Positions 1 through 64,000 of a stretch of DNA of 64,000 nucleotides are shown here, one piece after another. Numbering within the stretch: the first letter of the stretch is position 1; each line of letters starts with the position of its first letter. The notes under the pieces were generated by a model. That model did not search any database and had not been told where the DNA came from. It saw nothing but the letters and a program-made list of their open reading frames with translations. The stretch is from an uncultured Psychrobacter sp. (GTDB lineage Bacteria > Pseudomonadota > Gammaproteobacteria > Pseudomonadales > Moraxellaceae), in the NCBI RefSeq assembly GCF_947500265.1, contig NZ_CANMRN010000003.1, forward strand, positions 124,001 to 188,000. Reading direction: 5' to 3'. Made by a program: the position numbers and the translations under genes.

Positions 1-50
1 ACACCAGCTGCAATGGCGTTCGCTAATGACTCGTGTGGCGATTGGCTCAT
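1..50 (-). CDS. Partial unidentified CDS (N-terminus only)
   Basis: An ATG at 50-48 is preceded on the minus strand by an AGGGAGAG ribosome-binding site about 5 bases upstream. The 16 complete codons read MSQSPHESLANAIAAG and the frame then runs off the left edge. It lies 94 bases downstream of the last permease gene of the ABC transporter cluster and has the same orientation, so it may be the next gene of that operon. Too little is present to name it. Confidence 0.45.
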   Translation of the reverse strand, partial: MSQSPHESLANAIAAG

Positions 51-144
51 ACTAAACTCTCCCTGTAAATGATGGCTATTCTATCAGCAGTTCATACTCT
101 ATTGTCTACAGTGACTTTGACGATTTTTAGTTGCTAACTGCTAA

Positions 145-870
145 CTATGGAATCGTATTGGTCACCACATCTGGTGGTACATAACTGGCGTGGCGGTTCA
201 TACGTTTTTCAAACATTCTAAAGCTAAACAAGATAACCCATGACAGCAATAAATAGACGATACCAGCGGCAAAGAATAGCTCCATCAAGGTATAGGTACG
301 CGCACTAATCGTACGAGCAACACCTGTGATATCCATCAATGCAATAGTTGAAGCGAGCGCACTGCCCTTTAGCATAAAGATAACTTCGTTACTGTACGCT
401 GGAATCACAATACCAAATGCGCGCGGTAGCGTAACCCGTGTTAGCTTTTGCCATTTTGACATGCCAAGCGCATCAGCAGCTTCAAGCTCTCCAATCGGAA
501 TCGTCTGAATCGCACCGCGTATAATCTCTGCCAGATAGGCACTGGTATTCAGGGTAAAGGCAATAATGGCACACCAATATGCTTGGCTAAGTACCGGCTC
601 CCATAAGAACGACTCGCGCACGGCCTCGAACTGACCCAAACCGTAATAAATTAGGAATATCTGTACCAGCAGCGGCGTACCACGGAAAAAGAAGATATAC
701 AGAAACGGTAGTATCTGTACCACCCAATTCTTAGACAGTCGCAATAACGCCAAAACCAAACCAAACAGCAATCCAATCACACCTGAAAACAAGACCAGCT
801 GTACGGTCAATACCGCGCCGCCTAGTAAATCAGGGATATGGTCAAAAATGACCTGCCAATTCCAATCCAT
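145..870 (-). CDS. Polar amino-acid ABC transporter permease (HisM/ArtM-like)
   Basis: A 241-residue inner-membrane subunit of an amino-acid ABC importer. It has about five hydrophobic helices and the cytoplasmic EAA loop beginning near residue 130 (EAADALGMSKWQK), which docks on the ATPase. The length is normal for HisM/ArtM/GlnP permeases. It follows the other permease gene after only 12 bases, so the two are almost certainly co-transcribed and form a heterodimer. The ATPase gene of the cluster is about 4.4 kb upstream on the same strand. Basic amino acids (Arg/Lys/Orn/His) are inferred as substrates from the neighbouring binding proteins, not from the permease itself. Confidence 0.9.
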   Translation of the reverse strand: MDWNWQVIFDHIPDLLGGAVLTVQLVLFSGVIGLLFGLVLALLRLSKNWVVQILPFLYIFFFRGTPLLVQIFLIYYGLGQFEAVRESFLWEPVLSQAYWCAIIAFTLNTSAYLAEIIRGAIQTIPIGELEAADALGMSKWQKLTRVTLPRAFGIVIPAYSNEVIFMLKGSALASTIALMDITGVARTISARTYTLMELFFAAGIVYLLLSWVILFSFRMFEKRMNRHASYVPPDVVTNTIP

Positions 871-882
871 AGTATCTCTCCT

Positions 883-1617
883 CTACCCTATGGTCGATTG
901 ACTGTGAGTGGATTGACGGCTTATCTTTTTGGCATAGCGTGCCGCAGGATTAGCGCGCCACTCAAGCCACATCATAAAGCCCGTAATCAACATGGTCAGA
1001 CCCAAATAAATAATCGCTGCTGCCATATAAAAGGTAAACGGCTGCTGTGTAGACTGTGCCGCACGCGATGACTGATACATGATGTCCTTGAGACCCACGA
1101 CCGATACCAATGCGGTATCTTTGAGCAGTACCAGAAACAAATTTCCCAAACCTGGTAAAGCAATCTGCCACACTTGCGGCAAGGTGATGCGATAAAAAGT
1201 CTGAAAAGGACGCATACCAATTGCTTGCGCAGCCTCTCGCTGCCCTACTGGAATCTCTTGAATGGACATGCGAAAAATCTCAGTCGCATACGCACCAAAG
1301 GCAATAGACAGTGCCATGACACCACCCCAAAAAGCGCTAATCTCGACATAGTCGTTATAGCCAAACTTTTTGAGGATGCTCATCAATAAGATAGAGCCGC
1401 CATAGTAAATAAAGAGCACCAATAGCAGCTCAGGAATACCGCGCATCGTCGCAGTATAAACAGTCGCAAGTTTACGCAGCAACCAGATATTGGACATCTT
1501 TGCGGTTGCGCCGAGCAAGCCTAGAGCCAGACCAATGATCAAACTGGTCACAGCTAGCTGTATGGTGACGGTAGCGCCGCTCAATAAAAGCGCGCCAAAT
1601 CCTTGTAAGTCAAACAC
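883..1617 (-). CDS. Polar amino-acid ABC transporter permease (HisQ/ArtQ-like)
   Basis: A 244-residue multi-helix permease with the EAA loop near residues 128-140 (REAAQAIGMRPFQT). It partners the permease gene that starts 12 bases further on. The start codon is GTG (1617-1615), reached through a weak GAGTGG-like ribosome-binding site. A strong terminator lies about 350 bases upstream, after the last binding-protein gene, so the two permeases probably have their own promoter in 1618-1960 or depend on read-through. Like its partner it belongs to the His/Glu/Gln/Arg/opine permease family; the exact substrate is inferred from context. Confidence 0.88.
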   Translation of the reverse strand: MFDLQGFGALLLSGATVTIQLAVTSLIIGLALGLLGATAKMSNIWLLRKLATVYTATMRGIPELLLVLFIYYGGSILLMSILKKFGYNDYVEISAFWGGVMALSIAFGAYATEIFRMSIQEIPVGQREAAQAIGMRPFQTFYRITLPQVWQIALPGLGNLFLVLLKDTALVSVVGLKDIMYQSSRAAQSTQQPFTFYMAAAIIYLGLTMLITGFMMWLEWRANPAARYAKKISRQSTHSQSTIG

Positions 1618-2077
1618 GATTATCCACTCAGTCTCTTTATATTAGCAATTTGCAAAATATGAGTTAAAAGAATCAGCATCAATAGCTGAACGCGGCGAAA
1701 CACCGTATTTTATACCAAATCAATAGGGATGGTCGGCATCAAAAAATGACGTCAGAAGAATACGATTAACGCTGCGATAATTGACACAGTAGAAATGAGC
1801 GCTGATTTTATCATATTCACTCGCCGTGATGTTAATACTGACGCGTAAAAGCTGCGCCTAAACCGTACTTAAACAGACACTTGCCTCTATAAATATACAA
1901 TCAGCCGACTAAATTTGAGAAAAATTGGTAGGCGGCTATTATGTATATTTGTTGATATAACGACGAATAAAAAAGGACATCACCATGATGGCGATATCCT
2001 TTTATTGATTAAAACAATATTTTTTGACTGCTATCTTTGACTACTGTTAGCTATTAACTAGCGTTTTCTGTCGCTGG
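1618..2077. other. Intergenic region before the permease genes
   Basis: 460 bases between the last binding-protein gene and the permease pair. It holds one clear terminator (1967-2004, listed separately). The remaining AT-rich part must contain a promoter if the permeases are transcribed independently, but I see no convincing -35/-10 pair and no coding potential. Confidence 0.5.
1967..2004 (-). terminator. Rho-independent terminator after the first-listed binding-protein gene
   Basis: The arms 1971-1986 and 1988-2003 pair over about 16 bases with two wobble positions. On the minus strand the hairpin is followed by a run of six T. It ends the transcript of the three binding-protein genes before the permeases. 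Confidence 0.85.
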
Positions 2078-3007
2078 TTAATAGCTAATGTTTGTATCCG
2101 CATCTGTACCCGTATCTGCGTCTTCATCAACTTTGCTCGTTGCAGACGCTGGCACCGCAAAGTACTTTTGATTGATTTTATCGTAAGTACCGTTTGCTTT
2201 TATATTAGCAAGAGACTGATTGATCTTTGCTTGTAGCGGATCATCTGGGCGTACTGCTATCGCAAAGTTATCATTGATATCAATTTCATCACCTTTTAGC
2301 GCATATTTGCTACCAGCATTTGAGCTTAACCATTCTATGGCAGGCAGCTTATCAGAAATCATCGCATCGACACGGTTTGAACCGAGATCCAAAAACGCAT
2401 TGCTCAACGTATCATAAAGCTTCATATCGGCTTTTGGATACGTGTCTTCTAGCCACTGCGATGAAATGGTTGAACGCTGTGCAGCAATAGAATGCGAGTC
2501 GATATCACTGTTGTTACTAGGGTCAAAGCTGCTGTCTTTTTTGGCCAAAAAAACCAAGGCATTGCTAAAGTACGGATCGGTAAAGCTCACCTGCTGCGAA
2601 CGCTCTGGAGTAACGGACATCGCGGCCACGATTGCATCGTATTTACCTGCTTTTAGACCAGGGATAATACCGTCCCAGTCCTGCGCCACAATCTCACAAG
2701 TAACCTGCATATCCACACAGAGTGCATTTGCTATCTCAACATCAAAACCACCCAGTGTCCCATCGGCATTGGTATAGTTAAAAGGTGCATAGGCCCCTTC
2801 TGTACCGATGCGTAATACATCACCTGTAGAGGCTGCCGTTGCTTCGGTAGCCTCTGGATTGGTATCAGCTGTACTCTCCTGGCTATTGCTACAGCCAGCA
2901 ACAGTAAAGGCCGTCGCTAGTGCAAACAATGACATAGACAGACGACTGGCTACAGTAATGTTAAATTTGCCAGTCGTGGCACAGATTGGGGCACAATGGT
3001 TGCTCAT
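2078..3007 (-). CDS. Amino-acid-binding lipoprotein of ABC importer, paralogue 1
   Basis: Periplasmic solute-binding protein of the HisJ/ArtJ family, 309 residues. I chose the ATG at 3007 because AAGGA lies 5 bases upstream; the frame is open further upstream but only from a TTG without a ribosome-binding site. After a hydrophobic stretch the lipobox VAGC supplies an acylated Cys. Ligand residues of the family are present: the SVTPER Arg (Arg77 of HisJ), QRST Thr (Thr121) and the Asp of MISDK (Asp161). The Asp11 position is Glu (TEGAYAPF), as in both paralogues. The C-terminus carries an Asp/Thr-rich tail of about 25 residues. It is third and last in a tandem array of three binding proteins. 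Confidence 0.9.
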   Translation of the reverse strand: MSNHCAPICATTGKFNITVASRLSMSLFALATAFTVAGCSNSQESTADTNPEATEATAASTGDVLRIGTEGAYAPFNYTNADGTLGGFDVEIANALCVDMQVTCEIVAQDWDGIIPGLKAGKYDAIVAAMSVTPERSQQVSFTDPYFSNALVFLAKKDSSFDPSNNSDIDSHSIAAQRSTISSQWLEDTYPKADMKLYDTLSNAFLDLGSNRVDAMISDKLPAIEWLSSNAGSKYALKGDEIDINDNFAIAVRPDDPLQAKINQSLANIKANGTYDKINQKYFAVPASATSKVDEDADTGTDADTNISY

Positions 3008-3079
3008 GATCATCCTTGGTTTTTTCTTGAGTAAACAACACGTCTTCAAACAACAGCAGTCAAACTGCTAGATATCATA

Positions 3080-3976
3080 TTAGTTAGCTGGTGCTTCTTC
3101 TTCAGCGACCACTACTTCTTCGACACTATCAGTTGTTGCCACCGCTTTTTGAGCTGCAGCCGTTGAGCTAGTACCAAAATAGCTACCCGTGATTTGATCA
3201 TAGGTGCCGTTGTCTTTTAGCTCAGCCAATGCTGCATTGAACTTAGCAACTAACGGATCGCCTTTACGGAAGGCAATACCCATTGCATCATCATTGGTGC
3301 TGATTTCTTCACCTTTAACTTCGTAGCCTTTGCCTGCGTCTGTTTTTAACCAGTCGATACCCGTTACTTTGTCAGACATCATACCGCGCACGCGACCTGA
3401 GGTTAGATCTAGATAAGCATTGTCCTGCGTATCATATAATTTGATATCAGCATCTGCATGCTCGTCTTGTAGGTATTGCGAGGCAACAGTTGAGCGCTGT
3501 GACGCAATTGGCAGACCTGTTAGCGACTCAACGCTTAAGTCATCACCTTTTTTACCGATCAAGATGATACCGCTATGGAAGTAAGGGTCACTGAAATCAA
3601 CCACTTCTTTACGCTCAGGCGTGATAGACATACCTGCGATAGCTGCATCAAATTTCTGTGCGTTAAGCCCTGGAATCAAACCATCCCAATCTTGAGAGAT
3701 GACTTCACACTCAGCTTTCATTTGTGCACATAATGCGTCAACCAGCTCAATCTCATAACCAATTAGTTTGCCATCTGCATCGGTATAACTGAAAGGCTTA
3801 TAGCTTGATTCTGTCGCAATTTTGATATTTAAAGGCGCTTCAGTAGCGGTATCAGCTTCAGCATTTTCTGCTGGTGCTGAGCTATTGTTACAACCTGCCA
3901 ACATTAGCATTGCTGCGCTAAGCGGTGCTAGCCACAATGCTTTTTTGCTCATTGATGATGTCATTGAAATTGTCAT
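3080..3976 (-). CDS. Amino-acid-binding lipoprotein of ABC importer, paralogue 2
   Basis: HisJ/ArtJ-family solute-binding lipoprotein of 298 residues. The signal sequence ends at the lipobox LAGC. The start ATG (3976) has AAGGA about 10 bases upstream. It keeps the ligand Arg (SITPERKE), the Thr of QRST and the Asp of MMSDK. The usually conserved Asp four residues before it (GRxDA in HisJ) is Arg here (GRVRG), a difference from both neighbours. It ends in an Ala/Glu/Val-rich acidic tail of about 30 residues. It sits 72 bases upstream of paralogue 1 and 152 bases downstream of paralogue 3. Confidence 0.9.
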   Translation of the reverse strand: MTISMTSSMSKKALWLAPLSAAMLMLAGCNNSSAPAENAEADTATEAPLNIKIATESSYKPFSYTDADGKLIGYEIELVDALCAQMKAECEVISQDWDGLIPGLNAQKFDAAIAGMSITPERKEVVDFSDPYFHSGIILIGKKGDDLSVESLTGLPIASQRSTVASQYLQDEHADADIKLYDTQDNAYLDLTSGRVRGMMSDKVTGIDWLKTDAGKGYEVKGEEISTNDDAMGIAFRKGDPLVAKFNAALAELKDNGTYDQITGSYFGTSSTAAAQKAVATTDSVEEVVVAEEEAPAN

Positions 3977-4128
3977 AAGTTTTATTCCTTAATATATTTA
4001 CCAGCTGTATCGTCCATCACTGCTTGCTGATTTATGCTTATAAACACCGTTTATTTGAAACATGCCCAGTTTTAAACATTACTTGCATAAAACGTTACTT
4101 GTTCTAAGCACAAATCTTCAGTGAGTCA

Positions 4129-4929
4129 TTATTGACCAAAGTTCATCTGCTCAAGACGTGCAAGCTCACCGTTACCACGGATTTCGCTCAATGCTTTGTC
4201 AAAGTCAGCTTTGAGTGAGTCACCTTTACGTACAGCAATGGCAATATTGTCATCGTTATCAATTTCATCACCAACGATACCGAAGCCCGCTGCGTTTTCT
4301 GCTAACCATGATTTGGCAGAAACTTTTTCAGCCAAGACCGCATCGCTACGACCAGATTTTAGATCTAGATAGGCATTGTCATAGTTGTCATACAACTGAA
4401 CTGTGTTGCCTTCTTTGCCTTCGTAATTATCCTGTAGATAAGCACCTGGCGTAGTAGAACGTTGACCACCAAGCGTTGCGTCTTTAATCGCCATAGGATC
4501 AAAACCACCATCCGTATTGGTTAGCCATACCATTGTATTGGCAAAGTACGGCTCGCTGAAATCAACTTTTTCTTGACGCTCAGCGGTGATAGACATACCT
4601 GCGATCACAGCATCATATTTCTGTGCCAATAGACCTGGGATAATACCGTCCCAATCTTGTGCAACGATTTCACACTTGGCTTGCATTTGATCACACAAAG
4701 CGTTGGCAACATCGATATCAAAACCTGCCAAGCTGCCATCAGCGTTGGTGTAGTTGAATGGAGGGTAAGCACCTTCGGTGGCGATACGAATGGTTTTACC
4801 AGTGGTTTCTGCTGCAGGGGCGTCAGCGTTGGTATCGGTAGTTTCATCGGCAGGTTGGCTACAAGCGCTCAACATCAATGCAGCAGTAACGGTCATTGAT
4901 GACCACAATAGGCGAGAATTCGACATCAT
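4129..4929 (-). CDS. Amino-acid-binding lipoprotein of ABC importer, paralogue 3
   Basis: HisJ/ArtJ-family solute-binding lipoprotein of 266 residues, the shortest and most canonical in length of the three, with lipobox LSAC. Two adjacent ATGs (4929 and 4926) compete; AAGGA is 4 and 7 bases away, so 4926 may be used. The ligand Arg (SITAERQE) and QRST Thr are present. The position of HisJ Asp161 is Glu (VLAEK), which in this fold contacts the ligand alpha-amino group. That substitution suggests altered ligand choice or affinity relative to paralogues 1 and 2. It is the first binding-protein gene after the ATPase. Confidence 0.9.
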   Translation of the reverse strand: MMSNSRLLWSSMTVTAALMLSACSQPADETTDTNADAPAAETTGKTIRIATEGAYPPFNYTNADGSLAGFDIDVANALCDQMQAKCEIVAQDWDGIIPGLLAQKYDAVIAGMSITAERQEKVDFSEPYFANTMVWLTNTDGGFDPMAIKDATLGGQRSTTPGAYLQDNYEGKEGNTVQLYDNYDNAYLDLKSGRSDAVLAEKVSAKSWLAENAAGFGIVGDEIDNDDNIAIAVRKGDSLKADFDKALSEIRGNGELARLEQMNFGQ

Positions 4930-5259
4930 ACGTTCCTTAAATTCTGATGGGTTTTACATAAGTTTTTGACAGGATTTTCTGACTTAGGGTTCTGATATTT
5001 TGTTCTCTGACGTCCCTGCCAGACAAGCAATATAGATAGCAGAATAACAGACAGCCACGAGACGTGACGGCCTATAAACCTTTTGATAATACCTGAGTAA
5101 AATATCAAAAACAAACGTTTTGCATACTCATAGTTATCATTGGGCAATAAACAGTCAACAATGGTTACGTTACAGTGATTTTACATTTGGTAGGGTAAAT
5201 GGTGGCAAGCGTGTTGCCACCATTTGTATTGGACATGATACTAGGCAAAAAACTAATAA
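4930..5259. other. Intergenic region between ATPase and binding-protein genes
   Basis: 330 bases, AT-rich, without coding signal. It contains a perfect 12-base inverted repeat (5197-5208 and 5214-5225, loop of 5) just past the ATPase stop codon. The rest probably holds the promoter of the binding-protein array. Confidence 0.5.
5197..5225 (-). terminator. Strong hairpin downstream of the ATPase gene
   Basis: The arms AAATGGTGGCAA (5197-5208) and its exact complement (5214-5225) enclose a 5-base loop, 34 bases after the ATPase stop. There is no T-run beyond the stem on the minus strand, so it may be an mRNA-stabilising or attenuating hairpin that lowers read-through rather than a full terminator. 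Confidence 0.5.
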
Positions 5260-6057
5260 CTAAGTAGGACGGTGCGATGCCATAAAGTCTTTGACACGCT
5301 CAGAGGTAGGGTTATCAAAGACTTGCTCAGGTGTGCCAATTTCTTCAACCACACCTTGATGCAAAAAGACGACTTTGCTTGATACTTCACGGGCAAAGCG
5401 CATTTCGTGAGTAACGATAAGCATCGTACGTCCTTCTTCTGCTAGCTCGCGCATTACCGCAAGCACTTCGTTGACCAGTTCAGGATCTAGCGCAGAGGTT
5501 GGTTCGTCAAATAATAGAACTTGTGGCTGCATAGCAAGCGCACGAGCAATAGCGACACGCTGACGCTGACCACCAGATAAGTTGGCAGGATAAGCGTCTT
5601 TTTTGTCGAGCAGGCCGACTTTATCGAGCAGCTTTTCCGCATCGCTAATCGCTTGGTCTTTTTTAATCTTTAAGACCTGTGTTGGCCCTTCGATGATATT
5701 TTGCAGAATTGTCTTGTGTGGCCACAGATTAAAGTTCTGAAAGACAAACCCCACGCGAGCACGCAAGCTTTCTAGCTGCTTCACGTCTGCTGCTTGTAGC
5801 TCACCTGATTTGGCAGGTTTTAGCATCAGCTCTTCATTACCGATCAAGATACGACCATGATTTGGGTTTTCTAGAAGATTAATACAACGCAGCAACGTCG
5901 ACTTACCTGAGCCAGATGAGCCCAAAATAGAGATAACATCGCCATCATAGGCAGTCAGGGATACCCCTTTTAATACCTCTAATGAGCCGTAGCTTTTATG
6001 GATGTCTTGTAAGTCTAGGGCGATAGGCCGAGTCGGGTTTTTTGCAGTATCAAGCAT
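5260..6057 (-). CDS. Polar amino-acid ABC transporter ATP-binding protein (HisP/ArtP/GlnQ-like)
   Basis: 265-residue cytoplasmic ATPase that powers the importer. It shows Walker A GSSGSGKS (46-53), Q-loop Gln107, signature LSGGQRQR (160-167), Walker B LLFDEP (181-186) and H-loop His217. The length and the extended loop at residues 75-95 match the HisP/OccP/ArtP group of basic amino-acid transporters. It is the most upstream gene of the cluster on the minus strand, 330 bases before the first binding-protein gene. Confidence 0.93.
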
Positions 6058-6399
6058 GGTTCAGCAGACTTCCAATAAATATGAGTGAAAACACGAATAA
6101 AATAAGAGCTATATATAGTACAAGCATCTAGATGCATTATCGTAATATGCCTGATGAGGCAAAGAGAAAAATGCCATATTGTCTCTTATTACGCAGTAAA
6201 AAGGCAAATATTGTATTTAACCAACGGGTTAATCAGCTTCTAACAAACCGCGAATACAAAAAAGCCCAGACTGCATTTATCGCTCTGGGCTTTATTTTAT
6301 CACTTTAGAATACGAGACGTTGTGTTATCTGATAACTGCCTATTTATAGTATGTGCTTAGTACATCTAATATGTAGCTAGTGCATTCTATAATATGCGA
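6058..6399. other. Intergenic region before the ABC cluster
   Basis: 342 bases holding the terminator of the small lipoprotein gene (6261-6299) and three degenerate 21-23-base repeats (6345-6410). The stretch 6058-6240 is presumably the promoter region of the ABC cluster; I do not see a clear sigma-70 pair. Confidence 0.5.
6256..6293 (-). terminator. Rho-independent terminator of the small lipoprotein gene
   Basis: A perfect 10-base stem, AAAGCCCAGA (6261-6270) with TCTGGGCTTT (6284-6293), closes a 13-base loop. On the minus strand it is followed by six T. It lies 107 bases after the lipoprotein stop codon. Confidence 0.85.
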
Positions 6400-6410
6400 T
6401 TAGTACGTCG
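6345..6410. repeat. Three degenerate tandem repeats of about 22 bases
   Basis: Successive units 6345-6366, 6367-6387 and 6388-6410 share a TATGnnnnTAGTnCnTC pattern. The last unit covers the final codons and stop of the small lipoprotein gene. They may reflect local duplication of the 3' end of the gene. Confidence 0.4.
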
Positions 6411-6705
6411 ATACATGCTCTGAGTCTTCAGTCCCGTCCATCATATCTGCATCTTCTGCTGTTGCTACTGCCACATCATCGTTATTGGTAACGTCCATAC
6501 CTTCATCATCAGCACTAGCAACGGCCACATCATCATTGTCGCTCGCTGTTGCACTTTCTTCTACAGAGGTTTGAGCGTCTACGGTAGTATCAGCTTCAGT
6601 TTCCATCGGTGTGTCGTCTTTTTTGCTACAAGCGCCTAATGCCAAAGCACTTGCTACCAAACCAACCGTTAACCAATTTTTATAAGTCGTATTTTTCGTA
6701 GCCAT
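6400..6705 (-). CDS. Small acidic lipoprotein with internal repeats
   Basis: 101 residues, function unknown. The signal sequence (MATKNTTYKNWLTVGLVASALALGAC) ends in the lipobox LGAC, so the mature part is a lipid-anchored, very acidic and Thr/Ala/Val-rich chain of about 75 residues. A 12-residue unit occurs twice (DNDDVAVASADD and NNDDVAVATAED). GGAG about 7 bases before the ATG supports the start. It has its own downstream terminator and no operon partner. Such short acidic lipoproteins are common in Moraxellaceae, but I do not recognise a characterised family. Confidence 0.75.
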   Translation of the reverse strand: MATKNTTYKNWLTVGLVASALALGACSKKDDTPMETEADTTVDAQTSVEESATASDNDDVAVASADDEGMDVTNNDDVAVATAEDADMMDGTEDSEHVSTY

Positions 6706-7136
6706 GTTCGTTCTCCATCACTCATCATAATAAGATTAAGTACTATCTACTGATAGCCTTGCTGTTTTAATGCTTACTATACTGAGGATATCTCGCGGCT
6801 ACCTTAGTATTTACAGCGCAATTCTGTTAAAAACACGTAAAGATATAGTGTAGTACTGATAACGCGATTATCTTAAATAAATACCGCTTAGCATGAACAA
6901 CATTACTTTGAACAAGCCCTTACAAGAGCGTTGCAAAGCGGATTCTGTTCACAAAATCATCTTTACTATCGTTCCAATCTGCTCTATGTTAAATAGCATA
7001 ATGACCTATCGCTATCTAAGTAGGCATTCAAAACTTCTTTTTTTGCGACATTTTTCGCCTTTTTAGGTATTTTTACCTATATAAAATTGGGCGCTTTTAG
7101 TTATAAAAAACCTGTATCACATAAGGAAAATAATTT
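6706..7136. other. Divergent promoter region, small lipoprotein and proA
   Basis: 431 bases between divergent genes. Near the proA side a small perfect inverted repeat, TAGGTA (6-base arms 7064-7069 and 7074-7079, TTTT loop), lies about 60 bases before the start codon and could be an operator or part of the leader. Nothing coding is seen. Confidence 0.4.
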
Positions 7137-8438
7137 ATGAGTCAATCGAATACTACGGATATTACGACCTATATGCAGTCTGTCGGTAAGCAAGCACGAG
7201 CCGCTTCTCGCGCGCTGGCTGCTGCCAACACTGGCGATAAAAACTCAGCACTCTTGGCCATTCATGATGAGCTGGTCAATGCCAAACAAGACATCTTGGC
7301 AGCCAATAAAATCGATATGGACAACGGTCAAAAAAACAATCTTGATAGTGCCCTCCTCGATCGCTTGGAATTAAACGAAGCACGATTTAACGGTATGCTA
7401 CAAGGTCTTAAAGACGTCGCTGGCCTTCCTGACCCAATTGGTGAAGTCACTGACATGACTTATCAGCCATCGGGTATTCATTTGGGCAAAATGCGGGTGC
7501 CACTTGGTGTAGTCGGTATGATTTATGAGTCGCGTCCTAACGTAACATTGGAGGCTGCCTCACTAGCACTCAAGTCAGGCAACGCCATTATTTTGCGCGG
7601 TGGTTCTGAAGCCTTTGAGTCTAACCAAGCCATTGCCAAATGTATCATTAAAGGTCTTAGCCATACTGATCTATCAGAACATAGCGTGCAAGTGCTACAG
7701 ACGACCGATCGTGCAGCCGTTGGTGAGCTGATTACCATGACTGAATATGTCGATGTCATCGTGCCACGTGGTGGTAAAGGTCTGATTGCGCGTATCAGCA
7801 ACGATGCAAAAGTACCTGTAATTAAGCATTTAGACGGTAACTGCCATACCTTTATCGATAGTGATGCGGACGCTGAGATTGCGATTAAAGTCAGCGTTAA
7901 TGCCAAAACACATCGCTACGGCACTTGTAATACGATGGAAACGCTACTGGTCGATGAAACAGTCGCAGATGAGCTATTGCCTAAAATAGCAGAGGCCATC
8001 GTCGCTGCTGATGACGCAATGCAACTACGCCTTGATGACAAATCACAAGCTATCCTAAATGACAATGCTAAACTTCAAGGTCATCTATCAGCTGCCACTT
8101 CCGAGGATTGGGATACTGAATATTTAGCTCCTATCCTAGCGGTAAAAGTGGTGTCAGGTATTGATGAGGCAATTGAGCATATCAATACGCACGGCAGTCA
8201 TCATACTGATGTCATCATCACTGACAACTACACCAAATCGCAACGCTTCATCCGTGAAGTGGACTCGGCCAGCGTAATGATTAATGCTTCTAGCCGTTTT
8301 GCTGATGGTTTTGAATACGGTCTCGGTGCTGAGATTGGTATCTCAACGGACAAAATCCATGCACGTGGCCCTGTCGGTCTCGAAGGTCTGACTTCACAGA
8401 AATGGATCGTCTATGGTCATGGCGAAACCCGTGCTTAA
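7137..8438 (+). CDS. proA: Gamma-glutamyl phosphate reductase
   Basis: 433-residue cytosolic enzyme of proline synthesis that reduces gamma-glutamyl phosphate to glutamate semialdehyde with NADPH. It belongs to the aldehyde dehydrogenase superfamily. The catalytic Cys is Cys264 in the motif [15 protein letters not shown], and the family motifs YESRPNVT (130-137) and LRGGSEA (153-159) are present. Length is normal (E. coli 417). AAGGAAAA is 9 bases before the ATG. The partner gene proB is not in the window. A terminator follows the stop. Confidence 0.96.
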
Positions 8439-8472
8439 TCATACCAGTATCGACTATCAAAACGAATAATCA

Positions 8473-8507
8473 GAAACGTCAGCAATTATGCTGGCGTTTC
8501 TTCGTTT
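8473..8507 (+). terminator. Rho-independent terminator of proA
   Basis: The 12-base arms 8473-8484 and 8489-8500 (one wobble pair, ATTA loop) are followed by TTCGTTT. It begins 35 bases after the proA stop and separates proA from the RNase gene. Confidence 0.8.
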
Positions 8508-8559
8508 AAATCATAAGTATTTTAGTTAAGGCATTTAAATTATAGGGAGCGGTACGACT

Positions 8560-9312
8560 ATGCAAAGTGGCAAGATTAAGCACTGGAACGAAGATAAAGG
8601 CTACGGCTTTATCGATGTAGATAATCAAAGTGAAGATGTGTTCTTTCATATAAGCAAAGCAAGACTGGCGAATCCTATAACGGTTGGACAAAGTGTCTAC
8701 TTTAACAGTGCCCGTAACGACAAAAACCAATTGAGAGCCACTGAAGTGACCTCGTCTTCGTTGAGCCTTGACCAAGATACTGCATCAGATGTTCCAAGCT
8801 ATACCCCTACTAATGCTAATAGAAATAGCAATCAACGCACTCGTAACTCAAATCGTAGCAGTCACAATAGCAGACCCAATAAAAGAAGCTTAGGCTCTAC
8901 GCTATTTAGCCTTATCGCTATAATCGCCGTCGCTTTCTATTTCTTTGGCGATTTAAATTCGACATTGTTTGCTGATAGCATCGAGTCGACAACGGTATCG
9001 CAAGAAGTCATTGATAATACGAGCCAAACTACTACTGCTGGTATAACGGGTGATGCACAGGTCGACAATACGATTGCGCTCATTCAGCAAGGAGGCCCGT
9101 TTCCGTATCCAAATAAAGATGGTACGACGTTTTATAACCGTGAAGGCAGACTACCCGCCCAGTCACAAGGCTACTACCGCGAATATACCGTCCCCACCCC
9201 TGGTGTCTCTCATCGCGGCGCACGGCGTATCGTCACAGGTGGTAATCCGCCTACCGTCTATTACTTGACTGTCGACCATTATGATAGCTTCCAAAGACTA
9301 CAGGTGCCTTAA
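8560..9312 (+). CDS. Cold-shock domain-transmembrane-guanyl RNase (RNase Sa/barnase-like) fusion
   Basis: 250 residues in three parts. Residues 1-65 are a cold-shock RNA-binding domain with RNP-type motifs KGYGFID and DVFFHIS. An Asn/Ser/Arg-rich linker (about 66-110) leads to one hydrophobic helix (111-129) preceded by RPNKR. Residues 163-250 are a guanyl-specific RNase of the RNase Sa/T1 family: GPFPYPNKDG, NREGRLP, YYREYTVPTPG, RGARRIVTG and VDHYDSF. The catalytic set aligns as Glu208, Arg219, Arg223 and His240 (Sa Glu54, Arg65, Arg69, His85). The Cys pair of Sa is absent. Positive residues before the helix suggest N-in topology, which puts the RNase in the periplasm. The next gene, one base after the stop, is a barstar-like inhibitor, which supports real RNase activity. 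The physiological role is unknown. Confidence 0.9.
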   Translation: MQSGKIKHWNEDKGYGFIDVDNQSEDVFFHISKARLANPITVGQSVYFNSARNDKNQLRATEVTSSSLSLDQDTASDVPSYTPTNANRNSNQRTRNSNRSSHNSRPNKRSLGSTLFSLIAIIAVAFYFFGDLNSTLFADSIESTTVSQEVIDNTSQTTTAGITGDAQVDNTIALIQQGGPFPYPNKDGTTFYNREGRLPAQSQGYYREYTVPTPGVSHRGARRIVTGGNPPTVYYLTVDHYDSFQRLQVP

Positions 9313-9313
9313 T

Positions 9314-9733
9314 ATGAAAAAAGCTGATATGAATCGAGAAAGTATAAACCAAGCCATTCATTACGTTAATCAAAGCCATGTTAATCAAGGTCACATTAAC
9401 CAAAACGGTACAGCACTGGGTACTAGCATTCCTGCGCAGGCTGTTACTATAGCCGTAGGTGACACGCTCGAAAAAACTGAGCTATTGACGAGTTTAGCTA
9501 AGGCCTGTGACTTCCCTAGTTATTTTTCACACAACTGGGACAGTGCATGGGATTGTCTAACAGACAGTGAGGCAATTCATTTAAGGCTTGATTTGACAGA
9601 CGTTAAAAGCATAAACACTGAGGACTTCAATGTCTTTAAAAGCATCATTGAGGATGCCTTTAGAGAATTTGGCAAACCACAATTGTGGATCATCGTGCCA
9701 TCTGAGGATGAAGCTTATGCGTTAGAAACTTAG
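9314..9733 (+). CDS. Barstar-family RNase inhibitor
   Basis: 139-residue predicted cytosolic inhibitor of the RNase encoded immediately upstream. The barstar signature FPSYFSHNWDSAWDCLTD (67-84) contains the equivalents of barstar Asp35, Trp38 and Asp39 (Asp76, Trp79, Asp80), and FRE (116-118) matches the barstar Glu76 region. It has an N-terminal extension of about 40 residues that includes three (V/I)NQ units (HYVNQSHVNQGHINQ). I chose the ATG at 9314, one base past the RNase stop, with AGG about 9 bases upstream; an ATG at 9281 inside the RNase gene is also in frame. The tight spacing suggests translational coupling so that inhibitor accompanies enzyme. Confidence 0.88.
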   Translation: MKKADMNRESINQAIHYVNQSHVNQGHINQNGTALGTSIPAQAVTIAVGDTLEKTELLTSLAKACDFPSYFSHNWDSAWDCLTDSEAIHLRLDLTDVKSINTEDFNVFKSIIEDAFREFGKPQLWIIVPSEDEAYALET

Positions 9734-9800
9734 TCGTTGAAAGCCTATATGTTGCAAGCTTGACCGCCGATAGTCACCGATAATTATTCGTCATCATAGA

Positions 9801-9855
9801 AACCTGAATTCGAGATAAAGCCATATTTATCCCGAATTCAGGTTAATTTATTTTA
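9801..9855 (+). terminator. Rho-independent terminator of the RNase/barstar unit
   Basis: Arms 9801-9819 and 9826-9844 pair at 18 of 19 positions with a 6-base loop, followed by AATTTATTTTA. It lies 68 bases after the barstar stop and closes the two-gene unit ahead of gltS. Confidence 0.8.
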
Positions 9856-9871
9856 TAGAAAGGATTAACCT

Positions 9872-11146
9872 ATGGAGATTACCTTAAACGGTTATTACAC
9901 CCTGATATTGGCCACCTTAGTGCTGCTGCTTGGGCGGTTTTTGGTGAGACGAGTCAAGTTTTTAGAGGACTTTAATATTCCAGAACCGGTTGCTGGTGGT
10001 CTGGTCGCGGCGATTGTTGTCTATGCTCTCAATATGGTTTGGGGATATAGTTTTAACTTTCATCAAGGACTACAGACCGCCACCATGTTGATGTTCTTTG
10101 CGTCCATCGGTCTGAGCGCTGATTTTAGTCGATTAAAAGCAGGCGGCACACCATTACTGATTTTTACTATCGTTGTTTCAGTGTTTATTGTATTGCAGGA
10201 CATCGTTGGTGTGGCCATGGCAAGTGCGTTAGGACTTGATCCTTTGCTCGGTCTAGTGACAGGGTCTATCGCTCTAACGGGTGGTCATGGTACAGCAGGC
10301 GCTTGGGGTATTACGTTAGAACAAGACTACGGCGTGGTCGGTGCGACGACACTGGGTATCGCGGTTGCTACGTATGGTTTGGTCGCGGGTGGTATCGTTG
10401 GTGGTCCTGTTGCCCGTCGCTTGATTAACCGACTTGGACTAAAACCAACGCCAGCCAACCCTGATCCTAGCGATATCGAAAAAGTTGCTGGTGCGCAGTC
10501 ATTATATAGCACCAAACACGATGAAGAGTCTGCAGGTAGTAATAAAGATATCTTTGAAAGACCTGATAGCATGCGCTTTATCACCGCTTCTTCTACTATC
10601 GAAACCTTGGCACTATTCGCAGGTGCTTTGGCTTTTGCCGATGTGATGGCCATCGTTGCTGAAGGTACATGGTTTGAGCTGCCTACTTTCGTATGGGCAC
10701 TGGCAGGCGGCGTCATCATTCGCAATGTGCTGACGATGGTCTTCAATTTTGATATGTTTGACCGCTCAATTGATGTACTTGGTAATGCGTCTTTAAGCCT
10801 ATTTCTAGCGATGGCATTATTGTCTTTAAAACTTTGGCAGTTGACCGATTTGGCAGGCCCTGTACTAATTATATTGGTTGTACAGACCATCATTATGATT
10901 ATCTACGTGTACCTCATTACCTTTAAAATTATGGGTAAAGACTACGACGCAGCTGTATTATCAGCGGGGCATTGTGGTTTTGGTATGGGTGCGACACCGA
11001 CTGCAATTGCAAATATGCAGGCAGTCACTGACCGCTATCTGCCTTCACCTAAAGCATTCCTAATCGTGCCAATGGTTGGTGCGTTCTTTGTTGATATCGT
11101 TAATGCCACGATACTACAGATTTTTACGAAGTTACCGTTTATGTAG
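9872..11146 (+). CDS. gltS: Sodium/glutamate symporter
   Basis: 424-residue inner-membrane carrier of the GltS/ESS family that takes up glutamate with Na+. It has two pseudo-symmetric halves of about five helices, each with the family's Gly-rich re-entrant motif: GSIALTGGHGTAGAWG in the first half and SAGHCGFGMGATPTAIANM in the second. The central cytoplasmic loop (about 195-235) is charged. E. coli GltS has 401 residues. GAAAGGA lies about 8 bases before the ATG. It follows the RNase/barstar terminator and has its own terminator. Confidence 0.94.
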   Translation: MEITLNGYYTLILATLVLLLGRFLVRRVKFLEDFNIPEPVAGGLVAAIVVYALNMVWGYSFNFHQGLQTATMLMFFASIGLSADFSRLKAGGTPLLIFTIVVSVFIVLQDIVGVAMASALGLDPLLGLVTGSIALTGGHGTAGAWGITLEQDYGVVGATTLGIAVATYGLVAGGIVGGPVARRLINRLGLKPTPANPDPSDIEKVAGAQSLYSTKHDEESAGSNKDIFERPDSMRFITASSTIETLALFAGALAFADVMAIVAEGTWFELPTFVWALAGGVIIRNVLTMVFNFDMFDRSIDVLGNASLSLFLAMALLSLKLWQLTDLAGPVLIILVVQTIIMIIYVYLITFKIMGKDYDAAVLSAGHCGFGMGATPTAIANMQAVTDRYLPSPKAFLIVPMVGAFFVDIVNATILQIFTKLPFM

Positions 11147-11208
11147 GCCGATGCTGTTACAGATTAAAACTTAATAGCCATCTAGCAAATAACAAATACT
11201 AGCCATCG

Positions 11209-11246
11209 AAAAGCCCGCCAGGACTCATCTTGGCGGGCTTTTTTAA
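11209..11246 (+). terminator. Bidirectional terminator between gltS and the alanine symporter gene
   Basis: A perfect 12-base GC-rich stem (11209-11220 with 11231-11242) is followed by TTTTTT on the plus strand and TTTT on the minus strand. It serves gltS and probably also the convergent symporter gene. Confidence 0.88.
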
Positions 11247-11281
11247 TTATCAAGTTATAACAGAGTGTTCAATAAAACCTA

Positions 11282-12817
11282 TTATTTATACTTTTTAATT
11301 TCACCATTTTTCACACGAGCTATGAAAGAATTAACCTCTCTTTTCACAATTGGCATCAAGAAGTACAGACCGATGATGTTAAAGATAGCCATAGCGAACA
11401 GAGCCGCATCTGAGAAGTCGATAACGAAGCTAAACTGTACGATGGTACCGATAACAACGAAGATTAAGAAGATAAGTTTGTATATCATCTCGCCGCCTTT
11501 ACCTTCACCGAAAAGGTAAGTCCAAGCTTTTAGACCATAATATGACCATGAAATCATCGTTGAGAAAGCAAACAATAATACCGCGACAGCTAGGAAATAC
11601 TGGAAGATAGGCGCCGTTTCCATAAAGGCCGCACGGGTTAAATCCACACCAGTAAGCGCTTGGGTTTGCAAGTTTGCGGCAGTGTTCACCCCAGAGATAG
11701 TAATAACAAGCGCCGTCATCGTACAGATAACAACCGTATCAATGAAAGGCTCTAATAGCGCTACTAGACCTTCAGTAGCAGGCTCTTTGGTTTTTACTGC
11801 TGAGTGAGCAATAGCGGCTGAACCAACACCCGCTTCGTTAGAGAAAGTTGCACGTTTCAAACCTTGAATCAACGCGCCAATAAAGCCACCAGCCACGCCA
11901 GCACCAGTGAAGGCACCCGAGAAAATCTCACCAAATGCAGTGCCGATATGATTAAAGTTAGCAATCAGTACGATTACCGCCATAGTAATGTATAACAAGG
12001 CCATAAAAGGTACGACTTTTTCGGTAACGGTTGCGATGCGCGGCATACCACCAATGATGACCATACCAACTAAAAATGCTAAGCCAATACCAAAGAATAC
12101 ACTGTAATCCGTTGGAATACTAAAAGTAGAGCTCATCACTGCAAAGGCTTGGTTACCTTGGAACATGTTACCAGCACCAAAGGTCGCCAATATACACATA
12201 AGTGCAAAACCAACAGCCAGAAACTTACCTAATCCGCCCATACCACGTTCAGCCATACCGCGGCTTAGGTAGTACATAGGGCCACCTGATACGACGCCAG
12301 ATGGTAGTACCGTACGGTATTTGACACCTAGCGTACATTCTACAAACTTAGTCGCCATACCGAATAGGCCGACCATAATCATCCAAAAAGTAGCACCAGG
12401 TCCGCCAATAGCAAGTGCTGCACCAACGCCTGCGATATTACCAAGACCAACGGTACCTGATAAAGCAGTAGCTAAGGCTTGAAAATGACTGACCTCGCCT
12501 TCTTCCTTGTTGGCGGGATTAGGATCGGTATATTTGCCTCTGACAATATCTAGAGACAAGCCTATTTGGCGAAACTGAATAAATCCAAAGTAAAAGGTAA
12601 ATACGAGTGCGGCAACTAATAACCAGCCCACAATGAGTGGGAAGCTGACGTCCCCAAGAGGTACTGAAAAGAAAATAAGGTCGACGAACCAGCCGAATAT
12701 ATTGGCCATAAAGCCATCGAGACCTGCTCCAAATGCTGCTAAACCTGATTGTTCTGCTGCTTGCGCAAGAGTCGTGCTGAGTAATAGCATCGTTGCGACT
12801 AAAGATTGTTTTTTCAT
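11282..12817 (-). CDS. Alanine/glycine:cation symporter (AGCS family)
   Basis: 511-residue Na+-coupled alanine/glycine importer. Family motifs are visible: SHFQALATALSGTVGLGNIAGV near the first helices, GPGATFWM, KYRTV and GLKRATFSNEAGVGSAAIAHS. About ten membrane helices are evident. The start at 12817 (ATG, AGAGGGAT 6 bases upstream) is preferred to an in-frame codon 14 positions earlier that lacks a ribosome-binding site. The N-terminus MKKQSLVATMLLLSTTLAQA looks like a cleavable signal peptide, unusual for the shorter family members. The upstream region carries TACTAATA-type repeats that may be regulatory. Confidence 0.93.
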   Translation of the reverse strand: MKKQSLVATMLLLSTTLAQAAEQSGLAAFGAGLDGFMANIFGWFVDLIFFSVPLGDVSFPLIVGWLLVAALVFTFYFGFIQFRQIGLSLDIVRGKYTDPNPANKEEGEVSHFQALATALSGTVGLGNIAGVGAALAIGGPGATFWMIMVGLFGMATKFVECTLGVKYRTVLPSGVVSGGPMYYLSRGMAERGMGGLGKFLAVGFALMCILATFGAGNMFQGNQAFAVMSSTFSIPTDYSVFFGIGLAFLVGMVIIGGMPRIATVTEKVVPFMALLYITMAVIVLIANFNHIGTAFGEIFSGAFTGAGVAGGFIGALIQGLKRATFSNEAGVGSAAIAHSAVKTKEPATEGLVALLEPFIDTVVICTMTALVITISGVNTAANLQTQALTGVDLTRAAFMETAPIFQYFLAVAVLLFAFSTMISWSYYGLKAWTYLFGEGKGGEMIYKLIFLIFVVIGTIVQFSFVIDFSDAALFAMAIFNIIGLYFLMPIVKREVNSFIARVKNGEIKKYK

Positions 12818-12871
12818 GTAAATCCCTCTATTGAAAATAATATTTATATAATTATTCAATCAATTACAGCG

Positions 12872-12916
12872 ATACTAATACAAAGTGTAACTATTTATTA
12901 TAATTTGTATTAGTAT
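12872..12916. promoter_or_regulatory. 13-base inverted repeat upstream of the AGCS symporter gene
   Basis: ATACTAATACAAA (12872-12884) and its exact complement (12904-12916) flank a 19-base AT-rich spacer, 55-100 bases before the symporter start. A third TACTAATA copy lies at 12945-12952. It could be an operator for a dimeric regulator or a leader hairpin; no regulator is assignable. Confidence 0.45.
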
Positions 12917-13173
12917 TATTACTAAATGTTCAATACTGACTATATACTAATATTTTTGTATAAACAAAGAGATTTACACATTTTTCTTAATTAAACATCA
13001 ACTTAGCTCCTTAAAATTAATAGCAAAACTCAATCAAGCTCACTACACTTATCGAAAAATGTTGGTAGTAATTTTCAGGTTAAATAACGGACTTAAATAT
13101 AATTAAAAGAGCTCAATGGCAATATCAATATAGGTTTGCGTTAAATGTTCTAATATTTATGAAGAGCAATAAC

Positions 13174-13209
13174 AAAAAAACCGCTAAGCAAAAGCTTAGC
13201 GGTTTTTTT
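13174..13209 (-). terminator. Rho-independent terminator of glyA
   Basis: A perfect 16-base stem (13174-13189 with 13194-13209, AAAA loop) gives a T7 run on both strands. It starts 16 bases past the glyA stop. Confidence 0.92.
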
Positions 13210-13225
13210 ATTACCATTCTAAAGT

Positions 13226-14482
13226 TTACTGATTTTTAGCATAGACTGGTAATTCTGCACAAATCGCTTCTACTTTAGCGCGTACTTCAGTAGCAACCGC
13301 TTCATCACCGCGGCTGTCTAGTACGTCACAGATCCAACCTGCCAACTCGCCCGCTTGTGCTTCGTTGAAACCGCGAGTAGTAATAGCTGGTGTACCGATA
13401 CGGATACCAGAAGTCACGAATGGTGATTTTGGATCGTTTGGTACAGCGTTTTTGTTGACAGTGATGTGTGCTTCACCAAGCCATTTATCCGCTTCTTTAC
13501 CCGTCATTTCTTGCTTAACGAGGCTGATCAGCATTAGATGGTTTTCAGTACCACCAGAGATAACTTCATAGCCGCGCTCTTGAACCACTTTTGCCATTGC
13601 TTGCGCATTTTTCACTACTTGCTGCTGATACGTTTTGAAGCTATCTTCTAACGCTTCTTTAAAGCAAACCGCTTTTGCAGCGATAACATGCATCAACGGG
13701 CCACCTTGGTTGCCTGGGAATACAGCTGAGTTTAGCTTTTTAGCCAGTACTTCATCACGTGCCAAAATCATACCTGAGCGTGGGCCACGTAGGGTTTTGT
13801 GCGTCGTCGTCGTGACCACATCAGCGAAAGGTACTGGGTTTGGATAAACACCGCCAGCAACCAAGCCTGCAACGTGTGCCATATCGACCAATAGATACGC
13901 GCCTACTTCGTCCGCGATGTCACGGAAACGCTGCCAATCTACTACTTGTGAGTATGCTGAGAAACCCGCAATGATCATTTTTGGCTTATGCTCACGCGCT
14001 AGACTCTCTACTTGATCATAATCAATAAGGCCAGTGCCATCTACCAATCCGTATTGTACGGCATTGTAGTTCAAACCTGAGAAGTTGATGTGTGCGCCAT
14101 GCGTCAAGTGACCACCAGCGTCTAAGCTCATGCCTAGTACAGTGTCATTTGCTTCTAGCAATGCTAAAAATACGGCTGAGTTTGCTTGGCTACCAGAATG
14201 TGGCTGAACGTTCACATACTCTGCACCGAACAACTCTTTAGCGCGGTCAATAGCCAATTGCTCAACCACATCCACATGCTCACAACCACCATAATAACGC
14301 TTGCCAGGATAGCCTTCTGCGTATTTGTTGGTAAGGTCAGTACCTTGTGCTTCCATCACTGCTTGTGAGCAGTAGTTTTCAGAGGCGATAAGCTCGATGT
14401 GGTTTTCTTGACGAACGCTTTCTGCGGCCATCGCTTCAGCAAGTACTGGATCAAAATCTTTGATAGAAATATCTTTAAACAT
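13226..14482 (-). CDS. glyA: Serine hydroxymethyltransferase
   Basis: 418-residue cytosolic PLP enzyme that interconverts serine and glycine while charging tetrahydrofolate with a one-carbon unit. The PLP lysine is Lys229 in [14 protein letters not shown]. Other hallmarks are [15 protein letters not shown] (54-68), HSGSQAN (95-101) and VDMAHVAG (199-206). Length equals E. coli GlyA. The ATG at 14482 is the family's usual start. Its product glycine is a substrate of the symporter encoded next on the same strand, though a terminator separates the two. Confidence 0.97.
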
Positions 14483-14796
14483 AGTGATGTCCTAAGTAGT
14501 GACTGTCATTAAAAAACGTCATTGAAAAGAAGCTTATAGCCTGCCCACAATAAAACAACTACTGCGTCAACGTCGCTGAAGTACGCTTGATACCTCTGCA
14601 CGCTGTTTTTCTGCAGTCTGTTTTATGGTACGACCATTATTGTGAATGGAGTCTATTAGCAAAGATTGAAATAAGAATAAATACAGGCGACTGACCTGTT
14701 ATTAACTTGACTGATTCGTCAATAAAATCGATGTACATTTGCATCGATATCATCGCGAAAGATTAAGTGTAACATGAAAATTTGTGCTGTGAGCGC

Positions 14797-14822
14797 AAAA
14801 AAACCTCACCTTAAGATGAGGG
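14797..14822 (-). terminator. Rho-independent terminator, probably of the ubiC transcript
   Basis: On the minus strand a 7-base stem around CCTCATC/GGTGAGG with a TTAA loop is followed by seven T. It is about 320 bases downstream of ubiC, so the ubiC message would run through the repeat pair first. Confidence 0.7.
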
Positions 14823-14945
14823 AATTAAATGACTATATAACACAGATAAATAGCCAATAAAATAAAGGATTTACCCGTTGAATGTTTTCGCCAATATGCC
14901 TTTTTATGCTGATTTAGGCCTAAAATATTTTTAAGCGTGGCTAGA

Positions 14946-15054
14946 TATAGTCAATTTAATATAATTTCGATACAAGGAAACCGAGTGCAAGTTACACATT
15001 AGTATGCTTAGCGAGGATGACGATGTAGCGGATTTATATAGACTTGACTATATA
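14946..15054. repeat. Degenerate dispersed repeat, copy A
   Basis: An element of about 105 bases that begins TATAGTCAATTTAA, contains ACCGAGTGCAAGT and GCTTAGCGAGGATGA, and ends in GACTTGACTATA. The ends are imperfect inverted repeats. It abuts copy B through the 12-base palindrome GACTATATAGTC (15046-15057). I recall repeats of this type between Psychrobacter genes; their function is not known to me. Confidence 0.6.
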
Positions 15055-15147
15055 GTCGATTCAATTTAAAAGTAGTACAAAGCAGCCGAGTGTAGATGTA
15101 TATTAAATAACTCAAGCAAGGTTAACCTAGTAATATTTTTATAGGTC
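15051..15147. repeat. Degenerate dispersed repeat, copy B
   Basis: It is similar to copy A in order and spacing: TATAGTCGATTCAATTT, GTAGTACAA, GCCGAGTGTAGATGT, CAAGCAAGGTTAACC and ending TTTTATAGGTC. Its last bases overlap the final codons and stop of ubiC, so the element may have supplied the present ubiC 3' end. Confidence 0.6.
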
Positions 15148-15639
15148 GCTAGTTAAAAACGCAGGTAAGAACGTTTCACTGATCATTATCTTACGACCAT
15201 ACCAGTCATAACGCGTTTGTCGTTGCCAACCGTCACTGGTATGACTGATAAAACGCTCATTTGGCAAGGTACGTCGACGCTTAAATAACACGTAGCCAAT
15301 AGGTGTGTTCTTCAAATGCTGCAGACGACGCGACTGACATTTTAAACTGTTTAAAGGAAAGGTGCTCTGTGCTTGCACCCATGGCATGTCATCATTGCCA
15401 TATAGCTGCACTTCCCGTACCCATGCCAGCATTGGACGATTTAGCATCATGCCTCGTACACCTAGCTGCTTTTTTTGACCTAAAGTCAGCGAACGATAGC
15501 CCTCAAAGCTGCGTTTTACGCGCAGCGGCTGCCCTGCCTTCTCTTCTAATATCGCAGTGAGAGAACCTTCAGCATTGAGCCAAGGTAAGAGTTCAGTAGG
15601 AGGTAGGCCGCTGATAGAACTAGAAGAATTGCTGGTCAT
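15139..15639 (-). CDS. ubiC: Chorismate--pyruvate lyase
   Basis: 166-residue cytosolic enzyme that converts chorismate to 4-hydroxybenzoate, the first step of ubiquinone synthesis. Length matches E. coli (165). Catalytic/binding residues align: Arg75 in WVREVQL (E. coli Arg76) and Glu155 in SETFLPA (E. coli Glu155). The position of E. coli Arg91 is Gln91 (PWVQAQ), so product binding may differ. ubiA, often adjacent, is not nearby. The ATG at 15639 has no obvious ribosome-binding site. It lies 99 bases downstream of the FemAB-like gene and is probably co-transcribed. Its 3' end overlaps a dispersed repeat. Confidence 0.87.
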   Translation of the reverse strand: MTSNSSSSISGLPPTELLPWLNAEGSLTAILEEKAGQPLRVKRSFEGYRSLTLGQKKQLGVRGMMLNRPMLAWVREVQLYGNDDMPWVQAQSTFPLNSLKCQSRRLQHLKNTPIGYVLFKRRRTLPNERFISHTSDGWQRQTRYDWYGRKIMISETFLPAFLTSDL

Positions 15640-15738
15640 AGTTTATGGCTAGTATTTTTTATAGGGTGTTTGATAGTTAAAAGGTGCTTGCAAATAGAGG
15701 CAGAGTGAGTCACAGCTGATTGCCGTTATAAATTACTG

Positions 15739-17112
15739 CTATGAGGCACTACCGTCAAATGCAGGCATATTGTCTGCATTAAAAGGCAGAGCTTCAAAGG
15801 CCTGCTGACGATACTGCGCCATGTGCATTCGATCTCTGACACAAAAATCGCCAATCGCCGGTACAAAACGCGGATCATATATACGATGGATAGAATGTGT
15901 CGTCGTTGGGATAAAACCACGTACCAGCTTATGCTCGCCTTGCGTACCCGGATCAAAAGACATCAGCCCTTGCTCAATAGCAAACTCGATACCTTGGTAA
16001 TAGCATAGCTCGAAATGTAGGCTGTCATATTCACCGAGCGCACCCCAGTAACGACCATATAAGGTAGCATTATTATCGCCATCAGCCTTGTCACCATCAA
16101 CATTGTCGCTATCAGGTCTGTCATATAAGAACAAACTACTCGCGATAATCTCACCACTGACATCAAGTGCCTGCGCAAGCATTATATGCTCAGGCATGCT
16201 CGCTGCCAACGCCATAAAAAAGTCTAAGGTTAAATAAGGTTGTTGTCCGCGTACTGCATAGGTCATCACATAACAATGATAAAAGGCCTTCCAGTCAGCG
16301 TCGCTAATAGCATCACCGCACTTTCGCTGGCAGCTAATGCCTTGCTCGGCAACTTTACGGCGCTCAGCCCGAATGGTTTTGCGCTTTTTGGCTTTTAAGG
16401 TCATCAAAAACGCATCAAAATCTGCAAATGGCTTGTGGTCATTAAGTAAGTCTTTGTTTTGCCATAAGAACTGGCAACCTTGACGCTCAAATATCGGTAG
16501 CTCAATAACAGCTGACTCTACGCCGCTTTCTTGAGCCACTATAGCATGCTCTACATCAATTTCAGTTGGCATAGATGTAGTGGCAATAGAGGCCAGCTCA
16601 GGTGTCACAAATAGTCCATGCCAGCTTGAGGCGCCCACTTGTTGAGCGATATCATCGATACCTGCGATGGCCGTTCTGAGGATATCTTCATTCAAGGTTT
16701 CACCTTTTGCCAACCAAACTCTCTGACCAGTAATCGGTGTATATGGTGCGCTAGTGACCAATCGCGGATAATAATCAACACCATAGCGCGCATAAGCTTC
16801 AGCCCATGCATGATCAAATACAAACTCACCGCGATGATGACCTTTTATAAATACTGGCATGACGGCCACAGGCTGCAATGTATTTTCTGCTGCGCTATCT
16901 ACTAAGGTATTGATGCTATCTTCACTATCGGCATAGTCTGTGACACGATGTACCAAAATAAATATCGGTAGCCACCCTGCCTGCTCACCAATTGCTCCGG
17001 TGTCTGCCAGTGCTTGCCAAAAAGCAAATGACATAAAAGGGGTATCTGGCGTCTGCCACTCTGTTTGGCTCTGCCAGCTGGTATCATTAATCAGCGCATA
17101 CTCTAAACTCAT
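15739..17112 (-). CDS. FemAB/GNAT-like acyltransferase-fold protein (DUF482 type)
   Basis: 457 residues, cytosolic, of the conserved proteobacterial family annotated as 'peptidogalycan biosynthesis/GNAT-like' (DUF482, COG3146). Supporting stretches are MSFAFWQALADTGAIGEQAGW near the N-terminus, LKAKKRKTIRAERRKVAEQGI in the middle, and LYGRYWGALGEYDSLHFELCYYQGIEFAIEQGL followed by FDPGTQGEHKLVRGFIPTTTHSIH. A short Asp/Asn-rich insert (about residue 350) is lineage-specific. I took the ATG at 17112 because the open frame beyond it lacks an ATG. The biochemical function is not established. It precedes ubiC on the same strand. Confidence 0.8.
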   Translation of the reverse strand: MSLEYALINDTSWQSQTEWQTPDTPFMSFAFWQALADTGAIGEQAGWLPIFILVHRVTDYADSEDSINTLVDSAAENTLQPVAVMPVFIKGHHRGEFVFDHAWAEAYARYGVDYYPRLVTSAPYTPITGQRVWLAKGETLNEDILRTAIAGIDDIAQQVGASSWHGLFVTPELASIATTSMPTEIDVEHAIVAQESGVESAVIELPIFERQGCQFLWQNKDLLNDHKPFADFDAFLMTLKAKKRKTIRAERRKVAEQGISCQRKCGDAISDADWKAFYHCYVMTYAVRGQQPYLTLDFFMALAASMPEHIMLAQALDVSGEIIASSLFLYDRPDSDNVDGDKADGDNNATLYGRYWGALGEYDSLHFELCYYQGIEFAIEQGLMSFDPGTQGEHKLVRGFIPTTTHSIHRIYDPRFVPAIGDFCVRDRMHMAQYRQQAFEALPFNADNMPAFDGSAS

Positions 17113-17230
17113 ATTCACCGTCACTATTATAATCGCGATATATTTATCGATAACCAATCTATTGATGACCTAGACTAGCAAATTTTTACGTCATTGCTGT
17201 CACAATTTGCAAAAACTTATCCGCACCTAA

Positions 17231-17262
17231 TAAAAAACCACCAACGATAACGCGGGTGGTTT
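17231..17262 (-). terminator. Orphan terminator-like hairpin
   Basis: The stem AAACCACC (17235-17242) with GGTGGTTT (17255-17262) is followed by TTTTATTA on the minus strand. No minus-strand gene lies upstream of it before the divergent isocitrate dehydrogenase gene. Confidence 0.5.
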
Positions 17263-17379
17263 GTACGACTGCGCTCATGGGCAGTAAGATCAATATAAAA
17301 CGTCATGAAAAAACAGTAGTTGTATGGAAAAGATGATATCGAAGCCGATGACTGGTAGAATAAGGTTGTTATTAGCTTA

Positions 17380-17475
17380 GTATAATTCGAAACCATAGGA
17401 TACGAGCTAAAACAGTATACTTAGTTCATGGTATACGATTGACATCCTATCGGATTTATAGTGGATTGATTATAA
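17380..17475. repeat. Probable degenerate dispersed repeat, copy C
   Basis: The stretch from TATAATTCGA to GGATTGATTATA follows the same order of motifs as copies A and B (TATAATTTCGATAC..., GTATGCTTAG..., CGGATTTATA...), with many substitutions. Weaker than A and B. Confidence 0.35.
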
Positions 17476-17719
17476 TGTAGCGTCAGTGATTCACTTTTAG
17501 GCAATTTTGCACCGACCGTTAACGTGTTGCCTTTAAATGATTTTTTCATGAATACTATTAAAAGAAAATGTCTGACCTGTCTTAAAAATTTCTAAGAAGC
17601 TACATATGAAGTACTTGTTCTAACCATATCATGGATTATTGCATAGTATCATTGACGCATATTCAACACTATATTTGAGCTTTATTATTAACTACAGCCT
17701 AAAGGAAGATCTAACTAAA

Positions 17720-19939
17720 ATGTCAAAAATTATTTATACCAAAACTGACGAAGCCCCAGCGCTGGCGACTCTGTCGTTCTTACCTATTGTCGAAGCATTC
17801 ACTAAAACGGCAGGCGTTGAAGTTGAAACTAGCGACATCTCTGTTGCAGCGCGTATATTGGCCGAATTCCCTGAATACTTGACCGAAGAGCAACGTGTTC
17901 CTGACAACTTAGCTGAGCTAGGTCGTCTGACTCAAGATCCAAATACCAACATCATCAAACTGCCAAACATCAGTGCTTCTGTACAGCAGTTAAAAGCTGC
18001 TATCAAAGAGCTACAGAGCAAAGGCTATGCCATCCCTAACTTCCCAGAAGACCCACAAACTGACGAAGAAAAAGAGCTGCGCAAGCGCTATGGCAAAAGC
18101 TTAGGCAGTTCAGTGAACCCAGTACTGCGTGAAGGTAACTCAGATCGCCGCGCTCCTAAAGCAGTTAAAAACTATGCACGCAAGCATCCACACTCTATGG
18201 GTGAGTGGAAGCAATGGTCAAGCACGCACGTATCACACATGCATGGCGGCGACTTCTACGATGGCGAGCAATCTATGACATTAGATAAAGCTCGTACAGT
18301 ACGTATGGAGTTGTTACTTGATGACGGTACTCAAAAAGTATTAAAGCCTAAAATTGCTTTGCTTGATAAAGAAGTCATCGATCTGATGGTCATGAGCAAA
18401 AAGGCATTATTAGAGTTTTATGAGCGTGAAATGGAAGATTGCCGCGAAGCTGGTATCTTGTTCTCATTGCACGTAAAAGCAACCATGATGAAGGTCTCGC
18501 ATCCTATCGTCTTTGGGCATGCGGTTAGAATCTACTACAAAGAAGCCTTTGAAAAACATGGTGCATTCTTTGACGAGCTAGGTATCAACGTCAACAACGG
18601 TATGGCAGATCTATATGACAAGATCTCAACGCTACCAGCTTCAAAGCGTGAAGAGATTGAGCGTGATTTACATGCGTGTCAAGAGCATCGCCCACGTCTG
18701 GCGATGGTTGACTCTTCAAAAGGTATCACCAACTTCCATTCACCAAGTGATGTAATCGTTGATGCTTCTATGCCAGCGATGATTCGTTCAGGTGGTAAAA
18801 TGTGGGGTGCTGATGGCAAAATGTATGACTGTAAAGCCGTCATGCCAGAGTCTACCTTTGCGCGTATTTACCAAGAAATGATTAACTTCTGCAAATGGCA
18901 TGGTAACTTTGATCCAAAAACAATGGGCACCGTTCCTAACGTTGGCCTAATGGCTCAAAAAGCTGAAGAATATGGCTCGCACGACAAGACTTTTGAGTCT
19001 AGCGATGCTGGTATTGCACGTATCGTCGACATTGATACTGATGAAGTATTACTTGAAAAACGTGTTGAGAAAGGTGATATCTGGCGCATGTGTCAGGTTA
19101 AAGATGAGCCTATTCAAGACTGGGTAAAACTTGCTGTACGCCGTGCTCGTGAATCAGATACGCCTGTTATCTTCTGGTTAGACCCATACCGTCCACATGA
19201 GAACGAGCTAATCAAAAAAGTTAGAACCTATCTAAAAGATCATGATACTACTGGCTTACATATCGAGATTATGTCTCAGGTTCGTGCGATGCGTTATACG
19301 CTAGAGCGCGTTGCTCGTGGTCTAGATACTATCTCTGCGACCGGTAACATCCTACGCGATTACCTAACTGACTTGTTCCCTATCCTAGAGCTAGGTACCA
19401 GTGCCAAGATGCTATCAGTTGTACCACTAATGAAAGGCGGCGGTTTGTTTGAAACTGGCGCTGGTGGTTCTGCACCGAAGCACGTTGAGCAGCTGACAGA
19501 AGAGAACCATCTACGTTGGGATTCACTTGGTGAGTTCTTGGCCTTGACGGTATCTTTGGAGCATCTAGCAAACAACGACAACAATGCTAAAGCTCAAATC
19601 TTGGCAGACACGCTAGATACAGCAACAGAAAAACTGCTACTAAACGATAAGTCGCCATCACGTAAAACTGGCGAGCTCGACAACCGTGGTAGCCACTTCT
19701 ATCTAGCAATGTACTGGGCAGAAGAGCTTGCAGCGCAAGATAAAGATAGCGAGCTAAAAGCGCAATTTACACCATTCGCGCAAAAGCTAAAAGAGAACGA
19801 AGAGGCCATCGTTAAAGAGCTTAACCAAGCTCAAGGCAAGCCAGTAGATATCAAAGGCTACTACTATGCTGATGAAGAATTGGCTAAGAAAGCAATGCGT
19901 CCAAGCGCTTTGTTTAACGAGACTTTGGCATCGCTATAA
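17720..19939 (+). CDS. icd: NADP-dependent isocitrate dehydrogenase, monomeric type
   Basis: 739-residue monomeric isocitrate dehydrogenase (IDH-II type, about 740 residues in Azotobacter, Corynebacterium and Colwellia). It oxidises isocitrate to 2-oxoglutarate in the TCA cycle with NADP+. Recognisable family blocks are [15 protein letters not shown]-like ([16 protein letters not shown]), [21 protein letters not shown]-like, [17 protein letters not shown] and [25 protein letters not shown]. The ATG at 17720 has AAAGGAAG about 11 bases upstream; an in-frame extension to 17639 lacks family similarity. It faces the dimeric isozyme gene, with only 235 bases between stop codons. Confidence 0.95.
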
Positions 19940-20030
19940 TTTTAAGCGATTGCTCTTGGACCATTAAGCCTAATCGCTTTTGGTTTTTATACCCAGAAGC
20001 GATTAAGCGGGTTTAAGTCTTAGTAAAAGA

Positions 20031-20067
20031 ACACCTCAACCGTCTTCGAACGTTGGGGTGTTTTTTT
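20031..20067 (+). terminator. Rho-independent terminator of monomeric icd
   Basis: A 10-base stem (20031-20040 with 20052-20061, one wobble) is followed by TTTTTT, 92 bases after the stop. Confidence 0.85.
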
Positions 20068-20100
20068 GTGTTTTCTAAAAGCTTTATAAAAAGTGAAATG

Positions 20101-20133
20101 AAAAAAGCAACCTATATAATCAGGCAGCTTTTT
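20101..20133 (-). terminator. Rho-independent terminator of dimeric icd
   Basis: On the minus strand AAAAAGC-GCCT pairs with AGGT-GCTTTTT across one T/T mismatch, and the stem runs into a T6 tract. It lies about 40 bases after the stop. Confidence 0.65.
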
Positions 20134-20174
20134 GTACATAACAATAAAATAGAATGCTTAGAGTTTAAGTAGTC

Positions 20175-21434
20175 TTAGGCTTCCATATGCTTAATGATTG
20201 CCTTACCAAACTCCGAAGTACTCAGTAAGGTAGCATCTGGCATCAGACGCTCAAAATCATATGTGACTGTTTTATTGGCAATCGCACCTTGGATACCACT
20301 GATAACAAGATCAGCTGCTTCCGTCCAGCCCATATCACGAAGCATCATCTCAGCAGACAATATCAATGAGCCTGGATTTACTTTATTCTGACCAGCGTAC
20401 TTGGGCGCAGTACCGTGCGTCGCTTCATAAACAGCGATCGCGCCGCCTTTATTTGCACCAGGTGCGATACCAATACCGCCTACTTCAGCGGCCAATGCAT
20501 CAGAGATATAGTCACCGTTTAGATTAAGCGTTGCTACTACAGAGTAATCTGCAGGACGCATCAAAATCTGCTGCAAGAAGGCATCAGCGATGACGTCTTT
20601 AATAATAATATTGTTACCTGTTTTTGGATTTTTCATGGTCATCCATGGACCGCCATCTAATAACTCTGCACCAAAACGCTCTGCTGCCAGCTCATAACCC
20701 CAATCCTTAAACGCGCCTTCAGTAAACTTCATGATATTGCCTTTATGCACTAGCGTCACATTTGGTAAATCATTATCGATGGCATGCTGAATCGCTTTAC
20801 GTACTAGACGTTGTGAGCCCTCTTTTGAGACAGGCTTGATACCGATGCCGCAGTCTTCAGGGAAGCGAATACTGGTCACCCCCATCTCATCTCTTAAAAA
20901 ATTGATAACTTTTTTGGCATCATCACTACCCGCTTTCCACTCGATACCCGTGTAGATGTCTTCTGTATTTTCACGGAAGATAACCATATTCGTCAGCTCT
21001 GGATGCTGTACTGGGCTTGGTACGCCCTCAAACCAGCGCACGGGGCGCTGACAGACATACAGGTCGAGGTTTTGGCGTACCGCGACGTTTAATGAGCTAA
21101 AGCCACCACCCACTGGCGTGGTCAATGGACCCTTGATACTAATGACATAGTCTTTTAGAATCTCTAGCGTCTCGCTTGGCAAATAGTCGCCGTCATATAC
21201 TTTCGCTGCTTTTTCACCAAGATAAGTCTCCATCCAAATGATAGACTTCTTGCCGTGATACGCTTTATCAACTGCAGCATTGACTACTTTTATCATGACA
21301 GGCGTGATATCTACGCCGATCCCATCACCTTCCACAAACGGAATAATCGGATGATTGGGAACATTTAATGTGAGATCTGCGTTTACGGTCACTTTTTCGC
21401 CGTCTCTTGGCACGATAACCTTATCATATGACAT
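20175..21434 (-). CDS. icd: NADP-dependent isocitrate dehydrogenase, homodimeric (E. coli type)
   Basis: 419-residue isocitrate dehydrogenase of the beta-decarboxylating dehydrogenase family, unrelated in fold to the monomeric enzyme encoded opposite. The substrate loop SSLNVAVRQ carries Ser114, aligned with E. coli Ser113, the AceK phosphorylation site. Also present are [26 protein letters not shown] and [20 protein letters not shown] (NADP-binding region). The ATG at 21434 has AAGGAG 8 bases upstream; the open frame extends further but without such a signal. Having both isozymes suggests division of labour, for example by temperature or carbon source; this is inference. Confidence 0.95.
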
Positions 21435-21872
21435 CGATGATACTCCTTGGTTGTATGTTGGACGTCGCAAGCGAACTAGACACTTTGTTATGCCAACCGT
21501 TTTATTATAGTTATAACGCTCTGGGTGTTTATCGGTTAAGCAAAACTTTGATGAGTACGACACTTGCGGCATTGATTTGAACAATATGAAAGATAGCTTT
21601 AAGCTAAAAAAATGAACATAAAGACCCAAATAATGATTGTCGCTTGCAGATAGTAGATATCTCTCTATTAGAAATATAAATACCACTATTGGAATACGGA
21701 TTTAGGATAACAGTAAATCTATACAAGCGCTGTCCTACTTTTGTAGCAGGTCACGTAGCATACAGCACGTTAAATATATCGCCCTTAGTCTTGTCGCTTA
21801 ATACTAGCTCTACATCACAAAACATACGCTACAATGATTCATTGTCCATCAAAAACTAGGAAACACCTTTTT
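21435..21872. other. Divergent promoter region, icd and rluE-like gene
   Basis: 438 bases between divergent starts, AT-rich. Nothing beyond presumed promoters is seen; no hairpin or repeat stands out. Confidence 0.4.
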
Positions 21873-22487
21873 ATGTCTACTTCTAGTCTCATCTTATTCA
21901 ATAAGCCTTACGGCGTGCAAAGTCAGTTTAGAGATGACAGTAATAACGACCACACCACCCTATCGCAATACTTTACCGATAAGGCCTTGCGAGTTGCTGG
22001 TAGGCTAGATGCCACTTCGGAGGGCTTGCTGATTTTGACCGATAATGGTCGCGTTAATAAAGCAATTACTCATCCACCAAAAGCCAATGCAGGGCGCAAG
22101 CAAGGTAAAACTTACTTAGTACAAGTAGAAGGAACCCCTACTGCTGAGCAACTCAATAAGCTTAAACGTGGCGTGGTTTTAAAAGATGGTAAAACGCTAC
22201 CTGCTGAGGTCAAACACGTCAGTGAAGATGAGCTACCGATGGTACTTTGGCAGCGCAATCCGCCAATACGTGAGCGTAAAAGCGTACCGGACTCATGGTT
22301 GATGCTGACAATATATGAAGGTAAAAATCGCCAAGTCAGGCGCATGACTGCTCACGTCGGTTTGCCTTGTCTACGTTTGATACGTTGGTCAGTGGCAGGA
22401 TTTGAGCTAGGTGAGCTAGCTGTTGGGGAGTTTGTACGTGTTCATCTAACTAACGAACACTGTCGTCAGCTAGGTATTTCTAGCTAG
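21873..22487 (+). CDS. rluE: 23S rRNA pseudouridine synthase, RluE/RsuA family
   Basis: About 204-residue pseudouridine synthase without an S4 domain, as in RluE, which modifies U2457 of 23S rRNA. The catalytic Asp lies in GRLDATSEGLLILTDNG; NKPYGVQSQF and the C-terminal VRRMTAHVGLPCLRLIRW are typical of RluE. The start at 21873 begins directly before the conserved LILFNKPYG; an ATG at 21834 is possible and would add 13 residues. AGGA lies 11 bases upstream, a rather long spacing. The assignment to RluE rather than another RsuA-family enzyme rests on the absent S4 domain and motif similarity. Confidence 0.85.
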   Translation: MSTSSLILFNKPYGVQSQFRDDSNNDHTTLSQYFTDKALRVAGRLDATSEGLLILTDNGRVNKAITHPPKANAGRKQGKTYLVQVEGTPTAEQLNKLKRGVVLKDGKTLPAEVKHVSEDELPMVLWQRNPPIRERKSVPDSWLMLTIYEGKNRQVRRMTAHVGLPCLRLIRWSVAGFELGELAVGEFVRVHLTNEHCRQLGISS

Positions 22488-22700
22488 TTTAGATGGTTTT
22501 AAGCTTAGATACTATTGATTAATTCACACTGTTTGGCTGTTTAGCCCCTAATATAAAGCTCTGACACTAATATATTACGACCTGTTAAACGTAGTGTCTC
22601 GAATGGGTAAGGTTTATCTGCTAACATTCAGCACGTAATTGATTATGTATAATAAGTATTATCCATTTATCGTTTGGTTTTTTCACAATAGGGATATGTC

Positions 22701-23546
22701 ATGATTGCTTCTCGTCGTTTTCTTTCGTTGGTCACTAGCCTTTCTGCAGCGCTTGTATTGAGCGCCTGTCAGCCAACGACTGAGGACAACCAATCAAATC
22801 CTACAGAAGAAACCTCACCGCCAGTGACTGGTATGCCACATACTGAGCATGACGGTATGGCAGATGATACTCTAACAAATGACAGCGATAACAGCATCAG
22901 TGATGAGTCTCAAATGAGTGACATGCTCAGAGACTATACGAGATCAATGACTAGAATGCATGACGAGATGATGATTGGTATGGGGTACAACGATCCTGAT
23001 ACCGCTTTTGCTAAAGGCATGTTGGGACATCATCGCGGCGCGGTAGAGATGGCAAAAATAGAACTCAAATATGGCACTGACGAAGCGATGCGCCAACTTG
23101 CTCAAGACGTCATCACGGCACAGCAAGCTGAAATCGATGTCTTAAACAAGTGGCTGGCTAGCCATCCTGATGCTGCCAAACCTAAGCCAAATACTGTGGG
23201 GATGCAGCAAGCATATGCTAAGAGCATGGAAAATATGCATGGCGAAATGACTTTGGGTGTGGCTGATCCTGTACCTGATATGGCATTTGCACGCGGCATG
23301 CTACCGCATCATATTGCCGCTGTTGATATGGCAAAAGTTCAGCTCGAATATGGGACAGATGAAGAGATGCGTCAGTTGGCGCAAGACATCATTGATAACC
23401 AGCAAACTGAAATTGATATGATGAAAAACTGGATTGCTGCGCTTGAGGCTGCAAGTAGCAACGAAGTCGATAGCTCTGTAGATGAAAACATAACGCCTGA
23501 AACTACCGATAATAAGAACCTAGACAGTAAAGTTAAAGAGCAGTAA
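22701..23546 (+). CDS. Lipoprotein with two tandem DUF305 domains
   Basis: 281 residues. A signal sequence ending LSAC (Cys23) makes it an envelope lipoprotein. Two ferritin-like DUF305 repeats follow (about 78-155 and 168-248). Each starts YxxSMxxMHxEM, continues with FAxGMLxHHxxAVxMAKxxLxYGTDExMRQLAQDxI and ends in QQxEIDxxxxW. The His- and Met-rich helices resemble metal-binding proteins of the family, some of which are linked to copper; metal binding here is inferred. The acidic Asp/Ser/Thr-rich region after the signal and the C-terminal tail are low-complexity. It stands alone between divergent or convergent genes. Confidence 0.88.
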   Translation: MIASRRFLSLVTSLSAALVLSACQPTTEDNQSNPTEETSPPVTGMPHTEHDGMADDTLTNDSDNSISDESQMSDMLRDYTRSMTRMHDEMMIGMGYNDPDTAFAKGMLGHHRGAVEMAKIELKYGTDEAMRQLAQDVITAQQAEIDVLNKWLASHPDAAKPKPNTVGMQQAYAKSMENMHGEMTLGVADPVPDMAFARGMLPHHIAAVDMAKVQLEYGTDEEMRQLAQDIIDNQQTEIDMMKNWIAALEAASSNEVDSSVDENITPETTDNKNLDSKVKEQ

Positions 23547-23621
23547 TGGTATATTTCGCCAACCTCTGACCTATCGAGCATTTAAGTTGCTTGGATATAT
23601 CTACAATATTAAAAGTGATTT

Positions 23622-23666
23622 AAAAAAACCCTCTTCTAAGCAGTATTGCTCGGAAGAGGGTTTTTT
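23622..23666 (+). terminator. Bidirectional terminator, DUF305 gene and M61 peptidase gene
   Basis: AAAAAACCCTCTTC (ending 23636) pairs exactly with GAAGAGGGTTTTTT (23653-23666), giving T-runs on both strands. It lies between two convergent stop codons. Confidence 0.9.
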
Positions 23667-23714
23667 ATATGGAAGGGTTTTTCATATGGAAAGGTATTTG
23701 ATGTAGCATTGAGG

Positions 23715-25745
23715 CTAGCGCTTCATAACATTAAGCCATGTCTCCCAACCTGCCTCACCTTTTAATTGCTCATTATCATCCTCTAGAGTCTTATCTCCTT
23801 TAGCTAAGCGTAGGCTTACTTTATGAGGAGGGACTGCTCCAGTCATGCTAGTTGTCTCATCTCGCGGCTTCACTTTAGTTGTCGTTTCGGGTTGAACCTG
23901 AACACACATCAGCTCATCACGACGGAATAAATAGCACTCAACAGGATGCGCTGTATTAACCAAAGTGGTAAGTTGTTTCGTATCCGCTTTGATGCCGTCA
24001 ATCGCGATAATAACGTCATGTGCTGAAATACCAGCTTTAGCCGCAATACTATCTCGCATCACACGATTGACCTTTAGCCCAGCTGGCGTTTCGTTACATC
24101 GCATACCCCAAGGCACATGCTTGTCAGCGGTTTCTTTAGTATTCACCTGTATTTTGACACCGTTTGCAATTAGCAACGCTTCAATTGGCAGCTCTTCTAC
24201 CCCGTTGACATAACGGCGTTCAAAATCTTCCCATTCTGCTAGCGGCATAAACTGCTCAATAACAGAGCCCATGTCAGCACTACTGATACCAATCCGCTTA
24301 CTGTCGTTCTGCTTGGCTTGAGTATAAAAAGCTTTGACCACATCAAATAAACGATAAAGACCATCACTATTTTTGAGTAAGATTAGATCCAGACATAAAG
24401 CTACCAACGCGCCTTTATTATAGTAACTGATACCCGCATTGCCTGTATTTTCATCGGTACGATACAGCTTAATCCAAGCATCAAAACTTGATTCTGCCAC
24501 GCTTTGATTACCGCGCCCTGGGGTCTGATAGTAGCGATTGATTTGCTCGGCTAGCAGTCGCAGATAATTGGCTTTATCAATCACACCTGACGCTTGCAAC
24601 ATGAAGTCATCGATATAAGACGTAAACCCTTCGAACACCCAAAGTAATGGCGTAAATGCCTCACGGCGCAAATCGACATCGATCATGACATCAGGACGTA
24701 CCGTCTTCACCCACCATGAGTGAAAATACTCATGACTGCATAAGCCTAAAAACCGCTGATAATCTGTACTTGGTAACTTTGGCTCATTGGTGCTGGGTAA
24801 GTCATTGCGCGGGGTGATAAGGCTAGTAGAGTTGATATGCTCAAGCCCACCATAGTCTTGACCGCTTGCAAAGGTCATAAACGTATAATCGTCAAATGGC
24901 GCATCGCCTAACCAATCTACGTAGGTCTGACAAATCTGAGTAATATCTTGCTGCAATCGACCTAGATTGGCATTCTGCTTACCCGACAGGTAAAAGCTAT
25001 GATGTAGCGTCTGGTGCTCATTATCATGCATAATAAAATCAAACTTTTCTTGTTCTGCGATTTCGAATGGATAATCAATCAGCTCGTGATAATTCGCTGC
25101 CTGTAACTTATAAATGTGCTGACTGTTCGCTTGCTGAAGGCCTTTTTGCTGCTGACCAACTTGCAGGTGCGTAGCGTCCAAACCACAGGCTAACAGTACT
25201 TTGCTACTTTCTTTGTCTGCAAAAAATGTCTCAGGAACGATTAAGCTAACGTGGACAGGCGCTTGCTCTTGCCCTTCGATGGCAAGCGCAAGCGAGGTGA
25301 AATTACCGTACAGTCGTTGCTGATCGACATAGGCTGTACGCACGGACAAGTCATAGCAATAGACTTCGTACTCGACTATGACCGTCTGCCCTGCTTGCGC
25401 CGCTGGCAGCTGCCATGTATTTTTGTCAATTTTTTGCGCGCGATAAGTTTCTGGTTGCTTGTTACTATCCGCTGTTTGAGCCTCTACTATTTGATAATGT
25501 ACCGCAGTGATGTTTCGAGCAAACTCGCGCATCAGATAACTGCCTGGTATCCACGCTGGTAACCAAAGCTGCGGAGCGTCGGATACTGCTGTAAAGCTCA
25601 GGGATACATCGACCAAATGCTCGTAGAAACGGGCGAAATCAAGTTGATAGCTTATATCAGCTATCGTTTTAGCCTTAGTATCATCATGATTGGTCGAAAC
25701 ATTACTCGTTGGTTGTTTAGTAGTGGTATTGGCAAATGCAGTCAT
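23715..25745 (-). CDS. M61 family glycyl aminopeptidase-like metallopeptidase with PDZ domain
   Basis: 676 residues. The zinc-binding motif HEYFH lies in CSHEYFHSWWVKTVRPD, with the glutamate-bearing WVFEGFTSYIDDF downstream, as in M61 peptidases. The N-terminal 180 residues form the family's beta-domain (WLPAWIPGSYLMREFARNI). A PDZ domain (about 550-625, GLKVNRVMRDSIAAKAGISAHDVIIAIDG) follows. No signal peptide is evident, so it is probably cytosolic. Substrate unknown; family members release N-terminal Gly or Ala. Confidence 0.9.
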   Translation of the reverse strand: MTAFANTTTKQPTSNVSTNHDDTKAKTIADISYQLDFARFYEHLVDVSLSFTAVSDAPQLWLPAWIPGSYLMREFARNITAVHYQIVEAQTADSNKQPETYRAQKIDKNTWQLPAAQAGQTVIVEYEVYCYDLSVRTAYVDQQRLYGNFTSLALAIEGQEQAPVHVSLIVPETFFADKESSKVLLACGLDATHLQVGQQQKGLQQANSQHIYKLQAANYHELIDYPFEIAEQEKFDFIMHDNEHQTLHHSFYLSGKQNANLGRLQQDITQICQTYVDWLGDAPFDDYTFMTFASGQDYGGLEHINSTSLITPRNDLPSTNEPKLPSTDYQRFLGLCSHEYFHSWWVKTVRPDVMIDVDLRREAFTPLLWVFEGFTSYIDDFMLQASGVIDKANYLRLLAEQINRYYQTPGRGNQSVAESSFDAWIKLYRTDENTGNAGISYYNKGALVALCLDLILLKNSDGLYRLFDVVKAFYTQAKQNDSKRIGISSADMGSVIEQFMPLAEWEDFERRYVNGVEELPIEALLIANGVKIQVNTKETADKHVPWGMRCNETPAGLKVNRVMRDSIAAKAGISAHDVIIAIDGIKADTKQLTTLVNTAHPVECYLFRRDELMCVQVQPETTTKVKPRDETTSMTGAVPPHKVSLRLAKGDKTLEDDNEQLKGEAGWETWLNVMKR

Positions 25746-26069
25746 CGTATCTCTCGTCCTTATTTTTATAATTATGCTAGAAGTCCTACTCTAAAAAAGC
25801 AACTCCTAAACCATGAATAGCCAATAGCTATGCATTAACTATAGAAAATAGCAGTTATTATTGTAAATTGTGGCATTAATTGGCATTTTTTATGTTTTTT
25901 GCCTTGAAAGTTATGTGGGCCATCTCAATTAAAGATGCTAACTGCTAAAGTTACTTTAATAAACTGATGATAATTGACTAATGACGTGGCCTTTTGGCTT
26001 GCAGATTGGCTTTTTTAGGTTTATTGCAACCGTATTTAATTTTTTACATAGATATATTTAGGATATTTT
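25746..26069. other. Divergent promoter region, M61 peptidase and slyD
   Basis: 324 AT-rich bases. No hairpin, repeat or coding signal stands out. It presumably contains both promoters. Confidence 0.4.
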
Positions 26070-26555
26070 ATGACTACTATCGCAAAAGACACTGCCGTCA
26101 AATTCAATTACACACTAAAAGACGACGAAGGCAATATCCTTGACCAGTCACCAGAAGGTCAGCCACTTGCTTATCTACATGGTCACAGCAACATTATCCC
26201 AGGCCTAGAAGCACAATTAGAAGGTAAGTCTGCTGGCGAAAAAGTTAATGCAGTCGTTGAACCTGCTGATGGCTACGGCGAATACCAAGAGCAAGCAGTA
26301 CAGCACGTACCACGTGACAACTTCCAAGGCGTTGATGACATTCAGCCTGGTATGCAGTTCCAGTCAGAAGCTGGCGGCCAAGTAATGTTGGTTACTGTGA
26401 CTGCTGTAAACGATCAAGAAGTGACTGTTGATGCAAACCATCCATTGGCTGGCAAGCGTTTGACATTTGATGTTGAAATCCAAGAAGTACGTGCAGCAAC
26501 TGAAGACGAACTAAACCATGGCCATGTACATGGTGCAGGTGGCGTTGAGCACTAA
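26070..26555 (+). CDS. slyD: FKBP-type peptidyl-prolyl isomerase, SlyD family
   Basis: 161-residue cytosolic folding helper with the SlyD layout: a split FKBP domain (VKFNYTLKDDEGNILDQS, GLEAQLEGKSAGEK) and an inserted IF chaperone domain (about 70-120). The C-terminus is short and ends NHGHVHGAGGVEH, a much reduced version of the metal-binding His/Cys tail of E. coli SlyD (196 residues). AGGA is 8 bases before the ATG. It is monocistronic with a strong terminator. Confidence 0.92.
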   Translation: MTTIAKDTAVKFNYTLKDDEGNILDQSPEGQPLAYLHGHSNIIPGLEAQLEGKSAGEKVNAVVEPADGYGEYQEQAVQHVPRDNFQGVDDIQPGMQFQSEAGGQVMLVTVTAVNDQEVTVDANHPLAGKRLTFDVEIQEVRAATEDELNHGHVHGAGGVEH

Positions 26556-26616
26556 TCTCTTCTAGAGTGTAGTGACAATAGTTAGATAATAAGTTATTAA
26601 ATTTATCATCTAATCT

Positions 26617-26654
26617 AAAAGGCCAGTAGCCGATAAGGTTACTGGCCTTTTTTT
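26617..26654 (+). terminator. Rho-independent terminator of slyD
   Basis: Arms 26617-26631 and 26637-26651 pair over 15 bases with one wobble and are followed by further T. It starts 61 bases past the stop. Confidence 0.88.
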
Positions 26655-26757
26655 ATGCTTATCTCATGGTAAGTTTTGAATTAATATAAATGTCCTAAAC
26701 TTGAATACTATCTACTTAAAAAACCTGACATAAAAATTATTAATATCCAGACGTAAC

Positions 26758-26793
26758 AAAGCCGCATAACGACAAGCGTCATGCGGCTTTTAT
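26758..26793 (+). terminator. Second hairpin in the slyD-prc interval
   Basis: Arms 26758-26771 and 26777-26790 pair at 13 of 14 positions. It is followed by TATTA, a weak T-tract, on the plus strand. It may be a back-up terminator for slyD or for prc on the other strand. Confidence 0.45.
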
Positions 26794-27007
26794 TACCAAC
26801 CATCCATGTTAGCGTTACGTGATACCTAATCCCGGGGTATCTCATAACTGACAGGCATCCAGCCTTATCATCCTTAATCAGCAAACTACTTATCCCTAGT
26901 GCGACCTTTAAGATACCAATCCCTAGTATCAATGAACCGTTTCGTTCAATCGTGCCGTACAGTTATAGTCGCAGATTGACCCTTCGTTGGTAAGAGGTCT
27001 AAACGTC

Positions 27008-27037
27008 AATCTATGTAAGCATATGCTTACATAGATT
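27008..27037. repeat. Perfect 30-base palindrome
   Basis: The 15-base half AATCTATGTAAGCAT (27008-27022) is followed directly by its exact reverse complement (27023-27037). It lies 25 bases past the prc stop. There is no T-run on either side, so it is not a standard terminator. Confidence 0.85.
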
Positions 27038-27061
27038 ACGTAACGCTATAATAACTTCACA

Positions 27062-29275
27062 TTATAGCTTCTCTTCAGGGCTAAGCATTGTCTTAGGTTC
27101 AGCGCTGAGCATGAGGTAAGCTGCCTCATTGATAAACGCTTCATCCTCTGGTAATTCTGGACGTTCAGTTGCTTTCATACGGCTACGTTCTTCAAACTTT
27201 GCGTCCATCGCTGCCTGATAAGTGTTCCAGTTAGAGTACGGACGCTCGCCAGTTGCGATAAGGCGCTTGTTTTCCGCTTCTAGTGAGCGCTTCTCAATCA
27301 GTTGCATTTTAGCTCGGCGGCTATTGATATCTAATCGAACAGGTTTCTTTTCATCATCCATGTTACGAATATCATTTAGTGTCGACAGATAAGTAAATTG
27401 CGGGTCTTTCTGTTGGCGAATCTTAGACTGCTGATTGAGCGTCGCCAATGTATCACTGGTAAACTTCCCTTCAGGCTTATACGGTGCTGTTCTGATCGTA
27501 TCCCAAGGCAAGGCCTTTTTCTGAGCACGTTCGCCAAAAGTGGCATCATCATAGATATTGACTAGCTCAACGTCTGGTACGACCCCTTTATTTTGCGTAC
27601 TACCGCCAGTAACACGATAAAACTTACGCTGAGTTAAGGTAGCAGAGCCTAAAGCTAAGCTATCGAGCTGAATTTGCGCCGAGCCTTTACCAGTTGTCGT
27701 ACTACCAACCACTAATCCGCGACCATAGTCTTGAATAGCAGCGGCAAAGATTTCACTGGCTGATGCCGATGCTAAGTTGGTAATGACTGCCATTTTGCCA
27801 TCATACAGCTGCTCGCCGCCATCATTGTCGCGATACACTTGAATATTGCCACGATTATCACGAATCTGTACTAGTGGTCCGCTCTTGATAAAGAAACCTA
27901 ACATCTTGGCAACTTCATCCAACGAGCCGCCAGGGTTGTTGCGCAAATCAACCACTAGGCCATCGATATTTTGTTTATTCAACTCTTTCAGTGCTTTTTC
28001 AGTATCGATACTAACGCTACGGTAGTCTTCACCATTGCGACGTGCACGATAGTTTAAATAAAAGCTTGGTATCTCAAGTACGCCAATACGCTTTGGTGTC
28101 TTATCAATATTAGGACGCTGCACTTCTACCACTCGCTGAGTGACGCCTGACTCTTCTTGCTGAATAATGTCTCGTACTACCGTGACTGTACGGGCGCTAG
28201 CATCAGGTGTGTTAGGTTGACGTAGTTTCAGTGTGACCGATGTACCGCGCTTTCCGCGAATCAAGCTAACAATTTCACGCGTTGACCAGCCAACCACGTC
28301 CGTCATGGTTTCGCCATCTTTTGCGATACCAACGATCAAATCATTGGGCTTAATCTGACCCGACTTGGCGGCTGGACCACCATCGACCAAAGTCACAATA
28401 CGAGTATAATCCGGATTTTTGCGATCTGGACGAATAGAGACACCTATGCCTTCCAACTGAAGACTAGACTGGATTTGCAATTCAGTCGCTTGAATCGGTG
28501 CATAGTAATTACTGTGCGGATCATAAGTGAGCATCGCCGTATTTAAGATGGTTTCCATGATTTCATCATCTTTGAGACGCTTAAACTGCTCTTGTTGACG
28601 TGACAAACGATTTTGCAAAATCTCATTTGGCGTACGCTCATCGTTACGTACCAAGTCTTGTCCGCGAGTAATATCTGGGTTGCTTAAAAATACTTTCTCT
28701 TTGGCTTTTTCGTCTTCTTGACCCAGCGTAATGCTCATCAACTGAAACTTTAACTGACGTTCCCAGTAATCACGCTGCTCTTTTTTGGTTTTAAAATGAC
28801 CGAGTTTTTCGCGATCAAGAATGATTGTGTCGTTACCTGTCAAATCAATATCTGTCTTAAGCATCTTGGTGGCCATCGCAAAGTACTCGTTTGAGCGTTT
28901 GCGGTAACGATCAAACACCTCTACCCCTGCAGATAGATCACCTTGTTTTAGGCGAGCACCAAAGTCTTCAGCGTGTTTTTTCTTAAGCTCGTCGACATCA
29001 GATTGCAAAAACAACGTATGATTTGGGTCAAGGCTATCGATATACATTGATAGGATTTCGCTACCGGTCTTGCTATCTAAAGGCTGATTAAGATAATGAC
29101 TCCGATCCAGCAAGGCGGCTACTTGACGGGTGGTGACCTTTTGCTCAGGGGTCTGAACGAAACTTCCCGTATTGGTCTCGGCAACTGCAGTACCGTAGCT
29201 TTGGGTCAGGATAATACCGGCGATGCCCACTGACGCTGCACTGAGTAACCACTGTGCTGGTTGTTTTTTCATCAT
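27062..29275 (-). CDS. prc: Carboxy-terminal (tail-specific) processing protease Prc
   Basis: 737-residue periplasmic S41 protease that degrades proteins from nonpolar C-termini and trims envelope enzymes. The signal peptide ends near TAVAETN. Then come the N-terminal helical domain, a PDZ domain (about 240-320, GIGVSIRPDRKNPDYTRIVTLVDGGPA), the peptidase core with Ser in ASASASEIFAAAIQDYGRG and Lys in STTTGKGSAQIQ (Ser-Lys dyad), and the DUF3340-type C-terminal domain. Length matches the family (E. coli 682). Two ATGs (29275, 29272) are possible. It is monocistronic. Confidence 0.95.
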   Translation of the reverse strand: MMKKQPAQWLLSAASVGIAGIILTQSYGTAVAETNTGSFVQTPEQKVTTRQVAALLDRSHYLNQPLDSKTGSEILSMYIDSLDPNHTLFLQSDVDELKKKHAEDFGARLKQGDLSAGVEVFDRYRKRSNEYFAMATKMLKTDIDLTGNDTIILDREKLGHFKTKKEQRDYWERQLKFQLMSITLGQEDEKAKEKVFLSNPDITRGQDLVRNDERTPNEILQNRLSRQQEQFKRLKDDEIMETILNTAMLTYDPHSNYYAPIQATELQIQSSLQLEGIGVSIRPDRKNPDYTRIVTLVDGGPAAKSGQIKPNDLIVGIAKDGETMTDVVGWSTREIVSLIRGKRGTSVTLKLRQPNTPDASARTVTVVRDIIQQEESGVTQRVVEVQRPNIDKTPKRIGVLEIPSFYLNYRARRNGEDYRSVSIDTEKALKELNKQNIDGLVVDLRNNPGGSLDEVAKMLGFFIKSGPLVQIRDNRGNIQVYRDNDGGEQLYDGKMAVITNLASASASEIFAAAIQDYGRGLVVGSTTTGKGSAQIQLDSLALGSATLTQRKFYRVTGGSTQNKGVVPDVELVNIYDDATFGERAQKKALPWDTIRTAPYKPEGKFTSDTLATLNQQSKIRQQKDPQFTYLSTLNDIRNMDDEKKPVRLDINSRRAKMQLIEKRSLEAENKRLIATGERPYSNWNTYQAAMDAKFEERSRMKATERPELPEDEAFINEAAYLMLSAEPKTMLSPEEKL

Positions 29276-29728
29276 ATGTACCTAGTTATTTGAAGTTAAT
29301 AGTATTGGATAATTCATCAGAATTAGAAATGCTCGAATCTGTTATGACCTATAAATGCTGGGTTTTTTATTCTTATACTTTATGCATCATTAAATACTGA
29401 TATATAGTCAAAAATCAATCAATATTATCATGCACATAAATACTGAACTGTCTCAAACTGTATAAGCAATCTTACACGCTACCTCTGTACATACCAAACT
29501 TTCTATCACTTTTATCATACATAGCAATTGAGGGCTATCAACATCGATTTGATGACTGAATCTACTGGTTATTAGCAAATTGATTTGACCCCAATAATCT
29601 GCCCCATTATGCTCAATTAATAATAACTGTCATAATAAGATATCTGAACAATGACTGCTAAGTGATAAGACAGGCATAGTCAGTCACATTCATAATATAA
29701 CCATATATAAAATAATAAGGAACACGCG
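29276..29728. other. Divergent promoter region, prc and nagZ
   Basis: 453 AT-rich bases between divergent starts. No convincing hairpin, repeat or coding signal is seen. Confidence 0.4.
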
Positions 29729-30805
29729 ATGTACGGCGTTTTAATGATAGATATCGATAGTACCGCTTTGACCGCTGAAGATGTCAGTTTGATTAAACAA
29801 GCACAGGTCGGCGGAGTAATATTGTTTGGTCGTAACGTCACAGATGCGGCCCAAGTCAGAGCACTGTGCGACGATATACGTTATCACAATCAAGACATAC
29901 TTATCGGTGTGGACCAAGAAGGTGGACGAGTGGCGAGGCTACGTGAAGGCTTCACGCCCTTGCCTGCTATGGGTCGGCTGGGTGAGCTATTCAATCAAGA
30001 CCCAAGTCAGGCACTCAGCTGCGCCTACGATTGCGGTTATCTAATGGCGGCTGAAGTGCTGGCTGTAGGAATTGATTTGAGCTTTGCACCCGTACTGGAT
30101 AGAGATGGTATTAGTCAAGTCATCGGTGATCGCAGCTTTCATCATGAGCCACAAGCCATCACCGCGCTTGCAACACAGTTTATGCGCGGAATGAAAGCGG
30201 CTGGTATGGCAACCACTGGTAAACACTTTCCCGGTCATGGTGCCATCGCTCCTGACTCGCACGTATCAGAAGCCATTGATACGCGTAGCTTAAATGAAAT
30301 CATCAATAGTGATATGCAACCTTTTGCTCAAACGCTACATAGTCTGGACGCTCTTATGCCAGCACATGTGATATTTTCGCAAGTAGACGACAAGCCAGCA
30401 GGATTCTCTAAAATTTGGCTACAAGATATCATTCGAGATGAGCTTAAATTTGACGGGGTACTTTTCTCTGATGATTTATCGATGGCAGGTGCAAAGGCGG
30501 CTGGTGATGTCAGTGCTCGTGTAAAAGCGGCCATTGATGCTGGTTGTGATATTGCTCTCGTATGCAACGACCGTGTGGCTGCTCATGAGGCAGCTAAAGC
30601 TGCGCAAGATCTGCCTTACCCTAACCAGCAACGTATCAAAACCATGCGCGGTAACATCCCAACATGGCAAGGCGATCTTGAATCTACTTGCCAGCAATTT
30701 GAATACTGGCAGCAAGCCAAGCAAAATGTTACTCAGACTTTTTTTGATGCGCAAGCTGATGGTCAGACGGCTAAAGAATCAACAGATCCTACTCTGTATA
30801 AATAA
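29729..30805 (+). CDS. nagZ: Beta-N-acetylhexosaminidase (peptidoglycan recycling)
   Basis: 358-residue cytosolic GH3 enzyme that removes N-acetylglucosamine from anhydromuropeptides during cell-wall recycling. Motifs: GVILFGRN, VDQEGGRVARLREGFTPLPAMG, the catalytic-loop KHFPGHG with its following DSH, and FSDDLSMAGA containing the nucleophile Asp. Length matches E. coli NagZ (341) plus a short C-terminal tail. AAGGAACACGCG precedes the ATG. It stands alone, with a terminator shared with the convergent OmpA-like gene. Confidence 0.95.
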   Translation: MYGVLMIDIDSTALTAEDVSLIKQAQVGGVILFGRNVTDAAQVRALCDDIRYHNQDILIGVDQEGGRVARLREGFTPLPAMGRLGELFNQDPSQALSCAYDCGYLMAAEVLAVGIDLSFAPVLDRDGISQVIGDRSFHHEPQAITALATQFMRGMKAAGMATTGKHFPGHGAIAPDSHVSEAIDTRSLNEIINSDMQPFAQTLHSLDALMPAHVIFSQVDDKPAGFSKIWLQDIIRDELKFDGVLFSDDLSMAGAKAAGDVSARVKAAIDAGCDIALVCNDRVAAHEAAKAAQDLPYPNQQRIKTMRGNIPTWQGDLESTCQQFEYWQQAKQNVTQTFFDAQADGQTAKESTDPTLYK

Positions 30806-30836
30806 TAGCTTACTTAACTATCATCGAGTAGCATAC

Positions 30837-30868
30837 AAAAAACCGCACCTTTATAAGATGCGGTTTTT
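30837..30868 (+). terminator. Bidirectional terminator, nagZ and OmpA-like gene
   Basis: AAAAAACCGCA (30837-30847) pairs with TGCGGTTTTT (30859-30868). T-runs occur on both strands, between two convergent stops. Confidence 0.85.
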
Positions 30869-30906
30869 GTCATTTGGCTACTATAATCAAAATAAGAACC
30901 TGTAGA

Positions 30907-32502
30907 TTAATTGGTTGGGTCTACCGCAGTACCTTGGGTAGCGTCATCACCATCTGGTAACAAATCATCGTTGTTACTATTAAATGGGTTCATATCTGGA
31001 TCTAGCGAATCACTGTTCATCATCATGCCATCGTTTGCGCTGACCACTTCGTCATTGACCATAAATTCGATACGGCGATTGCGGAAGCGACCTTGTTCGG
31101 TTGAATTATCTGCGATTGGTTCTGATTCGCCCATACCTTTGGTCGTTAGTTTACTAGCATCAACTCCCTTAGACACTAGATACGCTTTCACTGACTCAGC
31201 ACGCTCCTGAGACAGCTCCATATTATAGGTATCAGAGGCTTGACTGTCCGTATGACCGACAATCATCAGCTTCATATCAGGTACGTTATTGATGATTTCT
31301 GCAGCACGGTCTAGCAGCGCCTTATTGACTTCAGGTATAACTGCTTCATCTACTTGGAAGTTAATCACCTGAATACTCAAAGCGCGGGCAACATCACGTG
31401 GATCTGGGTTTTCACCAAGATTGGTCATCGCCACATCTGCAGCAGCCAGACTATCATCAATCTCACCTTGCAAGTCTAATGGACCTTCAGCTTGCACGGT
31501 CATGGCAGGAGCAGCTGCTTGTAAGTCAGCAACCAACTTGTCCAATGCGGCTTTATCAGGAGCATTGACAGTAATGTTATCGCCTTTGATAATCATGCTC
31601 GCGTTCGGTACATTTTTGATAATTGGTAATATCGTTGCCAGTTGAGCAGATGCTGGCATATCTACTGCAAAGTTATCATCAACATCAGCACGGCATTTAT
31701 TGGCTTCATCACCAAATGCACCAGTCAAAGCATTCATAACATTGGTTTGTAATGTCTCATCACCTACGCTCATACGACAAGCATACAGCTCGCTATTTTC
31801 ACCAGTTGCGATACTCAGTGATGCAGGTTCAATCGCGCCTGCAACCGCTAGTGTCTCATTACCTTGCACCCCTTGCTGCACTGTAGCCGCTGGTGTTGCT
31901 ACAGGTTCAGGGTTTTCTTGACAGCCTCTGAGTAGAGCCCAAGCCAATGCACCCAAGATAATCAAACCAATAATAGGTAGCAGCGCTTTCATAAAGCTCT
32001 CTTTTGGCTCTTCTTCTTTTTGTAGTGGCGCTGTACTGGTCGTATCAGAAATCGGTGCACCAGCCGTAGAGGTGGCAGCGACCGCACTAGCAGGCAAAAC
32101 AGTACCCGCCCATGCAGGTATATGATGCTGATAACTGTTCAGGTTATCATTCAAAAATTGCGGAACAGGCGTGGTACCAGCTAAGCTTTTTATTTCATGA
32201 AAAGCTAGTGGCGCTGCCATCGCAATTAGACCGCGTGAAGCGGTTGCATCGACGTTGTGTTTGCCTGCTAATTCGCGAGAGATTTGGTCGCGGTGTGCTC
32301 CTTCTGTCCATACACGATCATAAAAAGCATTGTCATCACGGGCAATGTTCTCGTTAGCAAAGCGACTAAAAGTATCGTTGTCTGCAAGACGAGCAGCAAA
32401 AATGGCATAAAACTGCTCTAATAGATTTTTCTTAGCTGGGCTACGGTCATCTTCCAATACGGCTGGGCTGACGGTGCGTGTCAAATGGCTAATAATATCC
32501 AT
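30907..32502 (-). CDS. Membrane-anchored OmpA-domain protein with N-terminal helical domain
   Basis: 531 residues. The first 135 residues form a helical domain (LLEQFYAIFAARLA, LIAMAAPLAFHEIKSLAG) shared with the upstream paralogue. One transmembrane helix lies at about 173-191. A BON-like alpha/beta region follows (about 225-355, YACRMSVGDETLQTNVMNALTGAFG, AAPAMTVQAEGPL). The C-terminal OmpA/MotB peptidoglycan-binding domain (about 375-480) shows INFQVDEAVIPEVNKALLDRAA, VGHTDSQASDTYNMELSQERAESV and GRFRNRRIEFMV. A 49-residue acidic Asn/Asp tail ends it. The layout suggests a protein anchored in the inner membrane that reaches the cell wall. GGGGAGAG precedes the ATG. The role of the N-terminal domain is unknown. 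Confidence 0.85.
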   Translation of the reverse strand: MDIISHLTRTVSPAVLEDDRSPAKKNLLEQFYAIFAARLADNDTFSRFANENIARDDNAFYDRVWTEGAHRDQISRELAGKHNVDATASRGLIAMAAPLAFHEIKSLAGTTPVPQFLNDNLNSYQHHIPAWAGTVLPASAVAATSTAGAPISDTTSTAPLQKEEEPKESFMKALLPIIGLIILGALAWALLRGCQENPEPVATPAATVQQGVQGNETLAVAGAIEPASLSIATGENSELYACRMSVGDETLQTNVMNALTGAFGDEANKCRADVDDNFAVDMPASAQLATILPIIKNVPNASMIIKGDNITVNAPDKAALDKLVADLQAAAPAMTVQAEGPLDLQGEIDDSLAAADVAMTNLGENPDPRDVARALSIQVINFQVDEAVIPEVNKALLDRAAEIINNVPDMKLMIVGHTDSQASDTYNMELSQERAESVKAYLVSKGVDASKLTTKGMGESEPIADNSTEQGRFRNRRIEFMVNDEVVSANDGMMMNSDSLDPDMNPFNSNNDDLLPDGDDATQGTAVDPTN

Positions 32503-32803
32503 AATATGGCTCTCCCCTTAATTTTTATTTATATCATTCGTTCGCTCAAAAAGCAGCTATATCATTGTTTTGTATTCAATCGTTATAGTATTAGGTAATC
32601 ATGATAGCGATAAATCCATCAAAATACTTTATTTGGTTTTGATTATTATAAAATTCTTAAGCTGCTATTCACAGTCTGTACGTTGTTGTGCAAATGATAC
32701 AGTAAGTAATGTTTCGGTTGGCACACGTAACTGTAGCCAAATTACATGAAAAGATAAGCCATATAAAAAGACACGCCATATGAAACAGCGTGCCTTATAA
32801 AAA
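32503..32803. other. Intergenic region between the two paralogues
   Basis: 301 AT-rich bases with the terminator of the upstream paralogue (32764-32796). The remainder presumably contains the promoter of the OmpA-domain gene. Confidence 0.45.
32764..32796 (-). terminator. Terminator of the Asn-rich paralogue
   Basis: On the minus strand AAGGCACGC pairs with GCGTGTCTT (one wobble) and is followed by TTTTATATGG. It lies 8 bases after the stop codon. Confidence 0.7.
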
Positions 32804-34447
32804 CTACCTTACTTGAGCTGGTTCAGCAACGATGACTGTGTTTGCCATCTCATCCACTTCTGAAGGAGAAAAAGGACCTGGCGGTCTGGTCGTTTGATTA
32901 TTTGAAGGAAAGTTGTTGGGAATATTGCTCGCGCCATTAGTAGGCAGATTGTTGGGCGTATTATTAAAGCTATTATTGTTAGGCAAAGGAGTTGGTATCA
33001 CACGAACTCCAGTATCATCATCTGATGCTTGGTATTCGCCAGAGTTACTATCTAACCCACTATTATTGTATTGATTATTAATCCCCGCCCTATCATCTAC
33101 AAACTGGTTATTGTCGTTCGCCATGTTGTTCGTAGCATCACCCATATTACTATTATCAGGCAACGGCAATGGCGCTGTACTCTCGACCACCATCGCTGGT
33201 ACTAAGCTTCGTATTTCTGTGACCAGTTTTTGCAGCAGCATATTGTCTGGCGCTTCCAGTATGAGACGGTCGTTTTGCACATGTAAACGTGCAAATGGTG
33301 TTGATCGTAGCATCGTCAAGACATTAGGCAGTGTCTCCGCAGGCATATTAGCGATTGTGGTTGCTACCCCGTCCTGTATGTTTAATTCACAAATACTTGC
33401 CTGCTCACCAAAGCTTGTATTAAGCGCCTGTTGCAACGTACTTTGCAGCGCAGCATCGCCAACGGTCGCGCTACAAGTGTACAAGTTGCCGTCGTTGTCT
33501 ACACCGACAATAATCTCAACAGGAGTCGTTGTTGGTACAGGAGGCACGGGTGCTGGCGGTGGTTCAACAGGTGCTGCGACCACAGGTTCTACTGGTATTT
33601 CATTATTGGGTTTCACCAACAATGCCCATGCTGCTAGGGCAAGCGCGGCTAGGACTACTATTAATAAAAACACACGTATTAGTAGATCGTTTCGTTGATT
33701 ACGAGTACGCACCTGTGCATGCTTTAAGTTACGATTTTCTGCCAAATGGTAGGCTGCTGGATTAGCATGAATAGCATCGCTATTGGCAATCGTATCGTTA
33801 TCTAACGCTTCAGTGTTTGCGCGCTCAGCAGTTGATATTTGCTCTATACTTTCTGCATCAGTGTTCGTTATTGGTGTGTCTATGTCAGCTATGCCAGTAT
33901 CTAAAGTAGAATCATCTTGCCTATTCGATATATTGTCACTTACTGGCACATGTACTGGCACATAGTCATCATCTGAACCAAAGCTTCTTTGTACTTGCTG
34001 ATTTACACCTTGAGTAGCCGTAATCACAGCTGCTGACCAGATAGGTAAATATGGACGTAAAGCAGCCTGTTTGTCTTGTAAAAATGCTGGCAAAAACTGC
34101 CCATTGGCCAATACTTTTAACTCACGATATGCCAACGGCGCGGCACTAATTAGTAGTTGCTCAGTTGTCTGTTCATCAATATGATGGGTGGCTGACAACT
34201 CTTGGACGATAGTCTCTTGCAGGCTTTTATCTTGCCATATTTGTTCAAATAAGGGGCTTTCATTATTGCTGCTAGTAATTACTTGGTCAGTACGCAGCAA
34301 TTGTGAGTAAACCTGTGGCACAGCTAAACGCGCGGCCAAAACAGCATAAAACTGCTCAAGTAGACTGACATAGGCGACATTATTGCTGTCATCATTACCC
34401 ATTACAGCTGGGGTTACCGTTTTTTCTAGCTGGTCAATAATGTTCAT
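32804..34447 (-). CDS. Paralogue of the OmpA-domain protein, without the OmpA domain
   Basis: 547 residues. The N-terminal 145 residues match the neighbouring protein (SLLEQFYAVLAARLA, ISAAPLAYRELKVLA). A long acidic linker, one transmembrane helix (about 255-277) and a Pro-rich stretch (281-309) follow. The BON-like region (about 310-425) repeats the paralogue's motifs (LYTCSATVGDAALQSTLQQAL, LVPAMVVESTAPL). It then diverges: instead of an OmpA domain there is a 120-residue Asn/Pro/Ser-rich, apparently disordered tail. It arose by duplication with exchange or loss of the C-terminal module. Function unknown. Confidence 0.8.
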   Translation of the reverse strand: MNIIDQLEKTVTPAVMGNDDSNNVAYVSLLEQFYAVLAARLAVPQVYSQLLRTDQVITSSNNESPLFEQIWQDKSLQETIVQELSATHHIDEQTTEQLLISAAPLAYRELKVLANGQFLPAFLQDKQAALRPYLPIWSAAVITATQGVNQQVQRSFGSDDDYVPVHVPVSDNISNRQDDSTLDTGIADIDTPITNTDAESIEQISTAERANTEALDNDTIANSDAIHANPAAYHLAENRNLKHAQVRTRNQRNDLLIRVFLLIVVLAALALAAWALLVKPNNEIPVEPVVAAPVEPPPAPVPPVPTTTPVEIIVGVDNDGNLYTCSATVGDAALQSTLQQALNTSFGEQASICELNIQDGVATTIANMPAETLPNVLTMLRSTPFARLHVQNDRLILEAPDNMLLQKLVTEIRSLVPAMVVESTAPLPLPDNSNMGDATNNMANDNNQFVDDRAGINNQYNNSGLDSNSGEYQASDDDTGVRVIPTPLPNNNSFNNTPNNLPTNGASNIPNNFPSNNQTTRPPGPFSPSEVDEMANTVIVAEPAQVR

Positions 34448-34861
34448 ATTTCACTGCCTCTATCAGCCTTATTGGAATGTGCAAAATTAAGCACTTATTT
34501 TATTTTTATCCATGTCACTTGTGTATTTTGCTTCTTTGTCTAAAAGATTAATCGCAGCGCGGATGAATGAGCACTACTCTCATCTTTAACCTTGCTTTAA
34601 AAGTTTCACTTATGTTGCATGGTACACTGCTACATTATTCACTATAACCGCATAAAAAAGCATCGTTTTGTCACACAATAGGTATTCGCGTTATCGCAAC
34701 TGCTGTTAGTATTAGTCTATTGCTAATGGTTAGTACTTAATACGGATCAGACGTCAAACTTATTTTTTACTCAGCCGTAACGCTTAGGCTTTGAATATTG
34801 TCATTTGTAGCTTGTCATTTGTAACATTGTCACATATCAGGCACGGCCTAAGGATTTTCCT
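34448..34861. other. Divergent promoter region before the rhomboid gene
   Basis: 414 bases between divergent genes. Two direct copies of TTGTCATTTGTA (34799-34810 and 34813-34824) lie about 40 bases before the rhomboid gene; nothing else stands out. Confidence 0.4.
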
Positions 34862-35470
34862 TTGTTAAACCATACGACGCTTATTATCATTATTACCGTT
34901 ATTGTCAGCTTATTGGCTTGGCAAAACAAGACGCTATTTAATCGATTGATTTTTTACCCGCCAGCAGTCAACAATGGGCAATGGGATCGCTTTGTGACCC
35001 ATGGCTTTATTCATGCTGATAGTATGCATTTGCTCTTTAATATGTTTACTTTGTATTTCTTTGGGCGTGCTATCGAAGGACTATATCAGCCGTTTTTGTT
35101 TGGCTATGGTTTTGTGGTTTTTTATGTGTTGGCAATTATCGTTGCCATGATTCCAAGCTACGTGAAAAATAAGAACAACGCCAGTTATTTGAGTTTAGGT
35201 GCATCAGGCGGTGTATCAGCTGTGCTATTTGCTTTTATTCTGTTAGCACCATGGGAGAGAATTTATCTCTTTGCCGTAGTTCCTATTCCTGCGATACTAT
35301 TTGCTGTCGCTTATATATTTTATAGTATCTATGCTGATCGACGTGGTGGCTCAAACATCAATCATATGGCTCATATGTGGGGCGGCGCATTCGGCGTTAT
35401 CGCTACGATTGTTTTGGAACCAGAAGTACTACCGCACTTTATCAATGCGTTGCTATCACCGGGATTTTAG
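34862..35470 (+). CDS. Rhomboid family intramembrane serine protease
   Basis: 202 residues with six hydrophobic segments, the minimal rhomboid core. The catalytic Ser115 lies in LGASGGVSA and the catalytic His171 in MAHMWGG; the family HxxxN motif is His56-Asn60 (MHLLFNMF). It cleaves transmembrane segments of membrane proteins; substrates are unknown. The start is TTG at 34862 with AAGGA 7 bases upstream; no ATG is available before the conserved region. It lies 103 bases upstream of a metallophosphatase gene on the same strand. Confidence 0.92.
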   Translation: MLNHTTLIIIITVIVSLLAWQNKTLFNRLIFYPPAVNNGQWDRFVTHGFIHADSMHLLFNMFTLYFFGRAIEGLYQPFLFGYGFVVFYVLAIIVAMIPSYVKNKNNASYLSLGASGGVSAVLFAFILLAPWERIYLFAVVPIPAILFAVAYIFYSIYADRRGGSNINHMAHMWGGAFGVIATIVLEPEVLPHFINALLSPGF

Positions 35471-35573
35471 ACATTTTTACGTATAATAAAGCTATCACTT
35501 TAAAGACGGCAATATTTTATGAACTCTATTTTGCGCACGTTATATTTCTACATTTGAGATTTAGTAATACATT

Positions 35574-36530
35574 ATGATTATAGATATTATCGGTGATATA
35601 CATGGTTATGCAGACAAACTGGTCGGTCTGTTGCATCAGTTAGGCTATGAGCATAACGATCAGCATTTCGTGCCACCAACAGGTCATAGGGCTTTATTTA
35701 TCGGTGATTTGATCGATCGTGGTTCGCAGCAATTAGCCACGCTAGAAATTGTCTTTGCGATGCTAGATGCCGATGTGGCCGATGCAGTAATGGGTAACCA
35801 TGAATATAACGCATTGGCATATGCCACGCGTGATCCTGATAATACTAGCCAGTATTTACGCTCGCACAATGATATCCATAGACGCCAACATGAGGCGTTT
35901 TTAGCAGAGATACCATTTGGCTCAGAGCAACATGAGTACTGGTTGCAGCGTCTATACGAAATTCCATTATGGATTGAGACCGACTACGCCTGTTTTGTAC
36001 ATGCTTGCTGGGATACAGATAGCATGGCAATATTAAAGCCCCTTCTGACTGACGATAACTGTCTGACTCCAGCAGGTTTAATCGCGATGGCTAAAGAAGA
36101 TACCATCGCCTTTGACGCTTTAGAGCGAGTGTTAAAAGGGGTTGAAACAGGCTTACCTGACGGCATTGTGATGGTAGACAAAGAAGGTACTGAGCGTACG
36201 CGAGTACGAGTACGCTGGTGGCTAGATGAGTTAAATACACGCACCCTGCGTGAAGTGTCTCGTGCTCCATCGTCCGCATTGGCACAAATACCGCCTGACG
36301 CACTGGCTGAAAATATTGAATTTGCGCTAAAAACTCATAAACCTGTGTTCGTCGGGCACTATTGGCTCACTGGCACCCCTGAGCCACTCAGTCCACAAGT
36401 TGCTTGTACCGACTACTCTGCAGCAGTAGATAGCGGCTATCTAACATGCTATCAACTGGAAACCGAAAAACCATTACCATTGACGGTCAATCACTTTGTT
36501 CAGCATTATCACGATGAAAAACATATATAA
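35574..36530 (+). CDS. Metallophosphoesterase (PrpE/ApaH-like)
   Basis: 318-residue cytosolic phosphoesterase with the standard two-metal motifs GDIHG (7-11), GDLIDRG (44-50) and GNHEYNALAYA (from about 75), plus later His-containing blocks FVHACWD and FVGHYWL. The group includes diadenosine tetraphosphatases and protein phosphatases of the PrpE type. The substrate cannot be told from sequence. It follows the rhomboid gene and precedes purE by 107 bases; the ribosome-binding site is weak. Confidence 0.87.
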   Translation: MIIDIIGDIHGYADKLVGLLHQLGYEHNDQHFVPPTGHRALFIGDLIDRGSQQLATLEIVFAMLDADVADAVMGNHEYNALAYATRDPDNTSQYLRSHNDIHRRQHEAFLAEIPFGSEQHEYWLQRLYEIPLWIETDYACFVHACWDTDSMAILKPLLTDDNCLTPAGLIAMAKEDTIAFDALERVLKGVETGLPDGIVMVDKEGTERTRVRVRWWLDELNTRTLREVSRAPSSALAQIPPDALAENIEFALKTHKPVFVGHYWLTGTPEPLSPQVACTDYSAAVDSGYLTCYQLETEKPLPLTVNHFVQHYHDEKHI

Positions 36531-36637
36531 AATCGTGATATCAATGCAATTAGCGCCATACCAGTATTAAAAATCAAACTTGGCTTTACGACCATAGCAA
36601 AATTTTTGTATGATGGTCTTTTTGAGGATATCCAATC

Positions 36638-37189
36638 ATGAGCACCACGAATACTGCTGCTAACCAGAACGGTCCAATCACTTCCCCTGCTGGTCAGCCA
36701 AAAGTCGGCATTATCATGGGTTCGCAGTCTGACTGGGCGACTATGAGTGCTGCTGCGCAATTGCTTGCAGACTTTGACATTGCTTTTGATTGTGAAGTTG
36801 TCTCTGCACACCGTACGCCTGATAGATTATTTGATTATGCTAAGAGCGCAAAAGACAATGGTCTACAAGTGATCATCGCTGGTGCAGGTGGTGCCGCTCA
36901 TCTGCCAGGCATGTGTGCCAGTCAAACGCCGCTACCTGTCTTTGGTGTCCCCGTAAAGTCATCTATGCTGAGCGGTTGGGATAGTCTACTGTCTATCGTA
37001 CAAATGCCAAAAGGCGTCGCTGTTGGTACTTTGGCGATTGGTGCTGCTGGTGCTTATAACGCTGCCCTACTTGCAATTCAAGTACTGGCATTGCATGATG
37101 ATACGATTGCTACTAAGCTCGATCAGATGCGCCAGTCTCAGACTGAGACTATTCTTGCTAGCCCAACACCAGGTATTATCAATCCTTAG
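36638..37189 (+). CDS. purE: N5-carboxyaminoimidazole ribonucleotide mutase
   Basis: 183-residue cytosolic enzyme of purine synthesis that converts N5-CAIR, the product of PurK, to CAIR. Class I PurE motifs are present: [36 protein letters not shown] and [30 protein letters not shown] precedes the ATG. It pairs with purK downstream, but a hairpin between them may reduce read-through. Confidence 0.96.
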
Positions 37190-37290
37190 GTAGATATAAG
37201 TCGACCTACTTTTATAGCAGCGTCTTTTATATTTATAGCTTAACGATTGAAGCTATCACTGTATATTTTTAAGCAATTCCGAGTAGAGAT

Positions 37291-37315
37291 AAGGTGCATA
37301 CAGTGCACCTTTTCC
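37291..37315 (+). terminator. Hairpin between purE and purK
   Basis: AAGGTGCA (37291-37298) pairs exactly with TGCACCTT (37304-37311), followed by TTCC. It is a moderate terminator or attenuator that lies between two genes of the same pathway step. Confidence 0.6.
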
Positions 37316-37386
37316 TATTTTCACCCATTGAGTTTTAGATTTTAATAGCCCAAACACCTTATTCACTTTTATTCAAAGAGCCTGCC

Positions 37387-38763
37387 ATGACTACAGCAAA
37401 CGCTTATCCTGTTACCCAAACCATTCGTACCATCGGTATTTTAGGCGGTGGTCAGCTTGGTATGATGCTTGCCGAAGCCGCCATGCCATTGGGTTACCAA
37501 TGCGTATTTTTAGAAGACAATCCAGAATGTCCTGCCAGCCTATACGGTCGTGTCTTTCATAGCGACCAATTAGAAGACTTTATCGCAGCAGCGGATGTCT
37601 TTACGTTAGAGTTTGAAAACACGCCAACGTCTACGGTCGAGCAACTGGTTCGCTTGTCAAAATCTGGCAGCAAGCAAGGCATGTTCCCACCGCTGATTGC
37701 GCTTGATATCGCTCAAGATCGTCTAAAAGAAAAGCAGATGTTCAACACACTTGATATCGCCACTGTACCCTTTATGGCTGTCAATTCTGAAGCTGAGTTG
37801 AAACAAGCTTGTGATGAGCTTGGGCTACCAATCGTGCTGAAGACCAGTCGCGGTGGTTACGACGGTAAGGGACAGTTCGTTATCAAGCAGGACAGTGATA
37901 TTAAAACAGCTTGGCTAGATTTAAAAGACGCGGTCAGCGGTAAAGGTTCACTTACGCCAACGCCTGCGCCGTTAATTGCTGAAGGTTTTATTAACTTTAG
38001 CCGTGAAGTCTCTATCATTGCAGCAAGAGCGCAAAACGGTCAGGTACGCTGTTACGACTTGGTCGAAAATCATCATCACAACGGTATCTTAGCCAAAACT
38101 CAAGCACCTGCTGTCGGTACGAGTCACCTGTTTCAACAAGCAACAGACGCCATTACTAAAGTCATGAACCATTTAGATTATGTCGGCGTTATGGCGCTTG
38201 AATTATTCGTCACCAAAGATGCTCGCGGTCACAACGCGATACTAGCAAATGAAATCGCGCCACGGGTACACAACTCTGGACACTGGAGTATCGAAGGCGC
38301 TATTACCAGTCAGTTTGAGAACCATATCCGTGCCGTAGTCAACTTGCCATTAGGCGATACAGATAATGTGCATCCTGCGATTATGGTGAATGTACTGGGT
38401 CAATATCCTGATATCAGTGCAGTGCTAAACATCGATGGCGCTCATTACCATAGCTATCATAAGGCTGAGCGTGACGATCGCAAGATTGCTCATATAACCC
38501 TGATGCCTAATGATGTGACAGATTTAGAGCCTGCTATGGCAAAACTGGTCGCTATCTTGCCAAACAAGGTTGGTCTGGACAAAGAGTATGCAAACGTAGA
38601 TACTCAGCCTAGTAAAGCAGACGTCGATACTAAGAGTAATGCTAAAAACAGTACTCAGAACAGTGTTCAAAATAATGCCACAGCTGATGAACTAGACAAT
38701 AAAGACAGCCAAGCAGACAGCCTGACTGCTCCCTCAGCAAAACCTGAGAAGGCCAAAAAATAA
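37387..38763 (+). CDS. purK: 5-(carboxyamino)imidazole ribonucleotide synthase, with C-terminal extension
   Basis: 458-residue ATP-grasp enzyme that carboxylates AIR with bicarbonate and ATP, supplying PurE. Motifs: GILGGGQLGMMLAEAA at the N-terminus, VLKTSRGGYDGKGQF, EGFINFSREVSIIAAR and NEIAPRVHNSGHWSIEGA. The core ends near residue 393. A further 65 residues, rich in Asn, Ala, Asp, Lys and Ser, are absent from E. coli PurK (355). The stop TAA overlaps the next ATG by one base (TAATG), which implies coupled translation with yaiI. Confidence 0.95.
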   Translation: MTTANAYPVTQTIRTIGILGGGQLGMMLAEAAMPLGYQCVFLEDNPECPASLYGRVFHSDQLEDFIAAADVFTLEFENTPTSTVEQLVRLSKSGSKQGMFPPLIALDIAQDRLKEKQMFNTLDIATVPFMAVNSEAELKQACDELGLPIVLKTSRGGYDGKGQFVIKQDSDIKTAWLDLKDAVSGKGSLTPTPAPLIAEGFINFSREVSIIAARAQNGQVRCYDLVENHHHNGILAKTQAPAVGTSHLFQQATDAITKVMNHLDYVGVMALELFVTKDARGHNAILANEIAPRVHNSGHWSIEGAITSQFENHIRAVVNLPLGDTDNVHPAIMVNVLGQYPDISAVLNIDGAHYHSYHKAERDDRKIAHITLMPNDVTDLEPAMAKLVAILPNKVGLDKEYANVDTQPSKADVDTKSNAKNSTQNSVQNNATADELDNKDSQADSLTAPSAKPEKAKK

Positions 38764-39212
38764 TGCAGATATGGGTGGACGCAGACTCGGTGCCATTGAT
38801 TGCCAAAGATTTGATTATTAAGACGGCTGAACGTACCAAGACCATGGCTATATTTGTGGCCAATCAGCCGATCAAGCTACGCAAGTCGCCCCTACTTGTT
38901 ATGACTGTCGTGCCATCAGGGTTCGACAAAGCTGATGATTATATCGTCGAGCAGATACAGGTTGGTGACTTGGCTATCACTAGCGACATTCCTTTGGCCA
39001 ATGACATTTTGGATAAAGGTGGTATGGTATTGACGACGCGCGGTGTGGTCTACGACAAAAACAACATCAAGCAGAAGCTCAATATGCGCGACTTTATGGA
39101 TACTATGCGCGGTACTGGTGTCCTAGAGTTGCAGGAAATGAGCGGTCAGAAACCCTACGGTGATCGAGATAAAAAAGCCTTTGCCGATGGTCTCAATCGC
39201 TTGGTTCGTTAG
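38763..39212 (+). CDS. yaiI: UPF0178 family protein YaiI
   Basis: 149 residues of the DUF188/YaiI-YqxD family. It shows IWVDADSVP at the N-terminus, VPSGFDKADDYIVEQIQVGDLAITSDIPLANDIL in the middle and GVVYDKNNI. The acidic residues resemble a PIN-like nuclease fold, but no activity is established to my knowledge. Its start overlaps the purK stop, so it is co-translated with purK. Confidence 0.92.
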   Translation: MQIWVDADSVPLIAKDLIIKTAERTKTMAIFVANQPIKLRKSPLLVMTVVPSGFDKADDYIVEQIQVGDLAITSDIPLANDILDKGGMVLTTRGVVYDKNNIKQKLNMRDFMDTMRGTGVLELQEMSGQKPYGDRDKKAFADGLNRLVR

Positions 39213-39329
39213 TATTTTTATCGTTCTATCTGACGCTTACTCATTCTGCCATCTGTGACACGATGGCATCTAATCAACGTTTGCTTCCTTGCAAACTGTA
39301 TACACTCTATAACCAAACACTATTCAATC

Positions 39330-39358
39330 AGCACGCTTTATAACGAAGCGTGCTACCT
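39330..39358 (+). terminator. Hairpin after yaiI
   Basis: AGCACGCTT (39330-39338) pairs exactly with AAGCGTGCT (39346-39354) around a 7-base loop, 118 bases past the yaiI stop. The following T-tract is weak. Confidence 0.5.
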
Positions 39359-39446
39359 ATCTTTGTTACTCTATATTCGGTTTTTAAGATAAATAAACTT
39401 ACTGAATAATTCAAACAATAGCATTTAAATAAAAATAGGAATGGTT

Positions 39447-40088
39447 ATGAAAATTTTAGTCGTTGGTGCAAGTGGTCGAGTGGGCGGTGATTTGGTTAAG
39501 CAGTTATTGGCTGATGACCATCAAGTTATTGGCACGACTCGTCAGAAAGAAAAGTTATTTGATAATGACAATTATACCCAGCTAGATTTAGACATTACAG
39601 CCAGTAAAGACTCTATTGAAAAACAACTAGATCAGGACATTGAGGCTGTTTACTTTGTTGCAGGGTCTGGTGGCAAAAACGTCTTAGAAGTTGATTTGCA
39701 TGGTGCTGTAAAAACGATGCAGGCTGCACAAGATAAAGGCATTAAACGTTATATTATGCTGAGCTCAGTCTTTTCATTAGAAACTGAAAAATGGGATGAA
39801 AACCCTGGTATTGCAGATTTAAAAGAATACTATATCTCTAAACACTACGCCGATCACTGGTTAGTGAACAACAGCTCACTTGATTACACTATCGTACAGC
39901 CAGGCGCCCTAAAAGAACGCTCTGGTACAGGCAAAATCACTATTAATGATACAAGTTCTGGTGAGAATGCAATCGAAGATGTAGCGACAACGCTAGCCGC
40001 GGTACTAACCGCAGATAACACGATAGGCAAAGTCTTCAATCTACACAATGGTGATATTGATATCAATGAAGCAGTTGCTACGGTATAA
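39447..40088 (+). CDS. NAD(P)-binding oxidoreductase of the atypical SDR/NmrA type
   Basis: 213 residues with an N-terminal Rossmann motif KILVVGASGRVGGDLVKQLL. Further features of the YwnB/YhfK-like SDR_a5 group are AVYFVAGSGGKNVLEVDLHGAVKTMQAA, YIMLSSVFSLE, YYISKHYADHWL and YTIVQPGALKE. The YxxxK-like YYISK may be the catalytic pair, but many of these proteins act as NADP sensors and have no known substrate. I chose the ATG at 39447 because AGGA lies 6 bases before it; the ATG at 39441 would touch AGGA. Confidence 0.86.
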   Translation: MKILVVGASGRVGGDLVKQLLADDHQVIGTTRQKEKLFDNDNYTQLDLDITASKDSIEKQLDQDIEAVYFVAGSGGKNVLEVDLHGAVKTMQAAQDKGIKRYIMLSSVFSLETEKWDENPGIADLKEYYISKHYADHWLVNNSSLDYTIVQPGALKERSGTGKITINDTSSGENAIEDVATTLAAVLTADNTIGKVFNLHNGDIDINEAVATV

Positions 40089-40146
40089 ATAAATTTAGCA
40101 GTAGCAAAATTGATTGTATCTGCTAGATTTTAAAAGCAGCCAATAC

Positions 40147-40204
40147 AAAAGGTCGTTATCGATTCGCCAATATCTAATTGGTAAATCGACAACGACCTTT
40201 TTAT
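40147..40204 (+). terminator. Bidirectional terminator, SDR gene and epmA
   Basis: Arms 40147-40171 and 40177-40201 pair at 22 of 25 positions, with T-runs on both strands between convergent stops. Confidence 0.85.
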
Positions 40205-40246
40205 TATGTATTTAGATTACAGCTAATCTAAAAGAAGCTCATTCAA

Positions 40247-41275
40247 TTATGCTTGCCCACTGGGAAAAGGAATGACTTCTTCCAAGCTGCTTGCACCTGT
40301 TACAACCATTAGCAATCTATCCATACCGACTGCGATACCGCTACATGGCATCAAATCATTGGAGGCAGCTAATAGATGTTCATCAATTGGCATTTGAGGT
40401 AGATCATGACGCGCACGTAATTGATTGTCTTGTTCAAAACGGTCACGCAATGCTTGGCCATCTGCTAGCTCGTCATAAGCATTAGCGATTTCAATGCCAT
40501 TGATATACAGCTCAAAACGCTTAGCAATTTTATTACCGTCTTTGTCCATAGATGTCTTCGCTAGTGCAGCGGTCGCAGGTGGATACTCTATAATCAATGT
40601 CGGCAAATCATGACCTAGGTTTGGCTCTACGGCATGACTGAATAACAAATCCAACCAGCTCTGACGACGGTTTTCTTCGCTATCATCAGTATTATTAAAA
40701 TCAAATCCTGTCAAACCCATATCTTCTGCCACGGCTTGCAATGCAGTTAAACTCGCTGTCAACGGATGTATGCCCACAAAGTCCATAAAGGCATCGACAT
40801 AGCGATAATGACTCATCACAATTGAATGACCATAGAGTGTCTCCAACAATTCATTAAGTTCAGTTGCCATCTCGTCCAGACTATAATTAGGTTGATACCA
40901 TTCAAGCATCGTAAATTCAATATTATGACGTGTGCCTATTTCGTTATCACGAAAGACAGGACAAATCTGATAGATAGGTACTTGCCAGCTGGCTAATAAA
41001 CGCTTCATCGCAAACTCAGGCGAGGTATGCAAATAATAAGTGCGTGGACGGTCTTGATAGGTCACGTGAGCTGCTATAGACTGCAAAAAAGTGTCTGTAT
41101 TACCTGCTTGGGATAATAGCGGTGTCTGCACTTCCAGCACTTGTCGACTGGCAAAAAACTGCCGAATACTACTGATAAATTGCGCGCGCTTTTGTGCCAT
41201 CGCAAGTGTCATGGTTGGCGCGTAGCTAGGCTTAGAAGTAATAAGCTGCGAAGAAATATTATTTACTTGAGTCAT
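40247..41275 (-). CDS. epmA: Elongation factor P--(R)-beta-lysine ligase
   Basis: 342-residue class II lysyl-tRNA-synthetase paralogue (GenX/PoxA) that attaches beta-lysine to EF-P. Class II motifs are visible: VLEVQTPLLSQAGNTDTF (motif 1 area), CPVFRDNEIGTRHNIEFTMLEWY (motif 2) and GIAVGMDRLLMVVTG (motif 3). The anticodon-binding domain of LysRS is absent, as expected. It lies 54 bases downstream of pdxB on the same strand and is probably co-transcribed. Confidence 0.94.
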   Translation of the reverse strand: MTQVNNISSQLITSKPSYAPTMTLAMAQKRAQFISSIRQFFASRQVLEVQTPLLSQAGNTDTFLQSIAAHVTYQDRPRTYYLHTSPEFAMKRLLASWQVPIYQICPVFRDNEIGTRHNIEFTMLEWYQPNYSLDEMATELNELLETLYGHSIVMSHYRYVDAFMDFVGIHPLTASLTALQAVAEDMGLTGFDFNNTDDSEENRRQSWLDLLFSHAVEPNLGHDLPTLIIEYPPATAALAKTSMDKDGNKIAKRFELYINGIEIANAYDELADGQALRDRFEQDNQLRARHDLPQMPIDEHLLAASNDLMPCSGIAVGMDRLLMVVTGASSLEEVIPFPSGQA

Positions 41276-41329
41276 TGGGCTCTACTGCGACTGATAAATG
41301 ATTAGCTGCTAAAGATTCTATCTGGCCGT

Positions 41330-42496
41330 TTAAAACTGCCACTCACGACGCAAGTGGTAGTCACGCCTCAGACTGTCGAAGTCAGCACCGTTTACTTGCC
41401 CATCAACCGCCTTATTTCGCAATGAGGTATCATCTTGCATGATGTCATAAAACTTTGGCAATCTGTCTGGATACGATTTTAACTCAGACCATAAGAACAT
41501 ATTTAGCGGTAGCAGACTGGACATAGATTGAGCTGGAGGTATTGCTAATTTTTCACACAATGCATCATAAATGATTTGTGTGCCACGTAGCTTACCTTCT
41601 AGCGTATAGCCAGCGATATGCGGTGTGGCAATAGCGAGTTTGGATAGTAAGCTTTCTTCAATTTCTGGCTCATGCTCAAACACGTCTAGCACCACTTGAC
41701 GTCCAGTACGCTCAATGTTGGCTTCAAGCGCGCTTTCCTCGATTACAGGCCCTCGCGCACTATTAATCAGCATCGTATCGGCAGGCATCATTGCCAATGC
41801 AGCTGCATTGATAAGGTGACGTGTTGGGTAGTCACTACCTTTAGGATTCGTCGCATTCTTTTCATTGGTCAAAGGCACATGCAGACTAACCACGTCACTC
41901 TGGCTAAGTACCTGCTCCAAGCTAGCATTGTTAGTTTTAGAGGCTGGTAACAAGGGATCATAACCTAGCACCTGCCAACCCAAATCATAGGCATATTGAG
42001 CAAGTGTACTACCGATATTACCAAGACCAATGACACCTAATGTTAATGACGCCGATTGCTGCCAATACTGCGGACGCAAAGTGAAAACAGCCGTCAATAC
42101 ATATTGAGCCACAGAATGCTTGCTACAACCAGCCGCATTGGCGAAAGTGATATTGCGAGATGCTAGATAATCTTGATCTACATGGTCGGTACCAATAGTC
42201 GCAGACCCAACAAACTGTAGACTGTTATTATCAACCAATAGCGCTTCATTTACTTTCGTCACCGAGCGTATCAGCAGTACATCTGGCTGTACTTTGGCAA
42301 GTCGCACTGCATCGATATCTCGACCAGCGACAGTAATGATATCAACCGTATGCTCAGTCAGCTGACTAAGCGTAGCGTCATTAAAAAAATCATTTAGACT
42401 GGCGATGTTGCTGTCCGCTAAAATAGTGATATTTTTAATTGTACTTAACTTATCGGTCTTATTATTCGTCGGTTCTGTCATATTCTTATTTATCAT
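41330..42496 (-). CDS. pdxB: Erythronate-4-phosphate dehydrogenase
   Basis: 388-residue NAD-dependent D-2-hydroxyacid dehydrogenase that acts in PLP synthesis. The Rossmann motif is LGVIGLGNIGSTLAQYA. VGSATIGTDHVD, AAGCSKHSVAQYVL and LINSARGPVIEESAL are typical of PdxB, with the active-site His in IATPHIAGYTLEGK. PdxB-specific features include the C-terminal dimerisation domain (SELKSYPDRLPKFYDIM). The product pathway cofactor, PLP, is used by glyA and yggS products in this window. Confidence 0.93.
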   Translation of the reverse strand: MINKNMTEPTNNKTDKLSTIKNITILADSNIASLNDFFNDATLSQLTEHTVDIITVAGRDIDAVRLAKVQPDVLLIRSVTKVNEALLVDNNSLQFVGSATIGTDHVDQDYLASRNITFANAAGCSKHSVAQYVLTAVFTLRPQYWQQSASLTLGVIGLGNIGSTLAQYAYDLGWQVLGYDPLLPASKTNNASLEQVLSQSDVVSLHVPLTNEKNATNPKGSDYPTRHLINAAALAMMPADTMLINSARGPVIEESALEANIERTGRQVVLDVFEHEPEIEESLLSKLAIATPHIAGYTLEGKLRGTQIIYDALCEKLAIPPAQSMSSLLPLNMFLWSELKSYPDRLPKFYDIMQDDTSLRNKAVDGQVNGADFDSLRRDYHLRREWQF

Positions 42497-42547
42497 TTGC
42501 CACCATCTCTATCGATAATTTTTTACGTCATATTTGCTAGTGATTCG

Positions 42548-43675
42548 TTATTCTGGTTCGTGCACAGGATCTATCGCACGAGAGTCAGAAAGCATCACCT
42601 CTTGCTGAGCAAATATCTCATTCTTATGCTGCGATATCCACTCGCGCCATACCGCAAGCCCGATAGCCAATACGACAGGCCCGATAAACAAACCAACAAA
42701 ACCAAACGCTGTTAGACCACCCAGTACACCGATAAAAATAATGATAAAAGGAATTTTGGTCGCGCCGCTAATGACGATAGGACGAATCAAATTATCCACC
42801 CAGCTAATTACCAGTACACCCCATAGTGCCAATCCAATACCCTCTGCAGTATGTCCTTGGCTCAACAGCCAAATCGATACACCGCCCCAAACGAATGGCG
42901 TGCCAAACGGAATCAAGGCAATAATAAACGTGACAATGGTCAATAAAATAGGACTTGGCGCACCAGCGAAGTAATAGCCGATACCAGCCAATAAAGCCTG
43001 AGCCAATGCCGTCAGCCCAATGCCGTATACCACCGCACGCGTAGTTGTACCCACAGAATCGATGTAACCGTCGATGCGATTACCGATAATATTGCGCAGC
43101 GCTTGACGAATCTGCCGAACCAGACTGGTGCCATCTCGGTAAAAGAAGAAAAGCGTCATTAACGCCATACCGAGTTTGGCCAAACTACTGAACACCACAT
43201 CAAATGCTATTTTGCCATAATATAAATGCGACTGAACCCAAATGCGAAAAGCTTCTAGCGTCCCTTCTGGATTTTTGTTGATGCGCCACAGTACGTCCTT
43301 GACTTGCTGACCGATGATAGGCAAATCTTTGAGGGAGTCAGGCACATCTAAATAGCCTACCTTGATACGATAAATCAAGTTACTGATTAAACTTAAAGCT
43401 TCTTGCTGCAAGATAAACACACCGATGACCAGTGGCACGCCTATTATCAGTGAGATACTCACCGTCATAATAGCGGCACTAAAATCTGGGCTTAGCTTTA
43501 CCTTTTCATGGAAGAAATTATAAATAGGAAAAGTCACATAGGCCAAAATCGCTGCCCACAGCGCTGGCACAATAAAAAATTGCACCACTTGAAAACACAA
43601 TACGAACAGTACCACTAGCAACGTAATTGCTAATAAGCGCTGAATAATAAATTCTTTTGTCCAGTTTTCAATCAT
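42548..43675 (-). CDS. AI-2E family transporter (PerM/YdiK-like)
   Basis: 375-residue inner-membrane protein of the AI-2E/PerM family with about eight helices. It shows the family's PALWAAILAYVTFPIY, LFFFYRDG and ALIPFGTPFVWGGVSIWLLSQGH, then NLIRPIVISGATKIPFIIIFIGVLGGLTAFGFVGLFIGPVVLA. Transport of autoinducer-2 is shown for one member only; most members, including this one, have no known substrate. The ATG at 43675 (MIENWTK) is chosen over an upstream TTG. It is followed by pdxB 51 bases downstream. Confidence 0.9.
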   Translation of the reverse strand: MIENWTKEFIIQRLLAITLLVVLFVLCFQVVQFFIVPALWAAILAYVTFPIYNFFHEKVKLSPDFSAAIMTVSISLIIGVPLVIGVFILQQEALSLISNLIYRIKVGYLDVPDSLKDLPIIGQQVKDVLWRINKNPEGTLEAFRIWVQSHLYYGKIAFDVVFSSLAKLGMALMTLFFFYRDGTSLVRQIRQALRNIIGNRIDGYIDSVGTTTRAVVYGIGLTALAQALLAGIGYYFAGAPSPILLTIVTFIIALIPFGTPFVWGGVSIWLLSQGHTAEGIGLALWGVLVISWVDNLIRPIVISGATKIPFIIIFIGVLGGLTAFGFVGLFIGPVVLAIGLAVWREWISQHKNEIFAQQEVMLSDSRAIDPVHEPE

Positions 43676-43955
43676 AGCGTATAAACCAAAAGCGGACAGC
43701 AAACGATAATTTTGCTGGCGAGTTTATAAATGTGTGATGAATATCAGCTCTTAGACACTGTCTGTAAGCCGTATCCATTAGCGAGAGTTGCGAATCATAC
43801 AAAAAAGCATTGCGTCGGACTTATATTGCTACGGACTTATAAATTCACATGAAGATTAAGTAACATGACAATTAAATAGTATGACTATGTCTAGTTCTAT
43901 ACTATAAATTCATAGCCATTTATTATCATAGATAACACAATAAAAATGCAGTTAG

Positions 43956-43981
43956 CACGCTTTATTATGCAATAAAGCGTG
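43956..43981. repeat. Inverted repeat in the region upstream of nadE
   Basis: CACGCTTTATT (43956-43966) and its exact complement (43971-43981) flank ATGC. It shares AGCACGCTTTAT with the hairpin after yaiI (39330). No T-run follows. Confidence 0.6.
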
Positions 43982-44167
43982 TGAATTATATAACGCGTTG
44001 TTGTAATCTTTACTTACAACTTTGTCTATGCAAGCTTACTAGATGACGACGATAATGACTAGCGCATAATGCATGAATTTAGTGTGTAAAAATGATGTAT
44101 CGAAAACTGCTTTTATGTTCAGCTTTTAAACTGTTATCTTATAAGGGAATCCACTGGTGCGTTCTAT

Positions 44168-44192
44168 TTGTCGCGACAATTGATGTTATACT
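44168..44192 (+). promoter_or_regulatory. Possible operator and -10 element upstream of nadE
   Basis: The perfect palindrome TTGTCGCGACAA (44168-44179) ends 7 bases before TATACT (44187-44192), a good -10 match. A palindrome overlapping the -35 region is the usual place for a repressor. The distance to the nadE start (about 360 bases) implies a long leader if it serves nadE. Confidence 0.35.
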
Positions 44193-44550
44193 AAAGCAAT
44201 TATTTTAAGCTTTTCAGTGTAGTTAAGTTTATTTGCACATATTTATTTACATCGTCGTACAGACATCGAATCCTTTGAGCCAGATTTCAACACCTGCTTA
44301 TACCGTCTTCTTTTAGACTATCATAAGTTCTAATTTTAGGGTGTCGCTATCACTTAGAGTGAATTACTTGAGCAAAATCATAAGTCTTTTATAAAGGCTT
44401 ATACGAGATTTAGACTCAGCATATCAGCTCAATATTCGAGCTTGATATGCCAGAGCGCAGTTTTGAGTTAATTTCGGATTTACTTTGATTTTATTTGAAA
44501 TCAATACAGACACACCAAATTTTAATAATATATCGATAGGAACAATAACA

Positions 44551-46242
44551 ATGTCAAAAGACACTGATAACCCCAACTCTAACACCTCAAACGAAGCCAG
44601 TAAGACCAATAAACCACAAGATACTGTCACTTTTGCTTTAGCTCAATCACATTTTTTGGTCGGTGATATCGCAACCAACGTCGAAAAAATGCGTACCCTA
44701 GCATTACAAGCACGTGAACAGGGTGCTGACGTAATCGTATTTCCAGAGTTAGCGCTACTAGGCTACCCTCCACAAGATTTATTGCTACGTCCAAGCTTAT
44801 CAGGCCGTGTTAAAAGCGCTTTGTCTACTTTGAGTGATATCGATGATATCGTCATGATTGTCGGCTATCCGCATGTCGATCATCACGGTACTTTTAACTC
44901 TGCTGCCATCCTACATAATGGTCATCAAAAAGGTTTTTACCATAAGCAGATTTTGCCAAATTATGGCGTGTTTGATGAGCGTCGCTACTTCGACAAAGGT
45001 CGTAATCAAGTTTTATTTGACTATAAAGGCATTACTATTGGTCTGCTTATCTGTGAAGATTTGTGGGAAAAAGGTCCTATCTCTGAGCTTAAAAAACAAG
45101 GTGCTGATCTAATTGTAAGCTTAAACGCCTCGCCTTTTGAGATTGAAAAGCAAGACAATCGCAAAACCATGCTGGCCAAGCGTAGCCGTGAAAGCAAACT
45201 ACCTATCGTCTATGTCAATGCTGTCGGCGGGCAAGACGATCTAGTGTTTGATGGCGGCTCTATGGCTGTACAAGCTGACGGTAGCGTTGCCCATGAAGCG
45301 CCGCGCTTTATGAACCAGTTGCTATTGGCCACGTTAGATGTAAAAACTGCTAAATTTAACGAGCAGACCAAAGCACCTCTAACTTTGAGCCGTGAATCTG
45401 AAATGTATCAAGCATTAGTCGTCGGTCTACGCGACTATGTCAACCATTCAGGGTTCTCTGGCATTATTGTTGGATTGTCAGGTGGTATTGACTCGGCATT
45501 GACGCTTTGTATTGCTGTTGACGCTCTAGGCGCTGACAAGGTATATGCAGTCATGATGCCATACGAGTACACCTCTCAAATCAGTCTAGAAGATGCTCAA
45601 GCACAGGCACGTCGCTTAAATGTTTCTTACACCGTCTGCCCTATTTTTGACGCTGTCGAAGGCATCCGTCATACGCTAGCACCGTTATTCAATAAGTCGC
45701 CAGCGGACACGACCGAAGAAAACATCCAAGCGCGTGCTCGTGGTGTTATTTTGATGGCATTGTCTAATAAATTCGGTCATTTAGTTATTACGACTGGTAA
45801 CAAGTCAGAATTGGCTGTTGGTTACTCAACGCTATATGGCGACATGGCTGGTGGCTTTGACGTACTAAAAGACGTATATAAGTCTCAAGTTTATAAATTG
45901 GCGAGCTATCGTAACCGTTTAGAAGATACGCCGGTTATTCCTGAGCGTGTTATTACCCGTCCGCCATCAGCTGAATTACGTCCAGATCAAAAAGATCAAG
46001 ACAGCTTGCCTGACTACGATGTGTTAGATGGTATCTTGACGTCATATATCGATGAAGACATGGGCTATCAAGAAATCATTGATAAAGGCTTCGATGCTGA
46101 GATGGTCGCCAAAGTCATCAAAATGGTAGACAACAGCGAATACAAACGCTTGCAATCTCCTATCGGTACTAAGATTAGCCACAAAGCTTTTGGGCGTGAA
46201 CGCCGTTACCCATTAGTCAATAAGTGGTCAATCAAAGGCTAA
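44551..46242 (+). CDS. nadE: Glutamine-dependent NAD+ synthetase
   Basis: 563-residue two-domain enzyme that amidates deamido-NAD to NAD+ with glutamine-derived ammonia. The N-terminal nitrilase-type glutaminase has Glu in VFPELALLGYPPQDLL, Lys in FYHKQILPNYGVFDERRYF and Cys in LLICEDLWE. The C-terminal synthetase domain has the P-loop VGLSGGIDSALT and the TTGNKSELAVGYSTLYGDMAGGF block. The ATG at 44551 has AGGA 9 bases upstream and begins an Asn/Ser/Thr-rich leader of about 25 residues. Monocistronic. Confidence 0.95.
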   Translation: MSKDTDNPNSNTSNEASKTNKPQDTVTFALAQSHFLVGDIATNVEKMRTLALQAREQGADVIVFPELALLGYPPQDLLLRPSLSGRVKSALSTLSDIDDIVMIVGYPHVDHHGTFNSAAILHNGHQKGFYHKQILPNYGVFDERRYFDKGRNQVLFDYKGITIGLLICEDLWEKGPISELKKQGADLIVSLNASPFEIEKQDNRKTMLAKRSRESKLPIVYVNAVGGQDDLVFDGGSMAVQADGSVAHEAPRFMNQLLLATLDVKTAKFNEQTKAPLTLSRESEMYQALVVGLRDYVNHSGFSGIIVGLSGGIDSALTLCIAVDALGADKVYAVMMPYEYTSQISLEDAQAQARRLNVSYTVCPIFDAVEGIRHTLAPLFNKSPADTTEENIQARARGVILMALSNKFGHLVITTGNKSELAVGYSTLYGDMAGGFDVLKDVYKSQVYKLASYRNRLEDTPVIPERVITRPPSAELRPDQKDQDSLPDYDVLDGILTSYIDEDMGYQEIIDKGFDAEMVAKVIKMVDNSEYKRLQSPIGTKISHKAFGRERRYPLVNKWSIKG

Positions 46243-46328
46243 TTACTACATACCTCTCAACTTCTACTATCTATAAGTTGAAAGGTACTAGTTAGCCAGT
46301 TTTACAAGATATCGAATTTTTTACTATT

Positions 46329-46354
46329 AGCTGGGTGCTTGCCCAGCTTTTTTG
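46329..46354 (+). terminator. Rho-independent terminator of nadE
   Basis: AGCTGGG (46329-46335) pairs exactly with CCCAGCT (46342-46348), followed by TTTTTT. It starts 87 bases past the stop. Confidence 0.85.
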
Positions 46355-46454
46355 GTTTTTATCCACCAAAAACTTCTACACCTAGCCCGATTCTTTTCCA
46401 CACAGCTTCAACAACTATTTGCCTCAATTATCTTTATTTTTTTTCGAGTACGTC

Positions 46455-47729
46455 ATGAGTTTGCTAACCGCTAGTGTTTTTCTTCTTTTACTGCTTGCCT
46501 TGAGTACCTTTGTCTCTGCTGCTGAGATTGCCATCGCTGCAGGCCGCAAAATCAAGCTCCAAATTATGGCAAAAGAAGGCGATGTTCGTGCACTTGACGT
46601 CCTTAATATGCAGGAGCATCCTGGAAGTTTTATTACCGTCGTACAAATAGTGCTAAATGCGGTCGCTATTTCAGCTGGTGCCGTCGGTGAATCAGCCATC
46701 AGTCCTTATCTCAAGCAGTTATTAAATAGTGAAACGATAGCATCGGTTATATCATTTGTACTTATCACGAGTTTGTTTTCACTACTTGCTGATCTAATGC
46801 CTAGGCGTTTGGCCATGTCAAATGCTGAGACGATAGCGGTACGGCTCGTACGCCCGATGATGCTGCTGATATTTATACTAAAGCCCATTATATGGGTGTT
46901 CGATGGGGCTGCAAATATCCTGTTTAAGCTTTTTGGCATCTCAACCATACGTCAAGATGATATGACACCAGAAGATATTTATGCAGTGATGGATGCAGGT
47001 GCTGAAGCAGGTGTATTAAAGAAGCAAGAGCATCACTTGATTGAAAACATCTTTGATATACAAGAGCGTACCGTCACCTCAGTAATGAACCCTCGAGAAA
47101 ATATCGTTTACTTTGATACCAAAACAAGTACCGAAGAAGTCGTGAATATCATGATTGAGCAGCCACACAATAAGTTTTTGGTTTGCCATGATGACGACTT
47201 AGAACATATCATTGGTTATGTGGAATCTCGTAGCTTTTTAGCTTTGGTTTTGAACCAACAGGAAGTTAGCCTGACAAACAAGACTCTATTAAAGCCAGCA
47301 CTTTTCGTGCCTGATACGCTGTCTTTATTTGAAGTATTAGAGATGTTTAAATCTACTGGCGCTGATTTTGCGGTCATCGTGAATGAATATGCCCTAGTCG
47401 TTGGTGTTATCACCTTAAAGGACGTGATGAGCATTGTGATGGGCGAGCTGGTAACGTTAGAGGAACAGCCTATCGTCCAGCGCACTGACAACTCTTGGTT
47501 AATCGATGGCATGACCCCTATTGAAGATGTGATTCGTGCATTAGATATCGTCGACTTACCACGCAGTCAAAATTACGAAACTATCAGTGGATTTATGATG
47601 TATATGCTCCGAAAAATTCCGAAAAAGACCGACACGATTGAGTATGCCAATTATCGATTTGAGATTATTGCGACTGATAATCTTAAAATTACACAGATGC
47701 TAGTCACCAAATTAGAAGATGTCATTTAA
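46455..47729 (+). CDS. CNNM/HlyC-CorC family membrane protein with CBS domains
   Basis: 424 residues. An N-terminal DUF21 transmembrane domain of about four helices (FVSAAEIAIAAGRKIKLQIM, HPGSFITVVQIVLNAVAISAGAVGE) is followed by EHHLIENIFDIQERTVTSVMNPR, paired CBS domains and a C-terminal CorC_HlyC domain (WLIDGMTPIEDVIRALDI). Family members (CNNM, CorB, YtfL, YfjD) are linked to Mg2+ or Co2+ export and to polyamine homeostasis; the role here is not established. The ATG at 46455 is chosen because the upstream start is only a TTG. Confidence 0.9.
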   Translation: MSLLTASVFLLLLLALSTFVSAAEIAIAAGRKIKLQIMAKEGDVRALDVLNMQEHPGSFITVVQIVLNAVAISAGAVGESAISPYLKQLLNSETIASVISFVLITSLFSLLADLMPRRLAMSNAETIAVRLVRPMMLLIFILKPIIWVFDGAANILFKLFGISTIRQDDMTPEDIYAVMDAGAEAGVLKKQEHHLIENIFDIQERTVTSVMNPRENIVYFDTKTSTEEVVNIMIEQPHNKFLVCHDDDLEHIIGYVESRSFLALVLNQQEVSLTNKTLLKPALFVPDTLSLFEVLEMFKSTGADFAVIVNEYALVVGVITLKDVMSIVMGELVTLEEQPIVQRTDNSWLIDGMTPIEDVIRALDIVDLPRSQNYETISGFMMYMLRKIPKKTDTIEYANYRFEIIATDNLKITQMLVTKLEDVI

Positions 47730-47775
47730 TTTACTGGCTAGTTAAAGAATGCTTAATTAACCTATTCACATTGTT

Positions 47776-48492
47776 TTAAGCACGCTGACCAAATATAGCA
47801 GTACCGACACGTACCATCGTTGTGCCGTTTTCTATCGCTTCTGCCATATCACCACTCATACCCATACTAAGCGTATCCCAGCTATCTAGCTCTGGATGGT
47901 CAGCTTTAATCTCTTCAAACAGTTGCTTAGTTCGAGCAAAAGCATCCGTGTTGGCTTTAGCAGGGATAATCATCAGACCTCGCAGCTGTAAACGCTCGTA
48001 CCCTTTAATCGCTGTTATCAGCTCTGGCAACTGGGCTGGCAGACATCCGGATTTGCTATCTTCGTTATCGATATTTAATTGGATCAACACATTCAACGGT
48101 GGCAGGTCAGCTGGTCGTTGCTCATTCAATCGTTTGGCGATGATATCGCGCTCAACCGTTTGCACCCAATCAAAGTGCTCTGCAATGTCACGTGTCTTAT
48201 TACGTTGAATACTACCGATATAATGCCAAACGATACTCTTGCCTACAGGTTGAGCTTTAAGAGTAGTAATTTTTTCGATGGCTTCTTGTAGATAGTTTTC
48301 ACCAAAATCACGCTGTCCCTGCTTTGCTAAAATTGCAATCATGTCAGCAGGTTTAGTTTTTGAAACAGCCAATAACATAACATTATCAACCTGTCTGTCA
48401 GCATAATCGCATGCTTGCTTCATCTGCTTACTAACTTGTTGCCAGTTATCGATAAGTGTCACTTCATCAATATTGCCATTCATTTCCTTCAT
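47776..48492 (-). CDS. yggS: Pyridoxal phosphate homeostasis protein (YggS/PLPBP family)
   Basis: 238-residue cytosolic single-domain PLP-binding protein with the alanine-racemase-like TIM-barrel fold. The PLP lysine lies in LLAVSKTKP. Other family marks are DFGENYLQEAIEKI, WHYIGSIQRNKTRDIAEHFDWVQTVER and the phosphate-binding LSMGMSGDMAEAI with VRVGTAIFG. It buffers PLP levels. AAGGG precedes the ATG at 48492 by about 7 bases. It is divergent from pilT, the classic order in Pseudomonas and Moraxellaceae. Confidence 0.95.
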   Translation of the reverse strand: MKEMNGNIDEVTLIDNWQQVSKQMKQACDYADRQVDNVMLLAVSKTKPADMIAILAKQGQRDFGENYLQEAIEKITTLKAQPVGKSIVWHYIGSIQRNKTRDIAEHFDWVQTVERDIIAKRLNEQRPADLPPLNVLIQLNIDNEDSKSGCLPAQLPELITAIKGYERLQLRGLMIIPAKANTDAFARTKQLFEEIKADHPELDSWDTLSMGMSGDMAEAIENGTTMVRVGTAIFGQRA

Positions 48493-48847
48493 ATTTTGCC
48501 CTTATTGCTTGATTAATTTTTTGAAATTTTTTTCTGAAATTTTTATTATAAAAGAAACACAACTATCCGATTCTTAAAAGTAAATTAGAAATAGTTCCTA
48601 TAAGAATTATTTTAAAACGATCCAGTTCTATTTTTTCTTAATTTAGTAGATGGTTAAATACGCACAGTCTTGTTATGATATTGTTACATGCTTTAACATA
48701 TGCTGCTGAATATGTTAGTGATGGTAAAGACCTGTACTAGTGAGTCTCTTATCGTCTCTTATTATACTAAGGCTATCGATAAATAGTTTACCACGTACTT
48801 TTATAGTGTTTTGTCTTACCTAGACTAAGTGATAGGAATATCAAATT
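48493..48847. other. Divergent promoter region, yggS and pilT
   Basis: 355 AT-rich bases between divergent starts. No hairpin or repeat stands out and no coding signal is seen. Confidence 0.4.
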
Positions 48848-49903
48848 ATGGCTGAAAAAAATAATCTTAATATCGAAGACTTGCTGCGCTTTACGGTTAA
48901 ACATAAGGCATCAGATTTACATATTTCAGCGGGTATGCCAGCAATGATACGTGTCGATGGTGAAATGACACGTATCAATATGCCAGAGATGACCCATCAA
49001 GTCGTGCATCAGCTTATTTATGACATCATGAATGATAAGCAACGTGCCGACTTTGAAGAGTTTTTTGAAACGGATTTTTCTTTTGAAATTCCTAATCTAG
49101 CACGTTTTCGTGTCAACGCTTTTAATCAAAACCGCGGTGCAGGTGCTGTATTTCGTACCATTCCTTCCAAAGTATTAACGATGGAAGACTTAGGTATGGG
49201 CGATGTCTTTAGACGCGTTTCAGACTTTAAGCGTGGTGTGGTATTGGTCACAGGCCCAACAGGTTCAGGTAAGTCGACAACACTTGCAGCGATGATTGAT
49301 TATATTAACGAAAGCCGTAAAGAGCATATTCTAACTATCGAAGACCCGATTGAATTTGTACATCAGTCTAAGAAAAGCTTGATCAATCAGCGTGAAGTAC
49401 ACCGTGATACTTTGGGTTTTGAGCCAGCATTGCGCTCTGCCCTACGTGAAGATCCCGATGTTATCTTAGTTGGTGAGCTACGTGACCTTGAGACTATCCG
49501 TTTGGCACTGACAGCGGCAGAGACTGGTCACTTAGTGTTCGGCACCTTGCATACCAGCTCAGCGGCTAAAACGATTGACCGCGTTATTGATGTATTCCCA
49601 GCTGCTGAAAAAGACATGATCCGCGCGATGCTGTCAGAATCATTGCAAGCTGTTATTTCACAGACCCTGTTACGTCGACAAGCGGGTGGACGTATAGCCG
49701 CCCATGAAATCATGATAGGCACCCCTGCTATCCGTAACTTGATACGTGAGAACAAAATCGCTCAAATGTATTCTGCTATCCAAACGGGTGCAGGCGATGG
49801 CATGATTACCCTTGATCAGACGTTAAAGAACTTGGTAAGTAAAGGAACCATTAGTAAGGATGTTGCACGTCCTTACGCCAAGCAACCTGAGGCATTTTTG
49901 TAG
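48848..49903 (+). CDS. pilT: Type IV pilus retraction ATPase PilT
   Basis: 351-residue hexameric ATPase that drives pilus retraction, twitching motility and DNA uptake. Walker A GPTGSGKS (136-143), Asp box IEDPIEFVH, Walker B DVILVGELRD and the His box GHLVFGTLHTSSA are all present. The PilT-specific AIRNLIRE motif (about 287) is intact, which separates it from PilU. Length matches P. aeruginosa PilT (344). It is followed by pilU after 132 bases. Confidence 0.97.
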   Translation: MAEKNNLNIEDLLRFTVKHKASDLHISAGMPAMIRVDGEMTRINMPEMTHQVVHQLIYDIMNDKQRADFEEFFETDFSFEIPNLARFRVNAFNQNRGAGAVFRTIPSKVLTMEDLGMGDVFRRVSDFKRGVVLVTGPTGSGKSTTLAAMIDYINESRKEHILTIEDPIEFVHQSKKSLINQREVHRDTLGFEPALRSALREDPDVILVGELRDLETIRLALTAAETGHLVFGTLHTSSAAKTIDRVIDVFPAAEKDMIRAMLSESLQAVISQTLLRRQAGGRIAAHEIMIGTPAIRNLIRENKIAQMYSAIQTGAGDGMITLDQTLKNLVSKGTISKDVARPYAKQPEAFL

Positions 49904-50035
49904 TACTGATAGATAGTATTGACAGATACCACTAAAAATAACAAACAACTTATGGTCTCTGTTTCTACTTTATTACTTTTTACTGACGTATTTAAAATAT
50001 GATTTTAATCGACTTACATCCGGTGCAGGTGCGAT

Positions 50036-51157
50036 ATGGATATTGATAAACTATTACAATTAATGATCAGCAAAAATGGCTCTGACCTTTTTATTACTGC
50101 TGACGTAGCGCCTTCCATGAAAGTGAATGGAAAAATCTTACCTGTCGGTAGAACCCCTTTGAGTGCTGAGCAAACCATGAGATTGGTCAAAGGTGTAATG
50201 ACGCCAAGCCAGCAAAAAGAGTTTGAAGAAACCAACGAGTGTCAATTTGCTATCTCTGATGAAGCACAGCAAGCTCGCTTTCGAGTCAGTGCATTTGTAC
50301 AACGTGACATGGCAGGAATGATTTTACGGAAAATTGAAAACAACATTCCAACGGTCGAAGAGTTACGTTTACCGCCAGCGCTAAAAGAATTGGCCATGAA
50401 AAAACGCGGTATTATTCTATTAGTTGGCGCAACGGGTACGGGTAAATCCACTACCCTTGCTGCAATGATAGGACATCGCAATCAAAATTCTCATGGTCAT
50501 ATTATTACGATAGAAGACCCTATCGAATTTGTCCATAAACATCGCGGCTGTATTATCACCCAACGTGAGGTTGGTATCGATACCCATTCATTTGAAGCGG
50601 GCCTAAAAAACACGCTACGCCAAGCACCCGATGTCATCTTAATCGGTGAGATTCGTAACCGTGAAGTCATGAGCTATGCTATTCAGTACGCAGAAACTGG
50701 CCATCTAGTGTTTGCAACGTTGCACGCAAACAACGCTAACCAAGCAATCGATCGTATCATTCACTTCTTTGAAACCAGTCGCCATAATCAGTTGTTTATG
50801 GATTTGTCGTTGAACCTGCAAGCTATTATCGCGCAGCAACTTATCCCCACGCCTGATGGTAAAGGAAGACGCGCTGCTATTGAAATTTTGCTAAATTCGC
50901 AGCTGATCAGTGACTATATCCGTAAAGGGGAAGTTCATGAAATCAAAGATGTGATGACACGCTCACGAGACAGTGGTATGCAAACCTTTGATCAGGCACT
51001 TTTTGATTTGTATGAGCAAGGAGAGATAACGTATAAAGAAGCGATTCTACATGCCGACTCTCCTAACGATCTACGCCTCAAAATTAAGCTCAGCAGCAAA
51101 AATGGTAAGGCGAATTTAGATGAAGGTGCCGATAGTTTATCGTTAGATGTAAGCTAA
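50036..51157 (+). CDS. pilU: Type IV pilus accessory retraction ATPase PilU
   Basis: 373-residue PilT paralogue that assists PilT during retraction under load. Walker A GATGTGKS (131-138), IEDPIEFVHKHRGCIITQREVG, Walker B DVILIGEIRNRE and GHLVFATLHANNANQAIDRI are present. The AIRNLIRE motif of PilT is replaced (AAIEILLNSQLISDYIRKGE), as is typical of PilU. The C-terminal SPNDLRLKIKL and an acidic tail also fit. A bidirectional terminator follows. Confidence 0.96.
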   Translation: MDIDKLLQLMISKNGSDLFITADVAPSMKVNGKILPVGRTPLSAEQTMRLVKGVMTPSQQKEFEETNECQFAISDEAQQARFRVSAFVQRDMAGMILRKIENNIPTVEELRLPPALKELAMKKRGIILLVGATGTGKSTTLAAMIGHRNQNSHGHIITIEDPIEFVHKHRGCIITQREVGIDTHSFEAGLKNTLRQAPDVILIGEIRNREVMSYAIQYAETGHLVFATLHANNANQAIDRIIHFFETSRHNQLFMDLSLNLQAIIAQQLIPTPDGKGRRAAIEILLNSQLISDYIRKGEVHEIKDVMTRSRDSGMQTFDQALFDLYEQGEITYKEAILHADSPNDLRLKIKLSSKNGKANLDEGADSLSLDVS

Positions 51158-51193
51158 ATCATTAAGCTTTCTACGTATAATAGACATATAAAA

Positions 51194-51229
51194 AAACCCT
51201 CGTTATAAATAACGAGGGTTTCTTTTATT
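51194..51229 (+). terminator. Bidirectional terminator, pilU and fur
   Basis: AAACCCTCGTTA (51194-51205) pairs exactly with 51210-51221 around TAAA. It is followed by TCTTTTATT on the plus strand and TTT on the minus strand. It lies between two convergent stops. Confidence 0.85.
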
Positions 51230-51283
51230 GTTCGATATCGTAGTACTGGCAGAAATAAGCGTTTCTACTTATACGCTAGACGA

Positions 51284-51718
51284 TTACTTCGCGCTGTCTC
51301 TACAAGCTTGATCCGCGCAAATACCATATAGCACAAGAGAATGCCCAGACAGTTTAAAGCCATGTTTTTCTGCTACTTTTAGTTGTTCTTCTTCAATGAC
51401 TTCATTATGAAACTCTATAATTTTGCCACACACATCACAAACTAGATGATCGTGATGCTCTTCTTGGGTAATCTCGAATACAGATAGATTGTTTTCAAAG
51501 TTATGACGCTCAACAATACCTGCTTGCTCAAACTGTGTTAGGACACGATAGACAGTGGCAAGACCTACGTCTTCACCTTGCTCGATAAGCGCCTTATACA
51601 CTTCTTCTGCACTCATGTGATGCAGCTCTGCGCTTTCTAATAGCTCTAAAATTTTAATACGAGGTAACGTGACCTTGAGTCCTGCTCTACGTAAATCTTG
51701 ATTGGTAAAAGAAGCCAT
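51284..51718 (-). CDS. fur: Ferric uptake regulator
   Basis: 144-residue metal-sensing repressor of iron uptake genes. The winged-helix DNA-binding half includes RRAGLKVTLPRIKILELLE and EDVGLATVYRVLTQFEQAGIVERHNFE. The metal-binding half has EEHHDHLVCDVCGKIIEFHNEVIEEEQ and a C-terminal Cys pair (CADQAC). AAGGGATAT precedes the ATG. It is divergent from bamE, the order found in Pseudomonas and Acinetobacter. I do not see a strong 19-base Fur box in the 332-base intergenic region. Confidence 0.96.
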   Translation of the reverse strand: MASFTNQDLRRAGLKVTLPRIKILELLESAELHHMSAEEVYKALIEQGEDVGLATVYRVLTQFEQAGIVERHNFENNLSVFEITQEEHHDHLVCDVCGKIIEFHNEVIEEEQLKVAEKHGFKLSGHSLVLYGICADQACRDSAK

Positions 51719-52050
51719 AATATCCCTTTTGACTGTAACAGCCTTAACAAATAGAAAATATGAGATAAATAATCAGCAAAGATTATTTTTATTTAATATA
51801 AAGTAAATGATTAATAATAAACTGATGAAACTTATGCAGACATCTCTCTTATTATTTTCTAAATATCGAGATGCAAGCCTATGAATTTAAAATATAATTA
51901 ATCTAACTATTCAGATTGTGTTTGGTAAATAATGTCGTAAGTGGTAGGCAATTGCAAGTAAATGACGTATCATTTGTCCAAGATTGTCGGTCAGACTGGT
52001 ACGACCTAACGCTGGCCACACCTAATTCATTTCTTATGAGTCATCTTACC
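51719..52050. other. Divergent promoter region, fur and bamE
   Basis: 332 AT-rich bases. TAAATGATTAATAATAAA near 51805 is only weakly like a Fur box. An upstream open frame in phase with bamE begins with TTG and is not believed to be translated. Confidence 0.4.
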
Positions 52051-52455
52051 ATGATAAAGACATTAAATTTCCGTCCGTTAAGCCACACAAGCGCATTACG
52101 TAAGATCGTTATCACCAGTATGCTTAGCGCTACTGTTGCTATGTCTGGCTGCTCATTATTGAGTGTTTATAAGATTGATTTGCCACAAGGCACAGCGATT
52201 ACTCAAACCCAAGCTCTAAAGCTAAAAGTGGGTATGAATCAAAACCAAGTTCTTTATACTCTTGGTAGCCCTGCGATTCGAGATACTCTTGAGCCTAAAC
52301 GCTGGGATTATATCTATGACTACAAAGCAGGCACTGAAGGTAGCCGCAAAGGCATCGCAGATGTCAAAAACGCTAGCCAGCATTTAGTTGTTTACTTTGA
52401 TGATAATGGTTTGGTCACGCGCATCGAAGGTATTGAGAGTCTGCCAGCGTCATAG
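52051..52455 (+). CDS. bamE: Outer membrane assembly lipoprotein BamE (SmpA/OmlA)
   Basis: About 134-residue outer-membrane lipoprotein of the BAM complex that inserts beta-barrel proteins. The lipobox is MSGC after the hydrophobic VITSMLSATVA. Family motifs are LSVYKIDLPQGTAITQTQALKLKVGMNQNQVLYTLGSP and the C-terminal WDYIYDY...VYFDDNGLVTRIEG. Two ATGs (52036 and 52051) are possible and neither has a strong ribosome-binding site; the n-region is long in both cases. Divergent from fur. Confidence 0.92.
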   Translation: MIKTLNFRPLSHTSALRKIVITSMLSATVAMSGCSLLSVYKIDLPQGTAITQTQALKLKVGMNQNQVLYTLGSPAIRDTLEPKRWDYIYDYKAGTEGSRKGIADVKNASQHLVVYFDDNGLVTRIEGIESLPAS

Positions 52456-52489
52456 TTAGCGAAACCTATTAGCTTAGATAGTTAATGGT

Positions 52490-52798
52490 TTAGCTACGAG
52501 ATTTATTTTTGCGCTGAGACATAGGATCAGCGCTTAAACTGCGATATACCTCGATACGGTCAAGAGGCTGTAGCAAATAGCTTAGTGGCTGTTTCTGTGC
52601 ATAAATCCCTACATGCCAACGTTTTGCAGTTGGTGTGGTGATATCTATTACTTGCTCACACCACTCTGCCAGTTCTGCAAATTTCTCAAGCCACCCTGCT
52701 TGCGCCAACGCTTCATGCAAACTAGTACCTTGTTTGACCTGCAAAGCTAGATAATGCTGGCGCTGCTCATCTTCAGCATACGCCAGATATACGGTCAT
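52490..52798 (-). CDS. rnfH: RnfH family protein
   Basis: 102 residues from the ATG at 52798. RnfH is a small ubiquitin-fold (beta-grasp) protein; marks are MTVYLAYAEDEQRQHYLALQVKQGTSLHEAL, WHVGIYAQ and PLDRIEVYRSLSADPMSQRK. The central part has about 15 extra residues compared with the usual RnfH. The frame stays open for another 44 codons to a GTG at 52930, which would overlap the upstream membrane-protein gene by 82 bases; no clear ribosome-binding site decides. RnfH often lies beside bamE and ratA; ratA is not here. Its function is uncertain. Confidence 0.8.
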   Translation of the reverse strand: MTVYLAYAEDEQRQHYLALQVKQGTSLHEALAQAGWLEKFAELAEWCEQVIDITTPTAKRWHVGIYAQKQPLSYLLQPLDRIEVYRSLSADPMSQRKNKSRS

Positions 52799-52848
52799 TA
52801 AGTTAGCTTGAGTAGACTGTGGCACGCTGTTGTCACGACCTTCGACTG

Positions 52849-53982
52849 TTAGCTCAACCACTGCATCACCCAACCTATCAATGCTAGCAGCAATGCTAAT
52901 GGTACGACTAAACGTATCGCTACTCGCCACAAGTTATAAACTGCTTCATTGCTAAAATTTAACGACTTGCGTAGATGGCTAATCTTCATCTGCCAACCCG
53001 CAAATACTGATAATAACAGTACAGCAATGCTACTAATAATGACCAAGATGCCAACTAACCATGCTGTTGGAATCGCAACCACTAGTAATAAAGCTACAGC
53101 AAAAGTGATTATCAAACTAGCTAATAATCCAAACTTGTGCGTTAACTGTTGCGTGCTGTAATGTAGCAAGTAACTGGCTACAAATAACACCCCGCCCCAA
53201 TATAACAGCTGTCCAATCGGCGGTAGCGACATACCACTAGTAAATAAAGCTACTACTCCTATCAGCAGTTGCAACACCCAAATCGGTAACACTAACTTGG
53301 TTGCACGGTACTCACGAGTAGCCGCTCTGTTGTTTGCTTGCTGATTGTTTGCTTCTACCGCTGTGACTGTCTGCTTACTCACTAAGTTCTGACCGAACCA
53401 GTATAATCCTGTACCCGCACCGACACTCACTAACGCTAACGCGACTGCGCGTGCCCATTCCGTCAAACTGACATCAGTCATGGCAAAACCAGCATTTGGC
53501 ACACCGTTTGCGAATCCTAGTAGCAACCCTATTACCATCAACCCTAAGCCAATAGGTAAAGGCGTAATACCCAGCAAGCTTAAGAGTAACGCAATGACCA
53601 TCAGGCCTGCAGCAACTGCGAAGCTAGGTACATCGGGTACGCTATTTAGCTCAGTTAATGCAGACAATATACCTGTACTTGCACCAGATATAACCAATGC
53701 TGCAATCACAATAGAGACCAGCGCCGCTAACCAACCAAAGCTGCGCCATATCGGACTGACATCTGCTTCACGAGTGAGCTTTTGCATACCCGCTAGAGGG
53801 CCTTCGACACTGCGATAGGCCAATGCTATCTCAGCGTAAACAACTGGCAGCGCAACCAATACCATGGCTAACAGCCATAGTAGCCAAAAATCAATCTCAC
53901 CAATTGACGCAGGTGCAAACCAACGAAATAGCAATAACGGTAGTAGCGCCGCGATAAAATAAGAAGCATAACGGATCATCAT
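52849..53982 (-). CDS. Multi-pass membrane protein, distantly like Na+-dependent (NSS/SNF) transporters
   Basis: 377 residues with about ten helices. The stretch VVYAEIALAYRSVEGPLAGMQKLTREADVSPIWRSFGWLAALVSI and the C-terminal NLWRVAIRLVVPLALLLALIGWV recall the NSS neurotransmitter:sodium symporter layout. The first-helix motif needed for Na+ and substrate binding (NGGGAF-like) is absent, and it is shorter than the usual 440-500 residues. It may be a degenerate or repurposed transporter. Its 3' end runs into the N-terminal extension of rnfH. The assignment is tentative. Confidence 0.6.
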   Translation of the reverse strand: MMIRYASYFIAALLPLLLFRWFAPASIGEIDFWLLWLLAMVLVALPVVYAEIALAYRSVEGPLAGMQKLTREADVSPIWRSFGWLAALVSIVIAALVISGASTGILSALTELNSVPDVPSFAVAAGLMVIALLLSLLGITPLPIGLGLMVIGLLLGFANGVPNAGFAMTDVSLTEWARAVALALVSVGAGTGLYWFGQNLVSKQTVTAVEANNQQANNRAATREYRATKLVLPIWVLQLLIGVVALFTSGMSLPPIGQLLYWGGVLFVASYLLHYSTQQLTHKFGLLASLIITFAVALLLVVAIPTAWLVGILVIISSIAVLLLSVFAGWQMKISHLRKSLNFSNEAVYNLWRVAIRLVVPLALLLALIGWVMQWLS

Positions 53983-54001
53983 AATTTCAATCCAAACGAT
54001 C

Positions 54002-54109
54002 TAATACCACTCACAAAAACTGGATTAGCAAACGAAACAAGTGCAAGTACTACGCATAGTAGACTAGACATGTTTAACAAGGCTAATCGTATTTTGAAAA
54101 TTGGTATAA
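54002..54109. repeat. Dispersed-repeat-like element with short inverted ends
   Basis: 108 bases bounded by TAATACCA and TGGTATAA (one mismatch as inverted repeats). The inside (AAACAAGTGCAAGTACTACG, AGTAGACTAGAC, AACAAGGCTAATCG) resembles copy A at 14946. It lies 20 bases upstream of the membrane-protein gene and may influence its promoter. Confidence 0.5.
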
Positions 54110-54203
54110 AGTGAATAACGATAATTTATAATTATACAGAGCAACGACTGGCTTCTGTAAATGAATTCAGCTAAATACTGTCTTAATATAAGGGACAAAC
54201 AGT

Positions 54204-54230
54204 TATAAAAAAACCCCGAAATCGGGGTTT
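54204..54230 (-). terminator. Rho-independent terminator of the cytochrome c4 gene
   Basis: AAACCCCGA and TCGGGGTTT (54211-54230) form a tight hairpin followed by T7 on the minus strand, 107 bases past the stop. Confidence 0.85.
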
Positions 54231-54336
54231 AGTCATTCAGATATAATCAATATACGATTCAGTACTCAGTGGCTTTACTCAATGGCCTTCTATGCAAAGC
54301 AAAGTATGTATCAGATATTGAATCAGTGCGACTCAA

Positions 54337-55005
54337 TTAGTGAATAGCACTTACATAGTCTGACAGGATACGAATATCACGATCTGATAGTTTCGATGCA
54401 ACTGTTTGCATCATACCCATCTCCCCTTCTTTGGCTGCATCATTGACTCGTTTTTGATCATCACTATCGATATCATCAACACGTCCAGCGGCACGGAATA
54501 GTTTTAGCTGAGTAGCAATATACTGAGCGTGCTGTCCGCCTAGCTTTGGAAATGCAGCCCAAGTGTTACCTGCAGCATCTGGACCATGACAGCCTGCACA
54601 GCCAATAACACCGCGCGACTTATCGCCGCCCAAGAATAGCTTAGTCGCTTCTTGGTTGGTTGCAGGATTGCCGTAGCCAACGCCCCAAGGCGCTTGACTG
54701 GCGTAATAACCTGCTACGTTGGCTAGGTCTTGCTGAGACAGATTAGCAACTTGTGACTGCATGATACCGTTTTTGCGATATCCTGCTTTAAAGTTGACTA
54801 GCTGTTTATATAGGTACTTTACGTTTTGGCCGCCAAGGTTTGGCTGTGCAGGAACAATGCTGACGCCATTAAGACCATGACAAGCGGCACAAACGGTTTC
54901 TGCAACTTTTTGACCTGCATTGACGTCATATTCAGGAACAATAATAGCAGCTTGTACGCTGAAACTTGCAACGCATAAGCTGGCAGCAGCGATTAACTTT
55001 TTCAT
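54337..55005 (-). CDS. Dihaem cytochrome c4
   Basis: 222-residue periplasmic electron carrier. After a signal peptide (ends VQAA) come two cytochrome c domains, each with a CxxCH haem site: CAACH (39-43) and CAGCH (136-140). Paired GGQ motifs (NLGGQNVKYL, KLGGQHAQYI) and Met ligands (NGIMQSQ, GMMQTV) fit cytochrome c4, which feeds electrons to terminal oxidases such as cbb3. Length is as usual for c4 (about 190-210 plus signal). It lies near a cytochrome c5 gene on the same strand. Confidence 0.94.
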   Translation of the reverse strand: MKKLIAAASLCVASFSVQAAIIVPEYDVNAGQKVAETVCAACHGLNGVSIVPAQPNLGGQNVKYLYKQLVNFKAGYRKNGIMQSQVANLSQQDLANVAGYYASQAPWGVGYGNPATNQEATKLFLGGDKSRGVIGCAGCHGPDAAGNTWAAFPKLGGQHAQYIATQLKLFRAAGRVDDIDSDDQKRVNDAAKEGEMGMMQTVASKLSDRDIRILSDYVSAIH

Positions 55006-55323
55006 TGATACAAATCCTACTAGCTCGGCGTAAGCATTATTTAGAGTGATTGCACTGGTAAGATACCTGATATAGCCGTCTCTTTAATCATAAGAATGGC
55101 GTATATTTTGAGGTCTTGGACACAAGCAGTCTGAAAGTACTTACTAACATCAGGGTTTATTTTCGATTATTATAGCAAGACTTTGTATCATTTGCCTACT
55201 TAATCATAGTATCCATCAGTTTTCTGGCAACACAATATACAATATGCCGCAAAAACAAAAAGCGCAGATAGGTTGTTAAACCGGCGCTTTATTTTATATG
55301 TTCAAATTATATTTATAAGTCGA
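55006..55323. other. Intergenic region between cytochrome genes
   Basis: 318 AT-rich bases containing the terminator-like hairpin of the cytochrome c5 gene (55257-55290) and presumably the c4 promoter. Nothing else stands out. Confidence 0.4.
55257..55290 (-). terminator. Terminator-like hairpin of the cytochrome c5 gene
   Basis: AAAGCGC (55259-55265) pairs with GCGCTTT (55284-55290) around an 18-base loop. On the minus strand it is followed by TTGTTTTTG. Located 34 bases after the stop. Confidence 0.55.
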
Positions 55324-55659
55324 TTATTTGCTCATATATTCGATAAGGTTACGATAATCGTCATCACTACATTTGTCGCAAAGACCACCTGCTGGCATCT
55401 GCGGCATCCCACCTTTGACAGACTTGATAAGCGTCGGCATACTTTTTTGTTTAATCAGCTGTTGCCATTTGGCACTATCACCTTTTTTGATGGCATTTAA
55501 CGCCCCACTATCGTGACAGGCTGCACATGAGTTATTATAGGTAGTGGCGATATCCGCCGCACTTGCGCTGCTAATCATAATGCCACTTAATAATAGTGCA
55601 GCACTGCTAGCCGTTATAGCGCGATAACTCGTGCTAAGAAGTTTACTGATTGAAAACAT
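55324..55659 (-). CDS. Monohaem cytochrome c5 family protein
   Basis: 111 residues. The signal peptide ends SASA. One haem site CAACH (45-49), a Met ligand region GGMPQMPAGG and the CDKC pair that forms the c5 disulfide (CDKCSDDDYRNLIEYM) define the family. It is a soluble periplasmic electron carrier. GGAGG lies 6 bases before the ATG. It precedes the cytochrome c4 gene on the same strand but a hairpin lies between. Confidence 0.9.
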   Translation of the reverse strand: MFSISKLLSTSYRAITASSAALLLSGIMISSASAADIATTYNNSCAACHDSGALNAIKKGDSAKWQQLIKQKSMPTLIKSVKGGMPQMPAGGLCDKCSDDDYRNLIEYMSK

Positions 55660-56063
55660 AGAGCACCTCCTCGTGATATTTCACGTGTCTCATCAATCGT
55701 TCTATTAAACATCCTTCATTAAACATTGTAACAATATATGTCATATAAACATAGAGAATTTGGATATGGCTTTGTTAAAGCTGAGAACTTGTCTTAATGA
55801 CTGACCAACTTTAATGTTATCCTACTATTTATATGATGCTAATCGCAGTTATTTCAATAAGTAAGACGCGGAATAGTATAGAATAGCCAGTAATTTTAAA
55901 TAGCTACTTTTATGATTTGCACATAACTGTATTGATAAAGAACTGCCTTTTAACTTGGTTTACCTATTGCTTGACCACTTACTTGACCGCACCGATGACT
56001 TGAATCATCAGCTGACTAAAATTTTATAATCGCATCCAATTTTTTAAGATTAATGAGCCATTT
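55660..56063. other. Divergent promoter region, cytochrome c5 and engB
   Basis: 404 AT-rich bases. No hairpin, repeat or coding signal seen. Confidence 0.4.
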
Positions 56064-56834
56064 ATGAGTACCCCGTTTAACGATGTCGCCGCTGAACATG
56101 CCTTGTTCAATACCAAATCTCGTCAGAAAATTCAGCAAACTGAATTTATGATGTCAGCACCTACCTTTCGTCTCTGTCCTCCTGATATGGGATTGGAAGT
56201 CGCTTTTGCAGGTCGCTCAAACGCTGGCAAATCATCAGCCATCAACGCCTTAACCAATCAGCGTCAATTAGCTCGCTCGTCTAAAACACCTGGACGCACG
56301 CAGATGATTAACTTTTTTAGTATCGGTGATACTGACAGACGTTTGGTCGATTTGCCTGGTTACGGCTATGCAGCTGTTCCGCTAGAGATGAAAAAAGAAT
56401 GGCAGGTTGAGCTAGAAGAATACTTGGTATCACGCTCAAGCCTTGCAGGTCTGGTATTGATGACAGATATTCGTCATCCGCTTAAGTTTTTTGATGAGCA
56501 AATGCTGCACTGGGCAAACGATGGTGAGCTACCAGTACATATTCTGCTGACCAAAGCAGATAAACTGAAGTACGGTGCTTCTAAGAACGCCCTACTCGAA
56601 ACTCGCAAAAGACTGAAAAAACTGGGCTTAAACTGTACCATTCAGTTATTTTCAGCCCTTAGAAAAGAAGGTCTCGATGAGTTGGCTGGGATAATGGGCA
56701 ACTGGTATGAGTATCAGCTTGATGCAGACAAAATTATCGAGTCATCTTTTGCATTGCTAGAAGGCGCTGAGTTAGAAGACGCTATTGAAAAAGAAAGCGG
56801 TGAAAAAGAGAGCGTTGATAAAGAAAACAAATAG
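56064..56834 (+). CDS. engB: Ribosome biogenesis GTPase EngB (YihA/YsxC)
   Basis: 256-residue cytosolic GTPase needed for 50S subunit assembly. G1 GRSNAGKSS (50-58), G2/switch I KTPGRTQ, G3 DLPGYGYA and G4 TKADKL are in order, and FSALRKEGLDEL supplies the G5 region. The C-terminal acidic, Lys/Glu-rich tail of about 35 residues extends beyond E. coli YihA (210). It is transcribed away from the cytochrome c genes, an order also seen in Pseudomonas, where cytochrome c4 and engB are neighbours. Confidence 0.95.
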   Translation: MSTPFNDVAAEHALFNTKSRQKIQQTEFMMSAPTFRLCPPDMGLEVAFAGRSNAGKSSAINALTNQRQLARSSKTPGRTQMINFFSIGDTDRRLVDLPGYGYAAVPLEMKKEWQVELEEYLVSRSSLAGLVLMTDIRHPLKFFDEQMLHWANDGELPVHILLTKADKLKYGASKNALLETRKRLKKLGLNCTIQLFSALRKEGLDELAGIMGNWYEYQLDADKIIESSFALLEGAELEDAIEKESGEKESVDKENK

Positions 56835-56851
56835 ATATCATTGTCTTTAGC

Positions 56852-56890
56852 AAAAAAGGGTTTATCGCTATTACGATAAACCCTTTTTTA
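56852..56890 (+). terminator. Bidirectional terminator, engB and HAD phosphatase gene
   Basis: A perfect 16-base stem (56852-56867 with 56874-56889) gives T-runs on both strands between convergent stops. Confidence 0.9.
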
Positions 56891-56958
56891 TTGCCTGTTT
56901 ATTCACTCATTATTATTATCGGCGTGCTATTAAAATAACGAGAATGATAAAAGTAGCT

Positions 56959-57666
56959 CTACCCGCATAACAAGTCTACTAGCGCTTGTGGAGTATCAAC
57001 TTGGTAGGTTGGATTTTGCTCAGCAAGCTCTACACTCGTTGCCGTACCATAGTTCACCGCTATACTGGTCATGCCTAATGCTGTTGCCATCTGAATGTCA
57101 TAGATACTGTCGCCGATAAACACAGCATCAGAAACCTGCTGCTGCGTATAATCCAAGATATCGGTCAACATTTGCGGATCAGGTTTTGAGCCTGACTCAT
57201 CAGCACAACGCGTAATTGCAAAATAATCATGGCTATCTGAGGCATCTAATACACGATCTAGCCCTTTTCTTTTTTTACCAGTTGCTACGGCGAGCGTTTT
57301 GCCCTGCTGCTGCAAAGTTTGCAACATATGCTCTATCGGTTCAAATAGCGGCGTACTATGACTATTGGCAATATAGTACTCTGCATAGGTTTGCTGAATC
57401 TCAAGCAACTGTGTATCCTTTGCCTGCGGATATAAAATCTTAATCCCATTCATTAAGCTCAGACCAATGATATCTTTTACGGCTTTATCAGTCGTCTCAA
57501 ACCCGTGTGTTTCCCCAGCCACATGCATAGACTCAACGATTAGACCGATTGAATCCATTAGCGTGCCGTCCCAATCAAAAATAATTAACGTCTTATCAGA
57601 CAGATTGTGTTCTGCTGATGGTTGAGTATTTACAACATACTCTGAAGTTGTAGCTGGTGTGGTCAT
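56959..57666 (-). CDS. HAD-IA family phosphatase (Gph-like)
   Basis: 235-residue HAD hydrolase. Motif I is LIIFDWDGTLMDS, motif II is in AVATGKKRKGLDRV and motif III/IV is SKPDPQMLTDIL ... VFIGDSIYDIQMATALGM. The alpha-helical cap of subclass IA lies between. Phosphoglycolate phosphatase and pyrophosphatase (PpaX) are close relatives. In Pseudomonas and Acinetobacter a HAD-IA gene follows rluC, as here; the substrate is unproven. Confidence 0.9.
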   Translation of the reverse strand: MTTPATTSEYVVNTQPSAEHNLSDKTLIIFDWDGTLMDSIGLIVESMHVAGETHGFETTDKAVKDIIGLSLMNGIKILYPQAKDTQLLEIQQTYAEYYIANSHSTPLFEPIEHMLQTLQQQGKTLAVATGKKRKGLDRVLDASDSHDYFAITRCADESGSKPDPQMLTDILDYTQQQVSDAVFIGDSIYDIQMATALGMTSIAVNYGTATSVELAEQNPTYQVDTPQALVDLLCG

Positions 57667-57708
57667 GAATTTACCTTAATGAATATTAATAATAAATAGC
57701 AGATACTA

Positions 57709-57754
57709 AAACGTCACGGCGTCTTATTCGTAAAAATAAGATATCGTGACGTTT
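57709..57754 (-). terminator. Long two-part hairpin after rluC
   Basis: AAACGTCACG (57709-57718) pairs exactly with 57745-57754, and inside it CTTATT (57723-57728) pairs with AATAAG (57735-57740). TTTT follows on the minus strand. It would limit read-through from rluC into the HAD gene. Confidence 0.7.
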
Positions 57755-57798
57755 AGGAAAATACAAAATAGTTTAGCTTAAGAGTTTATTTTGAAAAA

Positions 57799-58824
57799 TT
57801 ATTCAGGCAATTTCGTTGTTTCTGGTAGCCAATCTGCCATATCGTCTGGCAATGGCGCAGTAATAGTCTTGTAGCCTGGAATATCTAAGCGCCAAGCATG
57901 TAGGCACAGACGATGGACACCTGATTTATCATGGACGTTATATTTGTCATCACCCAAGATGGCATGACCAATATGTGCCAAATGCACACGGATTTGATGA
58001 GTGCGACCGGTCAATGGCTTGGCTTCAATTAAGCTGACTGGCTGACTATTAATCATAAAGCGATCATGGATAACGATATCAGTCTGGCTTTCTTTCGCTT
58101 GTGGGTCTTGGCTATCTACTTTCACTCGGCGCTCACCACTGGCAAGCGTATATCTTAGCAATGGTGCATTGATACGCTGCTCATTAAGCGCAGGCTGTCC
58201 TTTGGCTAGACATAGATAGTGCTTTTGAATGGTCTTGTCTACCAAGTGCTGCTGTAACACTTTGAGCGTTGAGCGTTTTTTGGAAATCATCAGTAGCCCT
58301 GATGTGTCTTTATCAATGCGATGGATCAGCTCTAGATACTTTTTACCCGTCACTTCACGCATGGCTTCGATAACCCCAAAGTCCAAGCCGCTACCGCCAT
58401 GCACAGCGATACCAGAAGGCTTATTCAGCACTAGCAAACCGTCATCTTCATAGACCACACGAGCCAGCAAGCTCTTTGCAAACTCGGTACTAATAATTGG
58501 TTTTTCGCGCGTTGCTAACTCTACAGGGGCAATACGTACCACATCTTCACGCTGCACCCTATCGTGTGCTTTGCAGCGCTTATTATTGACGCGTACCTCA
58601 TCTGAGCGAATCATTTTGTAGATATGTGATTTTGGCAAACCTTTTAAACGGTTTAACAAAAAGTTATCCAAACGCTGGTCGTGTTGATGGCGCGTTACTT
58701 CGAGGTAGTTCACCTTACCGAAGTTGCTAATCTCATCGTCAGCGCTTTGTGGGCGTGTTTTGCTATTAAAAATAGCAGGGGCTTCATGGGTAGTAGCGTC
58801 GTCAGTCATTTTTGAGTTTGTCAT
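57799..58824 (-). CDS. rluC: 23S rRNA pseudouridine synthase RluC
   Basis: 341-residue RluA-family enzyme that modifies U955, U2504 and U2580 of 23S rRNA. An N-terminal S4 RNA-binding domain (RLDNFLLNRLKGLPKSHIYKMIRSDEVRVNNKR) is followed by the catalytic domain with HRIDKDTSGLLM, where the Asp is catalytic. The C-terminal RTHQIRVHLAHIGHAILGDDKY is also typical. E. coli RluC has 319 residues. It is divergent from rne, a conserved gammaproteobacterial order. Confidence 0.93.
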   Translation of the reverse strand: MTNSKMTDDATTHEAPAIFNSKTRPQSADDEISNFGKVNYLEVTRHQHDQRLDNFLLNRLKGLPKSHIYKMIRSDEVRVNNKRCKAHDRVQREDVVRIAPVELATREKPIISTEFAKSLLARVVYEDDGLLVLNKPSGIAVHGGSGLDFGVIEAMREVTGKKYLELIHRIDKDTSGLLMISKKRSTLKVLQQHLVDKTIQKHYLCLAKGQPALNEQRINAPLLRYTLASGERRVKVDSQDPQAKESQTDIVIHDRFMINSQPVSLIEAKPLTGRTHQIRVHLAHIGHAILGDDKYNVHDKSGVHRLCLHAWRLDIPGYKTITAPLPDDMADWLPETTKLPE

Positions 58825-59997
58825 TTTTAGTTAGGTATTTACACAAAGATTTGCTATAGTTTAGCATGTTGAGCGACAATTAAGCAGAGGCGACAGCAAT
58901 AATCATTGTTGTTACAAATAGTTGACCACCGTTTTATTGCTTGTCAGTTTTCTACTACTTGCCAGTAAAGAGGTTGACACTATTTATCCTGCTGACCTGA
59001 CACGTTTCATCTGATTTTAGGGCGCATTTTTATTTAGAGGTATTACTTACCAAATATAGCCCTACAAATTAAAAATACTGTACTGAATGTTATTCGGTAC
59101 CATAAAATAAATAGTGACACTAAATACCATCGCGTTAATAACGCTGATAATAAATCAGCTTATTAACCGATTACAACACAACACTGACTCACTAATTGCA
59201 TGACAACGACCGTACTCGATAACCAATCATTATTTAATGACTATTTATCTGATGGTTCTTTATGCCAGCATAGTTGAGCAAGTATGGGTAGTTTAGCGTT
59301 AGGATCGAAAAGTATATCGATAGCTGCCTAAGTATTGGTGGTCAAACAGATGACGATAACAATGTAAATACGATACCACGCTGACAAGCTGGTCCATTAC
59401 TCTGTTTGCCAAGTACGCCCCGCTGATAACAAAAGCTGCGACACCTAACCTTGAGACACCCAAGATATTATTGACGTTATACAAAGAACGATAAACAAAG
59501 AGTAACCAATTGCTTCGCCTGAATAAACAACCGCTGAATGACGCCACTATATAGTAGCAATCATGACCGCGATATTATTGTTAGACTTTGATGGATGAAT
59601 GGCAACAGCATCACGCCTTTTTAATATCAGTATTTTTTAGAACTGTAACTGACCCTCGCCCACGCTTACAACGTGCGCTGAAATCACTACCAATAGAACG
59701 TACTGAGAATAAGAGCGCTTTGACTCGCTGACCCAATCATATATGTACCAAGTTTACTGATGATAAAATATAAGTACCATAGCCTTACACCCTATATTAC
59801 TGATATTAACGTGAGCACCGCTCATTACTTCAGGTAAAAAAGAAGCCATTGAAAAAGCCCATGTGCTTTATGAAACCCACGATTTACGTTCTACCGTTAA
59901 TGAACATCTACACACGCTAATCACAATATTAGCCACACTTGCCACTATGTCCTAAAGACTGTCTTATCGTTGTCATGCGTACTCATAGGATACAAAT
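58825..59997. other. Long region between rluC and rne (promoters and rne leader)
   Basis: 1,173 bases without a supportable gene. In gammaproteobacteria the rne mRNA has a long leader bound by RNase E for autoregulation, so the right part is probably that leader. A 13-base stem with one bulged C occurs at 59135-59166 (GCTGAT/ATCAGC core, AATAA loop). A 45-codon open stretch just before rne (about 59827-59955) has no start signal or recognised family. Confidence 0.5.
59135..59166 (+). ncRNA. Stem-loop in the putative rne leader
   Basis: TTAATAA-GCTGAT (59135-59148, one bulged C) pairs with ATCAGC-TTATTAA (59154-59166) around AATAA. No T-run follows, so it is a structured element rather than a terminator. 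Whether it is in the rne transcript is inferred from orientation only. Confidence 0.35.
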
Positions 59998-62900
59998 ATG
60001 AAACGCATTTTGATCAACGCCACTCAAAACGAAGAGATTCGTGTCGCCTTATGTAAAGGCAACCACCTGTACGATTTCGACCTAGAAAACCGTACTCGCG
60101 AGCAAAAAAAATCTAACATTTACAAAGGTCATGTGACCCGTGTTGAGCCATCGCTCGAAGCAGTATTCGTCGAATACGGCTCTCAGCGTCAAGGATTTTT
60201 GCCAATTCGTGAAATCTCTGCTGAATACCTAAGCGGCAACCCACGCGACGAAAACATCAAAAAACTGATCAAAGAAGGCGACGAGCTAATCGTCCAAGTC
60301 GAAAAAGAAGAACGCGGCAACAAAGGCGCTGCCCTATCGACGTATGTGTCATTAGCAGGTCGCTACCTGGTATTAATGCCAAACAACCCTCGCGGTGGTG
60401 GTATCTCACGTCAAATTTCGGGCAAACTGCGCGAAGATATGAAGCGTATGCTGAGCAACCTTGATTTACCAAAAGGCATGAGTGTCATCATTCGTACTGC
60501 TGGTATTGGTAAAACTCAGGAAGACTTACAGCACGATTTAAATCACTTGCTCAACATTTGGCAAGCCATTCAAGAACAAAACCAAAAATATCCTTCACCG
60601 CGCTTGGTTCACCAAGAAGCGGGCGTTGTCACACGTGCTGTTCGTGATTATCTGCGTGATGATATTGCTGAGATTTGGATTGATAACGAAAACGCTTACA
60701 TTGAAGCGGCTGGGTTTATCGATGCGGTAATGCCAAAACAAGCCGAAAAGCTACGCAAATATACCGATTATGAACCGATGTTTTCGCGCTTCAATATCGA
60801 AAAACAAATCGAAACTGCTTATCAGCGTGAAGTTCGCCTGCCATCAGGTGGTTCAATCGTTATTGACCAAACAGAAGCACTAGTCTCTATCGACATTAAC
60901 TCAGCTAAGTCAACCAAAGGTTCAGACGTTGCTGAGACCGCTTACCATACCAACTTAGAAGCAGCCGATGAGATTGCTCGTCAGCTTCGTTTGCGTGATA
61001 TGGGTGGTTTGATCGTTATTGATTTCATTGACATGAATGACAATAAGCACCAAAAAGAAGTAGAAAAACGTCTAATCGACGCGACCAAATATGACCGTGC
61101 GCGCGTTCAGTTCGGCGATATCTCTAAGTTTGGTCTAATGGAAATGAGCCGTCAGCGTCTACGTCCTTCGTTAGAAGAATCAACTGGCTATATCTGCCCA
61201 CGTTGTCATGGCAACGGTATGATTCGTGACTTGCGTTCATTGTCACTTTCTATCATGCGTCAAATTGAGCAAATCGCCCTTAAAGAACGCCAAGGTGAAG
61301 TACAAGCAGAAGTCCCAACAGACATCGCTGCATTCTTATTAAATGAAAAGCGCGACAGCTTGGTTTATCTTGAGCAAGACAGTGGCACGCGTATCACTAT
61401 TTTGCCACATGCGCATTTAGAATCACCAAACTTCAAGCTTCACTTCAACCGTGATGGCTTTGCTCCATCAAGCTATGAGCGTATCACTGATACTCAGCAA
61501 CAAGAGCACAGTGACCTTGGCTACAACGTTGACTGGCAGACTGCTGAAAAAGAGCGTCCTGAACAGCAGCCTACTCGCCAACCTCGTAAAAATACAGATG
61601 ATAAGCAGAGCCGCTCAAACACTCAGCCGAATGCAGCCACGCAAGCACAGAACGATACGGTAAATCATAGCAATGATCGTCGTAATCATAAAAATACCAA
61701 CGACGTGTCGCCTGCACATGCACCGCAAGCTAATAAAACCGCTAGTGTTGCCGCTCCAATAGCGCCGCAAACACAGAGTGTTGAAACTACTGCCCAACCA
61801 AAAGCCGTTGCGTGGTTATCAAACCTATTTGCTCAAGCACCGCAAGCCACTACGACGCCTAGTGTCAGTAGCCGAGATGCCGCTGAAGCAATCGAGGCGC
61901 TAGTAAACACGGGCGCGCAAAGCTTAGGCTCGTTTGGTCAAGTTGATAGCAATGCCTTGAATAGTGCCGCTGCAACAACTAGTGAGCAGCCAACTCAACA
62001 AAGCAACAGTCAGAAAAACGAAAGCCAACAGTCAGATAACAACGCTAATCGTCAACAGGCGCGTCGTAATGACAACGATACTGACGACAGCAGCAATGAA
62101 GACAGAAGAAGACGTAAGCCGCGTAAGTCTAGATCTTCTAAGCCGCGTCAAAGAAAAGAGGCAACTGACGAGACTGCTGGCAACGTAAACAGTAGCTCAG
62201 AAAGTACTAACTCAAACAATGCTGATGACAAATCGTCTGATACTCAAGACCAAAGACAGCAAGACAAGCGTCAGCATGATAATAGACGCACGAACGATCG
62301 CAATCGTAATAACCGCCAAGATAGCAATCAACAGAACAGCAATCGTAACACAAGCGAGCGCAGTGATGCTGATAACGAAAACAGCTCTAAAGCAGATGAG
62401 CAAACTCGTACTAAGCGTAAATCGCATAGCCAACGCGGCTCACGCGGTAAGCTAGAGCGCGGTGAGACACTCACGGCAGACAACGTTAAACAGAGCAAAC
62501 AGCAGAACGCTAGAAACAACGATGCTGCCAGTAGCAAAAATCAACATAGTGCACGTCGCAATCAAGACCCTAACGAGGTCGTGCTACAGGTTAATGAAGC
62601 GCCAACTGAGCTAAAAGCGCCTGAAGTGGTGCATCTATCTTTAGATGATAGCAAATCTACACAGGCCAAAACTCAGCCTAGTGAGCAGCGAAGCGCGACA
62701 AATAACGTAGCAAAAGATGAGCATTCAAACGAAACAGCTGCTCAAAAACCTACTGATAAGCATAGTAGCAATGAGCAGAGCACTGATAAGCAGAACACCA
62801 GTGCTCCGAACGCTGATAAGAAAAGTGATAATGCAAAAAGTACGGTGGAAACCCATGCTAATCAGGTAAATGATGATAAGCGTGAATCTACCGAACAAGC

Positions 62901-64000
62901 TAAGGTTCAAAACGATGCTCCTAAGCAGGAGCAGGCTACTGAAGAGAAAAAAGCACGTGTAGTTGTAGAAGCTCAATCGACCTCTACGAGTAACACCGAA
63001 AGTAAGGCGGAAGCTTCAACGTCAGTAACTGCTGATGCTGAAAAAGCTACAGAGACTCCAAAACAGCAGGAAACAAAGACTGCTGAAGATGTGAGTAAGA
63101 GTGATGAAGCTCAAAATACTCAGGCTGATAATAATAGTGCAAGCACAAGTAGTGTAAGTAACTCAGCACTTGAGCTAACCCATGAAGCACTATTTGGCAC
63201 ACGTTACGTGACTGCTGAGAAATTTGGTCAAGCGAGTAACGATCCACGTGTAGTACTTGCTAAGCAAGCCGCGAAAGCGGACAAGCCAGCTGCTACTAAT
63301 GTGCCAGCAATACGTGGTACGGTTGGTGAGTTTATTCGTGCCACGCTACCAGAGGCGCAAACGCGCTTAGCAGAAGAGGGCATTATCAACTGCTTTATCG
63401 CGACCATTGCGTTGCATAATGAGCAATCTCAGAGTACTGATAATAGCTCTGATACTGCTAGCCAGAGCTTTGACTTTAGCAACTATGGCTATCAACCATT
63501 GGCTGCCGACTACCTTGCACGCTTTGAATCGATGACCCAAGCGGTCAGTCAATTTGCAGCGGCACAAGGTAAGACAGACGTTGAACCACGTGCTATCACT
63601 AAGCGTGCTAGCAACGATCCGCGCGGACAGCACCCTGATTATCAGAAACCCGCTGTATTGAGCGTACCTGCTGAACAAGCGGAACAAGCTATCGTCGAGC
63701 AAACCAATAGCAAAGTCGATGCACATGACGTTGAAGCGACTGCCCTCGCCAATCAAGCTCAAACTGATGATATCAGTGTTGATAGTGAGCAATTGCTAGA
63801 AGTCGAGCGTGCTCAGTCAGAAGCTAAGGATGCAGAAGTCGAAACCTCTACAGAGCAAACTGTCAATGAGGTAGAAGATGCTGCAGAAAACATAGCTGCA
63901 GAGACTGAGCAGACGACTGACTCGGCAGTAGAAGAATCTACTAAAGAGGCTAGCAAAGATGACAGTCAGGCAGCTAAGTCTAAGACGACCATAGCCAGCT
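59998..64000 (+). CDS. rne: Ribonuclease E (3' end beyond the window)
   Basis: 1,334 codons are present and the frame is still open at the edge. The N-terminal catalytic half (about 1-510) has the S1 domain, the 5' sensor/RNase H region and the DNase I-like site with Asp299 (VSIDINSAKS) and Asp342 (LIVIDFIDM), matching E. coli Asp303 and Asp346. The Zn-link is CPRC (400-403). The C-terminal half is low-complexity and already exceeds 820 residues, longer than the whole E. coli tail (about 530). It contains the hydrophobic motif AVAWLSNLF (about 604-612), Arg-rich RNA-binding stretches (about 700-725 and 755-785) and two NDPR motifs (1081-1084, 1206-1209). It initiates RNA decay and scaffolds a degradosome. 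Confidence 0.96.
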   Translation, partial: MKRILINATQNEEIRVALCKGNHLYDFDLENRTREQKKSNIYKGHVTRVEPSLEAVFVEYGSQRQGFLPIREISAEYLSGNPRDENIKKLIKEGDELIVQVEKEERGNKGAALSTYVSLAGRYLVLMPNNPRGGGISRQISGKLREDMKRMLSNLDLPKGMSVIIRTAGIGKTQEDLQHDLNHLLNIWQAIQEQNQKYPSPRLVHQEAGVVTRAVRDYLRDDIAEIWIDNENAYIEAAGFIDAVMPKQAEKLRKYTDYEPMFSRFNIEKQIETAYQREVRLPSGGSIVIDQTEALVSIDINSAKSTKGSDVAETAYHTNLEAADEIARQLRLRDMGGLIVIDFIDMNDNKHQKEVEKRLIDATKYDRARVQFGDISKFGLMEMSRQRLRPSLEESTGYICPRCHGNGMIRDLRSLSLSIMRQIEQIALKERQGEVQAEVPTDIAAFLLNEKRDSLVYLEQDSGTRITILPHAHLESPNFKLHFNRDGFAPSSYERITDTQQQEHSDLGYNVDWQTAEKERPEQQPTRQPRKNTDDKQSRSNTQPNAATQAQNDTVNHSNDRRNHKNTNDVSPAHAPQANKTASVAAPIAPQTQSVETTAQPKAVAWLSNLFAQAPQATTTPSVSSRDAAEAIEALVNTGAQSLGSFGQVDSNALNSAAATTSEQPTQQSNSQKNESQQSDNNANRQQARRNDNDTDDSSNEDRRRRKPRKSRSSKPRQRKEATDETAGNVNSSSESTNSNNADDKSSDTQDQRQQDKRQHDNRRTNDRNRNNRQDSNQQNSNRNTSERSDADNENSSKADEQTRTKRKSHSQRGSRGKLERGETLTADNVKQSKQQNARNNDAASSKNQHSARRNQDPNEVVLQVNEAPTELKAPEVVHLSLDDSKSTQAKTQPSEQRSATNNVAKDEHSNETAAQKPTDKHSSNEQSTDKQNTSAPNADKKSDNAKSTVETHANQVNDDKRESTEQAKVQNDAPKQEQATEEKKARVVVEAQSTSTSNTESKAEASTSVTADAEKATETPKQQETKTAEDVSKSDEAQNTQADNNSASTSSVSNSALELTHEALFGTRYVTAEKFGQASNDPRVVLAKQAAKADKPAATNVPAIRGTVGEFIRATLPEAQTRLAEEGIINCFIATIALHNEQSQSTDNSSDTASQSFDFSNYGYQPLAADYLARFESMTQAVSQFAAAQGKTDVEPRAITKRASNDPRGQHPDYQKPAVLSVPAEQAEQAIVEQTNSKVDAHDVEATALANQAQTDDISVDSEQLLEVERAQSEAKDAEVETSTEQTVNEVEDAAENIAAETEQTTDSAVEESTKEASKDDSQAAKSKTTIAS

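What the first reader, a model, noticed from the sequence alone, without database searches (positions are those of the whole stretch)
8560..9733. Membrane-tethered cold-shock-domain/guanyl-RNase fusion paired with a barstar
Seen: a 250-residue protein joins a cold-shock RNA-binding domain, one membrane helix and a complete RNase Sa-type domain (Glu208, Arg219, Arg223, His240). One base after its stop begins a barstar-like inhibitor with the conserved Asp/Trp/Asp set. Known: barnase/RNase Sa enzymes are normally secreted and their barstars protect the cytosol; cold-shock domains bind single-stranded RNA; CSD-DUF1294 membrane proteins exist in related bacteria. Inference: this protein combines RNA capture and cleavage at the inner membrane, with the RNase probably outside and the inhibitor inside. 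It could act on extracellular RNA, in competition, or as a conditional self-targeting RNase if the domain stays or is released inside. I know of no characterised example.
Basis: partly seen in the sequence, partly recalled or inferred. Interest (0 to 1): 0.8.

Follow-up and report, generated by a model that had tools for sequence, protein, structure and literature searches.

The report
Cold-shock-domain-fused, membrane-anchored RNase plus barstar
A Psychrobacter bacterium carries a protein that joins an RNA-binding head, predicted to lie inside the cell, to an RNA-cutting tail, predicted to lie outside the inner membrane, next to a gene for a matching inhibitor; it is an unusual version of a classic enzyme-inhibitor pair, and what the inner head does is unknown.

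Summary
Window 8560-9312 encodes a cold-shock domain (CSD), a basic linker, one membrane helix and a complete RNase Sa-type domain; a barstar gene (9314-9733) starts one base after its stop. The pair is in 82 of 105 Psychrobacter genomes scanned, and no genus genome with the RNase lacks a barstar match. Catalytic residues are invariant in 77 of 77 aligned copies and the CSD is constrained as tightly as the RNase. Of 38 readable non-genus loci, 36 show no CSD; the two others, from another order of the class, share the fusion, and one of them has no detectable barstar. Charge bias (76 of 76) and relatives place the CSD inside and the RNase outside; if so, the two domains do not act on the same RNA once inserted. 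Three genomes deleted or broke the CSD region but keep RNase and barstar. I read it as a vertically inherited, tethered extracytoplasmic RNase with a cytosolic safety inhibitor and a regulatory or retaining CSD: a new variant of the barnase/barstar pair. Activity, topology and CSD role are untested at the bench.

The parts
8560..9312 (+). CSD-TM-RNase gene, 250 aa
   Evidence: ORF; Pfam CSD 46.8 bits and Ribonuclease 77.8 bits
8560..8754 (+). Cold-shock domain, residues 1-65, with RNP1-like KGYGFI and RNP2-like VFFHIS (motif names recalled)
   Evidence: Pfam; Csp structures E 9.5e-8, Z 11.4; pLDDT 89-96 by blocks over residues 1-60; median dN/dS 0.053
8755..8886 (+). Variable Ser/Asn/Arg/Lys-rich linker, residues 66-109, predicted cytosolic
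   Evidence: Net charge of residues 66-110 mean +4.2 over 76 copies; median dN/dS 0.335
8887..8949 (+). Single membrane helix / signal anchor, residues 110-130 (predicted)
   Evidence: Kyte-Doolittle 2.19 over residues 111-129; median dN/dS 0.019
8950..9045 (+). Acidic variable linker, residues 131-162, predicted periplasmic
   Evidence: Net charge of residues 130-162 mean -2.8 over 76 copies; median dN/dS 0.340
9046..9309 (+). RNase Sa-type domain, residues 163-250; E195, E208, R219, R223, H240
   Evidence: PF00545; RNase Sa3 E 9e-25; catalytic residues 77 of 77; RNase Sa2 Z 11.5
9302..9306 (+). Likely Shine-Dalgarno (AGGTG) of the barstar gene inside the end of the RNase gene; inference
   Evidence: Sequence; similar purine-rich stretches in most of the 12 relatives printed
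9314..9733 (+). Barstar-like inhibitor gene, 139 aa, with a poorly conserved N-terminal extension
   Evidence: PF01337 44.6 bits; barstar structures Z 8.4; N74/W75/D76/W79/D80; dN/dS 0.116 core, 0.411 extension
8474..8502 (.). Short stretch after proA, hairpin-like by eye, matched in several genomes without the pair
   Evidence: blastn of the window intergenic sequence to RNase-less loci; the terminator scan did not report it

Best explanation
A vertically inherited, exported version of a barnase/barstar pair. Shown by sequence: an intact RNase Sa-type domain behind one predicted membrane helix, a CSD in front of it, and a barstar gene one base downstream. Inferred: the CSD and basic linker stay in the cytosol, the helix anchors the protein in the inner membrane, and the RNase faces the periplasm, where it cuts RNA after G (nutrient salvage, or clearance of foreign or leaked RNA). 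Barstar, translated next to it, neutralises copies that misfold, misinsert or are not yet exported. The CSD is an addition to the ancestral anchor-RNase; it binds cytosolic single-stranded RNA or simply holds the N-terminus inside, and so regulates or retains the enzyme; it does not feed RNA to the RNase across the membrane. Which of these the CSD does is not known.
For: Domains and active site. Topology: net charge before the helix exceeds that after it in 76 of 76 copies; relatives in other genera mostly carry the same RNase behind a short hydrophobic signal-like segment. Inhibitor linkage: RNase and barstar in the same 83 of 105 genus genomes, adjacent in 81 of 81 fetched loci; outside the genus 17 of 21 RNase-positive genomes have a barstar, each beside the RNase by coordinates. 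Order of loss: 3 of 14 proA-gltS gaps without the RNase still hold decayed barstar ends. Vertical: proA, CSD, RNase, barstar, gltS in order in 66 of 81 fetched loci. Constraint: median dN/dS RNase 0.048, CSD 0.053, helix 0.019, linkers about 0.34 (pairs share ancestry). RNase T2 in 1 of 105 genus genomes.
Against: No activity, binding or localisation data. The CSD can be lost: G007 lacks the CSD by an in-frame deletion, G046 has a stop in the linker and G099 a frameshift in the CSD, all with RNase and barstar kept. G1088 keeps an intact CSD-TM-RNase with no barstar found, so the inhibitor is not indispensable there. Two draft genus genomes, G049 and G076 (84 and 85% complete), show a barstar frame interrupted near its start. 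22 of 105 genus genomes lack the pair and have no RNase T2 either, so such an RNase is not essential for Psychrobacter life and salvage is a guess. A loose small-x-Ala pattern follows the helix in 45 of 76 copies, so cleavage and release are not excluded.
Confidence: 0.6

Rival explanations
1. Conditional self-targeting (toxin-antitoxin or abortive infection): the RNase is held at the membrane and acts on the cell's own RNA when barstar runs out or the envelope is damaged, e.g. in phage infection; the CSD then brings RNA to it.
For: A barstar match accompanies the RNase in 83 of 83 genus genomes; barstar relics outlast the RNase in 3 loci; the CSD matches PADLOC CSD_V, 32.6 bits, and below its cut-off the NCBIfam retron Se72 effector, 28.1 bits against 82.
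Against: Mostly one chromosomal place and inheritance along the genus tree; toxin-first gene order; predicted periplasmic RNase; no barstar in G1088; no PADLOC match at E 0.01 other than the CSD.
Confidence: 0.15
2. Competition or effector toxin: the RNase is released or delivered to neighbours and barstar is the immunity protein.
For: The same RNase family ends long ORFs elsewhere in the family: 1469 aa in G073, 2144 aa in G148; toxin-then-immunity order is described for polymorphic toxins and simple barnase-barstar pairs (PMC3482391, passages seen).
Against: No delivery domain among Pfam or NCBIfam matches; membrane anchor; invariant rather than polymorphic active site region; one match per genus genome.
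Confidence: 0.08
3. The RNase domain faces the cytosol, so CSD and RNase act together on cytosolic RNA at the membrane and barstar is a true regulator.
For: Both domain families bind RNA (recalled); the CSD is as constrained as the RNase.
Against: Charge bias in 76 of 76; signal-like segments in relatives; an intact RNase without barstar in G1088.
Confidence: 0.07
4. The CSD is a neutral passenger left from a domain fusion.
For: Three genomes with the CSD region deleted or broken and the RNase kept; 36 of 38 readable non-genus loci do without it.
Against: Median CSD dN/dS 0.053, close to the RNase (0.048); RNP-like motif columns almost invariant; CSD in frame in 76 of 81 fetched genus loci.
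Confidence: 0.1

Closest known systems
Barnase/barstar and RNase Sa/barstar pairs (PF00545 + PF01337)
   Same: Same RNase and inhibitor families, active site and fold; exported RNase with cytosolic inhibitor is recalled for barnase and inferred here
   Different: Classical RNases are secreted without an N-terminal RNA-binding domain (recalled); here a CSD precedes a membrane helix
Short signal/anchor RNase + barstar operons of other Proteobacteria (G337, G557, G576, G711 and others)
   Same: RNase with a barstar beside it: 17 of 21 non-genus RNase-positive genomes have one
   Different: No CSD motif in 36 of the 38 non-genus loci whose frame was found
CSD-DUF1294 membrane proteins (family name recalled, as in the finding)
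   Same: CSD followed by membrane helices; one copy in the same genome (L142); a CSD-TM gene overlapping a DUF1294-like gene in Methylophaga and another MAG
   Different: No RNase, no barstar; its CSD is 37-41% identical to the RNase-fused CSDs, against 42-57% among RNase-fused CSDs of different lineages
Polymorphic toxins with a barnase-type tip
   Same: Same RNase family; toxin then immunity gene order (PMC3482391, passages)
   Different: No long delivery part, no polymorphism seen in the genus, mostly one locus

Membership tests
Microbial guanyl RNase (PF00545) | Profile match above the curated cut-off | tested here: met
   77.8 bits against 24
Microbial guanyl RNase (PF00545) | Catalytic Glu/His/Arg set | tested here: met
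   E195, E208, R219, R223, H240 in 77 of 77
Microbial guanyl RNase (PF00545) | Cleaves RNA after G | not testable with these tools
   Needs purified protein
Barstar (PF01337) | Profile match and fold | tested here: met
   44.6 bits against 23.4; barstar chains fill the top 15 rows, Z 8.4 at best
Barstar (PF01337) | Binds and inhibits the cognate RNase | not testable with these tools
   Asp/Trp/Asp set conserved; no binding data
Cold-shock domain (PF00313) | Profile match, OB fold, RNP motifs | tested here: met
   46.8 bits against 27; Z 11.4; motif columns almost invariant
Secreted barnase-type RNase | RNase exported, inhibitor cytosolic | tested here: inconclusive
   Charge bias 76 of 76 and signal-like segments in relatives agree, but no localisation data
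Toxin-antitoxin module | Antitoxin present wherever the toxin is | tested here: inconclusive
   83 of 83 in the genus, not in G1088
Known anti-phage defence system (PADLOC-DB 2.0.0 of 2023) | Both genes match models of one system | tested here: not met
   Only the CSD matched, 32.6 bits to CSD_V; barstar no match at E 0.01

The most novel reading that the evidence does not exclude
A transmembrane RNA-responsive enzyme: cytosolic RNA bound by the CSD (its own transcript, or RNA that accumulates in the cold or in starvation) controls where or how much of the extracytoplasmic RNase is inserted or shed, so that one protein links the state of RNA inside the cell to RNA cleavage outside it, with barstar as safety.
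Probability: 0.12. Interest if true: 0.75.

Novelty: new variant of a known kind. Interest (0 to 1): 0.5.

Why it matters
Barnase/barstar is the textbook enzyme-inhibitor pair, yet to my knowledge little studied in proteobacteria. Here the enzyme has acquired a tightly conserved cold-shock domain, by prediction on the other side of the membrane, kept in most Psychrobacter genomes scanned and shared with a second order. That raises a directly testable question: what is an RNA-binding domain doing on the inner face of an RNase that, by sequence, works outside? The natural CSD deletion (G007) and the natural barstar-less case (G1088) offer ready comparisons.

Tried and rejected
RNase T2 as a complement: I expected genomes without the pair to hold RNase T2 instead. 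Rejected: 1 of 105 has it, and that one (G079) also has the pair.

CSD taken recently from a free cold-shock protein or from CSD-DUF1294 of the same genome: not supported; the RNase-fused CSDs are on the whole closer to each other than to those (the ranges 42-57% and 30-46% overlap).

Independent fusions in Psychrobacter and in G867/G1088: unresolved, not favoured. The free RNase tree does not show the CSD forms as one side of a branch (11% of bootstrap trees have the CSD-less rows as one group); a tree holding CSD forms together fits no worse (AU p 0.62). It has only 90 columns and some long branches.

Promoter and terminator scan of 8400-9900: 6 promoter-like sites against 3.9 (sd 1.6) expected, 0 terminators. 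I make no claim on regulation.

Named scan of genome contigs with the G867/G1088 alignment: 4 loci, two of them Psychrobacter sp. I-STPA10 and I-STPA6b, two of them CSD-TM genes beside a DUF1294-like gene. It used two peptide patterns, so it does not count the fusion in named genomes.

Neither that paper's nor PMC12953519's main text holds the word ribonuclease.

Plasmid collection: 17 records match, none over 80% of the protein; 15 are RNase matches beginning at residue 158 or later, 2 are CSD matches; no fusion.

Rows dropped or not seen: in the dN/dS count L074 (frame broken in the CSD) and all pairs with RNase pS outside 0.1-0.5; in the proA/gltS tree L118, L135, L136 and loci without either neighbour; five loci (L163, L164, L166, L211, L212) whose frame my motif did not find; of the 38 places listed, eight had no locus and were not inspected; of the 22 genus genomes without the RNase, 16 had their gltS region fetched, the other six not.

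Full report
What is there. Window 8560-9312 is a 250-aa ORF, and a 139-aa reading frame starts at 9314, one base after its stop. Pfam gives CSD (residues 3-65, 46.8 bits) and Ribonuclease (165-247, 77.8 bits) for the first, Barstar (44.6 bits) for the second. The best solved relative of the RNase part is RNase Sa3 (E 9e-25); counting along the alignment to RNase Sa puts window E195, E208, R219, R223, H240 on Sa positions 41, 54, 65, 69, 85. The AlphaFold model has a confident CSD (pLDDT 89-96 by blocks) and a fair RNase domain (65-79), matching RNase Sa2 (Z 11.5, rmsd 2.2, 81 aligned) and CspA (Z 11.4, rmsd 1.6, 65 aligned). The barstar model matches barstars (Z 8.4, rmsd 2.6, 85 aligned).

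How common it is. The genus is Psychrobacter: loci L186 and L187 of the named collection, Psychrobacter sp. I-STPA10 and I-STPA6b, lie on contigs of the same lengths as those of G079 and G078. In 105 genus genomes PF00545 is found in 83 and PF01337 in 83, the same 83. One of these, G073, is different: an RNase tip on a 1469-aa ORF with a barstar match below the cut-off beside it. That leaves 82 genomes with this pair: the window and 81 loci fetched. In 81 of 81, RNase and barstar matches lie next to each other; the CSD is in the same frame in 76 (one of these, L074, has a frame break inside the CSD). Of 80 loci where the script placed a barstar start, 73 have exactly one base between the genes. 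In L074 no start was found and in L087 it lies 191 bases on; both are drafts 84-85% complete, and their barstar frames look interrupted near the start.

The five without an in-frame CSD: L064 ends at a contig end, L117 has a run of N, and three are real changes. L103 (G007) starts with the usual first residues and then goes straight to the membrane helix; L060 (G046) has a stop in the linker; L061 (G099) has a frameshift in the CSD. In these three the RNase and barstar frames are open. Whether the RNase is still translated in L060 and L061 is unknown: no ATG precedes the helix in their remaining frames, only GTG or TTG.

Selection. Median pairwise dN/dS (pairs with RNase pS 0.1-0.5): RNase 0.048 (237 pairs), CSD 0.053 (223), membrane helix 0.019 (207), linkers 0.335 and 0.340, barstar core 0.116 (210), barstar N-terminal extension 0.411. 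The pairs share ancestry and are not independent. The CSD is under about the same constraint as the enzyme, which speaks against a passenger.

Topology. Residues 110-130 form the one strong hydrophobic stretch. Net charge of the 18 residues before it is higher than of the 18 after it in 76 of 76 copies (means +4.4 and -2.2). By the positive-inside rule (recalled) the CSD is cytosolic and the RNase periplasmic. Relatives agree: outside the genus the RNase mostly stands behind a short hydrophobic signal-like segment (by eye and by Kyte-Doolittle, no predictor).

History. In 66 of the 81 fetched loci the order is proA, CSD-RNase, barstar, gltS (gene names recalled); the others lack one neighbour in the fetched stretch or have it elsewhere. 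Of 16 RNase-less genomes fetched at gltS, 14 have proA beside or near it with no RNase between; three of those gaps (L123, L131, L134) hold decayed barstar ends. On a proA+gltS tree of 94 rows, rooted at the midpoint only, 11 RNase-less genomes form one group (support 91) and the other 5 lie among carriers. The relics show that at least some absences are losses, with the RNase gone before the barstar. In G078, G079 and G088 no proA or gltS lies within the fetched stretch.

Beyond the genus. In 348 genomes of the family, only G337 (122-aa RNase plus barstar, no CSD) and G148 (2144-aa ORF) outside the genus have PF00545. In 390 of the order, three more, none with a CSD. In 369 of the class, 14 besides the window; one, G867, has CSD-TM-RNase with a barstar two bases downstream. 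In its order (32 genomes) G1088 has the fusion too, and G1093 a weaker RNase match. In 398 of the phylum, 34 besides the window, some of them the same genomes as in the class scan. Of 43 non-genus loci examined by script, 38 gave a frame and 2 had a CSD motif: G867 and G1088. The RNase-fused CSDs are 42-57% identical between lineages, against 30-46% to free or DUF1294-linked CSDs; the RNase tree neither shows nor rejects one clade (AU p 0.62). A single fusion later moved between orders is my preferred reading, not a shown one.

The exception. Of 21 non-genus RNase-positive genomes, 17 have a barstar, each on the same contig close to the RNase; G148, G1017, G1093 and G1088 do not. G1088 is the important one: listed as 100% complete (10 contigs), conserved active site, no barstar within 4-5 kb either side or elsewhere at E 0.001. 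An exported RNase could be tolerated without an inhibitor; a cytosolic one should not be (inference).

What it does. RNase T2, the family of E. coli RNase I (recalled), is found in 1 of 105 genus genomes, so this may be a main extracytoplasmic RNase of the genus; but the genomes without the pair have no T2 either. Salvage or clearing of RNA in the periplasm is my best guess for the enzyme. For the CSD I can only list options: an RNA-dependent brake or guide on insertion, or a bulky cytosolic stop that prevents release. A competition toxin or defence module is less likely: mostly one place, one match per genome, conserved active site, and no PADLOC match at E 0.01 beyond the CSD.

Literature. 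Simple barnase-barstar pairs are described as a possible incipient toxin-immunity order (PMC3482391, passages). Searches for a CSD-RNase-barstar combination, for barnase/barstar in Psychrobacter, for CSD with DUF1294, and for a CSD fused to a ribonuclease domain held no paper; some searches gave listings, of which I opened passages of PMC3482391, PMC8546975 and PMC12953519 only.

Noticed in passing
L118 3059-3310 (G073): RNase Sa-type tip on a 1469-aa ORF with a barstar match below the cut-off beside it: a polymorphic-toxin-like relative in the genus.
   Followed up: no
L033 1468-1752 (G000 contig 5): A second barstar gene (94 aa) in the same genome; PF00545 has only one match in the genome, so it has no partner of that family. 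Further barstars of this kind score highest in G041 and G025.
   Followed up: partly
L142 1438-2142 (G000 contig 3): A CSD-DUF1294-like membrane protein in the same genome; in Methylophaga (L188) and another MAG (L189) the CSD-TM and DUF1294-like parts are separate overlapping genes (DUF1294 by recall).
   Followed up: partly
L119 4822-5978 and L132 1676-2810: In G001 and G072 another membrane-protein-like gene (transporter-like by recall) sits between proA and gltS, where others have the RNase pair.
   Followed up: no
window 9800-9865: A palindrome-like stretch before gltS, matched in four loci that lack the pair, in each on both strands (L122, L131, L133, L134).
   Followed up: no
genus-wide: RNase T2 (PF00445) has no match in 104 of 105 genus genomes.
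   Followed up: partly
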